NCBI GenBank assembly: GCA_000349905.1
Contig: KB722737.1
Coordinates: forward strand, 1,613,335 to 1,677,334
Length of the DNA: 64,000 nt
Source: Volvariella volvacea V23
Lineage: Eukaryota; Basidiomycota; Agaricomycetes; Agaricales; Pluteaceae
Direction: 5' to 3'
In this document: piece by piece, positions 1-64,000 of the stretch
How positions within the stretch are numbered: position 1 is the first letter of the stretch
Layout: each line of letters begins with the position of its first letter
The notes under the pieces: generated by a model
Told to the model about the DNA's origin: nothing
What the model saw: only the letters and a program-made list of their open reading frames with translations
Databases searched by the model: none
Position numbers and translations under genes: made by a program

Positions 1-752
1 TCTAGAGGTACATTGGTGAATGAATCCCCCGCCGTGTTCTGCAATGCCATTAGCGCCTCAGCCCAAGCACCGGTATCCCAAACTCACATTAGCTTCGGAA
101 ATCAGCCTGTCCAATGCGTCACTGGCCCACTTGAGGTTCTGTGACGGTTTCGGAAAGTCTTCACACGAGATTTTGATAAATCCATTCCCCCATGTCTCCA
201 ATCCACTAACACCAGCATCCGCGGGAGGATTAGGCGTCCATCTCGGGCCAGCCAGGAGCTTGAGCTTGTGTATTGCAGTCTCGTCGCGCAAAGGGAGTTG
301 GTCAACGGGGACGACAACGACACGCTTGACAGTGGCGGGGTGCTCTTCCCCCGCGTAGTCAATGGAACGCACCACGAGTGGTGTCGCAGATGTAGGGGGT
401 CTGAAGGGTTTACGGAATGCTGTCCCGGCTGAGTCCAATCCAGTAGTCATGCTAGTAACTTCCACTCACCAACGAGCTTTGGCATTTCGTGCTCTATCAA
501 CCGAAGGTAATGCAATGTCTGGCGTTGCTCTCTGAGTATGAGATGCCCTGCTGAGGCACAGTCATCGTCGTCGAATTCATCATCCAACAAGTCAAATGCC
601 TGATCTGCAGTAAGCTTTTCTTCGACTTTTCCTCGTCGTGCACGAGCTGGTGCCGTTGTAGAAAACGTCCGTAGAGAGTTTTTCCTGCATTGAGAGCCGA
701 CACATGGCCTCGACACGGCAGGCTGCACAAGTCGACTCAACCGGGATGCCAT
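1..752 (-). CDS. RSM24: Mitochondrial small-subunit ribosomal protein mS35 (Rsm24 family), 3' end off the window
   Basis: Component of the mitochondrial ribosome small subunit. I place the start at 752, where the protein begins MASRLSRLVQPAVSRP and continues through an Arg/Ser-rich, acid-poor stretch, as expected for a mitochondrial presequence. An intron at 420-469 (GTGAGT...AG) joins PKLV to AFRKPFRPP, followed by TPLVVRSIDYAGEEHP and VVVVPVDQLPLRDE, the signature block of the Rsm24/MRPS35 family, then LLAGPRWTP. A second intron at 39-87 leads to an exon reading DSFTNVPLD, the conserved C-terminal motif, where the window ends. The gene is divergent from the CZIB gene, with about 130 bp between start codons. 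Family assignment is from motif recognition; the missing C-terminus is a window effect, not a break. Confidence 0.85.
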
Positions 753-884
753 ATGTAGTTTAAAAACATTTCGCCTGGGCGTGTACACAAATCCAAACTT
801 TTCTATTACGTCAGCTTTGCTGGACTCAACACCACCCTTAGTACACCCCTTGCGACTCGGAATCTTGTCTGGCACCTTCTAAGG

Positions 885-1698
885 ATGGTTGTTAGTATCT
901 GCTCTCAATCACAGCTAAGCCGATTTGACATAGCCCAACGCTCAGAAATTGCGACTATCCATCAAAGCAGACATGGAGAATGTGACTGATCTTGTCCCCG
1001 CTGAAGATGACTTTGAGTACTTCTTCAAAGTGACCACCTTGGTCCGGACCAAAAACTGGGCATAGCGATCTAATTAAATACGCAGGTGAAGTGCACCAGC
1101 TGTCAAGAGGTGCACCGCAACCTTGTTTCTCTGAACCGCAAAGTAGGGCGTTTCGTCTATCAGTAGTCATTTCATTTCGTTCAGCGACTGGCGATGGTAA
1201 TCTAGGAAGAGAGAGAATTGACTGCAGGGAAAGGGAGCACGGCAAATTTCGTCTGGAGATGCGGATTGTGTACGTACGCCCGTTTTATCTTTCAGGGACA
1301 TATCTCCTCGCTGAACATGTTCCCAGGTAAGAGAGAGAGCTCTGCCAAATTCGACTCGACATCAGATCAACCGTACAATGCAGAGAACGGGCAATGGGGA
1401 CCTCTTTTGACCATTGAATGCAGAGGACTGGAGTTCATCGATTTTGATCCCAAGGTACATTCTCTGATTTACGGCATGCTGCCTGGGTACTCAGATCACA
1501 ATCGTAGGGTACTTGGAAATGCATTGGCGCTGAATCAGGCACTCCGTTTACAGACGTGGATTTATCTGAAGGCGAGTGGACAGAGTATGATGACAAGGTG
1601 CAGTGACTATTTGTACGCCTTCACAGTTCACTTATCCCTCACAGGCCAAGCAACCTGTTCGCGTCAGCGAGATCAAGGCAAAATGGGACAGGGCTTAA
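885..1698 (+). CDS. CXXC-motif zinc-binding protein (CZIB / DUF866 family)
   Basis: Small eukaryotic zinc-binding protein of the family that includes human CZIB (C1orf123); its cellular role is poorly defined. I assemble seven short exons: 885-890, 946-1029, 1086-1142, 1206-1269, 1327-1454, 1508-1597 and 1645-1698, with introns of about 47-60 nt. The product starts MVKLRLSIKADMENVTDL. It carries two CXXC zinc ligand pairs, VKCTSCQEVHR and WRCGLCKRE, then QPYNAENG, the hallmark LLTIECRGLEFIDF, SGTPFTDVDLSEGEWTEYDD, and a C-terminal VSEIKAKWDRA. Order and spacing match the family along its whole length. The first exon codes only two residues, so the start depends on the intron at 891-945 being real; without it no in-frame ATG precedes the conserved segment. 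Confidence 0.85.
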
Positions 1699-2176
1699 AG
1701 AGGGCTACAATCCATATACAACATAAATATAGTTGTTTCATGTCAAAATGAGAGGATGTCAATAACTTTCCTGGCTACGCAATATCAATGAATCACAAAT
1801 CGGTCGGCAGTATAACACCTGTCCCTCCGGCCACTACATTATAATGAGAAACAACAGAAATCAAATGCAAGGGCAAGGCGATGACCATTAGACATTATAT
1901 TTCGCTACAAGTGGTTATCATAGAGCTATACGGAACAATGTAGTGAAGAGATGGAATAAGGAATGATGGGCTTTAAGTGGTGTGATGAATAGAAAGTTAT
2001 TTGCAATGGGAAAAGAGATGCCCGAGATCGAGATATTGCCTTGTAGATTTCAAAGTAGTCAATGAGGGACAGGGCCGAGAACTGAAGCAAGAAATGACTG
2101 TCAAAGTACGTGTGTGCAAAAGAAGAGAAATGAATAGAACAACAACAGACGCCGAGATATGTCAGTAATATGATAT
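1699..2176. other. Convergent 3' region
   Basis: This stretch separates the 3' ends of the CZIB gene and the BCK1-like kinase. It is AT-rich, with several AATAAA-like and TATA-rich words on both strands. I see no coding signal, repeat or structured RNA. It most likely holds the two 3' UTRs. Confidence 0.5.
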
Positions 2177-5100
2177 CTATGTAAATCCTGTAAACACCCA
2201 GCCAGGGGGGAGGATGAGATAAGGGTGTTTCCGTAACTCTGCTGCTGTTGGGCGTTCCTCTGGATCACTAAGGTGTGATGTGTGAAATAGAAGAAGAATA
2301 TAAATTGAATAGGGCGTACATGGCAAAACATTTCTTGCGGAAATCTTCTGCTAAATCCGAGAGGATTACATCTTTTGGTACAGGTGGTGGCAATTTGGCG
2401 GAGTAGAGCTAGATAGGCATTGATTGACTTTCTGATTGGCAATGAGATTATAGCAGAACCTACTTTGAACATGACGGCGACAGCTTCGTCCCCGTTCCAA
2501 GGTCGAATACCGGCCCACATTTCCAAAACTACACACCCAATACTCCAGATATCGATCTTTGAGTTGTAGCCCTTCTTTTGTGTATTAATGACCTCTGGGG
2601 CCATCCAGAAAACTGTGCCTTGTAATGCCGTGTGAGCTGCGTGGTCGTCGGTCCGTTTAGAGATACCAAAATCCGAAATCTTGCAAACACCTGTGGGTTC
2701 CACTAGGATATTATCGGCTTTGAGATCCTAAAGAATGCGGGTGTCGGATGAAGTCGATGAAATCACAGTCCAATAATATCACTAACCCGATGAAGAATGC
2801 CCTTTGAATGAAGGTACTCCAGCCCACTTAGTATTTGACTTGTAAACGACTTCGTTACATCCTCATCAAACCGGCCATATCGTTGCAAACAGCTACCAAC
2901 GGATCCACCAGGGACATACTCCAGAAAGCTAAATTGAGCATAGACTTGGTATCAGTATTTATCCGCACCCCGCACGCCGGAAACTCACATGCTGAGGCAT
3001 TCAGTTGTCTCCTCAAAACCAAGGTATTGCACGATATTGGGGTGGTCCAGATCCTTCAAGGTTTCACTCTCTGATTTCAAGGCCTGTACAACTGTTGCTT
3101 GTCGCGAGTCATTTCTGTCACTGGGAGTACGCGGTAGCTCGACCTGCTTAACGGCGATCATTTCGCCTGTAGTGACGTTCATCGCGAGATATACACGACC
3201 ATAAGTACCCTTTCCAATGAGCTCGCCGCGTACCCATTTAAATGTCGCTATACAAGAGTTTAAGTTGAAAGCACTGCACATGAGTGAGGCACTTACCACG
3301 ACCAGAAGGATCCGTTCCATTGGAAGAACCAATTTTGGAATGAGTAGTGACTTCTTCTGCACGGCTTCCCCAAACCTTGGTGCTCCTCTTGCGGGTGACA
3401 CTGCTAGAAGAAACCGTAGATATCCTATAGATGCGCTTCTTCTGCTCCACGAAAAATCCTCGGAGAGATACCTTACGGCCAGACTCCATCCGCGAAGTTG
3501 GTACTGGGACAGCTGTTGTTGGCGAGTTACCCTCAGTTGCCGCCTCAATGACCGGCTTGTCAAGGTCATGTTGAGGAAAGAATTGTTCAGGGTGCTCAAA
3601 AACGTCCTCGGGTTCTGGTCTTGGTGCCCAAGTTGACTGCCGCCTAGCATTGAAGGTATTCGGCTCATACTCGCTAGTACCCTGCTGGCGCAGTTGTGGC
3701 CTCAGAGTACTCTGTGATTGTGCAGTGTTCACCTGCAAGGGAGGTTTGGGTGGAGGATTTGCTGGGGCCTTTTGCCAAAGATCACCATCGCTGTCCGAAT
3801 CATCGTTGATAACGTCCTGATAACTACTGCTAGAGCCGATGGTCGTGGCTTGTGTGACAGAAATAGAGGGCTGAGTAAGGGATGGTTGGGTTGACTGCTG
3901 AAATGCTTGTGAAAATGGCTGTTGGTTTGATTGATGCTGTTGAGATGCCTGAAGTTGCTGCCTGAGTTTGCTCTGCGAGGGAATGACTGTGCCATCCCCA
4001 CTATCGCTGGTGTTAATTACACCAACTAACCACAAATCCCCTTGTGTGAGAGTAGACTCATGGACACGATCGACATTAACACCTGACGGTCGTGTGTCAA
4101 AGTTCCCATTAGATGTATTTGCAAAGTTGGAGCTAATGAAGCGTTCCTGTCGAGGACTTTTGGGGCTGATGGGCGTTAAGGAGACTGCCGTTATAGGGGT
4201 CTCACTTCCACTGTGGGGATCCGGAGGCTCAGAAAACACGGTGCTGATGGTGGTCGTGCGAGAGCTTGTGGACGAGTTCGGTATAAGAGGAGGGGAGGAA
4301 ACATGGTGGGCATCATAAACTGGCGATTGCACTGGTTGTCCTTGTCTGAGGTATGAGGGGGTCGGGGTTGGGGGACTATCGCTAATCGCAGAAGAAGGCC
4401 GAGGATAAGGTTCATGAACTGGTGAGGACGGGCTGGGGTTATAGGGATTAGGTTGGCGCAGATATGAACCAGGAGATTGGATATAATCCAGCCCATTTCC
4501 AGCATAATAACCACCTGGTCGTCGCGAGCTATCATATTGCTTCGATTGCGTTGGAGGGGCAGCTGGATTGATTGGCAGTTGGGCCCTTCTGCCTGGTTGT
4601 AAATTAACTGGGTGTTGACTGGTCGATACAGCACGCAAGTTGTCCATGCTCTTAGCACTACCCTTCCCCAGCCGACGAGACTTCAGTGCATCTTCCGGTC
4701 GGGAAGCTTCGCCTGTCCATGGGAGATGGAAGATCTGAGAAGGTATTTTGGCAGGCGATGCACCCCTCGAGTCAGGCTTTGGCGGGGGTTGAAGTGGCGG
4801 TCGTGGAATGGAGAGGTCTTGAATTCTAACGCCTCTAGATGAAGAGGATTGCCGTGCGCCTCTGGAAATGCGGAAATGTGGTTCTACTGGCCCCGTATTT
4901 CTGGGGGTGATGCGCAAACCCTCTACATGGCTCCCTCGGTTTGACTCTGATTGTTGGATTCGCCGTGGGCGCTGCTGCAAATCTACATATGTATCTCTCG
5001 CGGACCCCATTTCCCTATGCGCTCGCCACTGCCGATTCGCATCGTCTTGGATCTCTTCAGAGGCACGTAGAATCTGTTCACGCTCTGCCGCTGCGTCTGA

Positions 5101-6382
5101 ACTGGACCGGTTATGTGCGGTGCGTATTGGAGCTGGTAGGTAACTCCTGTCGTCGAATCGGGATTGACTGGGAGATATTTGCGGTGCAACTACCCCACCA
5201 GCTGAAATATCTGGCCGGGACCTATCTTGAATTGGAACTGCGACCGGTTTAACGGGGCGCAACGGGGATGTGGATCGGGGAGCATGAGATGGCTGGCGAG
5301 CCATATTCGGAGAGGATGGATAGGGATTTGGCAGTGTTGGGGGAGCATATGAAGAATAACTTGGACCTTGCCTATGGAAAGGGCGGCGGGTGTCGTGATC
5401 GGGATTATCAACATCTGCCTCATAGCCACCGGCCTCTGAGGTTACCTGTTCACTTGCTGTTGACGATATGCTACCTGCTCTTGATCGTTGGACCCTCTTG
5501 TATGGCGGACGTAAGGGGTGAATGGCTGCTTGCACAGGAGCGATGGGTATTGGAGGCAAGTTTTTGGATGGGGGGTAGGACGGACGACTAGCTGGGGGTG
5601 TATTGAGCGGTCCTGTCGTAGCTTTCACTAGGAACTTGAGACTTCCTTTGTTAGTTGATGCAGCATCACGGCAATACATGTCAAATAACTGTTCATCGCT
5701 GAGAGGTCCACCCCGGGCATTCCCACCAATTTCGGCTTCGTAAAACGAGTACCTGTACTGTTCATCATCAACAATGTCAAGCTACACAAGAACAAAGCCC
5801 TGTGAGTAGTTTATAGAGAGGATTATGTATTGTGCCGACCTTACTGAAGATCAGCTCCCTAATAGCAGCTGCATTCGCGGCATCATTAATATCAACTGCG
5901 ACATATTTTTCGGAATCGAGCGTAGCCAGCACTGTTGTGGACCGTTTCTGAGGTGGGGTGCTCTTGGGATACTGATGTAGGGGATGCATCCTGAATGATT
6001 CTGAGACATGTTGGTTACTGGATTGTGCTCGTTCGGTGGGATAAGAACTTGAAGGCTCTTGGATAGAAGGCGGATTTGAAACGTCAGAGACTGGACCGGG
6101 CAAGCTGGGGGTGCTAGGAGATGGGGTGTCTTCTGCAGCAGTGGATGGGGAAGATGGAGGAGGATTAGATTGGAGTTCATTTGGCCATGCCTTTGTGTGA
6201 ATGGTCGGAGGTTGGTTTGGAAGAGGCCTTTGAGGATAAGATGGGACAGGTATAGGTGGAGGGAAATACTGGTAGGGAGGACTGGAATACTGCCGACGTT
6301 CACTGTCGCTGCCATCTGGATCAGGATTGGCAACAATAAGCTTTGGTCTTCGCCTGTGAGAATGGTCGATTGTAGAGGCCAT
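2177..6382 (-). CDS. BCK1: BCK1-type MAP kinase kinase kinase (cell-wall integrity pathway)
   Basis: Serine/threonine kinase at the top of a MAPK module, probably the Pkc1-Bck1-Mkk-Mpk1 cell-wall integrity cascade. It is a protein of about 1,300 residues. The N-terminus is Pro/Ser-rich. A ubiquitin-like/RA-like segment follows ([18 protein letters not shown]... to GSLKFLVKA, around 6 to 5.6 kb), as seen in fungal Bck1. Then comes a very long disordered Ser/Pro/Gln linker (about 5.6-3.3 kb). The kinase domain is C-terminal: P-loop [11 protein letters not shown], lysine in [26 protein letters not shown] and APE. The last exons read [21 protein letters not shown] and end GWVFTGFT. Start 6382 gives [12 protein letters not shown]; upstream codons stay open to 6601 but are low-complexity leader. 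STE11 is the alternative, but I see no SAM domain. Confidence 0.88.
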
Positions 6383-6764
6383 AAGAGCAATTACTGATGG
6401 CCGATGAAAACGAAGGGGGCGATGGAGGCGAGAAAGAGAGGGCGAATGATGGATGCCGACGCCTTGGGACAAAGAAGAGGAGATGGGAGGGGGGAAGGGA
6501 GGAACAAGGGAAAGGGAGTGGCAGGGCTGCAGGTCGAGCAGCAGACGTTGTCGTTGAGGTCCACACCACCCGATGGTCTCTTGGTTGCTGACTAATCCCA
6601 CATACAGTGATGCCTTCTACAAGTCCTCCCAGCCGGCTGTCTTGGACCGCCGATTGTCACCAATTGTCTCGAGCATGACTGCTATGTATTCCATTCTCAT
6701 TATCTCCAACTAGTACATTGCACGGAATACCATCTACAAACTAGCCCTACACGTATACCCTCTA
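6383..6764. promoter_or_regulatory. BCK1 5' leader (pyrimidine-rich on the sense strand) and GID8 3' region
   Basis: Between the BCK1 start and the GID8 stop. Bases about 6400-6530 are strongly purine-rich on the plus strand, so the BCK1 transcript leader would be CT-rich, a common feature of highly transcribed fungal promoters and leaders. The remainder, 6600-6764, shows no motif I can name and is probably the GID8 3' UTR plus the core promoter of BCK1. Assignment is inferred from composition only. Confidence 0.35.
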
Positions 6765-7899
6765 TCAGTCTTGTAGGCCATACTGTGTAGCGATCGCTTC
6801 AGCCTGTATCCACCAATCATCCTGTCGTCACCGCAGTCCACTCACCTTTGGGAAGTTTACCTTCTCGCTCAACAGCGTTTCACCCCAGTTCAGCAACCTG
6901 AGAAGGCCAACCAGCTTGACCTCTTTGCCTTGGCTTAAACTCTCTAGAATCGCCGCGTTCACCTCGCCCGCTGTCTTGAGTCGCTGCGCGGGGGAAAGCA
7001 ACTCAGCAATCGCTGCTGGCGTTGATGGTGACGAGTCGAACACAAGCAAGGCCATTGTGCGCTCCAATTCAGCCAGAAACTCTGGCGATTCCTCTCCACG
7101 AGGTGCAAGCTCTTCTTGAGCAAACTGCAAGGCTTCCATGATTCGTCCATGTCGGATGTGTTCAATCAACTTTTGCTGTTGCAAGCGAAAGTACAGTGCC
7201 GGATTGGTATCCAGAATCTGTTCCAAGTCAAGTCAGCGCCGTTCATGAATGCGTAACAATGGGTTGATATCGTTGGCATCATATTGAAGACTGAAGTTTG
7301 GCAAATGTTTCATCAGAAACCCAAGGGTTTATGAGTGGTGCATGAATGGTTTAATCCTTTCTCCCGCGGAGGAAAGAAGTATAATAGATGCACTCACTTC
7401 GGGATTGAGATCGTTCACTCTGGTGATAGCATCTTCGATGTCTCCGCGTTGCAATGCCTCACGGATATTCATGCGGCTTTCGATGCTATCAAAGTCAACG
7501 GGAGGCTCAATGCCAGCTTCTTTACTGAATTCCTCGGCCGCTGACTTATAACCCTCTATTACGAGGTAATCCATTATCAAACGGTTCAAATCGCTAGAAT
7601 ACGTCGATATTGACATCAGTATTGATCTCAATACCAGCAACAGGAAGGAAGATCAGATAATACATGCATATTTTTGACTCATCGGGGTTCAGAGAGATTC
7701 CCAATGTGTTGTCATCCCGAGGAAAGAAATGAAGGACACCACTTACTTCTTCGATACATGGACTTCATGAAGCCGTCGATCCCATTCCTCATTGCTTATC
7801 GACTGTTCCGGTGCCTGTTTCCTGTACTATTAGGACGAGACAGAGGCATGCAAGTGTTGAAGACGAACCATCAACTGAATGCGAAGTCTGCGGGCCCAT
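6765..7899 (-). CDS. GID8: GID8/TWA1-type LisH-CTLH-CRA subunit of the GID/CTLH ubiquitin ligase
   Basis: Scaffold subunit of the GID/CTLH E3 ligase, which in yeast degrades gluconeogenic enzymes. Exons show SNEEWDRRLHEVHVSK, then the LisH helix pair DLNRLIMDYLVIEGYKSAAE, the CTLH segment ESRMNIREALQRGDIEDAI and NPALYFRLQQQKLIEHIRHG, and the CRA segment MEALQFAQEELAPRGEESPE with ERTMALLVFD. Length and order match human GID8 almost block for block. The last exon codes AEAIATQYGLQD and ends in tandem stops TGA TAG. The first exon (start near 7899, MGPQTSHS) is my best splice solution, joining in phase to the exon with SNEEWDRR; it is the least certain part. The intron around 7595-7750 is longer than most here. 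Confidence 0.85.
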
Positions 7900-8027
7900 T
7901 TATGCAAAAAAGATGGTTAATTTAGGGCAGGCTGGACACTTCAAAACTCCCACGCTTCACACCAAGACAATATAATTATCATGATATGTAGTCCCTCAAG
8001 TTTAGGAGGTAGAATACTGAACAGGCA

Positions 8028-9704
8028 CTAAATATCCGCCGCTGTTGTCTCCCACCCTTCTTCCCAAGCATTTACACGCCTCATGAGATCAGCCCATTGG
8101 TCTTCCGTCTCTATGCCTGCCACCCATTGAGACCCCTGTCCCAACTCCTCAATGTGCTTCCAACCCTGTTTCAAGTGCTGGAAGGTCAACCATTCACGCC
8201 GCCAAGGTTCTACGAACGGTTTCCCATCATTGGGCAATGCACCCTGGATACGACTATGCATAAGCTCTCAGCACACCGTCAATGCCCCTGTCATACCTGT
8301 AATTTTAACCAAGCGATCAAGGCATCCTGGTAGTCCGGTGCAGATCCGTTCGCTAAGGCGTGTCCTACATAATAGGGATCATAACCAGCGCGCTTGAGTG
8401 TTCGCTCTGCCTGGTTCAATTGCTGCAGGAGTGTTTCACGAGTGGGCAGTAACGAAGAATTAAGTAGCGCTTGAGTAACAAAGATACTCTGCGCGATATC
8501 TGAAGGACAGTTGGCTATCAACTTAGGCAGTCCAATGAAGGCGAGAGCAGTTGTTGGGTGCTGGTGAGATAGAGAAAATATGTGCTGGTGGAGAGGAAAA
8601 ATATAACGCAAGTTGGTCGTCAGTCCGTTAACGTATGATTCATTAGAAGATGCAGATGTGTTGGTCACAATAACACCTCCCTCTTCAAGGAATGGCTTAT
8701 GAAGGTCGTATCCAGTAGCTAAGAGAATAACGTCGACCTCGGCTGTTGAACCGTCAACGAACACAATCGACTCGGAAGTGAAATGACCAATCTCTGGCTT
8801 CTGTATTGCCCCAGCCCCCGACACGTATACTGCGGATGCACTGCGTGTAGAGACATACAACTTCCTGATGTTAGGAGCCATGGGAGGTGGAACAGTTCGC
8901 ATCTTACCTCCGAAACTAATGGCGCTATCTGAGTGGAGATATCGCTACCACTTGCGCCCGACCCCACGACAATCACCCTCTTGTTCTTGTACTTTTCGGG
9001 TCCGCGGTACCAGATAGAGTGGACTATTTCGCGTGCAGGGCCATCTCGCGGACTACTGGCTAGCCATTCCTCTTGACCTCGCCACACGGGGATATGGGGG
9101 AAATGATTATTTCCCGACGCCACGATAAGGTGATCATAGAACTCTGTGTGGACACCTTGGTCCCCGTCTCGAAATGTAACGTTCCAGGTCCCTTCCTCTG
9201 GAGTGCCAATCCATGAAGTACTAAGAACTTCATGCTGCAACCTGATGTGTGTGGCTAAGTGAAATACTTCTGCATAACGGACGTGGTAGTCTTCGATGTG
9301 TTCATGACTTGGGTATAGAGGTGTGCCTGGCGGAAACGGAAAGTTTGGGTAGGTCATAGAGGGCACCGGGGTATTCGTATGAAGCTGAGGATACAACGGA
9401 GTTTGGGGGAGTCTTGGTCCAATCGGTATAGGGTCTGGGAGCCTGGCTAGCAGTTAATAATGATGATGCCTGGGGGATGGGGACCGGTTTACCAAATTCC
9501 ACCCACTGAGCGACGTTGCTCGAACAGGGTGATCCTCCAATCATTTCTTGCCTGAGGGGTGTCTAGGAGTGTCTTGAGCATTGCGAGACCAGCGCTACCA
9601 CCACCTATTATAGCAACGGACTTCGATTCCGAAGGTTCTGGAGGCGCGGAAAGGGGTCGCCAGAACGCCAGGAGCGAAAGGATTACATGGGCGGGGGTGA
9701 ACAT
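8028..9704 (-). CDS. Flavin-containing monooxygenase (FMO family)
   Basis: FAD- and NADPH-dependent monooxygenase that would oxygenate soft nucleophiles (N or S) on small molecules. The N-terminus MFTPAHVILSLLAFWRP is hydrophobic and may be a signal or membrane anchor. It is followed at once by the FAD fold VAIIGGGSAGLAML and the GGIW motif. An intron after GGI(W) leads to LPDPIPIGPRLPQTPLYP. The FMO fingerprint is present as REIVHSIWYRGPEKYKNKR, directly before the NADPH-binding VIVVGSGASGSDI, and the ATGYD-type motif reads ILLATGYDLHKPFL. The tail is GIETEDQWADLMRRVNAWEEGW. At least four exons. Substrate cannot be told from sequence, and no biosynthetic neighbours are present. Confidence 0.85.
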
Positions 9705-10116
9705 AGTCGTAAATGGTCTGTAACGAGAACCATTGAGGTATTATCAAGACCACCCGACTTTCAAGACCTCGCCATTTTGTCGAGAATTGCGTGCTCAGTC
9801 CAACGGGGAAAGAGTGAGTAAACATAGAGCATGTGCTCCCTCGGATTGCCACCCATGCTTCGACAGAGATACCAAGCAGTACTAGACCCAAAGACATAAA
9901 TGGGGTGATAGAGGTAGATACTGGGCTATCACGCAAAAAAGTGTTGGAGATTGCTCAAAGAATTACACTACATGGAAACAATATTGCTAAGCAACACGAG
10001 ATAGGAGTGACAAGAGGGCGTACATGAGTCCCACACCGGTATCGATGATGGTGAATTGCGCATGCTCACCACGAGCAACGTCTATCGTGGCTGCACAAGA
10101 TGGGTTACTTTAGATA
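9705..10116. other. FMO upstream region, no gene seen
   Basis: Lies between the FMO start and the RRP15 stop. A minus-strand open frame runs through 9595-9936 but overlaps the first FMO exon in another frame and resembles no family. I take this stretch as FMO promoter/leader and RRP15 3' UTR. Confidence 0.4.
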
Positions 10117-10881
10117 TTAGCTAATGACCCCACCAGCCTTAATCAGGTCAAAGAAGCTATCTTTGTCGATATTCCCTGCAATACGAATGAACGACAATAG
10201 CGGCAATATGTGATCAGTGCCTACCGCTACTTTTGCCAGGCTCGCTTTTGCGCTTTTGTGCCTTGTCGTTAACATTGGGTGCAGGTAACCTGGGCTTTCC
10301 AGACCCTCGCTTCGCTTGGGCTTCTTGGGCAGCGTTGACAACGTCGTTTTGTGCTTGCTGCACCGCATTGAAGAGTTTGACGACTTGAAAATATAATACA
10401 GTAAGACAGAGACAAGAAAATAGTAACTAGCAATCGCACCTCCCCTTTGAGCAACTTTTCTGAGTGCCCTTTCACTTTCCCCACCCCAACCACCGATTAC
10501 ATCTGTTATCCTTGCAGTATCCTCTTTTTCCTTCTTCTCCACCTGCAAAACTTTTCGAGCCTTCTCCTCCAGTATTTCATGATTCCGTTTTCGCGCAACG
10601 GAAGGTTTGAGTGAGAGCGGTAAGCTGGACGGGGCCTCTGTGTCCAGAAGTGCTTCTAGTGTAGCACCAAAGGTGGCATTGCCAGTTGCCCTAATTTTGC
10701 GTTTTGAGGTCTGGCGGGACTGTCGTTTTAGCGACTTGATGTCATCAAAGGTATCTGTAGGTGACTGGTGTGAGTCACCGGAGTGGTCAGAGATGGATTG
10801 GTTGTCGGACTGGTCGTCGTCGAAGTGAGAGGTATGGGGAAGATGACCATTGAGATTTTGTCTTTTGGTGCCGGGAGACAT
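10117..10881 (-). CDS. RRP15: Ribosomal RNA-processing protein RRP15
   Basis: Nucleolar factor for 60S subunit maturation (processing of 27S pre-rRNA). The N-terminal 60 residues are acidic and Ser-rich (FDDDQSDNQSISDHSGD). The family core follows: SKRKIRATGNATFGATLEAL, then RKRNHEILEEKARKVLQ, and ESERALRKVAQRG joined by an intron (about 10385-10440) to VVKLFNAVQQAQNDVV. A second intron near 10175-10230 joins KSSG to NIDKDSFFDLIKAGGVIS, the conserved terminal motif. The frame is open across both introns, so a naive reading gives a longer protein with meaningless inserts. Divergent from the ankyrin-DIL gene, with 128 bp between starts. Confidence 0.85.
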   Translation of the reverse strand: MSPGTKRQNLNGHLPHTSHFDDDQSDNQSISDHSGDSHQSPTDTFDDIKSLKRQSRQTSKRKIRATGNATFGATLEALLDTEAPSSLPLSLKPSVARKRNHEILEEKARKVLQVEKKEKEDTARITDVIGGWGGESERALRKVAQRGGAIASYYFLVSVLLYYIFKSSNSSMRCSKHKTTLSTLPKKPKRSEGLESPGYLHPMLTTRHKSAKASLAKVAVGTDHILPLLSFIRIAGNIDKDSFFDLIKAGGVIS

Positions 10882-11009
10882 GTGATGGCAAGAGTTAGAG
10901 TGCGGACTGTTCCCAAAGCAACTTCAAGTTTGTTGGACTCGGACGTGCCCCTCGTCTTCCTGGATGTATTGATAGGCTATAAGCTATTCACCCTGCTCTT
11001 TCCTCCTTC

Positions 11010-14000
11010 ATGTCTTCTCACCCATCTCATCATCCCTCTGATATCTCACCCGAGCCTGATCTCTGTCCGCTCTATCCCACAACTGCGCACATCGCTATCC
11101 TGTTATCCTCCCATTCCGGCCTCCATCCCTCTCAAAAGGCCAAACTCGTTGCTCACTGTCTCGAACGCGCATGTTCCTTTGGCGAACTTTCCGTCATTCA
11201 TTATCTACTCACCGATCCCCAGGCTCAGGCATTTGTCGATCTAAGTTACCACGATGATGATGGTTTGGGTCTTGTCAGCCTAACTATTCATGGTTTTGGT
11301 GCTGAATCCGACCGCGACGTTGAACGCGAAGAATGTGTCAGGCTCTTGGTTGCACAGGGTGCTGACCTTAGTGCCGACCACGGTGAGCAATCACTCTTTT
11401 TAACGATACGCATCTATTAACTGCATATAGATGGATGGACCCCGCTGCATCATGCCGCATTGTTATCCCCACCAACGTTGATATCTCATCTTATGACCCA
11501 CGGTTGCTCACCACTTGCCGTTACGCGCAGAGGGCTTACACCACTTGACATTGTCACGGCTCACACTATGCTACCCGGAAGAGAAGCCGTTGCCCTCATC
11601 CTTGAAGAGGCTATGATAACTCAAGGCTGGGATGGCGGTAGAATGAAGCAGAATAGGAAAGTTACGGATAAACGGATGAGACGAAGACAGAAGCAAGAAG
11701 AGTTGCGGCTCAAGGTTAACAAGGCACTGGGTATTCCTCCGCAATGGTGGGGAGAAGACGGAGACTCCTCATCGTCAGATTCAGAAGTTGAGGATATGGA
11801 AAATGAGGATGACAGACTTTATGTATGTGCCTCCACTGTTATCACCACATGCGATTCTAATCATTTAAGTTGCAGACTCCACCAGCGGACTACTCGTCCA
11901 TGCTCGTTTTCTCTCCCGCAACCCTACCCCAAATATTCGACTCCCTGATTAGCAATTACCGACCTACCCTTCGCGATGCCACACCAGCAAACTCGCTATA
12001 TATGTTGGCGCGATTCGCTGCACTAACGTGTGATCATACTTGGTTGGAGGATTTAATAATCGGCGCAACTGATGCCATTGAGGAGGCCTTCTTTGTAAGT
12101 CTTCATTATTTCAGGGTGAGCAGTACCAATTGACCTCGACAGAGCCATCCGGATGACCTCTCTAGCCTCGCCTTTTGGCTATACAACACCACAGTATGGC
12201 TACATTTGTTGCAATGCGACAATGCCATCAACGAAGCCTGCAGTATGCTAGGCTCACTGGATTTGATCGAAGAGGTTATCAACTCTGTATTTGGTCGCGC
12301 CTTTCTCACTTCATCTGTGGCTGTGACTGACTAGGAGCATCGCTTCAGTTTTCATTATTCGATTTGCGGAAAGGAAGATCGATAGCCTGTTGGACGCTGC
12401 TTTGCTTGACTATGCGCCGCTTGGTTCAGATACGAACTCTGTTCAGTTCGAATCCGAGTGGTCTATATTCCGCCCTTTTGGGGGCATGCGTAAAGCCAAT
12501 AGCCCAAACACTAACTCACTACGAAACGGCGCGCCTGCGTCACCACCCAGCCCGAATCGACCTCTATCGCCCTCCCATAGTCAAAATACCATCTCTCCAT
12601 CTACACACAAGCGATTTTCGTCTCTCCGTGAAACATTTAGTCGTGGTCACAACCCCACACATGCCTCTGTGTCAAGCATATTTCCAGACAGAGCGTTTCC
12701 TTCTCCGAGTGACTTGACATCTTTTCTGACTGCTCTGCACACATTCTTGATGCTTTCCGACATTAACCCTGCACTTATCTCCCAACTCTGGTCCCAGGTA
12801 ATGTATTGGACCTCTTGTAAGGATGATTTAATACCTCTTATGACTATTACTGACTGCTGTCAAGGCGAAATTTTCAATCGTGTCATCACGCGCAAGAAAT
12901 ATCTCTGTCGGTGGGTATCATACACGACTACGGTATCTCAACAGAGTCCCCTTAATCACAGTTATATCAGGTCAAAAGCCACTCAGATAACTTCAAACAT
13001 AGGCTTTGTTGAAGAATGGCTTGACCAGATGGATCTACCGCCAGGCATAAAACTGCACTTTGTTCCTGTGAAGGATCTACTATACTGGCTTCAGGTGCAC
13101 GTGAATGAATTTTATTTCTGCATTTCCTCACAAATCTCCTAGAACTTATCGTCCATTGTCGACTTTCAAGGCTTGGTGGAAACGATCCAGAAAATAAAGG
13201 ACATCAATCCCTTACAGGTATGGCCTCGGTTGACTCAAGATTCTGAGAATCTTATACAAACATAGATGCGTCGTGCTGTTCGAGACTACAAGTACGAAGT
13301 GAATGAGAGAAGGATGGATGACGAATCGATTCAATACCTGACGCAGCTGCAAAAAGACTGGGAGCGACATCGTTTGAAACTCGGCGTTGAAGCGGTTCGA
13401 AAAGAGGTACGTTTCATGTTATGTACTGCTTCTTAGCTAGTTTCTAAGCCCCATAAAGATCGGAGAGCGGGACAGGGAACGGGAAAGCATTTTGAACGAT
13501 GGTTCGAGTAGCTCGAGGAATTCCGGCTCAACTAGTGCAAACATCTATCGGGACCCATTACCACCCCAACAGCAGATCGACCTCCTCTTCAACCTCGGCG
13601 ACGCAACATGGGAACCAATACGACCACCCCAGGTTTTGGGAGAATTACTTGACTCGCGACATATGCTTCCATTGTTGTTTCCGAGCGATCCCAGATTACT
13701 TGCGGTGGTTCCAGATCGCTCGGAAGACAGCCTGGAGGAGATTTTCTCAATTCGGAAAAGCATGGACTCCGGTTCCGGACGATCGAAACGCCAGAGTGTG
13801 AGATGGAAGTCAAAGAATCGTAGGGTGAGGGAATTGGCTATCTCTGCGCTCAAGTACGTGGATATAGGGCTGCCAGAATATAGATGGGAGAAGACCTTTA
13901 ACGAAGATGGTGATCTGGTGCATCTCTCCGCCAGCCGAAGGGAAGTTGAATCGGATGCTGGGACGACAAACACAGACCCCCACATTACACCGTTTACTCG

Positions 14001-14061
14001 CAGACCATCTCTGCGATCCAAAGGGCGTGCGAGTGTTGGGGATGAAACATTTCAGGAATGA
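11010..14061 (+). CDS. Ankyrin-repeat and DIL (dilute) domain protein
   Basis: Fungal protein joining ankyrin repeats to a DIL domain, the cargo-binding fold of class V myosins, but with no motor. Probable role: vesicle or organelle transport adaptor; known fungal members are little studied. Ankyrin-like units are seen in the first 200 residues (ECVRLLVAQGADLSADHDG, WTPLHHAALLSPPTLISHL, TPLDIVTAHTMLPGREA). A basic helix and acidic Ser run follow, then the DIL region (SSLAFWLYNTTVWLHLLQCD, LTALHTFLMLSDINPALISQ, FNRVITRKKYLC, GFVEEWLDQMDLPPGIKLHF). A coiled segment and a Ser/Arg-rich tail close the protein. At least eight introns of about 50 nt interrupt it. The insert FRPFGGMRKANSPNTNSL... inside DIL is typical of fungal members. 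Confidence 0.8.
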
Positions 14062-14394
14062 TGAAGACTGTATTTAATGGGTTATGCTTGCGTATTCATT
14101 CATTCTGTATCGATCTGGATACCGTTGGCCGTAGTAATGACTGGAATGGAGGGTATACATACTATAGCTTTGTTGCAAGTTAGGGTATTTAAGATAGACT
14201 GTGTAGTACTGACTGACGTCAAAGATGATAGAACGGGGTGGAGCTTCGAGGGTGTGAGGGTCAGCTTGGCTATACGATGGTGCCACGCAACCGGTAACAG
14301 CGCTGATGCATGATGCGCAGCACGTTGGAGACCAAAGCAATTTAGGCCCTCTGTCATATCCACTCTCCTTGTCATTCACCACACCGTACCCTAA
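14062..14394. other. Tandem intergenic region
   Basis: Between the ankyrin-DIL stop and the rhomboid start, both on the plus strand. It must hold the 3' UTR of the first and promoter of the second. A minus-strand open frame covers it but has no family likeness. No repeat or RNA structure noticed. Confidence 0.4.
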
Positions 14395-16393
14395 ATGTCT
14401 TCGCACACTCCCTATCCTTACACACAGCGTCCCTTGGCCGGCCAATCTAACGACTCGATTGACTCGCACCCTGCCTACGCTGACAAAGTGCCATCCCAGG
14501 ATTCCCAGCCGCAGGACAAATACCCTTACGCCGATGATGATCCTACATACCCAACGCAACGCGCAACTCAACCGATAGACGATTCCCAAGACATCTCCCT
14601 AGTACGCAACGCTGCTGCAGTTGGTCGCACGGGTGATTACCATGATCTGGGTCAGAAGTCATTGTTATACGTATTGCTCCCTGCTCCCAATCTCATGCAC
14701 ATTTCCTAGAATATGCGGAACCACCCTCCCAAGCGACAACTGGAAAGTCTGCAGCCGAAAAATCCTCGTTTGCCAAATTCCTTGCCAAGGGGAGATACCC
14801 GCTTGAGCAAAGGATTGAAGATAAGAAGCGGGGTATTGGGCGGCAGAAGCACCCTCTTGTTGGTAAGTCGGCGCTGGTCGGTCAGTCGACAGTATTAATT
14901 TAGCCTCCTATACAGTGTGGGCGCTGACGATTGCGATGGTTGGGGTGTTCATAAATGAACTTGTCGTTAATTACAGAGCGCAGGGTAATCCCTTCTCTTT
15001 TAAAGTGAGGCAACCAATGTAGATTCCTGCGATATCACTTATGCGCCACCGATCCAGCCTGTTGTCAACCCAATGCTTGGGCCATCTTCAAGTGCGCTTG
15101 TCAATCTAGGGGGGCGCTTCCCGCCTTGCATGAAGCTTGTGGAAGATATTCCACCTCAAACGCAGCTTGGATGTTAGTTTGTCCCAATTCCTTTAATACG
15201 TCTAACCTTTCGATTATCCCAAGGTCTGAACAATACGGCGAATCCACCTGATCAATTTTGCACAATCGAGGAGGTTTGCGGTTTCGGAGGTAACCTCTCT
15301 TCATTGATGCTAGAGGCTATGAGCTTATGCACGAGTAGGGTTTCACGGGCAGGACCCGAACCAATGGTTTCGGTATTTGGGTATTCCATTTGCTGAGGGA
15401 TGCGCTTCATGCAACGTTGCAGATTCATAACACCGATTTTCTTGCATGCTGGACTGATTCACCTCCTTCTGAATATGCTTGCCCAGATGACTCTATCTGC
15501 TCAAATAGAGCGCGAAATGGGATCCGGTGGCTTCTTAATTATGTACTTTGCTGCTGGAATATTTGGGTGAGTTTTGACCAGACTGGACTTTGGTGCAAAC
15601 TGTGTATACAGCTTTTTTAAAGCAACGTACTTGGTGGCAATTTTGCACTTGTTGGTGTACCTTCTGTAGGTGCTAGTGGTGCTATTTTTGGCTCGGTAGC
15701 GGTGAGTTATCCAGTATTGTGGTTTAGGACACGCCTTGACACTTGGCAACGCGGAAGGTTACCTGGGTGGACTTGTTCGCCCATTGGAAGTACCAATACC
15801 GACCTGTGCGCAAGGTGGTTATCTCATCTAGTTCAAGTTTCTGCCGACTTATTATGACATATAGCTCATTATCATGACAATCGAACTTCTCATCGGCGTG
15901 GCCATTGGATATATCCCATGTAAGTTTCTTCAGTTAAGCATCTCGCTGGAGCTCATAAGAATTCTTCATAGATGTCGATAATTTTGGTGAGCATTCTTGA
16001 AACTTGTGACCGTTCGAATGCTGACGGAGCGGTAGCCCACCTGGGTGGGTTCCTTATGGGGTTACTCGTTGGCATGATTTTCTACCCAGTCATTCACGTA
16101 ACACGGCGCCACCAGCTCATAACTTGGGCATTCCGGTTGGCTGCTGTTCCGCTTGTCATCATTCTGTTTGTTACTCTTGTAAGGAACTTCTACACATCTG
16201 ATCCATATGCAGGCAAGTATATTGCTCTGTTGAGTGTCGACTCCTACTCACACGATGTACAGCTTGTTCCGGCTGTCGATACCTTTCGTGCTTCCCGACT
16301 GATGCCAATAATCATTGCAGGGGGACGGGTAAGAATTGAATTTTCTTCCTTGAACAGTATGCTAATGCGACAGTAGGATTGACGACTTTATAA
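14395..16393 (+). CDS. Rhomboid-family intramembrane serine protease
   Basis: Polytopic membrane protease cutting transmembrane substrates. The N-terminal ~130 residues are polar and cytosolic (MSSHTPYPYTQRPLAG...). A first membrane helix follows (VWALTIAMVGVFINELVV) and a Cys-containing luminal loop. The catalytic core is assembled from many small exons: NQWFRYLG, FLHAGLIHLLLNMLAQM, the nucleophile motif VPSVGASGAIFG, and the partner histidine in YVDNFAHLGGFLMGLL. The C-terminus is Cys-rich, CSGCRYLSCFPTDANNHCRG, ending GTGLTTL, a tail common in fungal members. One intron (16213-16262) has a GC donor (GCAAGT) and AG acceptor. Exon order in 14900-15900 is from conserved motifs, and exact borders there are approximate. 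Confidence 0.82.
16213..16262 (+). other. GC-AG intron in the rhomboid gene
   Basis: Removing these 50 bases joins SDPYA to ACSGCRYLSC in frame, recreating the family's Cys-rich tail. The donor is GCAAGT after exon ...GCAG and the acceptor is TACAG. No GT donor nearby gives a joined frame. Confidence 0.7.
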
Positions 16394-16758
16394 TTGTTAG
16401 TCTTATTCATGGACCTATTTTCGTATTCAATGCATCCTACCATTCGTCTTTCATCCATATATGTAGTATGAGTTGCTGAGTATTTCTCAAGCCCCTTTCC
16501 GTCGGTGTTGGCGACACGATCAGCTTTACCAGGGCCGGGTATCCCTCCACGACATGCTGATTATCTCTGGTACTCGTAAACTGACACTGCATAATGCAAG
16601 TGATCATAAGAGCCTGAGTTACATATTCAGACCGAGGCCACAAATAAATATCCTCAACCTATTAACCCTATCCAACGATCAACCAATCGATCCACCCCCG
16701 AAGAGCTTTTCAAGCCTATAAAAATAATATCAGTGAAGGATCCATGAAGTCAAAGTCC
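16394..16758. other. Convergent 3' region
   Basis: Between the rhomboid stop and the small minus-strand ORF at 16759-17018. AT-rich, with several AATAAA/ATAAATA-like words. A 68-codon minus-strand frame at 16437-16643 has no family likeness. Nothing else seen. Confidence 0.4.
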
Positions 16759-17018
16759 TCAATGGGAAGAGATCAGCATTAGCATGGTATTATCGTCAAG
16801 TATTGTCCTTAAGACAACATCGGGGCTTGACTTCTAGATAGTTTATAATCATCTCGAGACCAAGGGTATGCACTCACCATTGTTGCATAACCTGGAGAAA
16901 GAAACTCTGGTTCAGCATTGAATAGAAAGCGGCAGGCAGAGATCTCAGAAATTTGGGTATAGATGAGAACATTCATAAACACGAGGGTTTCGAAGTAGCG
17001 ATTCATTTGATTCTTCAT
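16759..17018 (-). CDS. Small hydrophobic orphan protein, 71 aa (tentative)
   Basis: I do not recognise this protein. The frame opens MKNQMNRYFETLVFMNVL, with a hydrophobic stretch FETLVFMNVLIYTQI that could be a membrane helix, then SACRFLFNAEPEFLSPGYATM. A canonical intron (16834-16877, GTGAGT...CTAG, 44 nt) joins this in phase to a second exon, KSSPDVVLRTILDDNTMLML, ending ISSH. Both exons together give 216 nt, a whole number of codons, which favours a real gene. A GTAAGT donor just upstream (near 17045) suggests an additional 5' exon, so the true start may lie further out. Function unknown. Confidence 0.4.
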
Positions 17019-17209
17019 AGCATGAAGGAATCGGGTGAAAACTTACCTGCTTGGTGGTTATGAGAGGAAAAAAAATATAAGCGGAGTTGGGATGGTTTTT
17101 TATGTAAAGCCACACATTAGGGCCGGTTGCAATTAACCGACCAACGAGTGCGTCAACTCTGGCTTTCTTTGAACTCCTTCCTCCTCGAGGCTGCGCTTAC
17201 CCCCAACGA

Positions 17210-18408
17210 ATGGCGAACGTTCTTCCACCTCAAATCGAATTTCAGCCTCGTCCTGTTGCCCATGCACCGTCACCGTTAGCATTCGGCTTCGGCTTACACC
17301 CTTCGACAGTGGGGTGGCAGTCCCCGGCCACACCAGGCCACCACAACCCTATTCCGTTCCAGCAGCTTGCATCTGCCGTTAGTTCACCTTCTGTACGAGC
17401 GCAAAAACGAAGGTACGAACCCGATGAAGAAGTAGAGTCTTCGAGGCCTACACGGGACGACGCCATGGATAGGAGCCCTACGCCAGAGAGACCAAGACGC
17501 ACAGCACCAAAGAGAGCCCGGGTAACGCTGCCAGGGGGCCAGTCGAAGGAGAGTACATCAAAAGAAAGCAAAAACCGGGAGGAGGGTGATGTAGACGTCG
17601 GAGTCTTGCTTGGTAAGTCATGTTCCCGCTGTACATACGTCGCCTTACACCTGCTTTAGCGAGCTTGCCCCCACAATCACTATTGCCCATCTTGATGGCA
17701 TTACTCAACGAGCACCCATCCCTGAAAAGCGCAATTCTTCCCCTAATTCCTCGACCTACACTAGAAACTGCTGTCCAGGCGCTTGCACACTCAGCGAAGA
17801 AGCTTCGTGACGCATATCCTTATTCAGCACCCTCAAGTTCTCTCTCATTTGGATTCAGTCAATCAACCTCAGTCACGGCAACCCAACATGGTAGCATGCG
17901 AGATTCCTACGTTCTATCTAGGTTGCGACCCCATATAGCGGAGTTCATGTCTGCATGCACCTCATACCTTCCATACTTTTCTTATCTACCGAGAACAGTC
18001 CTTTCATCGCTACCAAATGTGGGTGATGGGGCATACGAAGATCGCTCGGAACGAGTCTCCACCGCTCTACAGGCACTGCAAAAAGACCAATCGCATCCAT
18101 CGGAAACCTTTATATTGTTATCAGCAATAAGCAATCACCTCTTTGAGCAACCGGCATTGACGCAAACCGCGCTTGGTAACGCGCTATTGCCACGGCTGAC
18201 GCAGGAGTGGAAGGGCTGGGTGGACAGAGTAGACGAGATCGTAAATCGCCAGGGCGGCATGTTTGGGAGCGATATGGTAAAGGGATGGGAACGCGGTCTG
18301 GACGAGATGGCGAGACACCGGGACGAGTTCCGGACGATCCGGGATAGCTGGGTCACGAAAGTTGGATGGTTGGTGGGGCGAGTGTTTCAGCAGCCGATGG
18401 ACGAGTAG
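17210..18408 (+). CDS. STS1: Cut8/STS1 nuclear proteasome tethering factor
   Basis: Cut8/STS1 anchors 26S proteasomes at the nuclear envelope and helps them enter the nucleus. The N-terminal 135 residues are Pro-rich and basic, with a likely nuclear-localisation cluster (TAPKRARVTLPG). An intron beginning GTAAGTCATG near 17610 and ending TTTAG near 17660 joins this to the helical Cut8 domain: ASLPPQSLLPILMALLNEHP, LIPRPTLETAVQALAHSAKK, then long helices to WERGLDEMARHRDEFRTIRD and the C-terminal VTKVGWLVGRVFQQ. Length and two-part architecture match the family. The closely related spacing of the SLLPIL/LIPRPT block is the main evidence. Confidence 0.85.
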
Positions 18409-18645
18409 AGGGGATTGGAAAGAGGCCACGGACTGCGACTGGAGTCGTCGAGCATTCACTCATGTGCATTTCATTCATTGTCATCACCTGTAATTTGTGT
18501 TATGGTTACATAATATGTCATTGTAAAGGCAAAGGCCCTGGAAGTTAACAAGGACAAACACAGACGGAACTGGCCACACCAACAAAATTTCTGTTTTCGG
18601 AGGTGCACCAAGAATTGTTGAGAGGCGGAAGGTGCACTCCCATGC

Positions 18646-20474
18646 ATGAACCATCGTACTCTCTCCCTTGCCACAAACCTGCTCGGCCATGTTCTCCATC
18701 CCCACTCGTCTCTAACTCCCCTCCTGCAAGCTGCAGCCGCCCGTGCTTGGGTTCGACGTGTGTCCCGCACTGCACCCCGGGCCCAAGCAACCATGAGTCC
18801 ACCGACGCCTTCTACGTCCGATGACACACTTTCCTCTCCTTTTCAGACCGCTTCTCATGAGAGTATGAGGTGTGTGCTCTGCTTGGCTCGGCCTATTTGT
18901 TGATGCGATGACACCATAGGAACAGTGCACGAGAAGGCTCGTCACACTCAATGGAGCGTTTCAGTTGCCACGAGGCCCCAAATGCCCTGCATATATCCGC
19001 TCGATTTCCCCAAAGCTCTTTGCGGGCTCGGACCCAATTATCCACACTACATCTTGTCGCCTCAACAACTATAGATCACCGCGACCTAGAACGGCGCGCA
19101 TACAAGTACACAGACCCTTCTCTCGATCTGGAGTTATCTCCTTCTGGATATCCTTGGTACTGGGATGAACTTGCTCACTTAGGCATCCCCGTCTCAATTT
19201 CAGCTCCAGAGCATATCCCTTGCAATTCCCTTCTACGCCCTACAAGCTCCCGGGCACTATTTCGAAATCTACTCCATCTATCCAGGGCATCAACACCAGC
19301 ACCCTCTCTCCCAGCACTCCTAGATTACCATGACTTATTCCCCTCTCTTCAGTCCACGCGGTCCTACAATTTCCTGATCGCTTTAGCTCTTAGACATGCG
19401 TCATACGGCACTGTGCGAAGCCTCCTCCAAGATATGGTCGAGAATGCCGTATTCATGAATCTTGAAACTCAAAAACTCCGAATACGATGGCTCGTTCAAT
19501 CAGGCTGGTGGTATCAGGCATGGGATGAGGCTATCAAGATTTCGCGAAACCAAACTGCCGCTGCCCACCCTCAGATCCCACTTGTGCTGTGGCTGGAATT
19601 CTTTCGGACAGTCAAGCGCGGTGCGCTCAAGTCTTCTGCAAGTCGCATCCACCAGCATGACGTCAACTCAGCTCATCACGACGCGAGCAAGGCTTTGGCT
19701 GTCTCACACATGCGATACCGTTTCCTTATGCAAAACCTCCCGTCGTTGACTGATCAAGAAATACGATCAACCCCTGCTCGCACGGTTTACTGGATGGTCT
19801 CTTCGATGCTGCAGGCGGGCCAGCAACAGATAGCATTTTCTCTGACGGAGAACTTTTTCCGTCAACTACCTGCCAAGCTACCGGTGTCGCAAGCCACGGT
19901 TTGTCTTGATATCATCCATCTCCATATAGCATTCGACTCAGAAAAACGTGGCATTGCTCGTGTTGTTGCTGCTCGTAGGAACCTGGTGTCACTGTTGGCG
20001 CTTCATCCATCATTGCAACCGAATTCAACCACTTTATTTCTGCTTCTTGGTGGGCTTCGTCAGAGCAAACATGGTGGTACCATTGCTTGGGACATCCTTC
20101 AATGGTTTAAACGCACGTGGACAGACAAGGTAGAAGATCGGCGCGTTCGGCGGCGTATCATCTCACTTGCTCTCAAGGAAGGGCGGATGGATCTCGTAGA
20201 GAAATTGCTGGGATCTGAGCTATCATCACAGAACGTAACACGAATGCGGAGATTAACACAGTCGGTGGTTGGCAGCAGCCAGGGCCAGGTCCCACCAAGT
20301 CGATTCTTACACAAACCGTCAACGAAGGTGATGTTCAGGCAAAGTGGGAAAGAGGAAAGGTTGTGGTACCTAATGAGAAAGCGGCTCCGCACCCTGAACA
20401 ATAGTAGAAACCATGCAGGTGTTGATGAAACCTCGCTAGAAGCTACTAGATTGGGGAAGGGCGGCGTCAGATAG
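18646..20474 (+). CDS. Mitochondrial-targeted helical orphan (possible PPR-like protein)
   Basis: Function not recognised. The first exon reads MNHRTLSLATNLLGHVLHPH then AAAARAWVRRVSRTAPRAQA, rich in Arg, Ala and Ser and free of acids: a strong mitochondrial presequence. An intron near 18870-18918 (GTGTGTG...CATAG) joins SMR to NSAREGSSHSMERF in frame. The rest is one exon of about 500 codons, nearly all alpha-helical in character, with paired-helix stretches such as SYNFLIALALRHASYGTVRS, LRIRWLVQSGWWYQAWDEAI and GTIAWDILQWFKRTW that look like degenerate helical repeats. This suggests an RNA-binding mitochondrial factor, but I cannot confirm a PPR motif. The C-terminus is basic. Convergent with the next ORF, 27 bp apart. 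Confidence 0.7.
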
Positions 20475-20501
20475 TTAGAAGTAGTTAGGTCGTAATTGGT
20501 A

Positions 20502-20969
20502 TCAGATAGACGCACGCAGTTTTTGCTGCAAATCCATAATATGAGCGCATTCGGGATGCGGTAATTGATTGGAAGACACCAAAAGCTCGGGACCAGAGAA
20601 GACGGGGTAGACGGAAAGTGAAGTATTATTGAAGGCTGGCGTGCCTTTGGGATCTGCGTGCGACAGTTCTAATTGGCCTGATTCCAGCACCAGAGTGGCA
20701 TCGCCGCTTCGTACTGCTGATAACCCATTGATGTCACATGCGTGTCCGGGTTTGCGAACCCCTGACTCGTCATTCACGGATCGATCTGTGATTCGATTCA
20801 ACGCTTGGCTATCTACGATGCGCATAAGGTGCCATTTCTTTATCAAATTCACTACGCTCGTTTCTCTATTCCTTTTGTAGCACCGCTGGACTAACGTAGT
20901 ATGGCTTCCTAGCTCGCGAGTACGCGTCATGACCAATTTATCCCATTTTACATAGACTAGAATCTCCAA
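20502..20969 (-). CDS. Hypothetical protein, about 155 aa (tentative)
   Basis: An uninterrupted minus-strand frame opening MEILVYVKWDKLVMTRTREL and ending ECAHIMDLQQKLRASI. I do not recognise any domain. It is the longest frame in this stretch and lies neatly between the stop of the preceding gene and the promoter of the REX4-like gene. Composition is ordinary for the region. It has no signal peptide or clear membrane segment. It might be a lineage-specific gene or chance. Confidence 0.35.
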   Translation of the reverse strand: MEILVYVKWDKLVMTRTRELGSHTTLVQRCYKRNRETSVVNLIKKWHLMRIVDSQALNRITDRSVNDESGVRKPGHACDINGLSAVRSGDATLVLESGQLELSHADPKGTPAFNNTSLSVYPVFSGPELLVSSNQLPHPECAHIMDLQQKLRASI

Positions 20970-21280
20970 ACAAAAAGGCCAAAATCTTTCCCTGCTATCT
21001 TATTTGAGGAGGATAATTCTTTCTAATCCCCTTACGTTAAATTCTTAATATTATTCCCCCCGCCTCCACCCGCAAAAATTTGTCAAGTGCTCATTCAATT
21101 CGTGTCTGCTAAACGTCAACGTTTGGTGCCGCCCATCCGACAGGCAAGATTGGTCAGTCTCCGGCTATTCATCTGGAGCACGCGTGCCCTAAAATGTGTT
21201 CCGTTAAATTCCAAGTTCTCCTGGTCCGCCACGATGAACGCAGAAATCCCAACCTCTTCCGTTTCATCCTGCCCAATATC
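20970..21280. other. Upstream region of the REX4-like gene
   Basis: Contains a T/A-rich stretch (about 20985-21060) and a short run of C. Plus-strand open frames pass through 21087-21326 but are not in phase with the downstream exonuclease-like exons. REX4 homologues usually have about 100 more N-terminal residues; I could not find them here. Likely promoter. Confidence 0.35.
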
Positions 21281-22201
21281 ATGTCAGACTCGAGCCTTGA
21301 ACTGTATGTCGCACTTTCATGCTTGAATGTTGGCGTTGGCCCCGGCGGTACAACGTCCATGGTCGCGTAAGTGTTTTGGCATCTACGCAGCATATTAACT
21401 CCTGATATCCCGTGTAGGAGAGTAGCCCTTGTCAACTACCGAGGAATCGTGATACTTGACCGATTCGTGAAACCAACAATTACTGTATGCTCCCTATTTG
21501 ACCCTCCTCTGCGGCTGAGCAAGTCAATACTTTGGCCACAGGTTACAGATTATAGGACCTCATTCACGAATATTATTGCTGAAGACCTGCTATCAGGTTC
21601 GCTTTCACGATCAAGTCGATAGTACCCACCTCTCCCTGACTGGCGGTGTAGATGTTGCCTTGCCGTTCAATGCGGTACAGCAAGAGATAGCAAATCAACT
21701 GAAAGGCAAAATCCTCGTTGGCCACTGTCTCTGGAATGACCTATCAGGTACGAAGCAGTTTCTTATGTGGCCTGGCAGGCGAACATCGGACAGATGGGTT
21801 CTTATCCAGTGCTTGGAATACCGCATCTTGCTGTCGATACTCGCGACGTTGCCCTGTATATGGTGAGCGTTTTGACAGCGCTCGGCACTTTGCTCACCCT
21901 CGTATTACGTGTTTCGTTAGCCATTCCGAAACTCACTCCGCACGCCGCACACAATCATCGGTTTGCAGACATTGGCTTGGCAGTTTCTACGCCGGCGTTG
22001 CCAGCAAGAGCATCAGCATCCAGTGAGTCATCCAGCGAGTTTTACTTTTCGTATTTTCGAACCGAGCATCCCTAGGTCGAGAATGCGCGAGTAGCGATGG
22101 ATCTGTACCGTTCGGCGGCCAAAGATTGGGAAGAGTCCGTCTCCAAGCGGAATTGGCCTTGTGCACTCCCACCAAGCACATTTTCTCGCTGTTATTTGTG
22201 A
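21281..22201 (+). CDS. REX4-like DEDDh exonuclease fold with lost catalytic residues
   Basis: Homologue of RNA exonuclease 4 (nucleolar 3'-5' exonuclease). I assemble six exons with clean GT-AG introns: MSDSSLELYVALSCLNVGVG, ARVALVNYRGIVILDRFVKP, VTDYRTSFTNIIAEDLLS, DVALPFNAVQQEIANQLKG, KILVGHCLWNDLS, VLGIPHLAVDTRDVALYM, PFRNSLRTPHTIIGLQTLAW and VENARVAMDLYRSAAKDWEE, ending RCYL. Scaffold motifs are well kept, yet motif I, normally DCEM, reads SCLN, removing both acids. Motif III, normally H-S-x-V-E-D-A, reads Q-H-P-V-E-N-A, removing the His and Asp. Only the motif II Asp (WND) remains. The frame and splice sites are intact. The protein is also short at the N-terminus. Either a pseudoenzyme or an early pseudogene. 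Confidence 0.75.
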
Positions 22202-22361
22202 CCCTCGCATGAAAGTTGGGGCATACTACTTTTGAAGGTGATTCTTGTATGAACCCCGGACGTTGATTACGATTGTCAAGTTTTTGTTCCCGGTGTATTG
22301 ATTACCGTTTAAGCTTCTATCACAACAGCATGTACAAAGATGTAATAGTTGCAGTTCTAAG

Positions 22362-24046
22362 TTAGTGACGAGTCTGTCAATGGATTTAGTTTGTAATTTA
22401 GGCGAGTCCCAAAAGAGTCAAGGGCCACACCTTTTCAGCNNNNNNNNNNNNNNNNNNNNNNNNNNNNNNNNNNNNNNNNNNNNNNNNNNNNNNNNNNNNN
22501 NNNNNNNNNNNNNNNNNNNNNNNNNNNNNNNNNNNNNNNTCCAAGCAATCGCATAGTTCCTTCATAAACAAAAAATGCACAAGCATTGACAGGGAACGCA
22601 CGCACGAGGCACGGCCCCAGCCCACGGAAAAAGCCGGGAACTCCGTTCTGGTGATAGATGTGGTGTGCAGTGCTCACAAAGCTAGGTCTCTTAGCACCCG
22701 TCTCAGGAGAGAAAGGTAGAGGATATGGATATGACATCATTCGGCTATTAGGGACTGTGGATAAGCACAATCGCGGCACAAAGAAATCGGTTTAGTTCTC
22801 ACTTCTTAACATTATCCGCCGGGATGGCCATTAACCAAAACACAAAGGAACCAAGCCCGCCAGAAATAAAGTTCGCGGTGCCTACTGATAGCTAAAATGA
22901 AGAGTTGGAGCAGCTATTTTTCCAACAGAAATGGGAGAAGAATGGAGATTACCTCGAACCGAGATCCTTGTAATTGAGATAGGCCACGCATGATAGCCTA
23001 GGGTAATTCAAGAGTCAGATGCTTCGCTGCCCATTTGCTTAGAAAGGGGGTTCTCCGGACCTCGAAAGATAAAAACATCCAAAAGAAATTGCTCCGGAAG
23101 GCCAAACTGCCCGTGAACCCTGACCACAATCCACTAATACCTTGAGCTCTCATTATTTGCCTCGCGCAATCCACGGGGCCTTTGAATTGTCGATCGCTCA
23201 CCAACCTTTGGGACTGCAGCTGTAGCTTTACTGCATCAAGGCTCGTAGAGTGAACAAACAGAAGACCGAGAGGCTGACCTTTTAGCAATTCGACAGGGGT
23301 AGCTATCAGAGCGCTTTTGGAGAAGGGCAAGCATTTAATAACACTATCCCACGTGTTGGAGGCATTGATTACCTGGTCCAGCCGGCGAACAAGCCAGCAA
23401 TGCCGTGAGCTAATAAAGTCAAGCGGGGTATGTTGCTTTGCGGTGTGGGTTCCGTCATACCATGTCGAAGGAGGAAAAGACGGTAATTATGAAGCGACCC
23501 GAGCAATAAGGAGTCTATTGCAGCCCACCCAACTGCAGGTGGTGTTGCCCCTTTGTAGAGAGCAAGGAATCCCTGAAAAGCAAGGGTTTGAAATTCAGCG
23601 CAGCTCAAAGCACTGGGTGAATGAGCGTCCACCAACTTCATTATGAATGATTTTAGTTAGTACGTCCAGGGCTCCTCGGTAGGTGCCGGGTTGCGCACAC
23701 TGCATACGAGTCTTGATGGTATCAAATCTCATCACAGACGCAGGTCAAAATCTGAACTCTGGGAGCTATAGATAGACTAGTCAATGGACGTCCGAATGGT
23801 CGGAGGATACAACTGACCGACCTGAGTGGATGGCTCACCCATGACCAACGGCAACCTGTACCCTGGGTCAGCAAAGAGCGCCTGAGAGTGTGAGGAGGGT
23901 GACCTTGGTCAGACCTAGAGCATGGACGAAAAAACGGATGAAAACGACATGCACACGGGAAGACGAGCACACGCACCGCTACCCATGCCCGCAAACGCGC
24001 CGACCAGCCTGATATGGGCACTTTGGCTCGTAACATTGTCTCCCAT
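22362..24046 (-). CDS. Mitochondrial carrier family protein (carnitine/ornithine-like subfamily), interrupted by an N gap
   Basis: Inner-membrane solute carrier with three tandem repeats. I start at 24046 (MGDNVTSQSAHIRLVGAFAG). Splicing gives GMGSGAVQVAVGHGFDTIKTRMQ-like repeat one, where the usual Pro of PxD is Gly. Repeat two has TPVELLKVKLQLQSQ, and repeat three PADNVKNRMMS. Between are SLAFRSNFFWMFLSFEV and PGFFRGLGPCLVRAFPVNA. The C-terminal exon reads EGTMRLLG, then 100 N, then AEK; a final intron (22374-22430) adds TRH and stop TAA at 22362. LLGAEKTRH is the normal family tail. Substrate is not determinable; the PADNVKNRMM and RAFPVNA motifs point to the carnitine/basic amino acid branch. 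Divergent from the RING-CH gene. Confidence 0.82.
22440..22539. other. Assembly gap of exactly 100 N
   Basis: A run of 100 N, the conventional placeholder for a gap of unknown size. It falls in the penultimate exon of the mitochondrial carrier, between codons for LLG and AEK. Confidence 0.99.
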
Positions 24047-24187
24047 TCGCGGCGAATGAGTGCTTGGTTGGGAATATGAAATCGAGACGGGGACCTGACA
24101 TGTGGCCGGAAATAGTGCCGCTGACGCCACGATCCCCGTGATGAGCTCGGCATCTTTCACTTTCAAGCCCCACTCCCGTCCTCACTC

Positions 24188-25042
24188 ATGTCCGACCAGC
24201 CTCAACCGCCAGAGGAAAAGCAATGCCGCATCTGCCTTGATGGCGCTGATTCCGGTCCTGAACTTGGACGCCTCATCAGGCCATGCTTGTGCAAGGGCTC
24301 CATCAGTGTGAGTAATACGCCTCAACGGCACCAGCAAGTCTCAATCGCCTACCTCCCAGTATGTTCACGTTCGATGCCTCGACAAATGGAGAAAGACGTC
24401 TCAAAGTGATAGTGCCTTCTTCTCCTGCCCACAATGCCACTACAAGTATCGCTTCGCCCGTACAAAAATGTTCGGGATAGCTACTAATCCCGGTAAGTTG
24501 TGCAGCCGCCTACGTGCCCTGTCCATCTCAAAATCGCTCTAGTCATCGTCGGTGGCCTATCAGGACTTCTGTTCACTCTCATCGTAATGTCCTGCTCTTT
24601 CATTACCACCGTGTTCATGGAGTCCCCAGAGCAGCCGTACTATCTGGTCTCTTACTTTCGGTCCCCAGTAGACGTCTGGCAGGATTTCATTCGTGCAGTA
24701 ATTCGTGTGCTGCAAGATGAAGGCGTATTTGATTATGTCCAGGAATGGCCAAACCCTCCAGCTCGAGGCAATCCACCGATTCTCGAACCCCGAGAACCGC
24801 CGGGTCTTCTCAAACGCTTTCTGTTGCGCTTCATACTTGGTCTTCCAGTAGTAAGCGCCGGGTCGGTGCTCCAAATCTTATTCTCAAGCGGACTGGCTGG
24901 CCCAGTTCATGGACTATTCCAATTTCGCGGGAGGAGAAGAGGAAGAGGAAACTCTCGTGACGTGGCCGCCTTGCTCATAGTTGGATTGTTGATATTAGGG
25001 GTCTTGAGGTATATGCAATCTTCCTTTCGTCCCAACGCCTAG
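24188..25042 (+). CDS. RING-CH (MARCH-type) membrane E3 ubiquitin ligase
   Basis: Membrane-bound ubiquitin ligase. The start MSDQPQPPEEKQCRICLDG is followed by the C4HC3 RING-CH finger: CRIC, then CLCKGSIS, an intron near 24308-24358, YVHVRCLDKWRK, and FSCPQCHYKY. A second intron near 24493 is followed by the first hydrophobic helix (LVIVGGLSGLLFTLIVMSCS). A luminal or cytosolic loop of about 90 residues follows, then hydrophobic stretches ILGLPVVSAGSVLQILFSSG and VAALLIVGLLILGVLRYM, with a basic GRRRGRGNSR between. Order and spacing fit fungal MARCH-like proteins. Target and compartment unknown; ER or vacuole are likely from relatives. Confidence 0.85.
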
Positions 25043-25207
25043 TCACAGAGAATGCATAGGGCGATATACAAGGTATATCAATTCACGCAACAGGTGACGC
25101 AAAAACTCCTTTTGCGGGCTGAAGACGCCATTCTGGAGGTGAATGAATAAATCCACGCGACTGCCACAAATAACAGTAGATTGTATGTACAACGGAAGAG
25201 TAGCTAG

Positions 25208-28200
25208 TTACCAGCTCCTTCGTAATTGCCTTTTGATATCCTCATACAGTCTTTTGGTCTCTGTACGATTCGGTTCTAGTTCAGCAAGGTATTGGTCAAT
25301 TGCTACATCAACTCTCCCGGCTGGGAAGTCGATACGTTCATTGGGCGAGTGTTGTGGCCGTTTAGCCCGTTCCAACCAGTCAGAAAGTAGCACAGCGATG
25401 TCGGAAGATAATGTTTGGACATTAGCCTGATCATTGAACGGTGGAACCTTTTTTCGTTCGTTGGTGCTCGTTCACCAGTTGGCCAAGTGTACGCACCTGA
25501 GATTCGTACATCTCATGGAAAACGTCCCAGACTTCGGGGAATGGCACGCCACATTGAACTAGTACCCGTGGCGCCCAGCCATGCGGTACATGATCCTTGT
25601 TTGCCAGTGTAAATCGAACCAAGAGAGTAGCAATATAACCTATATCGAATCTTAGACGGTGATCTAGAGGATTGCATTCACAAGCTTACGCAGGGGGAAA
25701 GCGCTTTCAGAAGGGTAGAAGCGTTGACCATACGATACCACCCGTGACATGAGAGCTTCTGCTGTTTCCAGCGGGCTCGGCGATTCATCGATGACTATGA
25801 GACGTGAATAAAGACACAATATCAGGCATGTGGGTCAGCTTACTCTCCTGGAACACCTGGTTCCAGATGGGTTTGACTACACTTTCATCTCGGTGTTCCG
25901 ACACATGCAGGCACAGCAACTTTATTGATGGCAAATCGAATGGAATGGCGTAATTTTGATAAAGCTAGACACCGAATCAATGGATATCCTGTTAATTAAC
26001 GAACAAAGAGAACCAACCTCGCTCATCGTATAAAGTTGCTTTGAAAGAAGCCGAACCTTTTCGGCAACTTCAGGGCTATCACCTTTATGAGGTAGCAGTA
26101 TATTGAATATTTCCAACTGTACTTGTGCGACGTCGAGCTTCTCTTCCAGGTCTGTTAAGAAAGCGATGGCCGTTTCATGTCGCCCTCCAGAAGACACTGG
26201 ATGCGACTTGGCGTTTGCAACAGCAAGGGTCAAGTACTCCAATCGCTCAGTGAGCGGGAGATCGAACCTAGGTATATTAGTGGGGCCGACTTTGTAAATT
26301 CAAACCAGGCTTACTGATCCGACTCAGCCAGAGCCGCTAAAATCTCAGCAGCTCTTAGTGGCTGGTCATTCTTAACATAGAATTGCCACAACAATTGGAA
26401 CTTCTGGACAGTGACAGGTTCTCTTCGAAGGTGTGCTTCCAAGTATGGGGGTCTCATCTGCCACGTAATAAGTATCGCATCTCGGGAAAGAAAATGACAG
26501 CGAACCTCCAACAAGTCGTCAGCGAGGCCACGGCCAATAAGCCATTCATACAATGTTGAATGGAACATCTCGTCATCTGACGCAAATGCCAGTTCATAGG
26601 CATGGCTTCGGACTGCTTCCTGTTCGTCAGCACTCAAGTCACCAGTCACTGAAGCTTTCGCATTGATGCAATTCTCTTCGAACACAGTGAGGGAATCCAG
26701 CACGAGGTCGTAACATCTGAGTCGTTGTTCCGCAGCCTCTTGTCCATTTCCTCCATTAGGACAGCCTGCCCTCCAGTATTCAAGCCCTGATTCATCAACA
26801 TCGAAGACTTGGGCGCAAGTCAATGGAAGAAGGACGGCTCCTATAAACGGAGGATCGGTAAAGACGATTTCATGGTAGGTGTAGCCTCACCTTTTGCGTA
26901 CTTGAGTTGCTGGTAGTCCCCGCAAATTTCCCTGAGTTTCTCGAACTCAAGGATCCGCGCGCCCTTGATAAACAATCTGGACCATGTTATTAAAGCCCTA
27001 ATGATGTGCCGATAATGTTACCTGAGTGACTCTGCCAACCAGTTTTCCCTTTCTGAAAGGTTGCGCGTTTCAACAGCCTTCCGGACGTTCTCTTTCGCCT
27101 ATATAACGATTAACTCAAATTATGACAATCCTCAGTTGGGTCGCACCTTGTAGAGCATGACATCATCTGTGCTACAGAAAGAGCCACAGCGGGTTTGTAG
27201 AACCTCACTGATTGCGTCCACCTAGGGATAATAGGGGTTACGATATGGGGATCAGGTTAAGTGGGACACTCACACTAATTTGCTGCCCAATTTGCTGATC
27301 AATGACAACGTTGACTAGTGCTCTTGATATCACGATGCCATTTTGGGTCGTGATCAGATCCTCAAACGTTTGAGCTAGAATTGACTGTTGGATGCTAGGA
27401 TCGCACCTATGCAGGCTGAGTACAGACTCCACTTGAAGTACAATGTATGACGTACTGAGAAATGAGCTGGCTGAGATTGTAGTCACTTAACAGTAAAATG
27501 AAACTCAGGGCTTCAATTGTTCGTCCCAGCAGAGAAAGCAACTCCGAAACAGAATGCTGTTCGGCCTGCAAGGGTGTCAGTGATCACTCTAATGAATGCA
27601 AGGAAGAAACGAGGCGAACCCTCCACGCTTCTTGTTCTGGCATCGCAGCTTTGTTACTGGCCGACTCTCCGGGTGAGGATTGGAAGAGGTGTGGGTTCTT
27701 GTCTAGGAATTCCTTCAAGCTGAAAAGATTCTTTTGAATAACCTCCAGCTTGTCATCATTAACGACCAGCTGCTGAATTGTCCCCCTGTCTCCGAATTTA
27801 ACAGCACGAGGATGTATTCATGAGCAAATCACTCACGCGAGTTTAGTTAGCTTAGATTTCCATATAGGCCGGACAAGGCGAGCAAAGTAAAGGGCAAGCC
27901 CCTCCCGTCGACCGCTATAAATAGCTGTTCCTTGGCTATCTGCTGTTCCAGTAATTAGAATGTGAAGCACGAGTAAGCAAGTAGAACAAACCAGTCCCAT
28001 ATGTCACGCGCTCTGTCCACATAGGTCTTTCACCAAAATCGTAGAACGCTTGCTTAGCGACCGCAATCAAGTCAGGTCCGAGACCAACAGAAGCAGAGGA
28101 GCCTGCAGCGTCAGGCACATCAACAAACGTGTTTCCGCTTGCTAATCCAAGGAGCATGGCACAAGTCTGATCTCGGCCAAAGCTAGGAGGGTTTGCTTCA

Positions 28201-30254
28201 GCTTCTTCACGGCAAAAAAAAGGGTAGGACGCACCTATCACGGAATTCAATAATTGGCTGAACATTTCCCTCTGCCTGTAACTCTTCCAAGACCGCCCGG
28301 AGGTAGTCAACAGCACGCCGCTTAGCCAACATAGTCAAGCCAACATTAGTCAAAAGAATAAACTGGTGGGGCATTTCTCCAAATTGCGTAGACAACTCGT
28401 TGAGAATAGCAGGGACTGGAGTACTTGAAGGAGGTTCGATATCCTCTCTTGGGACGGCTGCCATTGCCCACGTCCTTCCGGGGATAGCTAGAAGCGTCGC
28501 ATTTTCAGTCAGAGGCGGGCGGTTGCTGCTGCCTGCATAATTGGCGTATTGCTGTGTCTGATTTGAGTGCTGGGGAATATTAACTTGTCCAATCGAACCA
28601 ATCCGCGTGAGATCGGGGGCCATGCAAGCAATAAAGTCCGTTCCTTCTGTATCTCCTTGTTGAGCGGCAACAAGTAGACCATCACAATAAGAGGTATTGT
28701 CTATGGTGGTGGATATGAATGGGCGTGTTGTTGGGTGTTGAGAAGTCTGTGAAGAGCTATAATTAACAGCAGGTCTGCGACCAGTCAATTGCTCGTCGGG
28801 GTGTGGCAGATTGGAGGGTGGCAGGCGAACATGCACAAGATGAAGAGGCCGATATCCGACGCTAGATAGACTAGCTCCTCCTCCATAAGAATACGCGTAG
28901 GTTATAGAGGGCGAAAAATACAGCCTCACGCCATTGGCTGTCACAGCAAATAACTGAAGGCCTGAACGCGATTCGGAGGCCCGTATTATATGCAATGACG
29001 TGAGGTGAAAGCTCTGGGGCGAGAGAGCGGGTGATCCTGGTGCTTTGTCTTGTGCTGCCTTATAAAGGTTGGTAATACTTTGCAGGTGTTGGATTGTTTT
29101 GTCGGAGGTGGGCTTGTAGACCGATATTGAATTCTTGGAGGAGAGTGTGTAGAAAACCCCTCGCTCGTGATCAGGGACAATGGAAACCACGCGATCTGGT
29201 GCAAATGGATGTGGCATCAATGTTATCTCCTGCACTCCTGTACTCACCTTCTGTACTTGACGACGCAAATCGAGGTAGAAGACTCTGAACCCCACCGACC
29301 GAATGGTTGATTAATTGCACCCGCTTTCCAAACCAAGATTCCGTCTCCTGATAGTGAAGCTCGTATAGATTCCCATCCTGTGCACCGCACATAAAAATCC
29401 TTCCATCTGGGGTGCCCACAACCGAAGTCATCTCCACTTCTGTCGATATCATGAGATCCGTCGCATAAAGCTTTATGTCCTTGTAAGACTGAGCGCTGCG
29501 ACTCCCCGGACTAACACAAGAGATACCAATAAGCAACACCGAAATAGGCGTGCATATGACAAGAAGGTAGTTGATGTCGTCAATGAACATCCCGCGCTTT
29601 GGATGAACCAATGCCACATGGGTGATCACATCAGGTTGGTCGACGAAGGAGCTTATTTCCTGTCTGCGCCAGGTTGTGAGTAGCTGTTACGCAGGTATTA
29701 GCATAAGTATAAGCCTACCCCTCAACGTAGTTCCACAGAAAGAGTTTGTGGTCTATTGTTATCCACACACGCCCAATGTCTGGCATCAAACCCATGTGGG
29801 ACGTGACATTTGCACCTGGTAGTTCCAGTCAGAGTGCTTCGGCGTTGAGGTTGGGCTTTGGGCATACTGTCATAATACTGGAACAAGCCCTCTGGGATGC
29901 TCTTGAACCTCTTCTTCTGATATGGTACTCGAAAGTCATCTGGATGGACACTGTATGCAGCAGACATAGAGCCACCGGCTGATGCTATATGAGGGATTGT
30001 TTCCTCAGCAAGGTATAATACACACCAGCTAGTGCATCCCCAAGATCGGGAATAATTTGGGCATCCTTCAAAAATTGGTCCTGCAACACTCGACTTGCGT
30101 TTTGCAGCGCCTGCAAGTCGGCATGTGGTGGTTTTGAGGACTGTGCTGGCCGTGTCAGCGCCGCGTTTTGGGAGGGGAGCGTCGAGCTCGCAAAGGCGCG
30201 TGAGGAGGCCATCAGAGAGGTGTACGGTTGTTCTGTTCTGGTTCCACGCGCCAT
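25208..30254 (-). CDS. NUP170: Nucleoporin NUP155/NUP170 (inner ring of the nuclear pore)
   Basis: Large inner-ring scaffold nucleoporin, about 1,350 residues in many short exons. The start MARGTRTEQPYTSLMASSRA may instead be the internal Met (MASSRAFASS). Then come ALQNASRVLQDQFLKDA, DDFRVPYQKKRFKSIPEGLF, the conserved GLMPDIGRVWITIDHKLFLW, the propeller with TPDGRIFMCGAQDGNLYELH and SWFGKRVQLINHS, PHPFAPDRVVSIVPDHERGV, and the helical C-terminal solenoid (RRAVDYLRAVLEELQAEGNV, QTCAMLLGLASGN, down to IDQYLAELEPNRTETKRLYE). The stop is at 25208. The Nup155 signature blocks occur in the right order over 5 kb. Exon borders between 25.4 and 28 kb were not all resolved. Divergent from the RNase III gene, 114 bp apart. 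Confidence 0.85.
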
Positions 30255-30367
30255 GAACGATCGTGGCCACGTGCACCCTTAGGTAATCAAGATTGTGGTG
30301 GCTGGCCCAAGTCCTCGCCCCGCTTAATTCTAAAGCTTCAAAGCGCTCCTTAGAGTCAATACCAGCC

Positions 30368-31556
30368 ATGGGCCGCCAGCGCACTCCTCGTCTCTTTCCA
30401 TTTTCTCCGCACTCGGCCAACGGTTGCATCCTGAAGTCTGTTCTGCAGTTTATCTATGGGCGTTCTTACGTCTTTAGCCTACCCTCTCTCTCTGAGGCCA
30501 GTTGGGAAAGCTTGTGCTCTGACCCATGTGAACGCGAGCGCCTTGAGTTTGTCGGAGACTCACTACTCAGCTCTGCAATCGCTCAGGAGCAGATGCGAAT
30601 TTTCCCAGATGGCACACCCGGAATGTATACCGTAAGTTGCTGCTAGCATCCTATTGACCGCTGAAGGACAGAATGCAATAAATCATTCGTAGGCAACTAG
30701 ATCAATTTTAACGACTAATGCTATGTTTGCTCACCTTATGGCGAGGCTAGGACTCTACAAATGCGGGGATCCAGTAAGACTGGCGGCTGACGCATTTGAA
30801 GCCATCATTGGTGCTTATCACGCTGAATGTGGACCAACCAGTCTGCAAGAATGGATTTCTCAATACTTTAGCCCGCTGATTATTGCAGCCGAGACAGGAT
30901 ATCGGCGCTCTCTGTCAGTTTACAACATCCCATGCTGCCATTCTCTAACTATTCTGTTCCTTTCACCATCATAGCTCATGCAAAAGGCGTTCGTTGACAC
31001 GATATGAACATGATCAAGCCATGTCAAGAGGTTGTCCCCTTTTCAAACCTGAGTTCGCGTATAGTAATGTGCTGTGATTCAGATGGTAGAAAATACCGGG
31101 CCTTAATACGCACAAGAGCAAGATTGCATCCTCACCAACCCTCAGTTGGCCTACTCCCCCCCCAACGATCTGACAGCAGCAAGGCAAAATCGATCACAAA
31201 CAAGGATAATGTTTTGTTGACTGCCATGGGGGTGGGCGCCCTCCAGGTAGGAAAAAAAGCAACATGCTAGGCACCATATTGATCTTCTGTACCAGGATGT
31301 GGAGCAGCCGGGGAAGGATGGACTCTATCGCTCGGTTTCACGTCAGCCTTCCAGCTCCCCGATACCTATCTCGGTCAAGCGTAATCCCATTGGCTCCAGA
31401 CAAGGAAATGCGGCCGATCTCAAGAATGGCCCAATTCCGATCCCCATACACTTACTACAATCAAAGAGATTCCCGTCAAGACCAACAAGACCAATGGCAC
31501 CAGCAACAAGTTTGGCAGCCCCTGGAAGCATAAACAATCCCATTATCATTGACTGA
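30368..31556 (+). CDS. RNase III-domain protein with disordered tail
   Basis: Double-strand-specific endoribonuclease fold. Start MGRQRTPRLFPFSPHSANGC at 30368. The RNase III signature ERLEFVGDSLLSSAIAQ keeps the catalytic Glu and Asp. After an intron (30630-30692) come ATRSILTTNAMFAHLMARLG and the second acidic pair, ADAFEAIIGAYHAECGP. The catalytic set therefore looks complete. A further intron from about 30916 to 30974 leads to basic sequence SCKRRSLTRYEHDQ. Beyond that the exon structure is uncertain; a final exon from about 31298 codes a Ser/Pro-rich tail ending PGSINNPIIID. I see no double-stranded RNA-binding domain. It could be a mitochondrial or cytosolic RNase III; Dicer is excluded by size. 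Confidence 0.72.
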
Positions 31557-31709
31557 GCCTACGCTTGCGTGATAACACACCAATCACTCAATTTGCCTTA
31601 TTCAGATGAAGATCAATAATGAAGATAAGCCACAGTACATTCGAACATGTCACAGAACAAATCAACGAAAGGTCAAGTATTTACCACTCTCAACATTTAT
31701 GAATGGAAT

Positions 31710-33753
31710 CTAGAAATGCTCCTGTATATAGTGTTAGTATATCTGCTGCATGGTAAAAAAGAAATTAACATGTACCTTGGCGAACGTGAATTCCACAGTC
31801 GGGCCAGAGTGCTGGATAGTTGCCTCTTTAATGGCCTTGGCAACCACGGAGGGGCCACAGAAGTAGGTCTAAGATTCGGAAGTAAGGATGGTGAGTTTAC
31901 AAGGGCAAAGACGGCAGGTGCGTACCCCAACTTTGGTCCTTAATTGGGATTTACTTCCTGGGAGATATTGGCCGCTTTCAATAGCTTGCCTCAGTCGGCC
32001 GTAGATAGAAGACCAATCAGGACGTCCAAACATTGTGCGGGAACGCAAGAGAGTCAAGGGGTCATACTCAGCACCAGCATCATTGACAGCAATGTTCCAG
32101 AGCATATCCTCGCCAATCTTTTGGGTGAGATAAATGTTGATGCGCAGGAAGTTTGCTATTACGTGCATGAAAACAAGCCCACGTCAAAGAAAGGACAGTT
32201 CACTCACGATCCGCTTGAGCTGCTTCAACTTCTTGAAGTAGTGTCTGGAACCAACCGAAGGAAGGAGCGTCCTTGGCAACCCAGATAAATTCCACCCGGC
32301 GAAGAGTGCCCAGAGTGCCCTTTCTTTGACGATACCAAATGTGCTTCAAGATTGATGCAAACGGGGTGACACCTGGACAGGATTTAGATTGTGGGAAGTC
32401 GGTTAATGGCATAATACTTACCAATACCAGCACCAATAAGGACAGCGACCTCACAAGAGAAGACATCCTCAGCTGGGGCACCGTAGGGACCATCGATGCG
32501 AACGATTGGCAAAGGCTTGCCTGCTGTGCTTGAATCGATTTCTACGAAATCGCCGCGGGTTCCATATAACTTCTCATCTTTCTCGACGCCATTCATCGCC
32601 GCATTTGTCATGGCCTTGACGACGGATGGACCAACACCCAAACGTTCGCCGAGGGCATAGGTGAAGTCACCAACTTGCCGGATGTGGACAGAGACGTAGG
32701 GGTCCTCAGGTGCAGATGTGATGGTGAACTAGGTGATGACTTAGATCAGATTGCATGTAGAAAGGACTAATATCCACATACAGGATGCCACTGCCAACGA
32801 GAAACCTCGGGAACTTGGAGGAATAACCATTGTCCGGCTGTGTATTTGAAACTGGGCTTCACAATGCGGAGTTCCATAGCACCACTGGGATGGACAAGAA
32901 CCTTTGACAAGCGAGTGGCCCTGCGAGCACGAATCTCTCTCCATACTCGCTCACCGAAATAGATAATGCCTGGCCAGATAATGAATCGCCAGCTCAGGTA
33001 GCCCAAGCAATGTTCAGTCGAATAGAAGGGGAAGGTGGGAATGTAGTCTGGCTCAACACTGTCGCGAACGAAACATCCGGTTGCGTGGGTATAGAGACCA
33101 ATCATGAAGAAGAATGCCAGGTGATGGGTGTACCAGAACGCCTCGAAACACTGCTGGCGAACTTTCTTGTGAGCAGTGCTATACATGAGAACCATTATAA
33201 GGAGCATAAAGTGTCCGGTAATACCACCGGGCTGGGTATAATGGATCATCTGTGCTGATTGCTTGCGGATTTCTAGAGAAGATGGGGTAAGGTGCGAGAA
33301 AGACCAAGCGGACAACAACGTACGAGTGCGCTCAACATTGATGAAATTGACGTAGTGAGCGGTCGTATGAACCATAGACCAGAAAGCCATGGAGTATGCA
33401 ACTTGCCGGTGGAACCAGATATTCTCATCAGCAGGGAACAGCCAAGTAAGCTTGGGGCGCACAACACGGATGATGTTGCGCAGCATGGGTATAAGGATGA
33501 GGCCGCCATCGAAAGCCAAAACAAGCCCAGCGCCTCTGGATATCCAGACGGAGTACTGAAGGGTATTCAAGCCTGCCAATCTTTGGTTGGTGGCCTACAA
33601 AGATGTTAGCGTAGGAAATGGAATGAAGCAGATGAGAGCGACCTGGCTGTACCACCCGTAGCCAAAGAAGAAGAAATGGAGGCCATAGAAGATGACGTTG
33701 AAAGCCAGGCGCTTGCCAACAAGGAATTCACGGTGGAACCAGGATTCACCCAT
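31710..33753 (-). CDS. NOXA: NADPH oxidase NoxA (gp91phox-type)
   Basis: Transmembrane flavocytochrome making superoxide, used in fungi for hyphal fusion, polarity and fruiting. Start MGESWFHREFLVGKRLAFNV at 33753. Haem-binding membrane core: WFHRQVAYSMAFWSMVHTTA, HYVNFINVER, GHFMLLIMVLMYSTA, FWYTHHLAFFFMIGLYTHAT. The FAD site HPFTITSAPEDPYVSVHIRQ and NADPH site CEVAVLIGAGIGVTPFASIL follow, joined over introns. The C-terminus GVYFCGPSVVAKAI is followed by a last tiny exon, giving FAK-EHF and stop at 31710, the typical ending. No N-terminal EF-hand, so NoxA rather than NoxC. Length about 550 residues. Regulators (NoxR, Rac) are not in this window. Confidence 0.92.
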
Positions 33754-34171
33754 TGATGAAGTGCGACTAGTTTGTTCGTAGTGTGGAGGAATAAAGTCGT
33801 GAGTCCGGGACCGGCCAGACGATGAAAGGAAAGGAGGGGGAAAGGTATAAAAAAGAGGAGAAAGTGGGTAGCCAGACAAAGAGAGAGGAAGGGAGAAGGG
33901 GAAGATAAAACGGAGTGGGTGAGGAGTTGTTTGGTGTCATGACAATATCACTGATCACAAACAACTCGCCCGCTGTTCCTCTGTTCTGGGTCCTCTGTCC
34001 CGTTCCCTTGGATCGATTCTTGCCCGTCTCTCTTCCCGTAGTATAGCCTCGCCGTCAAGGATAGATTCTTTTCGTTGATACCATCAATCACCCACCGCTT
34101 GTGTCCCTTATCGGCCATCCCGGCCCAACCATAACTTACATTACCCTACTAGTAATACAAGCCCTCAGGCC
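33754..34171. promoter_or_regulatory. NoxA promoter and leader
   Basis: Between the NoxA start and the MAD2 stop, both minus-strand. Bases about 33810-33910 are purine-rich on the plus strand, so the NoxA leader is CT-rich. A second CT-rich patch lies near 33970-34040. No specific operator recognised. The distal part should include the MAD2 3' UTR. Confidence 0.35.
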
Positions 34172-35002
34172 CTACTCGTCATAGCGATATGCAACCATAG
34201 CCTCAATTCGGTGCACATCTGTACTGAAACTCCTCATCTTCACCTGCTGGCTCTTGCCCGCCTCTATGGCCAGCGGATCCGTATCGACCCATTCCCCTGC
34301 AGGCACGTCCGCAGAGTCCGATGTGTACGCCAAAATATTGAACACAGTGGGCTCGTTGATCACCGGCAGATAGGTCACCATCGATATGATCTGCTTCAAA
34401 ATAGCCCGAATTTCAGACTGTATCTCTGCATCGGGTTTCGGTGGCACCCTATCCTGCGGATATTAGCGACATGCTTCGGAGCGAAACATCTACCGTACTT
34501 TACTGTGGGGTCGGTAGGTGGTTTGACCAGTTTGATATCGAACACCCAGCGTTCCAGTGGCGTGCGCGTGTCCTTGGAGATTATTGCCAAAACGAGCTGG
34601 GTGACCGATCCAGTCAAGAGCCACTCTGCAAAAATCAACCTGATTTGTTCGTGGAGGGACCACCATTGAACCCACTTTGTACTTGGCTGAGGATTCTATT
34701 AAGAAAAGTTGTGAACAATTATCCTAGGGGCGGACACACAGACCATACTTTTCGAGGTAATTAGCCAACGCCAGGTCTTGTGTCACCAACACGGTCTGGC
34801 CATATTTCTTCACCATATGAAAATCATCGGAGGGGTATACTTCACGCTGGAAGAGGATGCTATGTTGTCTGGTCAGAAGAATGTTTGGCAAGCACACCAC
34901 CCATGCTCACGTATTAACAGCAAAATTAAAGAATTCAGTCACCAACGCGGCTGATCCTTCCAAAGTAATGGCTCGCTGCTTGGAGGCCTGCTTAGGTGGC
35001 AT
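34172..35002 (-). CDS. MAD2: Spindle assembly checkpoint protein MAD2 (HORMA domain)
   Basis: HORMA-fold protein that inhibits APC/C-Cdc20 until kinetochores attach. Start MPPKQASKQRAITLEGSAAL at 35002, then VTEFFNFAVNT. An intron leads to the exon with SILFQREVYPSDDFHMVKKY and the YGQTVLVTQDLALANYLEK block. Next come LLTGSVTQLVLAIISKDTRT, LERWVFDIKL, ILKQIISMVTYLPVINEPTV, FNILAYTSDSADVPAGEW and the safety-belt tail MRSFSTDVHRIEAMVAYRYD ending E. Every block matches MAD2 in order. Divergent from TAF5 with 157 bp between the likely starts. Confidence 0.92.
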
Positions 35003-35158
35003 TGAAGAGCTATGAAATTCGAACTAAGAGGATGTAAGGCTGAGAACTGGACGCGATCGAGGTTATAGTCCACGTGCCCAACAAGGGTGTCCGATTCAAC
35101 TCCGTCAGTCGGAGAGGACCGAGGCCTGGAGGCTGTCTCATCACAGTCGAGAATAACA

Positions 35159-37930
35159 ATGTCCGCCACAACACCCCCACAATCTTCTCAGTCCCCATCT
35201 GCTGCCTCGCCCCCCGCAAACACGGCTATAGAATCGGCTTCACAAAATACCAATGCTGCTGAGCGTGTCATCCTAGAGTACCTCCACTCGCGGGGCCATC
35301 TCGCTGCAGAGAAGGCTTTGCAGGAGGAGTTGGAGGCAGCATCACCGGACGAGAAGCGTAAACAGGCCGAAACCATAGAAGCAGAGGAGTTGATAAAAAC
35401 TTTGGCCATCTATGCTCAAAGGCCATCCAAGCCTGGGGAGAATGTGTTTAAGGATTCTGCCACAGTCCTGCAAGAGCTTACTGCTATGGGTAATCCTTCC
35501 AACATTCAAAGCTTAATTGCTAGCATCGGTTCTGTTGGAGCAGAAGATATACTCTCACTGGATCCTAGTGACAAGCATGAAGGCTTTCGGGAATTGGAGG
35601 CTTGGGTAGATGGGTCCTTGGACATGTATAGAGTACGTCAACTACTAATCACTTGTCCACATAACACCAATGTTTGAGTGCAGCCAGAATTCCGCCCAAT
35701 ATTATTTCCCATATTTTGCCATTTTTATCTTGATCTCATTCAACATGGCTTCAAAGACGCAGGTCAGTGCTCATTATAAATTGGTACTGCTTGTACCCAT
35801 GATTTCGTTCAGCTCTTCGATTCTTTTCCACCTTTTCCTCGTCTCTTTCGCTCATTCACCATGCAACTTTACATCACATATCAACTCTACTCCTACCCGC
35901 ACACGTGCAGAACGATGAAATTGCCCAACGATTTCGTAACGAGAAATATGCCATTCGAATGAGCCGCTCGGGGTTCAGTCTACTCATAGGATGGCTGACC
36001 GAAGGTGTCGGGGGTGAGGCATTAGGCGCTGGTACTGGATTCACTGGGGAGAAAGGGAAGAGAGGCCGGACAGCAGTAATGCGAGTCGTGAACAACCATC
36101 TGCGTTTTGATGGTACGTCACTTTAGCTGCTCGCCTTCTGCTCTCAATGACGATAAACCAGTGACATCGACGAATCCAACTGCAATTTCTCCGAGTGCAT
36201 GGGAAGAGTCTACTGGACTGATCTCATCGCTAATACCGCAACCCAGCGGAGGCAATATTACTTATAGCAATGCACAAGCATTCAACCTATCCAAGGGGGA
36301 CCTCAAGTTGGGACCAGTTCCCATTCCTGAAGACCTCAGGACTGAAGCCGAGCGTGTTCTTCGAGAGCAGGCAATGGTAGACCGGGATCCCGCAGTGCAA
36401 TATGACATCCCCTTCACGAAGCCACAAATACCGCCTGGTGTTGTTGCACCGACAGAAAGCGACCTCCTCCCCCGCCCGCCGAATTTTAAGACAGTTGACG
36501 TCGACCGCGAAGTCAGTGCCGTCAGAGACGCAAGGAAGCGAATCCGCTTAGAGCCATCCGTACTCGCTAATATTGACCTTGATTCCCCCCAAGCGGCAGT
36601 TGTTCGTGCCAGAGCTCTGCCAAGTGTGTGTGCCTATACTCTCCACGACGTTGCCGAGGGGTATGGAGCGCATCACTCGCCTTTATAGCCACTAATATTA
36701 GAACACAGGGCGCCATGTTGTAACTTCTCACAGGATACCTCTCTTATGGCAGCTGGCTTTTCAGAGAGCTACATTCGCATCTGGAGTCTCAAAGGAGAAA
36801 AACTTCGGGGATTACGCAGCGACTTCACCTCAAGTTCTATCCGTGATTGTAAGTTGGTGTCAGGAACCATAAGCAATAGCCAATAACATTTATCAGCTGC
36901 ATCTCTGAACAAACTCCGAGAGAAGAAGGGGAGTACGACACGGAAACTGATAGGGCATAGTGGTCCAGTTTATTCAGTGGCGTTTGATCCTGTGAATGGT
37001 TCGGCTGCACCACCAAAGGTTCTCCTGTCGGCCTCAGCTGACGCAACGGTCAGGCTGTGGTCTATGGAAACTATGACAAACGTCGTTGCTTTTCGAGGAC
37101 ACGACAACCCAGTCTGGGATGTTAAGTGGAGCCCAATGGGCATATATTTTGCAACTGCCAGTAGAGACCGAACTGCGAGGCTTTGGTCCACCGACCGCAT
37201 CAACTGCCTGCGAGTATATGCTGGGCATTTGAGCGACGTCGATGTAGGTCACTCTTCCCTAAGACGCTGATCGCTGATTAGTTACCTCTAGCGCGTTTAG
37301 TGTCTAGCCTTTCATCCTAACACCCTTTATTTGGCGACTGGGTCCAGCGACTGGACATCAAGGTTATGGGATGTTCAAAGAGGAGGCTGCGTTCGGGTTT
37401 TCATTGGCCAACAGGGTGCCATGACATCACTGGCCATAAGTCCAGATGGACGATATCTAGCTACTGCTGGTACGCCTTTCGTACTCGGCATCTTGACATA
37501 CACCCATGACAATTTCTGCAGGAGAGGACCTGGCAATCAACCTCTGGGACCTTGGTTCTGGCAAGCGAATCAAAAAAATGACCGGTCACAACGCGTCGAT
37601 ATACTCATTATCATTCAGTGCAGAGTCCTCTTTGCTCGTTAGCGGTGGTGCGGATTGGACTGTCCGGTGCTGGGACGTGAAGGCATCAGGAGGTCCACGT
37701 ATGAAGTCTCATGACACCAGTTCCGAGATCGGTTCCCGAACTTATGGCGAGAGCGAGGGTCAAGAAACGTAAGTGCTACACCCGTGTCCGGTTACAGCCC
37801 TCTTATGCGACTTAGAAATGACCTGCTTGCCACATTTCCTACGAAGCGTACGCCAATAGTCAATGTTCAGTTCACTCCGCGGAACCTTTGCTTAGTAGCT
37901 GGTACATATATCTCGCCAGAGACGCGCTAA
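35159..37930 (+). CDS. TAF5: TFIID subunit TAF5 (LisH, NTD2, WD40)
   Basis: Subunit of TFIID, and of SAGA in fungi. The product of about 745 residues has a LisH motif (AAERVILEYLHSRGHLAAEK), the TAF5-specific NTD2 (YRPEFRPILFPIFCHFYLDL, then ALRFFSTFSSSLSLIHHATL, RMSRSGFSLLIGWL), a linker with the conserved SKGDLKLGPVPIPEDL, and a C-terminal WD40 propeller (LIGHSGPVYSVAFD, SADATVRLWS, FRGHDNPVWDVKWSPMGIYF, SRDRTARLWSTD, SSDWTSRLWDVQRGGCVRVF, AGEDLAINLWDLGSGKRIKK, GADWTVRCWDVKA). It ends in TYISPETR. Start 35159 gives MSATTPPQ; an in-frame ATG at 35087 would add 24 residues. At least nine short introns. Confidence 0.9.
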
Positions 37931-38217
37931 CACGTCTTGGAACCAAAATGTACTTTATGGGTCGTGTAATCATAGTGAATACTGTTATCACACACGTAGC
38001 TGTGGAACTGTCGGCAGAGGCCAGCGTGAGTGGGTATTATTGTGTGTCACGTGAAGGCCTTCGCGCCTCTCACCAGCCCAACTGCCAACACTAGAACCAT
38101 TGTATTACCACCCTCCCCACCTCCATACGGGATCCTGCTTTCGCCCAGGTCAGCGCGGGTATAAACACTTCAACGATTACGCTAGCACAGGACACCCGAT
38201 AAGCATTTACACCACAG
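37931..38217. other. Tandem intergenic region
   Basis: Between TAF5 and the next plus-strand gene. Includes a CT-rich patch (about 38100-38130) near the downstream start, likely core promoter. No gene seen. Confidence 0.35.
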
Positions 38218-39081
38218 ATGGACGATATAATGGAAGTTGACTCCACCAATTTCGACTCTCAGTTGGCGAGTCAGTCCCCTGCTCTGGAAGTACCACAACT
38301 AAGCAGCAGCTCCTCTCAAGGTCGGTCATCATTTTCTCTCCTGTTGATTGTCTTCTCTCCAAAAGCTCAAAATTTACTTGAACAGCCACCAGCCTCGTGC
38401 CGTTGCGCGATAACTTCCGTGACATCCAAGTCAAAGTTCATGTTCGAAAACCAGACCGTGATGCGTGGATGTATCTTGGAAGGGGACTAGTAAGCCAGGA
38501 GTTTACAGGACACTCTTCTCGTATCGGTATGTTCCTCTACCTCTAGCGGCAAGGTTTTGGCGCCCATCCTCATATTATCTATGCACTAGTTGTACGAGCA
38601 TTAGCAACCGGAAAGATCATAGTGACGTTCAATGAGGTTTGTGTATCTCGCACTCTTAGAAACTTTGAGCCGACGCCCTCTGGCAGAACTCGGACCTCCA
38701 AGCGGAGAAGAGAGGGAGTTTTGTTGTGATAGGGTGTGTTGAGGGTTCTCGTGTAATATCATGGTCACTGAATGTAGGATCTCGTCATCTCTCATTTGAG
38801 CAATTCTCACTCCGGAATAGGCCTTAAATAACTCGGAAACATTACGATTGCTAGCTAGCATCGAACTTGCGTGCTACAGGTGTAAGCAAGCAATTACCGA
38901 TCCTCGTGCTCATTCCAAGGTTCGACGCAAGATTGAACGTGTTATCAAAGATGATAGAAGGAGGAGGCATCGCAGACGCAAAGAGCAGGAGGCTATGATT
39001 GACGCTTTCGCGAAACAAAGCTTAAGTGGCGACTCTCCGGCGGAACAGAGCTCTATGATTGAATCCAATTACACCCCTTGA
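38218..39081 (+). CDS. Conserved orphan with a possible PH/WH1-like fold and basic C-terminal helix
   Basis: Not assigned to a named family. Start MDDIMEVDSTNFDSQLASQS. Splicing over four clean GT-AG introns gives ATSLVPLRDNFRDIQVKVHV, KPDRDAWMYLGRGLVSQEFT, SRIVVRALATGKIIVTFNEN, SDLQAEKRGSFVVIGCVEGS, RVISWSLNALNNSETLRLLA and IELACYRCKQAITDPRAHSK. The beta-rich order with a conserved Trp and the motif YLGRG resembles a PH/RanBP1/WH1-type domain. The last 50 residues are a strongly basic helix (IKDDRRRRHRRRKEQEAMID). Intact splicing and phase show it is a real gene. Nuclear location is plausible from the basic helix. Confidence 0.7.
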
Positions 39082-39417
39082 GAAGCCCTTGTACTATAGA
39101 CAACTCCTGTTTTGTACACCCTACTTTTCCATACTCGGATATATGCTTTAAGTGGTATCATTGTTTCCCAATCTCCGGGAGGGGTAGTAATTGTGATCTG
39201 TGCTTGCACAGTGCGATGAAGCAAATAAATGAACAAGGGGTTACAGGAATACCATGCGAGTATGTAGCTTGGTATGTATATCCAATGCGGTATTAACGCA
39301 TCAACAGTGGGAATGTATGGGCTTGAATACGCAGTATATGGTGGACGATGGCAAAGGATGTCGAGCGAGTTGAAGAGCGCAGTCAAACAGGCACAAAGGG
39401 AGAACACCGTGATAATG
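39082..39417. other. Convergent 3' region
   Basis: Between the orphan at 38218-39081 and the minus-strand membrane protein. A minus-strand frame at 39069-39407 has hydrophobic patches but overlaps both 3' ends and has no homologue I know. Most likely 3' UTRs. Confidence 0.4.
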
Positions 39418-41185
39418 TCACCTCGTATTTGATGATGCTTCAGGTCTAGTATGCGGTGGTTGACTTAGGGAGGATCCACTGTACGGCGAAAAACCAGGCA
39501 CAGGAGCACGACTTTCTGAATATTGCGGTGGCAATTCTACAACCCCATCCTCGTTAGGTGGCGGAAGGATATCGTCTGCGTCCGTATGCACAATGAAACG
39601 GGTGGGTCTATAAGTTGAAACGCCTGCAAGAGCGGCTTTCCGTTGACTGGTGGACATCGAATCAATGGTACTAGTTCGATCTGATGGGCCTGCTGACTCA
39701 GAAGGAGCTGTGGTAGAAGGGTACGGGGGACTTGCTAAATCAGAACGGGCACCTGAGGTATATGGAAGTGGCGGGGAGGGAGGGTACTGAGATGGAGGAG
39801 GGTAAGGAGTAATTTCGTGATGGACCGTCCGGGACTGTAGATCACCAAAAGGATTTTGATCCAGCTGGCTAGTTGATGGGAAAGGTGAAGGTGCGATATT
39901 TGATGCGAGGGTTGTAGAAGACGCCTGGTAGGGATACATGCGGGAGCTATCGTCACCTGCTAAATCAACTTCAGATTGTGACCTTGGTCGCCGTCCAAAC
40001 CCGGAGCTGGTATGACGGTCTTGCCTTCGTTTTAGGAAGAAAAGCCCAAGTGTAATGACGACCGCCAAAAACAGCAGTGAGCCGATGACCGAGGCAGCGA
40101 TGGCACCAATTGAAACGCCCTCAGAACTACTGTCAGGGGTTGATGGTGCTGAGGTTGAGGTTGAGGGGGTAGACGATGGTGTTGAAGTTTCTGATGTCAA
40201 GGTGGGCACTGACGGCGTCGAGCTTGGTGAGTTCGCGTCAAGACACCACTGTAAGGTAAAGTTAGCCTTGCATTTTTTATGGCTGTCATAGGACTTGCCC
40301 TGTCATCAGTGAATGCAACGATACGAACGTCCGAGCTTCCGCCCTGTCGACCCTCGCTGTCCGTCATAAAAAATACCAAAGAAGTCTCCTGTGCAGCATT
40401 GGCTATCCACGAAAATTCGGTGGCATCCTCAGGTGGATTCAGAATGAAGGATGTTCCCCCTGGGACGATACCCTAATGCCGACTTGAGTAAATACGGGGA
40501 ACAGAGAAAGTACCAACTGACGAAAATTGTTACAGGCAGAATGGCTCGAGTATAGCCACTAAATACGAATGGTCTGGCGATAGTTTAGATGATAGGTACC
40601 TCAAAGCTTCTAGACGCTTACCTGCATTGCTGAAGGGCCATATTCAGCTCGAACGAGAAATCAACGCCTACGCCAATCAATAAAGTGCGCGGTGAGCACA
40701 TCATATCGCCACTAACCCGGATCTGTGGCATTGCAACTACCCCCACGAGAAGTCCCAACTGTGAGTACATTAGTCGACCCACCCGCTCCGAACCCTGTCG
40801 CATCCGACATTGAAAGAAGGAACTTGTGGTCCCGAGGGAATTGCAATTGGGTAGAAAAGCTGCCTTGTCCATTACTAAACGCTGAAGGTGGTATCGCGAG
40901 ATTCCGTGGAGTCCCCCAGACCTCGCTGGGAGGTAAGCACGATTGACCGCATGAATAAGCATATTTCTCCACACACCGGTATCAATAACAACTCGAACGG
41001 GCCAGTTCCTCCTACAAAAGTGTCAGCTACTAATAACATGATCAAGCAAATCAGTGCTGACCTGACCATGACACGGTAATATCATCGCACTCAGTTGGCT
41101 CACTGTGGGAAAAGCTGAAGGCGAGGACAGGGGAAAGAACGTGGGAGGCAACAAGAAACCATAGGAGACGTAAAGAAAGGAACAT
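39418..41185 (-). CDS. Secreted-domain single-pass membrane protein with Ser/Thr stalk and proline-rich tail
   Basis: Typical agaricomycete surface protein of unknown role. Start 41185 gives a clear signal peptide, MFLSLRLLWFLVASHVLSPV followed by LAFSFSHSEPTECDDITVSW. The ectodomain contains GTGPFELLLIPV, PRNLAIPPSAFSNGQGSFST, LQFPRDHKFLLSMSDATGFG, VGTSRGGSCN and GIVPGGTSFILNPPEDATEF; this beta-rich repeat-like layout recalls fungal Ser-Thr-rich GPI or membrane proteins. A Ser/Thr/Pro stalk follows (TSETSTPSSTPSTSTSAP), then a membrane helix (GAIAASVIGSLLFLAVVITL), KRRQDR stop-transfer, and a 200-residue Pro/Ser-rich cytosolic tail ending PEASSNTR. It could be a cell-wall sensor. An alternative ATG-less upstream extension exists; the signal peptide fixes the start. 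Confidence 0.75.
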
Positions 41186-41697
41186 CAAAAGAGTGTGAAC
41201 AGGGAACGAGACAGGCGCAGACGACCGAATCGAAATAACGGACGTTGTGAACAGATTGAAAGTGCAACTTCTCAATGAAGGTATAATGATTCCTGCTTAT
41301 GTAACCCATCAAGGCGAACCTGGCAACCGTTGGGTAATCCGAGGTAGACCAAGAGGTAGGCTTTGAATTCTGTGGGGCTGCGCTCATGATGTGTGTCCAG
41401 AAATTTGTCCAACACCGTCAAGGGGTGGTATTACAGCACTTTGGCAGAAAGCACTCTGCAAATGCTACAAAGGAATCTTGGAAGTGCACGCTGGGTGCGG
41501 AAGGAACACAATTTGTATTAGATAAGCATGCTCGGCCTCGGCTGTTGCCGATGGTGCTACCAAGTTCCTTCAGCCACCATACCTTGCCCGCCAAATCGAT
41601 TGGACCCCAAGAAGAAATCGCCAGCATCAAGGTGAGTAGCATCATCGTCGGCGCGCCGCCCTTTTTATTGATATCTGACCGCCTTGAAGACTAAATC
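41186..41697. promoter_or_regulatory. Divergent promoter region of the membrane protein and eL13
   Basis: 512 bp between the two start codons. A plus-strand frame of 102 codons (41386-41694) ends three bases before the eL13 start and shows no family likeness; I treat it as chance. A T-rich stretch (about 41660-41670) precedes eL13, as is common for fungal ribosomal protein genes. Confidence 0.4.
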
Positions 41698-42481
41698 ATG
41701 GGTTTCCGTCATAACAACGGTTGGTCATTCGACTCGTTTGCCATTACAAAACTTAGTGTGGTATGATTAGTCCTTCCCGTCAATCACTTCCACAAGGACT
41801 GGCAACGCCGCGTACGCACATGGTTTGACCAACCCGGACGCAAACTCAGACGACGTAATGCACGCAAAACCAAGGCCGCTGCCTTGGGCGTCCGACCTTT
41901 GTCACTCCTTCGTCCAGCCGTCAGAGGGCAAACTGTTCGCTACAATCGTAAATTGCGTGAGGGACGTGGTTTTACATTGGCTGAGTTGAAGGAGGCAGGG
42001 ATTGGTCGAAAAGAAGCACTGAGCATTGGCATTGTTGTGGACCACCGGAGGAGGAACCTGAGTGAGGAAGGCAAGAAGCTAAATGTAGAACGACTCAAGG
42101 CCTACAAGGCTCGTTTGGTCGTCTTCCCTCGCAAAGCCTCTAAGCCCAAGAAGGGTGACTCATCGGTGTGTACTGCGAACGGTGCACTGTGGAATCAACA
42201 ACTTATCGTCTTCCCTAGGCGGATGATCTCAAGGCAGCTACAACCCGTGCTACTCTTCCCATCCCTGATGGCCTTCCTGCAGAATCTCCTCGTAAAATCG
42301 CTGATGCCGAACGGGCGTTTGAAGCGTACAGGACACTTCGTGTCGAACGTGCCAACCAGAAGTATGAAGGTGCTCGTAAAGTCCGGGCAGCGAAGGTTCG
42401 TGTCTCTTTCATTTAATGCGAGCGCTCAAATGCTGAGGGAAATTCCAGAAAGAGGAAGAGGAGCAAGCTAAGAAGAAGTAA
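41698..42481 (+). CDS. RPL13: 60S ribosomal protein eL13
   Basis: Large-subunit ribosomal protein. The first exon, MGFRHNN, is followed by a short intron that joins [21 protein letters not shown], then [35 protein letters not shown] sequence, [21 protein letters not shown] [12 protein letters not shown]..., [20 protein letters not shown] and [21 protein letters not shown] second intron (about 42166-42220) joins GDSS to [18 protein letters not shown], and a third near 42396-42447 joins the basic KVRAAK to a lysine/glutamate tail ending QAKKK. Family recognition is secure. Three introns, two of them near conserved positions. Confidence 0.92.
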
Positions 42482-42665
42482 CGGTGTATTAGTCTCCTTG
42501 CATGCCACATATGCCCCTCCCTTTCTCAAAATTTCGAGACGATATATGTGGGTTCATTACACCACCTTTTTTGAGCAATCACCCCGATTACGCGACGACT
42601 CTAAGGGTATAAATCTCATACTATGTGATGTGTCTAAGATACTGCAAAGGCAGGGCTATCAATTA

Positions 42666-44469
42666 TTAGTCAGTCTTGGATAAGCCAAGCCCCTTGTTCA
42701 CGGCGTCAGTAGCCTCAGTGGCAGCAACCTGTCCCATAATCCGAACTTGATCAGCGACGCCTCGAAGAACTCCAATCACTTCGTGATTTCCTCTTGTGAA
42801 CCCAAATTCCGCATACACAAGGCCTTGTTCCTTGGCGAATTCCTTCACCATCAAACTTGCCTTTTTGAGGTTGTGACGAGGTAATCGAGGAAAGAGGTGA
42901 TGTGTGACTTGCAAATGCAGGCCGCCATGAATGAAGTCGAAAGATGGGTGGCAGATCACATCAGTCGTAGTTCGCATTTGTCTATGAGGAAACGATTCCG
43001 TGGGTCCCAAGTCATCGGTTGACATAGAAAAGTGCGAGAGGACAATCTAAGAACGAGGGATTTAATGTCTTCACATTTGTCATAGAATGTGGCGTACCTG
43101 GACGTGCAGGGGACTGGTGGTTATGTGACTAACCAGCAAATAGGACAGGGCTCGCTGCCACGATCCACACCCATACAGCACAGAACCAAACCAGGACCAG
43201 AAAAAGATCAGGCCTACAATCTCCAAGGTCCAAGCCCAATTACCACCTCTTGCGCGCTTGCTCTCCCATGCTTTTTGGTACAAGAAGGTATATGAGAGAG
43301 CATAGAGGTTGAAGCGGGCGAACAACATCACAATGTAGAATAGCTTATGCTGTATAGAGATGAAAATTTTCGCAAAGCGATCGAAGTGCATGGTGCGCTT
43401 GTAATATGACGACCATAAAGAGCTCAGGAAGGCAGGAGAGATGGCAAAGAACGGTAAATGCTCAATGTCTGGGTCACTAGATGCAGGGGATCAGCTAACA
43501 ATATTGTATCAACATTTCTCAACCTACTGAGATGGGTGGTTGGTAATTACTACAAACTCGGTCAGTACAAGTTGCAACGAACAATGAAAGTGATTTACAA
43601 TGATGCACATTATGATTCTATAACATGAGGGTCAGAAATTGCATAGATTAAACCAAGGATCGACGCACTTGAACCCACCAGCCGATACTCAACCCGCCTA
43701 TGAAGTCAGCGATGAGGATGCCCAGCAAGCGATCAGCGGTCCAGTTGTGTGTGACACCCATATGGCCAAGGTCATGGGCACTGAATACGAGTTGATGCCA
43801 CATCAGGCCCAAAAAAAAGGCGCTCGGGATCTTCCAATCATGAATGTAGGCGTAGGCAGACAAAGAACCCAAGAGCACGTAACGCAGAATCTCTGGCCCA
43901 TACCCCGTGATATAGGGTGTCCTGTATAATCCAGCATCGACTATGCGCTTGTGGAGCTCCTTGTACGCGCGGGAGTGCTGCGCTTGAATCTTGGGGGACA
44001 ACGGCGAGGGTGGTGGGATCAGGGTGGAAAGAGTGGGTCCTGATGACGACTGGACAGCGAGGCTTTTGTCGACAAGCAAAATCTCGGATGATGGGTATGA
44101 TGACGAGTTCTCCTCGAAGCGTACAGCCTCCGCTTCATGGTACCATTCATATTTTCCTTCCTGGGTTTTACGTTGAACCCACCCTGACATAATAGGTGGC
44201 ACCAAGGCATCCCAACCATGTTCGGAAAGTTCGACATGACCGACAGAGTACCGCTGAATGAGCTTGATTGTCTCATCTGAGTGATAAGCGTCGATTTCGT
44301 CGGTGGCATCTCGACCAACGAAATGAAGCAAGGCGAGAGCACCGCCAGGATGAGCATCCAACCACTTGGGGGGTATGCGGAGAAGATGAGAGTTGTAGAT
44401 GATAAGATGCTCTCCCTGTAGGATACGATTGACCACTTCTGGCCGTGACCAGTACTTTGTGGCCCCCAT
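42666..44469 (-). CDS. Sphingolipid delta-8 desaturase with N-terminal cytochrome b5 domain
   Basis: ER membrane enzyme that inserts the delta-8 double bond in the sphingoid base of fungal glucosylceramides. Start MGATKYWSRPEVVNRILQGE. The cytochrome b5 domain has the haem motif WLDAHPGGALALLHFVGRDA with the second His in YHSDETIKLIQRYSVGHVEL. A linker is followed by membrane helices and His box one, HDLGHMGVTHNW. Box two lies in the spliced region before HPEHDPDIEHLPFFAIS-like sequence (about 43440-43560). Box three, LQVTHHLFPRLPRHN, shows the Q-x-x-H-H form typical of front-end and delta-8 desaturases. C-terminus EATDAVNKGLGLSKTD. A front-end fatty acid desaturase is the alternative; the sequence order favours the sphingolipid enzyme. 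Confidence 0.87.
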
Positions 44470-44811
44470 CGCGTTTGTCGGGGTGGTGAATATAGGAGAA
44501 TCAGAAGGGAATAACCTCGGGACAAGCGAAAAGTCGCACGACTGATGGCCCCATGCTCAGGGCCTGGAGACCACGAATACCAAGACCGGTGGGCTGTCCG
44601 TCTGGGGCATGTTGACCAAGCACGACACTGTTGGGTGGGTAGTGGACATCTCGATTGTGGAGATGCCTGGCTGGCGGCGCTGGCTGGTGCAGAGCTCTAA
44701 TACGGTCAGCTCCGTTTCGCCGTCCGACCGGCCGTAGAGCTGGCTTGGCGTGGGAAGGCCGAGAGCTGGGACAAGCGAGCAACCACCTGAGCTCACCAAG
44801 CAACTGCAAAG
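44470..44811. promoter_or_regulatory. Divergent promoter region of the desaturase and Pal1
   Basis: 342 bp between start codons. Several minus-strand frames extend through it but share no family features. No specific motif recognised. Confidence 0.35.
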
Positions 44812-46226
44812 ATGGCTGCTGTCCATCCTCATCCTTCACGACCGCAAGCCCATTCCAGGCTGCGTTCTACGTCGGATCCCTTCGTGGACCCGTCCTCAAC
44901 CTCAACGAAGCCCCCTCCTGTTCCCCCAAAGTCCAGCCGTGCAGGAAACATGCCCGCACCAGTCTCAAAGCCGGCCCCTTCATCTAGAGATCCGAATCCA
45001 GCTGATATCATAGAGGCCGTTCGTGATACCGTCACCGTTCGAGGCAACAACGACTCGCGCCATCCAAATGGGCGAAGTCAGACCGCCGTGTTCGTTCCCT
45101 CTTCTTATCATCTGGCCCTTTGACCAATCAACTTCATCAACCCCCTTCTTTCCCCAGTAACAACTCCTCGGCCAAACCCTCAGGTCGCAGGTCTCAATCT
45201 CAAGACTCTGCTCCCATCACCGAGAAAGCAAAGCCTTCGACCAAATCCCGTTCCAAGAAGGGCTCACAGCATGCAGATGTCATTGACAGGCTGGATCCGA
45301 CTGGGGTTGGGCCAAGTATGTTTGTCATTTTTTTAATAGGTATGACTTGCTTATTTTTATGTCATCAAGTGTTCCACCATGATGGTCCATTCGATGCGTG
45401 TGCCCCTTCACGCAATCGTCAGCGCAGCAAAGCTCCTATGTATGCCTGGAGTGCCCGACCAGGCGAAGACCTTCCGCATCAAGATGGTCCATACCCATCG
45501 GCAAACTCTTATCCTGGCCTTTCTGCCTATGGGGAGCCACCCAATAAGAAAGTTGATGCCATAGCCGAAGCATGGGGCATTCACGAGCCTGAACCTTACG
45601 AGGAATTCTTCGCCGGCGGCGGTTCCACCAGGCAAGATGGAGATACACCTGCAAGCTCTATTTTCAACGGAAGGGATTCCCATACTAGTTCCCGCAATGG
45701 TGCAGTGACCAAACGCAGTACAGAGCAGGTAGACGATGCCCTTCGACTAAAGGCAGCTGCGCGGCGTTCAGGTGTCCCGCCTCCCCAACCTATCTTCGTA
45801 CCAAGCCCCATGGATCCTCCTGATCCACCTGCTGGTTCTCCATCGGGTGTCCCTAAACGTTCAAAGTCACTCATGCACCGCATTCGTAAGATGCGGGATT
45901 CGCCCAACGTCCCTGTTGGCAATGATCCTGACGATCCCCCCTCTTCCCCCTCTTCCCCTATTGAAGGCAGCAGTCGACCCACTCACAGGTCACAGAATTC
46001 ATTCCTCGGTCGCTTCGGCGGATCTCGCCAAACGCCTGCATCACCATATACAGAACGTGCAGAACCATACGTTTATATCGAGCCACAGGCAAATAAAGAG
46101 CTTCCTCCAACACCGCATATCACAGGAAGTAACTCGGCTGATTTTGACACCCCAGCGTCACCCGGACTGGGACGGAAGACTAGTATCATGCAGAAGGTCG
46201 GTAGGGTGGTGCGAGGAACTCGCTAA
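44812..46226 (+). CDS. PAL1: Pal1-family cell morphology protein
   Basis: Cortical protein at growth tips and endocytic sites. Start MAAVHPHPSRPQAHSRLRST, followed by Pro/Ser-rich sequence. The Pal1 hallmark is DVIDRLDPTGVGPS/M, an intron (about 45318-45368), FHHDGPFDACAPSRNRQRSK and APMYAW. Then come AIAEAWGIHEPEPYEEFFAG, a long disordered Ser/Pro tail, and a basic C-terminus SIMQKVGRVVRGTR. The exons before and after about 45100 lie in different frames, so a short intron or an indel between 45020 and 45120 must exist; I could not settle its borders. The family call rests on the RLDPTG/FHHDGPFDAC block, which is diagnostic. Confidence 0.85.
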
Positions 46227-46487
46227 AAGCCCACCACCCAATAATTCATAGCCTCGACTTATTCGTCTACAACCCCCGCTTGTTCGAAGTATTTTTTGCC
46301 CCTCCCTTTTCCAATAATGAGATCATGACACACTCTCACTTCTGATCTTCCCGTTTGTCGTACAAGGTAGTTGGTATATGTTATAGGTTGATTGATTGTA
46401 CACGTAGCATTGTCATTTCTATTCTGTCTCCATTTCGCCGTAATAACATCAAGCGTTCCAGACAAAGCCCTTTCTTGTTACCTATCC

Positions 46488-48194
46488 TCATGTCCTAACA
46501 CTGATGCCCGCCTTTTCGAGGTATTTCTTCAAATCGGGTATCTTGAGTTCCCCTCGATGAAATATTCCGGCCGCTAGTGCTGCCTCTGCGGGGGTGTCCT
46601 CGAAGAGATCAACAAAGTGTTGACTCTTGCCTGCCCCGCTGCTCGCCACGACGGGTATCTTGGCATGTTTCTTCACCAGCGATACCAACTCTAAATCGAA
46701 TCCCAGACCTGTACCATCCCGATCAATACTGTTCAGCAATATTTCCCCAGCACCCAATTCTTCAACACCTCGCACAAGTTGCACCACTGATAATGGCCTA
46801 CTCTCCCGACCACCAGATACAGTGCATTGATACCACCACGCTTTACCCCGCTCGTTTTCCGATTTTCCAACGACAAGTTCATCTTTGTACAGCCCATCGT
46901 AAGACTTGGGATCCACATAGACTCTCCGCGGGTCAACTGAGACAACCACCGCCTGTCGTCCATACACGCTCGCAATAGTTTCAATGGCACTGGTGCCATC
47001 CACTTTCCCTGTTGCATGCAGCCTTTCCACGGCATAAACGGCTTCAGAGCCAATACTAACTTTATCAGCTCCGGCTCTGAAATAGGCGCCAGCAACCTCC
47101 AGGGCAGTTCGCTTAGTCCCATCTGGGTCTATTGTATCCTTGATCCCACCGCCAATGGTAAGAGGCACGAAAACACATTCAGCTGCTCTCCGCACAATGG
47201 CCAACATGGGTTGGTCTTGAAGGGGAGATAGTCGGAAAGACGTGATGTTAAGCAAGCAAATTTCGTCCGCGCCAGCCTCGTAGTATTGTGAAGCCAATGC
47301 TACTGGCTTACCGAGGTTACGAACTGCCCCAGCCACGTTGACCACGCCATCTGTACTAGGCTGGGCTTTCTCCCGCACGTCGTATTGGTCGCCTTTAGTG
47401 ACAACTAGATCCCCTTCGTCGTTTGTGCGAATATCCATGCACGCTATTATGCGCTTTGTAAGCGAAGAGACCGAGGATGGAGGGTGATTAATGGTTGGTG
47501 AAACTCCGATGAGCGTGTTCTGCTCAGAATTGTCCAGCCACGCGCCCAGAAGTGCCAATCCTGCAGTACCAGACTTCTCTGGGTGGAATTGAGTGCCAAA
47601 CACGTTCCCCTGGCGTACACTCGAAACGAATGTTTCGTCTCCATACTGGGTCAGCGTATATGCCCATCGTGCAGCATCCGGATATGACTGTGGCAGGTAC
47701 TTGGCGCAATATGAGTGAACGAAGTAGAAATATGGTCCATGAACTGTGTCGCGAGAGTTGATTGGGCCAGCGAATAGATTGGTGGCGTTCCAACCGATGT
47801 GAGGAACTGCCTTTTGTGCATCATCGAATCTATCAATGGGAGAGGGTATAATTCCCAAGCCGGGCAGGGGAGACTCGGCGGATGACTGGAAGAGGATCTG
47901 CATGCCGATACATATTCCGAAATACGGTTTGCCTGATTTTATGTACTCGTGAAGTGGTTGCAAAAGGCCACGAGCAGCGAGCTGGCCGACGGCAGTTTGA
48001 AACGAGCCGACGCCAGGGAAGATGAGTCTCTGTGTGATGTTTGGATTGTTATCAATTAAGATAAGATGGAATCTAACCGTTGCTTTCGCGAAATCACCTG
48101 GATGGGTGATCCAAGTGAACTGGTGGCCCAGTCGAGTCAGTGTGTTGGCGAGACTCTGGACATTGCCAGCACCGTAATCGAGGAGAAAGAGCAT
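46488..48194 (-). CDS. HIS7: Imidazole glycerol phosphate synthase (fused HisH-HisF), histidine biosynthesis
   Basis: Bifunctional enzyme: glutaminase plus cyclase, making imidazole glycerol phosphate and AICAR. Start MLFLLDYGAGNVQSLANTLT. Glutaminase: FPGVGSFQTAV, nucleophile Cys in YFGICIGMQILF, and GTQFHPEKSG. A linker is followed by the cyclase: KRIIACMDIRTNDEGDLVVT, AGADEICLLNITSFR, FVPLTIGGGIKD, AGADKVSIGSEAVYA, LNSIDRDGTGLGFDLELVSL and VVASSGAGKSQHFVDLF. One intron (48030-48077) is exactly 48 nt with no stop, so reading through it adds 16 residues between AKAT and RLIFPGVG. Removing it gives about 552 residues, the usual fungal length. Divergent from SER3, 185 bp apart. Confidence 0.95.
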   Translation of the reverse strand: MLFLLDYGAGNVQSLANTLTRLGHQFTWITHPGDFAKATVRFHLILIDNNPNITQRLIFPGVGSFQTAVGQLAARGLLQPLHEYIKSGKPYFGICIGMQILFQSSAESPLPGLGIIPSPIDRFDDAQKAVPHIGWNATNLFAGPINSRDTVHGPYFYFVHSYCAKYLPQSYPDAARWAYTLTQYGDETFVSSVRQGNVFGTQFHPEKSGTAGLALLGAWLDNSEQNTLIGVSPTINHPPSSVSSLTKRIIACMDIRTNDEGDLVVTKGDQYDVREKAQPSTDGVVNVAGAVRNLGKPVALASQYYEAGADEICLLNITSFRLSPLQDQPMLAIVRRAAECVFVPLTIGGGIKDTIDPDGTKRTALEVAGAYFRAGADKVSIGSEAVYAVERLHATGKVDGTSAIETIASVYGRQAVVVSVDPRRVYVDPKSYDGLYKDELVVGKSENERGKAWWYQCTVSGGRESRPLSVVQLVRGVEELGAGEILLNSIDRDGTGLGFDLELVSLVKKHAKIPVVASSGAGKSQHFVDLFEDTPAEAALAAGIFHRGELKIPDLKKYLEKAGISVRT

Positions 48195-48379
48195 GAAGAG
48201 GGTGCAAAAATTTGAGAAAATGAGTCACAACGGAGGTAGAGGCCGATTTTCGGAGGAATGGCTTTGCACAAAATTAAGCAGACTAGCAAGATCTCTCGTC
48301 ATCACCACTTTCCACGTATAAAATCCTTCCTGCCGCCACCAAACTTTAATCCCTCACCTTCTCTTTACCATCCATCCCC

Positions 48380-49820
48380 ATGTCTTCCCCCATTTCCATC
48401 CCTCCGTCGTCTGTCGTGGTCTCCTCCTCGCCGACTGGCACATCCATTCATGACCACTTCCGCAATGTCCGCCGCCAAAATTCCACAGACTTCCGTGTTA
48501 GACAGCCAAAAATCCTCCACCCCGTTGAGAACGACGACTTAAAGTTGCTATTGCTTGAGAATATCAGCCAAGAGGCTGTTCAAAATTTCCGTGCTCAGGG
48601 GTTCCACGTGGACCATTATACTAGAGCCATGTCCGAAGATGAGCTCGTAGAAGTCCTTCCAAATTACCATGCCATTGGCATTAGAAGCAAAACCAAAATC
48701 ACGGCTCGTGTGCTGAAAGCTGCGACCAAGGTGCGATTTCATTCCCCCAGCCAATGCATAAGGCTAACGCTTCATTTAGCTACTGGTTATCGGGTGTTTC
48801 TGCATTGGCACAAATCAGGTAGATCTGTCGACAGCAGCCCAGGCAGGTATACCTGTATTCAATTCTCCATTCTCCAACTCGCGTTCCGTTGCCGAACTCG
48901 TCATGTCCGAATTGATTGCATTGTCACGGCAATTATTCGAAAGGGCTTATGAACTGCGCACCGGCATCTGGAACAAAAAGTCCAAGGGTTGCTGGGAGAT
49001 TCGTGGAAAGACTCTCGGTATTGTCGGTTATGGCCATATAGGTTCTCAATTGTCGGTACTTGCAGAAGCCTTTGGAATGCGTGTTCTCTTCCATGATATA
49101 GCCAACATCATGCCGTTGGGGTCTGCAAGACAAGTCGAATCCCTGGACGCTCTGCTCAAAGAGTCTGACTTCGTCACTCTCCACGTACCAGAGCTACCAG
49201 AGACAATTAACATGATTTCTGCGCACCAGCTCGCTCAAATGAAGCGGGGTTCCTACCTCATCAATAATGCTCGTGGCAAGGTCGTCGACATCCCTGAACT
49301 CATTCAGGCATTAGAAACCGGACATCTCGCAGGTGCCGCTCTCGATGTTTTCCCAGCAGAGCCGGCGTCTAATGGCGCTCCATTCGATGATCAGCTTAAT
49401 TCTTGGGCGACAAGGCTGCGTTACGTCCCGAACGTCATCCTTACCCCTCATATTGGAGGATCCACGGAAGAAGCTCAGCGAATGATTGGGGAGGAGGTTT
49501 CACAAGCAATTAGTCGGTACTTAGGTTATGGCTCAACCCTTGGCGCCGTTAACTTTCCAGAGGTGGACCTTCGCGCCATTACAGCTGAACAAGGCACTCA
49601 AATCCGAATCTGTCACGTGCACCGCAACCAGCCAGGTGTACTCAAACAGGTCAATGACGCGCTTTCGCCCTACAACGTAGAGAAGCAGTATTCAGACTCC
49701 AAGGGCGATGTCGCCTACGTCATGGCTGATATCGCCGATGTCAGCCCAGCAGACATCAACCGACTCAGGGATCGTATTAGTGGGACAGAAGCCAATATTC
49801 TTACTCGTTTTTTGATTTAG
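48380..49820 (+). CDS. SER3: D-3-phosphoglycerate dehydrogenase with ACT domain, serine biosynthesis
   Basis: NAD-dependent first enzyme of the phosphorylated serine pathway. Start MSSPISIPPSSVVVSSSPTG. Substrate domain: KLLLLENISQEAVQNFRAQG, YHAIGIRSKTKITARVL, and after one intron (about 48731-48779) LLVIGCFCIGTNQVDLSTAA and FNSPFSNSRSVAELV. Rossmann motif LGIVGYGHIGSQLSVLAEAF. Catalytic Arg lies in LINNARGKVVD, Glu in the ALDVFPAEP region, and His in ILTPHIGGSTEEAQ. The C-terminal ACT domain QIRICHVHRNQPGVLKQVND, which binds serine as feedback inhibitor in relatives, runs to the end (ANILTRFLI). About 463 residues, matching yeast Ser3/Ser33. Confidence 0.94.
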
Positions 49821-49984
49821 GCGTCCTGTTCCAGAAGAAGATTCAACGTCTTGACGGGTGCTCATTCAACTGGTCATCTTTAGAGATTTGGATACTATTT
49901 AAAGCAGCGTGGATAGGCATTGCAAGCAAATGCAGCATTAGAATACAGTGGTTGTGCATTAAAATGAATATGTATTGGCATATC

Positions 49985-51266
49985 TCATGTTTCCTCCTCG
50001 GGATCTCCAATGCCGCTTTGAAGAATTGCAAATGTGGTTTCCATCTCTGGTAGGCAAGGAGAATCGTAAATCTTGCATGTACGGGTATTTCCTCGGGCCT
50101 TCTTCAGTTGTAATCTGTGTCGTAGTTGTTAGGAAGATGCAACACGTTTGTTGCGGCTAGCTCACCGTGTTGTTGAAGCATGAGCCATGATATTGCCACC
50201 AATAGGCTTTTTCTCATTGCCTACATAGGGCCCTGCAGCAGCATCTGGGTTGGACATGACTTGGTTTGTAACAACAACGGCGATGCCAAACTAGGGAATG
50301 TCAATGACCACCTCCAGAGTGAATGTTTGCTACGTACTTCGTCTGCTAGGCGTTGTAGTGTGCGCAAAAACTTGCCTAGATGATTTTGCCTTGATGACAA
50401 CTCCCCACGGCCGCTAAAATCTGTTCGATATAGCGCAGTACACGAATCTACGATGAGAAGGCAGAACCTGCCCTGGGAATGAGTCACCCTCTCTGCGAAT
50501 CAGTTGTAGTTCTGCACCTTGATTCAGACATAAGAGCACTAGCACTTGTCAGCAATGCATGTTGATGGTCAGCATTGTATGCTCGCGCATAAGCAACGTT
50601 GTCCAGAACCTCTTCGCCATTTAAACCGTATCTTTCTGCCACCGCCAGCAGACGAACAGGACGGAAGGTACCCTCTGTGTCGATGTAAAGGCATTTCCCT
50701 TCACCCCCACCCATATTGACAGGTAATTGGCACGTCACAGCTAGTGTATGGCAAAGTTGTGATTTGCCGGTCCTGAACTCGCCAAATAATTCAGTAATTG
50801 CACCAGTCTCGATTCCACCTATGATGTTGCTCTAGATCTGATCGAAGCATATGCATATAGGCCGCTCACCACCGAGGAGGGCATCCAACTGCTTGGATCC
50901 AGTAGTGATATGGACTAGCTCCGAACGACGCGCATGTACTTCGGTTGCACTCTGAAAGCCAAGCGGTACAATCTTCTGAGCTGCTCTTCAAGATTCAGAA
51001 CGTAGGTGATAATGCTTAAAAAAACACGAACCCTCAGCCAGTATCTTATCTGCCTTCTGGTCGGATATGCCCTTTATGGTGACAAGGAACTTCTTTGGTG
51101 TGAATGCGACAGCCTCTACGGTATTGAGACCAGCCTCTGCGAGTTTCTTTATGTCATTCGGGTGAATTCCAGCCTCTTGAAGCTTGTTGACGAGCAGTGG
51201 GCCTGTATGCATGCATTCTTCGGCGTCTTCATTCTCGTTGTGCTGGGATTGCGATGGTTGGGACAT
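49985..51266 (-). CDS. RAD51: RAD51 recombinase
   Basis: RecA-family strand-exchange protein for homologous recombination. Start [20 protein letters not shown]. The N-terminal helix-hairpin-helix domain ([40 protein letters not shown]) is followed after an intron by [20 protein letters not shown], the Walker A block [20 protein letters not shown], and [20 protein letters not shown]. Walker B is [20 protein letters not shown], and loop region [12 protein letters not shown]. The end reads [18 protein letters not shown] then [17 protein letters not shown]. All core residues appear present. Seven or so exons; the intron near 50520 is not exactly placed. Confidence 0.93.
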
Positions 51267-51418
51267 GGTGAGGGAACAGGATGATGCAGGGGCCGACGCG
51301 ACGCCAATAATATTATTGGTCTAATATGATCACGTGGGCGTGCCATGCGGTACCGAGTCAGAGTTGGTCAGTCCGACACCAGATACGTATTATGTAGCTC
51401 AAGGTACAGCAAGAGAGA

Positions 51419-52390
51419 TTATGGTAATGTCAAAGGAATAGTAGCCATGGGAATATCTTTACCGAGCGTATCCTCAAAGTATTGCACAGCTTCCAAGTCT
51501 AAGAATAGTCGGGGCCACTTCAGCACATCGTACACGACCAAGTCTTCGGCACGAATGAAGTCTACCATAGGAATATTTCTGATAGCTCTTTCTAACCCTT
51601 GAAGATCCCTGGAGGGCGCCGCACCCGTGACAAAAAGCGTCTTCCTTAATCCAAGAGCATCGATGCGCCGGGCCAAGTTCTTGGTTTTCCCGTTGGGCCA
51701 GGAGAGCGACGAGACAATACCAAGGCTTTGCTCCTTCAACTTCGTACTCAAGGCGACTCGCATGCCCATTTCAATCACCTTTCTCGGAAGTTGAGTGCTG
51801 AAATCTCGAGGCTTTGGTCCAAATGCAACACCACCACCGACAAGCGTTGGACTCTGACCATCACCTAGCCGTGCCTTTCCTGATCCCTTTTGACGGCGAA
51901 TCTTGATGCCTGAACCACGAACTTCGCCACGTGTCTTTGTGTTTGCAGAACCTTGCCGGAGGCCATCACGATAATGCACTACGCATAGGTGAAGAATGTC
52001 GCGCCTAACGGGATGGTTAAAAACTGAGGGGTCTAATGCAACACACAACTCTTGAGGCGAAGGTTCAATCTTTTTAGGGATTAGAGGTTCGGCGAGTGAG
52101 ACGAGGATGGGTTTTGAGATGGGAATGGCTATATGTTGGAAGCATGAGTAACCAAGATAGAATCAAACCGGTTTTCGTACCCTGGTAGTTGAGGGGAGGG
52201 GAGGATTGGATTGGAGAAGCTGGTTCTGGTTGTCCCGTGAAAAGAGAACGGGTTACAGAAGGGGCCTTGGTCACAAGCTGTATGGGATGAGATAGCCACT
52301 TCGTTTACGAGACGAAGTCATCGTTGGTGCAAATTTCGATGAATGTTGTGGAGCACTCACACTACGACAAGGTAACCGAAGCATGTTCAT
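51419..52390 (-). CDS. Mitochondrial large-subunit ribosomal protein uL4m
   Basis: Mitoribosomal L4. Start MNMLRLPCRS near 52390; an intron (about 52280-52360) joins LVTKAPSVTRSLFTGQPEPA. The N-terminus is basic and Ser-rich, as for mitochondrial import. A second intron near 52120-52175 leads into PKKIEPSPQELCVALDPSVF. The L4 core follows: HPVRRDILHLCVVHYRDGLR, TKTRGEVRGSGIKIRRQKGS, KARLGDGQSPTLVGGGVAFG, PRDFSTQLPRKVIEMGMRVA and the C-terminal SRDLQGLERAIRNIPMVDFI. The GSGKAR and GGVAFGPKPRD blocks are typical of bacterial/mitochondrial uL4. Nested Met codons at 52382-52396 make the exact start uncertain. Divergent from uS9. Confidence 0.9.
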
Positions 52391-52649
52391 GCACATGCAC
52401 TCACCAGAACCCGAAAAATGTCTTGCACAAAAAGGGAAATGCTGACTCAGCCGTCTTATCGGCAAAACCCGAGTGAAACTGACCAGCATACTCAAGCCAC
52501 CATACCCTTCTCACCAAATTATCAGCGTCGGCAAACGAACCTCAAGAAAAAGGAGTACGTCGCCGGCAGGAGTACTGAAAAATGTCTGCTGTGTACTGAA
52601 TGGTCTACTTTGGATCTATGCAGGTTCTTAATCGGTCTTTCTCCCAGTA

Positions 52650-53182
52650 ATGGCATCAACGACAAAGGCCGTTCAGACTTTCGGAAAAAAGAAGGCACGT
52701 CTTATTACACCAGCCTGCCGTCCAATTTCTGACGGTCGACCAGACTGCAACCGCAGTCGCTCACGCAAAGGAGGGTCGGGGTCTCATCCGTATCAATGGT
52801 TCACCCATACACCTCGTTCAACCCGAAATTCTTCGTCTGAAGGTTTATGAGCCCGTTTTGGTGGCAGGTGAAGATGCGTTTGGGGTAGTAGATATTCGTG
52901 TACGTGTCAAGGGAGGAGGCCATACATCGCAAGTGTACGCAATCCGCCAAGCCATCGCCAAAGCTCTCGTCGCCTATTACGCAAAATATATCGATGCCTA
53001 CAGCGCGATCGAACTGAAGAAGAAGCTAGTCGCATATGATCGTACATTGCTCATTGCAGATCCAAGGAGAATGGAGCCCAAGAAGTTCGGTGGTGCCGGT
53101 GCTCGTGCTCGCAGGCAAAAGAGGTATGCACAGTCCCACTGTTCCCTGATGAAGCGCTCACCAAGCTCCTAGTTACCGTTGA
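52650..53182 (+). CDS. RPS16: 40S ribosomal protein uS9 (RPS16)
   Basis: Small-subunit ribosomal protein. First exon [15 protein letters not shown], then an intron (52695-52743) with a GC donor, joining to [100 protein letters not shown] and ARARRQK. The last intron (about 53126-53172) adds SYR and stop TGA at 53180-53182, the universal uS9 C-terminus. The Arg tail contacts P-site tRNA in relatives. Confidence 0.93.
52695..52743 (+). other. GC-AG intron in uS9
   Basis: 49 nt, donor GCACGT after AAGAAG, acceptor GACCAG. Its removal restores the invariant [14 protein letters not shown] junction. The nearest GT donor (52699) cannot restore that frame with the same acceptor. Confidence 0.75.
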
Positions 53183-53468
53183 CGGGGTGGTGGATACTGT
53201 CTCTTTTTACTTCAGTATTGCAGTAACTATGTGTTCACGTTTCTCATGTTATGTACTCCTAGCCGTGAACCAGACATCCATGCCATCTTATTTTCTGGAT
53301 TAGAGGACATTGACTATGAAACGGCCTTTGAAAGCGCCCAGGGTTATCTGTAAAAGGATAGCCCTGGGGTTTTATTACCCCCCAATTATTGCAGTAACTG
53401 TGACCACGTGCATGTGTAACACTGGTAATACACTTTGCTCACGTTCCTTGTGCGTCAGTTCTGTCTAA
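53183..53468. other. Tandem intergenic region with a short direct repeat
   Basis: Between uS9 and the BRCT/Myb gene. The 13-base word TATTGCAGTAACT occurs near 53215 and again near 53387. A CACGTG E-box lies near 53404-53410 (CCACGTGCATG). Otherwise 3' UTR and promoter. Confidence 0.4.
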
Positions 53469-55925
53469 ATGACCTCTCCCGCCGACGAGCCCAAGATATT
53501 TACCGACGAGGCTGGCAATCCCTTGCCAATCTTTGTAGAGGCAGGAGGGATAGTTGGACGGCCAAAAGTTGTTAGGACACTCAAGGTGCGTTCCCCCTTG
53601 GCTACCGCTTGCTCGGGCACAGAGTCGTTTCACAGAAAGCTGGTGCCAGCATTTGTAACGACCCCAAGCAAGCGCGTGTGATCCTAGTCAATGCATCCTC
53701 TGACCAGGGTAGACGGTTCATACGCGATTGGGGTCAGGACAAGAACCGGATTGTTTTGGAGTACACTTGGGTCACCAAATGCAAAACCGCACAAAGGCTA
53801 CTTGGGGAACAGGAACAATGGGGGGGATGTATGGCAGAGGATGATGGACTGCCTCTAGAATCGTTCGGAGGTGAGGACGAAGACGAAGACCCAGAGTGAG
53901 TGCACTCACGCTATCTGAGGGGTGTTGATGTTGAAGTGCATAAGGGTAATTTTACCCACTCGACCCAAATCTGCACGCATTGAGGTCGAGCTTGCGTCGC
54001 CGTCCCCGCGTTTGCCCAAGCAAGAGCCAAGTCCCGAACGGGAGGTGTCGAAACCACCAGATACACCAACCCGGCCAGAATCAAAGGGACCTACACTGTC
54101 CCCAACACATTCATCTACAACAGGTAGCTCTATGGCGCCAACTGTGTCTGGCAATCAGACGCTAGCGTCTCACCTTCCATCTGGACTTGTAGACTTGGCA
54201 GCATTGATGACTCAACTCCAACAACAACTAGGATCCATCTCGACTCAACAGTCCATGAGCAATGTCCTGCTCCCCAATCCAACTGCTTCCCCACAGCTGG
54301 ATACTATCCGCATCGCCTTAATGGACATCATTAAGGCAAATAGCGCATCTCCTCTCGTTATGAATCCTAGCCAGAATATGCTGCCGTTCCTAACTGCTCA
54401 GGGCATCATACCACAAGTACCCCAAGCTATGACTAATACACCACTGGCGGGGCTCCTCTTGGCGATGCAGCAGCCGATGGCTGGGTCATCCTCGAATGCA
54501 CCCCATCCTATAGACCCTTCATCTCAACCTGCCTCAACCTCCATGCCGTCTAAGTCAGCATCGCAGCACAACACTCCTGTAAATGCAAGCGGATCACGTC
54601 TAGGTTCAGATAAGAAGGTGGCTGAATTCATTCCATCGACGCCGAAAGGCAAGCAACGGGAGGAAATACAAGAGGTGAAGGTAATGGGTGCTAATGCAAT
54701 TCCCTCGGCTCAGATGCTCTTCAGAACGAAATCCGGTCGTTCCTTGGCATTTTTCGTCCAGATTGACCTAAGTGACAGGTTTTCTGTGGTCGGTAGCATT
54801 AAGGTAAAGAATTCCCTTCCTATTAAGAGCTGCCTAACACACACTTTGTAGAAACACGGTGGGGTACTCACCAATAATCCCCTCGCTGCGGACTATGTTA
54901 TACTCTACTCGCGATCAAAAAGCTTTGAAAACCTCCTAACATCGGCCCGAAAGGTGAATAAGACGGCAGTCAGTGCTTCCTTCGTCAGGGATTCCATTGA
55001 AAGAGGAAGACTGGTGGATCCCCTGGACTATCAGTTCAAGAAACCATCGACCTCTCTCAGGAAGCGGTCCCGTGTTACAGTTACTTCAAGCGACGATGAC
55101 AACCCAGTTAAGGGACAGGCATCTCAGAAAAGGCCTCGCAGAAGTCTTGATTCACCGCCACTTATACCAACCCATTCCTCGATTACAGGCCAACCATTAC
55201 GATCGCCTTCCCCACCACCACCACACACGCGGATACCCTGTACCAAGGGGTTCAGGTATTCAGACGTCGAAAAGCAATGGGTATTGAAGTATGTCGATGT
55301 TCTTCTTGAACGCGAGCGTACAATGAGCATGACTACTATTTCAACTCTAATCCACAAGAAGGTCAGTTTTTCACTCTGGCTGTAGTCCACTCAAAGTTGA
55401 ACCTTTGCCCTAGCTACCGCACCATACAATGCGATCATGGCACGTATACTTGGGTAGGGAGATTCGAAACGATATAGAAGCCATCAGGAAAAGGAAGAAT
55501 ATAGCTTGGCGCAAAGCGCACGACGATTACGGAACACCTGCGTCCAGCAACCCCAAAGCCGACGCTGAGGAAAAGATAACTGTCGCACCATTTCTCACGG
55601 ATGAACCCAAATCGCACTATAATGCTGGGATGCTTGAAGAAGACTTGGAAATAATATCTAACTTCTTTGCGACAGGTGGTACCGACGAAAGCGAGGACTA
55701 CGAACGAATTTGGAGCCGACTCTCCGCACAGGTGACAATCATTGTCACACAATTTGTGAACTTAACTGAGCATGTGTTCATCAGTCCAAATGTCGAACAG
55801 CGAATTCATGGGAAGACTTCTACAACGAACACCATGAAGAGGTGCACCGCCGCTATAATCTGAAGCTGGACTTGGGCTATTCAATGGAAGAGGATGTTTC
55901 TATCAAGCACGAAAATGATGATTGA
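53469..55925 (+). CDS. RAP1/TERF2IP-like protein: two BRCT-type domains plus Myb-like domain
   Basis: Probable telomere or chromatin protein. Start MTSPADEPKIFTDEAGNPLP. First BRCT-like domain: PIFVEAGGIVGRPKVVRTLK, ASICNDPKQARVILVNASSD, NRIVLEYTWVTKCKTAQRLL. The opening F-x-D-x-x-G-x-x-L-x-x-F-V and the closing Tyr-Thr-Trp-V resemble the RAP1 BRCT. A long Ser/Pro/Gln linker follows. A second domain of the same kind reads LFRTKSGRSLAFFVQIDLSD, IKKHGGVLTNNPLAADYVIL, AVSASFVRDSIERGRLVDPL. Then a Myb-like segment, KGFRYSDVEKQWVLKYVDVL to MRSWHVYLGREIRNDIEAI, and an acidic tail SIKHENDD. The order BRCT-Myb is that of RAP1; the doubled BRCT is unusual. Not sure at the gene level. Confidence 0.65.
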
Positions 55926-56036
55926 GACATGCGGTTTAGTCTTGGCAGGTTGCACTATTCGGATTTTGCTCCCCACTTCTCCTTGACAAGACTTATATGT
56001 ATGCGAGTATAGTAGTCAGTAAACAATAGTCTAGTT

Positions 56037-56599
56037 TACTCAGTCTCTATAATGGGTTTTGGCGGCTGTTTGAAAAATTGTCGTCTCCTCTCTTCTTGTG
56101 TAGCTCCCTGCTCGCCGGCCAGCTGACCAGAGTAGTCGAAGGCACCCATCGCAGTTCCTAAAACTGCGCAGGATCCCAATGCTAGAGGGAGGGAACGAGC
56201 TGAAGTGGGGTTTGTGAACGAGGGAAAATATCATATAGCAAAGTAGGACACGCACCTCGGATCCCTGCAAGGAAACCAGCAGCGCAAGCACCAGCAGCCC
56301 CATTCAACGCATCTTCGGTTTGCCGTGTGTTTGCTACAACAGCTTCGGTGAAGGCAAAGGTAGCACCCATTGCAGCTGTGAAGCGAGTTAGCCCGGAAAG
56401 GGCTACACGGGAGGAACGCACCAAAAAACCCGATGGTACCACCCGTCCGTGTTGCGATACCGAGTGCTCCATGAGTGTGATTTCCGAGAGCGTTCTGAAC
56501 GGCACTGACGAAAGCTCCGATTACACCTCCTTGAAGACCGACTGTGGCAGCATACTTGACGGCGGGCTTTGGGTCGTAGGTGGGCAGGGAGGTGGACAT
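56037..56599 (-). CDS. Mitochondrial complex I 21.3 kDa-type subunit (NDUFA11 family)
   Basis: Accessory membrane subunit of NADH:ubiquinone oxidoreductase, Tim17-like fold. Start MSTSLPTYDPKPAVKYAATV. Then GLQGGVIGAFVSAVQNALGN, HGALGIATRTGGTIGFF, an intron (about 56395-56445), AMGATFAFTEAVVANTRQTE, DALNGAAGACAAGFLAGIR, a second intron (about 56170-56250), and AVLGTAMGAFDYSGQLAGEQ with RRRQFFKQPPKPIIETE. The glycine-rich helices and R-T-G-G-T-I motif match the Neurospora-type subunit. Reading the last exon in the neighbouring frame gives a false end at 56040; the frame ending at 56037 joins correctly. Confidence 0.85.
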
Positions 56600-56733
56600 G
56601 GTTGTTCCTGGTGTTGTTCGTGAGTTGGCCTAAGTTCCCACAGACTCGCGCAACGAATCGGGTGATCGCTTATGTATCGAGTCGGACACATCAAGCCACA
56701 ACTCCACCATGCACACCACATCGCCTCCCTCAG

Positions 56734-58746
56734 ATGTTATCGATTTCGACTCTAATGATACCTGGTTTCGACAATCAGCCTCACAACCTCCTTTCCGCCT
56801 GCACAAAAGAATTAATGTCTGTTCACCACTCATTAGCCGCTATCATCCACCTATTCATTCATCGTCACATACAGTCAAAGTTGGGTCAGTCAGCCAACTT
56901 TCAATCGCTAGTGCCTTTTCCATGGGAGAAGGACTCGATTTTGAGATTATGGCAAGGGGCACTATGTGTGCCTAAGTTCCAGCATAAATGGGAACAACTC
57001 ATCTGCCAATACCAAGATGCTATTGCAATTGGCAGTGAACACAGGGTGACAATCTTTTTCACTCAGCAAGAGTGTAAACCAATCCAGATCAAACTTCCTG
57101 TACAGCCAAGCCTGCTCTTTTCTATGTTGGTTGTGGTTGAGACTAATATATGTGTATATTTATCTGCTAGGACAAACTAAAAGTTAAAAAACTTGAAGCT
57201 GACCAGATACAACTTGCTTGGGCCCTAATTAATGAACCATTGGAGCCATGGCTCATAATGAGCCACTTGCATATTACACTCATAATCAGTGTTTCAAAGA
57301 AACAAGTAGTTGGTGCTTTACATGGGCATGGTGGGGTAAGTCCCAAAAATAAATTACAGTATAAGTTGCATAATAGCTTATTGCTGCTTAATTCCTTTGT
57401 AGAATATTACCCATATTGCTGTGCACCCCACTACACCTCATTTGTTCTGCACAGCATCAAAGGACATGACTGTGCGAATATATGACTTGGAATTAAAGCC
57501 ACAGAATGTATCATATAATCCTTTGTGGCCTCCTGTAAAGCAACCCAGCCAAGCAGGTGCAGCTCATGGTTTACACACTGCTGAGCCAGAAGGAATGGGT
57601 ATAGGAAGGTGCATTGGTATACTTGTAGGAGGTCGCTCTGGAGGTCATCAAGCAGCAGTACTAGGTGCTGTGAGTATATAATTAACTTGAGGCTTATTTA
57701 GGTTTTTATTTGGCTTCTGCAGGCATTTCACCACAATTTGCCTATTATTGCCACTTGTGGTGTAAGATTTTTTGTTTATTTCATCTCACATTAAACTACT
57801 AATTGTGTTCAAGATGGACTGTACAGTTAAAATATGGCTTTTTCATCCAACATCAAAATACTATCTTTTAAGAGAAGACAAGCCAATTTTTAGTAGTAGC
57901 AATATTCATAAAGCAAGTGTGCAATCATTAACTTGGTAAGCTTGCATATACATATTTTAGGCATGTATTAAATTTGAGATGTTAGGCTTAGTGATGATAT
58001 ACTTATAAGCCACAGTGCCCCAATTCTTTACTCTCACAAATCTAGCACTCTAAACTCTCAGCCAACATCATTAAAGTTAGACTTGCATACCAAACCTGCA
58101 GAGGTTATAATTTGGTGCTGGTTGGGGTTAAACAGATTTTTTCCTTCAAATTTTAACCAAGATGAGTATGGAAAACTTCTTTATGGATGTACATCTGTAA
58201 GTATTTTACTTTATATATGTTATTTGGCATATTTTGATTGTTTTTCAGGACTATCAAGAAAGCTGTATGTTTTTTTAGTTTATAACCTGGTTTATGAATA
58301 TTTGATTTCTTGATGGTTTAGCATGCTTCAAGATCATTGGGATAATGCACTTTCCTGATCTGCAAATACAGCATGATGTTCCTCAAGTCCATTTATACAG
58401 CCATCCCAATCAAGATCCTCTACTCATATTTACATATTCTGGATGGACACATATTCAAATTATCAATATTGCATCTATCTGGCCACAAGAATATCCAGAA
58501 TTTCCTTTGGACAATCCAAAGGTCCTGAAAATGATAAAGCACCAAAAAGGCAAACATAAAGTACTTAATGAAGTCAAATTTCCCCTTCAAACCCAGCCCT
58601 CAAATTGGTGCATTTATTTACCTTATGGTGAATCTCAAACAATTCACAAATGTAGTATGGGGATAGGTGGAGAATTAGTTGTTGGAATAGGCTCACAGGG
58701 TTCACTTTGGATTTGGAGAAAGGTGAACATAGCTGAAGAGAAATGA
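56734..58746 (+). CDS. EED-like WD40 protein (Polycomb PRC2 subunit)
   Basis: Homologue of EED/ESC, the WD40 subunit of the H3K27 methyltransferase complex. Likely start ATG at 56734 (MLSISTLMIPGFDNQPHNLL); an alternative ATG at 56709 lies in another frame. Blocks: GSEHRVTIFFTQQECKPIQI, an intron, KLEADQIQLAWALINEPLEP, VGALHGHGGNITHIAVHPTT, PHLFCTASKDMTVRIYDLEL, GGRSGGHQAAVLGAAFHHNL, IIATCGMDCTVKIWLFHPTS, HKASVQSLTWLSDDILISHS, then FKIIGIMHFPDLQIQHDVPQ and a last blade ELVVGIGSQGSLWIWRKV. Five or more introns. From about 57100 onwards exons and introns are much richer in A and T than flanking genes. Divergent from the complex I gene, 135 bp apart. Confidence 0.8.
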
Positions 58747-58879
58747 CCACCCAATCAAATATAATTTGTAAAAGGGAATGTGAACAAAAACACAAATCAC
58801 AAAGCCATAGAGTAAACTCTACCACACCAAAGAGATGCTACAAACCAATACATATAGCAACAACACACATACTCTAAGA

Positions 58880-59644
58880 CTAATAGAGCTGAATGTTACC
58901 GTCGGGGGACTTGACAGCCTCTTCCGCTGGGATCTGTCGCTTATACGGAATGATTCTACCTTGAGGCGCTTGGACAGGGTCCTCGACGGCCGTTTGACGT
59001 TTGTATGGAATGATTCGACCATTGGGTGCTTGGACAGGATCCTCAACGGCCGTTTGGCGTTTGTATAATTCAATTCGGCCGCGAGGAGACTTAACTGCTT
59101 CTTCAACAGGGATCTCTTCAGCGGGGATCTGTCGCTTATACGGAATGATTCTACCTTGAGGCGCTTGGACGGGGTCCTCGACGGCCGTTTGGCGCTTGTA
59201 TGGAATAATTCGACCGTCAGGCGCCTGGACAGGATCCTCAACGGCCGTTTGGCGTTTATAGGGAATAATTCGACCATCAGGTGCTTGGACAGGATCCTCA
59301 ACAGCTGTTTGACGCTTGTATGGAATGATTCGACCGTTGGGTGCCTGGACAGGATCCTCGACGGCCGTTTGGCGTTTGTATGGTTCAATTCGTCTGCGAG
59401 AGGATTGAACAACATCCCCAACAGGGATATCCTGCCTGACGTAAATGGGGATGGTTTTCAGGGGCTCCGAACCGGCCGATGGGGTAAGGGAGCGCTGAAA
59501 GATGTCTTTAGCAACTGCACCACTTCAGCACGAATGACAGGCAGCATGAACACCGACCTCAGTATACATGGGGACCGGTGATGAAAGAACTTGGCCAGCC
59601 AAGACCAATGCCAAAAGGCTGAGGAATGTCGCAAAGGAGAACAT
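58880..59644 (-). CDS. Secreted Kex2-processed repeat-peptide precursor (about 241 aa)
   Basis: Small secreted precursor, not matched to a named family. Start 59644 gives a signal peptide, MFSFATFLSLLALVLAGQVL. A 39-nt intron (59515-59553) joins PVPMYTEV to VAKDIFQRSLTPSAGSEPLK; both exons sum to 726 nt, exactly 242 codons. After YVR the rest is nine tandem peptides split by Lys-Arg. Six follow the unit QTAVEDPVQAPDGRIIPYKR, with N, D, D, Q, N, Q at the variable site. One degenerate unit leads (QDIPVGDVVQSSRRRIEPY). Two are of a second type starting QIPAEE, one of 23 residues before KR, and the final one ending NIQLY with no KR. Every peptide begins with Gln and ends with Tyr. Kex2 should cut after KR and carboxypeptidase trim KR. 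This layout is known from fungal KEX2-processed repeat proteins. Confidence 0.85.
58883..59434 (-). repeat. Tandem in-frame peptide repeat, mostly 60-nt unit
   Basis: Nine coding units. Six are 60 bp and near-identical, two are a second type and the first is degenerate. Units contain the core (GAG GA(T/C) CC(T/C) GTC CA) and AAA/AAG CG(T/C/A) for Lys-Arg. A higher-order copy is visible: a block of over 60 bp starting at plus-strand 58929 recurs at 59124 with few changes, a 195-bp spacing. Confidence 0.9.
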
Positions 59645-59690
59645 GGCGTCTTGTGAGTGTGGAGAATGAACAAAAAGTATTGCGGTCGGC

Positions 59691-59752
59691 CTGCAACCAG
59701 AAAGCTGGAAGGAGATGAGAGATCGAACGAAAAGGAGGGGACAGAGACTTAC
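59691..59752 (-). other. Probable 5' UTR intron of the repeat-peptide gene
   Basis: Minus-strand GTAAGT donor at 59752 and TTGCAG acceptor ending at 59691, 62 nt with a pyrimidine-rich body. It lies between the TATA-like element and the start codon. Confidence 0.5.
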
Positions 59753-59810
59753 GAACGGAAGGGGATGATAGAAGGGTGGGTGGTAAGGAAAGCGGAAGCT
59801 CAGGTGGGGG

Positions 59811-59820
59811 TATATAACGG
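59811..59820 (-). promoter_or_regulatory. TATA box of the repeat-peptide gene
   Basis: Minus strand reads CCGTTATATA, about 170 bp upstream of the start codon and about 60 bp upstream of the probable 5' UTR intron donor. A strong TATA box is unusual among the housekeeping promoters here and fits a regulated, highly expressed secreted product. Inferred from position. Confidence 0.45.
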
Positions 59821-59885
59821 AAACCTGGACTGATGGTCGCCATCACGAACAGCCTCCCATCACGTGAACTGCCACTCCTCCTCCC

Positions 59886-62077
59886 ATGCCAGATCCCCGG
59901 TTTGCAAGATTAAAGACTGACCCCCGATTCCGTCCAATAAAGAGACACAAAACAAAGCTTCAGTCTGACGAGCGTTTCAATGCCGTCTTCCAGCCCGGTT
60001 TCTCTCGTAAAACTCGATCCAGTTCGTTGCTTGCAATTTTCTGCACCCTATCATTAAAATACATCTTTATCCATTGATGTAGCTCGCGTGGATAAGTATG
60101 GACGTGCCATATCCAAGTCCAAAGAGCAGGAAAACTTGAAGCAACTGTATCATATCGAGAACGAGCACGAGGTCCTCAGGGCCAGCCTGGATTACGCCCG
60201 CGGAGAGGTGTTGTTAGAGTCATCGGACGAGGGTGAGGGCGAAAGTGACAAGGATGAGGTGGTGACAATCGGTGACGACCCTTCTCGTATCTCCCTCGGA
60301 ACCCAGGAAACAGGAGTGGAGGTTGAAGTTGACCTAGATGAAGACACGGTTGCAGCATTGGATGCACAGGTCGAAGCATACAACAGGCTCAACCCTATCA
60401 ACGATCATGTTTCAGGAGCCAGATCATGTCGACTGGCCGTCGTAAATCTTGATTGGGATCATGTCCGCGCTGCACACCTGTACAAGGTCTTCGCCTCTCT
60501 CCTGTCTCCTGTAGGCCCTCCACCATCTAATGTGAGGACAAAAGGGGTAGCTGCCAGTGTGGCCCGCGGACGCTTACTGAGCGTCCGTGTTTATCCCAGC
60601 GAGTTTGGGAAGCAAAGAATGGCAAAGGAAGAGAAGGAAGGCCCTCCCCCGGAAATCTTCAAAACGCACGAGTTCCAGGAAAGCGAGATCAACGAAAAAA
60701 CAATTCATGACGTTGCCGATGCAGAGGCCAATTACAACGAAGATGCACTACGTACATACCAACTAGAACGCTTGCGGTAAGCGAAGGTCCATAGTCGGCT
60801 GCCAAAATCTAACATTATCACGCCCAGCTATTACTATGCTATTGTAACATGCGACACTGTCGAAGCAGCCATGCATCTGTATTCTGAACTGGATGGCACG
60901 GAACTTGAACGGTCTGCTAATGTGTTGGACCTTAGTTTTGTCCCCGATGAGATGTCATTTGATGATAAGCCACGGTGAGGCGGTTTACTTCTTCCCCCGA
61001 GTCAATCGCCTCACAAAACTAGGGATGAAGCCACAGAGGATATTGGCACAGTTAAGCCATTGGATTTCGTGACAGATGTACGCAATCAGGATTTCTTTAT
61101 CGCATTACTGACGTCGTTTTAGGCGCTCCGACACTCCAAAGTAAAGTTGACATGGGATGAAGATGACCCACAACGGACCAATGTGACAAGACGCACCCTC
61201 ACGCAGCAGGAGATTGATGCAGACGACTTTCGGGCGTATATCGCGTCCTCGGAGTCGGAAGACGAAGGAAAACCCCAAAAAGCCGTGTCTCGCAATCGCT
61301 TGCGCGCTCTACTTCTAGGGGATAAGGACGACCTTCCCGAAGGTTGGGCTCGGGACGAGGGCAAAGACAACATAGACATGGAAATCACGTTTACTCCTGG
61401 CCTTAGTAAATCCACCCAAAAGGGCGATGAAACCACACTAGATCAATATCAGCGCAAGACGCGAGAAAAGCGTAAAAGGCGCAAAGAAGAAAAGAAGGAC
61501 AACCTGGAACAACCCAGGGGCAGCAAGCCATCGGACGACGATTTCTTCGAAGTCAATCAATCGGACAGTTCTGTCTCCAGTGTGGGTGTCCCAAGTACAA
61601 TTGCTGGTGAACCAACGGTGTCCATGGAGAGTAGACCATCCCGCATTGTTGAGCCTCAGCACTTCGACATGAAGGCTGTGATCAAGGCCGAACGGAAGGG
61701 AAAGAAGGGTAAAAGGCAGAAGAGGACACCTAATGAGGGAGAGAATGTCCAAGAGGACTTCGCCATTGATGTTAATGACGAACGATTCTCTGCCTTGCAT
61801 GAAGATCATACATTTGCAATTGATCCCAGCAATCCTCAGTGAGCTCTTCGTTATCCATCACCTAAAGAATATTCACTGACCCTCCTCAAGTTTCAAAAGG
61901 ACCAAAGCCATGTCTACTCTTTTGGAAGAGCGATCGAAGAGGCAGAGGCAGAGACAAGAGGCAGGTGGTAATGATCTACGTGTGGCTAGCACTGGGCTGG
62001 ATGGTCTCGTAGAACGAATTAAGCGTAAAAGCGAGACCGTCGGACGATCAAAAGCCAAGAAACTGCGTAAAGGCTGA
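59886..62077 (+). CDS. ESF1: Pre-rRNA-processing protein ESF1
   Basis: Nucleolar factor for 18S rRNA maturation. Start MPDPRFARLKTDPRFRPIKR then HKTKLQSDERFNAVF, the conserved N-terminal block. An intron (about 59990-60087) leads to DKYGRAISKSKEQENLKQLY HI. Acidic stretches follow (LESSDEGEGESDKDE, VEVDLDEDTVAALD). The RRM-like region reads SCRLAVVNLDWDHVRAAHLY, LLSVRVYPSEFGKQRM, YYYAIVTCDTVEAAMHLYSE and ELERSANVLDLSFVPDEM. The C-terminus includes DDFRAYIASSESEDE, DKDDLPEGWARDEGKDNIDM, EITFTPGLS and the NUC153 motif DERFSALHEDHTFAIDPSNP with the final exon FKRTKAMSTLLEERSKRQRQ. Five exons. All blocks fit ESF1. Confidence 0.9.
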
Positions 62078-62172
62078 CCATCTGAATTACTTCAAAAGCC
62101 ACATTCCCGTATGGTTACATTCATTATGTCGCGTTGCACAGATGTGATCACGAGGCCATGACTTATTGACAC

Positions 62173-63069
62173 TTATGAAATCTTCGCCTTGGAAAAGTCA
62201 AGCTCGGGATGAGCAGCTTGGAATTTTTTCAAAACCTACGCGAGGTGAGATTCAGTAAGGAGGTGGTTAATCTCACATACCTCCATCTTCTTCAGTTCAT
62301 CAGACGTCGGCTTGCCCATTGCCTAGAGGGCTATCAGGTCAACCGAATCACACGGTAAGCAAGGATGACCTACCTTTTGTTGGTTATCAAACTGGGCAGT
62401 GTAAGTTGAAGCATTGTTAGTTGAGGCAATGGCGGTCAAACAAGTCTTCGTACCATCATCTTCTCCACCATACCCCTGTTTAAGGCCCTTCATATTGCCC
62501 TACACGAACAATGGCAAGATGGGAACTTACCTTGTCTCACCATCGAGGTCACTCAATTTGCTGTTAGGTGGCTCAATTTTTCGAGTATCGACTTTTGGAT
62601 GGTGGGTTAGGACATTAGCCCACCATTGCATCTTGTTGACCTTCTCCAAATGGATCAAGACAACTTGCTGATCCTCTACAAGCATCGGATGAGTATAGAT
62701 AGGGCGTGGATAGATCCGTTAACTCGCCAATCGTCCAAGTGCTCTCGTCAAGCTTGATTTCTTGACAAAGCTCGCCTTCCATGATAGGCTCTGATCCTTT
62801 CAAGCCCACCTTGAGCTTCTTCTTCTGAATAAGTACAATGACGTCTCGTCCCCTGGTACCTTTGGGCACTGGAACTCTTATGTCGACATCACCGAGCTCT
62901 TGTGTCCACTTATACGGCAGAGCTGTACAGCTTTAAATTATCTGGCAAGGGTGACATCAGCACACTTCCTACCGTCCTGCTCTCTTTGCTCGCGCTCTCT
63001 ATCAGCCTTGTCTCTTATCTCACGCTCCTCTGGTGTTAGTTTATCGTACTCCTCATCATAGGCAGCCAT
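62173..63069 (-). CDS. NUDC: NudC nuclear migration protein (CS domain)
   Basis: Dynein-associated co-chaperone needed for nuclear positioning along hyphae. Start [20 protein letters not shown] with a charged coiled helix ([11 protein letters not shown]). The CS/p23-like domain follows after an intron: [68 protein letters not shown] frame, [19 protein letters not shown] type sequence, [14 protein letters not shown]. The tail reads [18 protein letters not shown] and [16 protein letters not shown], the conserved NudC ending, stop at 62173. Small introns separate each block. About 190-200 residues, a short fungal NudC without the long N-terminal extension of animals. Confidence 0.88.
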
Positions 63070-63259
63070 GGGTAGAGAAGGAATTGAAGCTCGAGAAGTC
63101 AGAGGGAACAGACTGATAAAGTGCTGTATTGTTGCCCTTTGTTTGTACACTGTGACACCACGAGCGACGCCAAGGTGTCAGACGGACGACATCTAGGTGT
63201 CTGTCCATCCACCACTTCGTTTGCGGCCGTGATATACTACCATACTTTGGCAGGGGGAG

Positions 63260-64000
63260 ATGATGAGCACTGATCCTTGGTTCGACTTTGAGGTGAGCTG
63301 TTCCGATCATATCGTGTGCACCCCTTCATGCAGCCACTCCAAGCAAATTCGGCATAACATCAAGAACAATACTGTGGACAGGTTGAAGCAGATATTGACG
63401 GGTCTGAACGAAGAATGTTACACGCACATCTCCAAGTCGGGCAAGAAGCAAGATATCATCGACAGAATCGTCTCTGTTTTGGACTCGTGGAGGGCCAATA
63501 ACTCTGAAGATAAGTGGTTGAAGGCAAAGAGCGTCGTATATCAAGTCCGGGCCAATGGCATGTGAGTGCCCTTTCATCTAATGTACGGGTTGATTTGCTT
63601 TAGTAAACCATAGCTACAATGCCACTTGAATTATTTCCCTAGCTATATGCCTGGTCGGTCGTCTTCAACTTCAACTCATAATCTCCCCCCACGCCCTAGC
63701 ACCATGCCTCATACCGCCTTCCCAGCCATGAATTTACCCCCAAAGCCCTACCAGGCAAACCCACCGGGAGCAAGTAATTTGGAAAGATACGATCCCTACG
63801 CCCCCCCGCGAAAACCCACGAATGTTGTGCCTCAAGCACCCCGACCACCAGGTCAGCCAAATTGCCAATCCACTTGAACGGACCTCCGCCTCATGCGTTC
63901 TATCTTAGACATTCAATTCAAAGAATCACCTTTCTTTACCGTCGAACAAGCCATTTCAAGTATAGTAGAATGCCCAGGTAAGCTCGATCCATTTATGCCC
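63260..64000 (+). CDS. Siz/PIAS-family SUMO E3 ligase, 5' part only
   Basis: SUMO ligase; the catalytic SP-RING lies beyond the window. The first exons read MMSTDPWFDFE, then after or through a possible intron NNTVDRLKQILTGLNEECYT and KSGKKQDIIDRIVSVLDSWR, a SAP domain that binds AT-rich DNA. A disordered Pro-rich link follows (MPGRSSSTSTHNLPPRPSTM, ASNLERYDPYAPPRKPTNVV). The last sequence RSILDIQFKESPFFTVEQAI SSIVECPG matches the start of a PINIT domain. SAP then PINIT is specific to PIAS/Siz. The GTGAGC site at 63292 could be a donor, but its likely acceptor would break the frame, so the exact N-terminus is uncertain. Confidence 0.8.

Follow-up and report, generated by a model that had tools for sequence, protein, structure and literature searches.

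Introduction

Vogt et al. (2022, PMC9769878) found by mass spectrometry that the repeat protein KEP 497993 of Coprinopsis cinerea releases two peptides, pyro-QIPAELPTKSINGNIEPY(K) and pyro-QVPVDEPA. According to the same report, these peptides are gone in the C. cinerea knockout, persist in the kex mutants that were tested, and come from a precursor of which other agaricomycetes have at least 13 homologs (PMC9769878). Deletion of KEP 497993 is reported to leave growth and fruiting normal (PMC9769878). On the function of this family, hereafter the QIPAE family, PMC9769878 was the only relevant source among the matches listed in our literature search.

We analyzed a 64,000-nucleotide stretch of the Volvariella volvacea genome (hereafter, the window) that includes a minus-strand gene at positions 59644-58880, with an ATG at 59644 and a stop codon at 58882-58880. 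The product of this gene is very probably a KEX2-processed repeat protein in the KEP 497993 family, and up to nine peptides cut from it would be exported, most likely as a signal.

Results and discussion

The precursor belongs to the KEP 497993 family

The last of the nine peptide units in the precursor, unit 9 (QIPAEEAVKSPDGNIQLY; 58883-58936, minus strand, directly followed by the stop codon), is of the ancestral type and is identical to the C. cinerea peptide QIPAELPTKSINGNIEPY in 11 of the 18 positions. Among 200,000 permutations with the Q and Y ends fixed, none reached this level of identity; the score was equalled in a fraction of 2e-5. The main unit, QTAVEDPVQAP(x)GRIIPY, is identical to the same peptide in 7 of 18 positions, a value attained by 0.4% of the permutations. 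When three joined copies of the C. cinerea peptide were compared with the whole 35.4-Mb genome (54 contigs) at E <= 10, all four matches fell within the precursor gene (best E 3.5e-8).

The precursor protein alone, as the query, retrieved none of 355 candidates at E <= 1, so that a two-row profile, composed of the window repeats and the C. cinerea unit, was needed. Of 169 candidates, this profile detected five at E <= 1, and for four of these the E-value was 4.5e-16 or lower. The homolog search of the peptide unit that had been proposed in the initial annotation thus yields four clear relatives with shared units, namely, P0121 from Hymenopellis radicata (hypothetical protein BDZ89DRAFT_1034183; best match, E 1.2e-36), P0122 (5.8e-20), P0123 (2.2e-18) and P0124 (4.5e-16), along with P0125 (2.1e-5), which is for the most part an unrelated reading in which two or three units can be recognized. 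Searched back into the genome, P0122 produced two matches, both at the precursor locus (best E 6.1e-10). Pfam gave no match over the cut-off for the precursor (DUF4638 and MamL-1 were far below theirs), and a PDB search with P0121 gave no relevant match.

When the six proteins were divided at their paired basic residues, a unit motif emerged that can be approximated as Q(D)(I/T)(P/A)(A/V/T)E-x-(A/P)-V-x-(A/S/T)-x-x-G-x-(I/V)-x-x-(Y/F). Scored on the same window and relative sequences from which it was written, this motif fits eight of the nine window units, with unit 1 as the misfit, as well as four, four, four and three units of P0121 to P0124, respectively, and one unit of P0125; in a weak control, its core was present in 0 of 120 ESF1-region proteins. 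Across the family, residue 12 is N, D, E, Q or R, and the terminal residue of the units is either Tyr or Phe. The units of P0122 and P0125 end in Phe, and several units of P0121 contain an Asp between the Tyr and the Lys-Arg; both findings weaken the case, made from the window sequence, that the terminal Tyr is a site of modification. In the window precursor, P0121, P0122 and P0123, the protein ends with the Tyr or Phe of the last unit, which points to this residue as the mature C-terminus, with the proviso that P0122 and P0123 come from short contigs, so that their ends may reflect cut-off records. A leader of the form RS..PL..IP.Y, a feature proposed in the present analysis and not in PMC9769878, precedes the repeats in the window precursor, P0121 and P0122 but is absent from P0123 and P0124, and only IPTY is found in P0125.

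These sequence comparisons place the precursor in the agaricomycete KEP 497993 (QIPAE) family, as a lineage-specific version, and not in the undescribed family to which it was assigned at first. The new detail is the QTAVEDPVQAP(N/D/Q)GRIIPY unit, which is amplified beside the older QIPAE-type units; the strings QTAVEDPVQAP, GRIIPYKR, QIPAEEAVKSP and DGRIIPY gave no match in the literature searched, among the matches listed.

Nine peptide units and codon-level constraint

Translation of the repeat region yields nine units of 19, 18, 18, 18, 18, 23, 18, 18 and 18 residues, all starting with Gln and ending with Tyr, the last Tyr being immediately followed by the stop codon. At least three similar repeats with Kex2 sites between them define a KEX2-processed repeat protein, and here nine units are separated by eight Lys-Arg pairs. 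The nine Gln-to-Tyr peptides of the initial annotation are thus all present, but the Lys-Arg rule does not extend to unit 1 (QDIPVGDVVQSSRRRIEPY; 59378-59434, minus strand), which is preceded by Val-Arg, that is, a single basic residue. This unit also contains an internal Arg-Arg-Arg and, for that reason, could be cut internally. It is followed on the same strand by the Lys-Arg-separated units 2-5, QTAVEDPVQAP(N,D,D,Q)GRIIPY (59138-59371), the 23-residue unit 6, QIPAEEIPVEEAVKSPRGRIELY (59063-59131), and units 7-8, QTAVEDPVQAP(N,Q)GRIIPY (58943-59056), ahead of unit 9. Apart from an out-of-frame shadow of the precursor, no similar array was detected elsewhere in the window by a crude six-frame scan of the fragments between KR, RR and KK.

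The translation bears out the observation that the six QTAVEDPVQAP(x)GRIIPY units differ in residue 12 only (N, D, D, Q, N and Q, in order). At the nucleotide level, the six units can be compared over 20 codon columns, 18 for the residues and two for Lys-Arg; 15 of these columns vary, and the amino acid is altered in one. Of the 16 nucleotide sites that vary, 14 are third positions of codons, so the peptide sequence of the six units is constrained, as had been supposed; the summed pairwise differences comprise 115 synonymous and 22 non-synonymous changes, compared with about 25% synonymous expected for random single changes in the same codons. Units 5 and 8 differ in 1 of 60 bases and the other pairs in 4 to 13, so that old and recent duplications alike have preserved the peptide.

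We tentatively entertain, without leaning toward it, the possibility that a single precursor carries two classes of peptides in a fixed array, one of the ancestral QIPAE/QDIPV type and the other the amplified, strictly maintained QTAVEDPVQAP(x)GRIIPY, the latter so far seen in this lineage only. If this is the case, a ligand would have been switched or split within one gene, and residue 12 would be the only position at which change is tolerated; such an arrangement would resemble that of C. cinerea KEP 497993, from which different peptides are released in different tissues.

Processing and likely role of the peptides

The reading of the gene as a Kex2-type precursor with a hydrophobic N-terminus holds up, both in the layout of repeats and Lys-Arg pairs and in the presence of kexin in the genome, where there is one P-domain match, the open frame of which matches kexin of known structure at 1.6e-30. 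The genome also contains 17 exon matches to S10 carboxypeptidases, among which a Kex1 orthologue was not singled out, and two open frames in C3:821741-822399 that match glutaminyl-peptide cyclotransferases (1.5e-16 and 6.7e-21), in agreement with the earlier remark that an N-terminal Gln is suited to pyroglutamate formation. There are 11 M28 peptidase matches in the genome, of which two that were checked, apart from the glutaminyl cyclase, resemble aminopeptidases. Three M28 matches lie on the same strand within 36 kb (C26:345617-381341), a possible local expansion.

Because genes for kexin, S10 carboxypeptidase and glutaminyl cyclase are all present, processing could proceed by the steps demonstrated for C. 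cinerea, and by analogy with the C. cinerea homolog, we infer both processing and pyroglutamate formation for the present precursor. Upon entry of the precursor into the secretory pathway, kexin would cleave after Lys-Arg and probably also after the lone Arg that precedes unit 1. A Kex1-type carboxypeptidase would strip the Lys-Arg to expose the terminal Tyr, and glutaminyl cyclase would close the N-terminal Gln. Each precursor could thereby give rise to as many as nine peptides, all linear, without cysteine and 18-23 residues long, of which six would be lineage-specific and three of the older QIPAE/QDIPV type, to be exported, most likely as a signal to other hyphae or neighbouring organisms. 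The gene supplies exact peptide masses to seek: the computed values are 1949.985, 1950.969 and 1964.000 Da for pyro-QTAVEDPVQAP(N/D/Q)GRIIPY, respectively, and 1953.968 Da for pyro-QIPAEEAVKSPDGNIQLY.

With respect to function, a secreted signal directed at other hyphae or organisms is our best guess, one that we would rate at about even, given that a ligand would be expected to be conserved, to have its N-terminus capped and to end in a defined aromatic residue. It is also possible, albeit doubtful, that the same family membership and processing yield linear peptides that serve the surface or wall, or act against competitors or grazers. A bulk product of this sort would be in keeping with a yield of up to nine peptides from each precursor, and the C. 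cinerea authors, noting knockouts without an axenic phenotype, propose a role in the biotic environment (PMC9769878). However, the peptides are Cys-free, hydrophilic (GRAVY -0.46 to -0.84) and net acidic or near neutral, so that the properties expected of a cationic antimicrobial, or of a hydrophobic coat, are lacking; the surface-coating role suggested initially is, accordingly, not favoured by hydropathy. Furthermore, the synthetic C. cinerea peptides are reported not to inhibit five bacterial strains (PMC9769878).

Gene model and splicing

A further trait of KEX2-processed repeat proteins is an N-terminal signal peptide. The hydrophobic N-terminus encoded from the ATG, MFSFATFLSLLALVLAGQVLSS, aligns with the N-termini of P0121 and P0122, as judged by eye and alignment, and is probably a signal peptide of about residues 1-22. 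In the preferred gene model, exon 1 (59558-59644, minus strand) contains the start codon, this probable signal peptide and the first leader residues.

Between the signal region and the repeats, there is an in-frame TGA at 59527-59525, so that an intron is required. Enumeration of frame-keeping introns of 30-130 nt with GT-AG or GC-AG ends yielded 26 that could take out the TGA, including the 39-nt intron (59553-59515) of the initial annotation, which is probably misplaced. We favour a 63-nt intron on the minus strand (59557-59495) that covers the TGA, with the donor GAG|GTCGGT, a branch-like GCTAAAG and the acceptor TTTCAG. Among the options, this donor is the best by the fungal splice consensus, and a length of 63 nt is nearer than 39 nt to the middle of the distribution for 26 intron-like elements identified in the window by a crude pattern count (median 67, with a lower quartile of 51). 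The 63-nt intron is thus probably the better choice in its donor and acceptor, its branch-like site and its length. The resulting model predicts a 233-residue precursor in which exon 2 (58880-59494, minus strand) encodes the leader and the nine peptide units through the stop codon; the leader RSLTPSAGSEPLKTIPIYVR (59435-59494) resembles RSPAPLEVIPAY of P0121 and RSPEPLRTIPVY of P0122. Pattern matching on the minus strand, upstream of the gene, identified a TATATA element that could be a TATA box (59811-59816) and a possible 5'-UTR intron, GTAAGT...TTGCAG (59691-59752; alternative acceptor at 59705). An overlapping minus-strand ORF of 200 residues (59421-58819) was considered and rejected because the variable sites are third positions of the precursor frame.

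Alternatively, the in-frame TGA could be genuine, in which case the gene would have decayed and would encode no functional precursor; the presence of the TGA and the absence of an ideal consensus donor would fit this reading. We find this very improbable, considering that the nine units are intact, without a frameshift, that the third-position bias among them is strong, and that there are 26 possible introns that take out the TGA.

Genomic neighbourhood

Among ten flanking open frames that were scanned, chosen from 34, five were recognized, all of them housekeeping (a HIS7-like protein, 2-hydroxyacid dehydrogenase, ribosomal L4 and two ESF1 exons), and five gave nothing; this partial scan showed no sign of a biosynthetic cluster around the precursor. 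The ESF1 open frames, with RRM and NUC153 domains, occupy positions 60088-61839 of the window on the plus strand; the first of these is divergent from the precursor gene, about 0.44 kb from its ATG, and makes a useful synteny anchor. The HIS7-like protein is encoded in a single frame on the minus strand (window positions 46488-48191) and combines glutamine amidotransferase and His_biosynth domains.

These observations bear on the possibility that the gene encodes a dikaritin-type RiPP precursor, with units cyclised via Tyr. The dikaritin precursors of ustiloxin and phomopsin resemble the present gene in having a signal peptide and Kex2-separated repeats, Tyr is conserved in the precursor, and UstYa genes do exist in the genome. 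Nevertheless, such a cyclic product, raised on first inspection of the sequence, is highly unlikely because the UstYa matches are on other contigs: there is none near the precursor on contig C2, and the four exon matches in the genome are all on C12 and C23. In addition, the five recognized flanking frames are all housekeeping, the units end in Phe in two of the five relatives, the C. cinerea homolog is reported to yield linear peptides (PMC9769878), and the EDYXI core described for dikaritin precursors (PMC6339444) is absent from the present units. A crude scan of six 10-kb stretches near the UstYa matches detected no repeat precursor. Two of the UstYa-family exon matches (C12:171212-171451 and C12:173174-173428) are on the same strand about 2 kb apart and might represent a UstYa/UstYb pair, for which no repeat precursor was found in 30 kb scanned with a crude criterion.

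Least credible of all is an alpha-factor-like pheromone trimmed by Ste13: although Kex2-separated repeats behind a hydrophobic N-terminus fit this scheme, and basidiomycete KEPs with Ste13 signatures are on record (PMC9769878, PMC6339444), the initially mentioned mating-pheromone type is rejected on the unit starts, the second residue being T, I or D in all nine units and never the A or P of the Ste13 dipeptides XA/XP.

Comparison with known systems

The precursor of exported, probably pyroglutamate-capped peptides that we favour can be compared with several known systems. In the survey of Umemura (2020), KEP type #7 (G-1/P-2) includes 64 KEPs from 49 genera, among them Coprinopsis, Pleurotus, Hypsizygus and Panaeolus, and is reported to be the most widespread KEP type by genera, with 1.03 KEPs per strain, a Tyr-rich profile and DUF3328 (UstYa) nearby in 0 of 64 cases (PMC7329392). 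The points in common are the inclusion of Coprinopsis, about one copy per genome, richness in Tyr and no UstYa neighbours, and on these traits type #7 is likely to be the QIPAE family.

Hymenopellis radicata P0121 shares with the present precursor the hydrophobic N-terminus, the RS.xPLxxIPxY leader, the QIPAE(Q/E)AVKS(D/E)NGNIVPY units and the last unit that ends the protein at Tyr, but several of its units carry an Asp after the Tyr, ahead of the Lys-Arg, its spacers are irregular and it has no units of the QTAVED type. C. cinerea KEP 497993, as described in PMC9769878, has in common with the present gene the Gln-start, Tyr-end units, the QIPAE...KS..GNI..Y motif and the Kex2-type precursor organization; by comparison with the published C. 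cinerea peptide, six of the nine units in the present gene are of the distinct QTAVEDPVQAP(x)GRIIPY type. The family is a conserved secreted-peptide precursor of mushroom-forming fungi. The present member adds material for comparison, not a system of a new kind, and shows which residues are retained where most of the units have been replaced.
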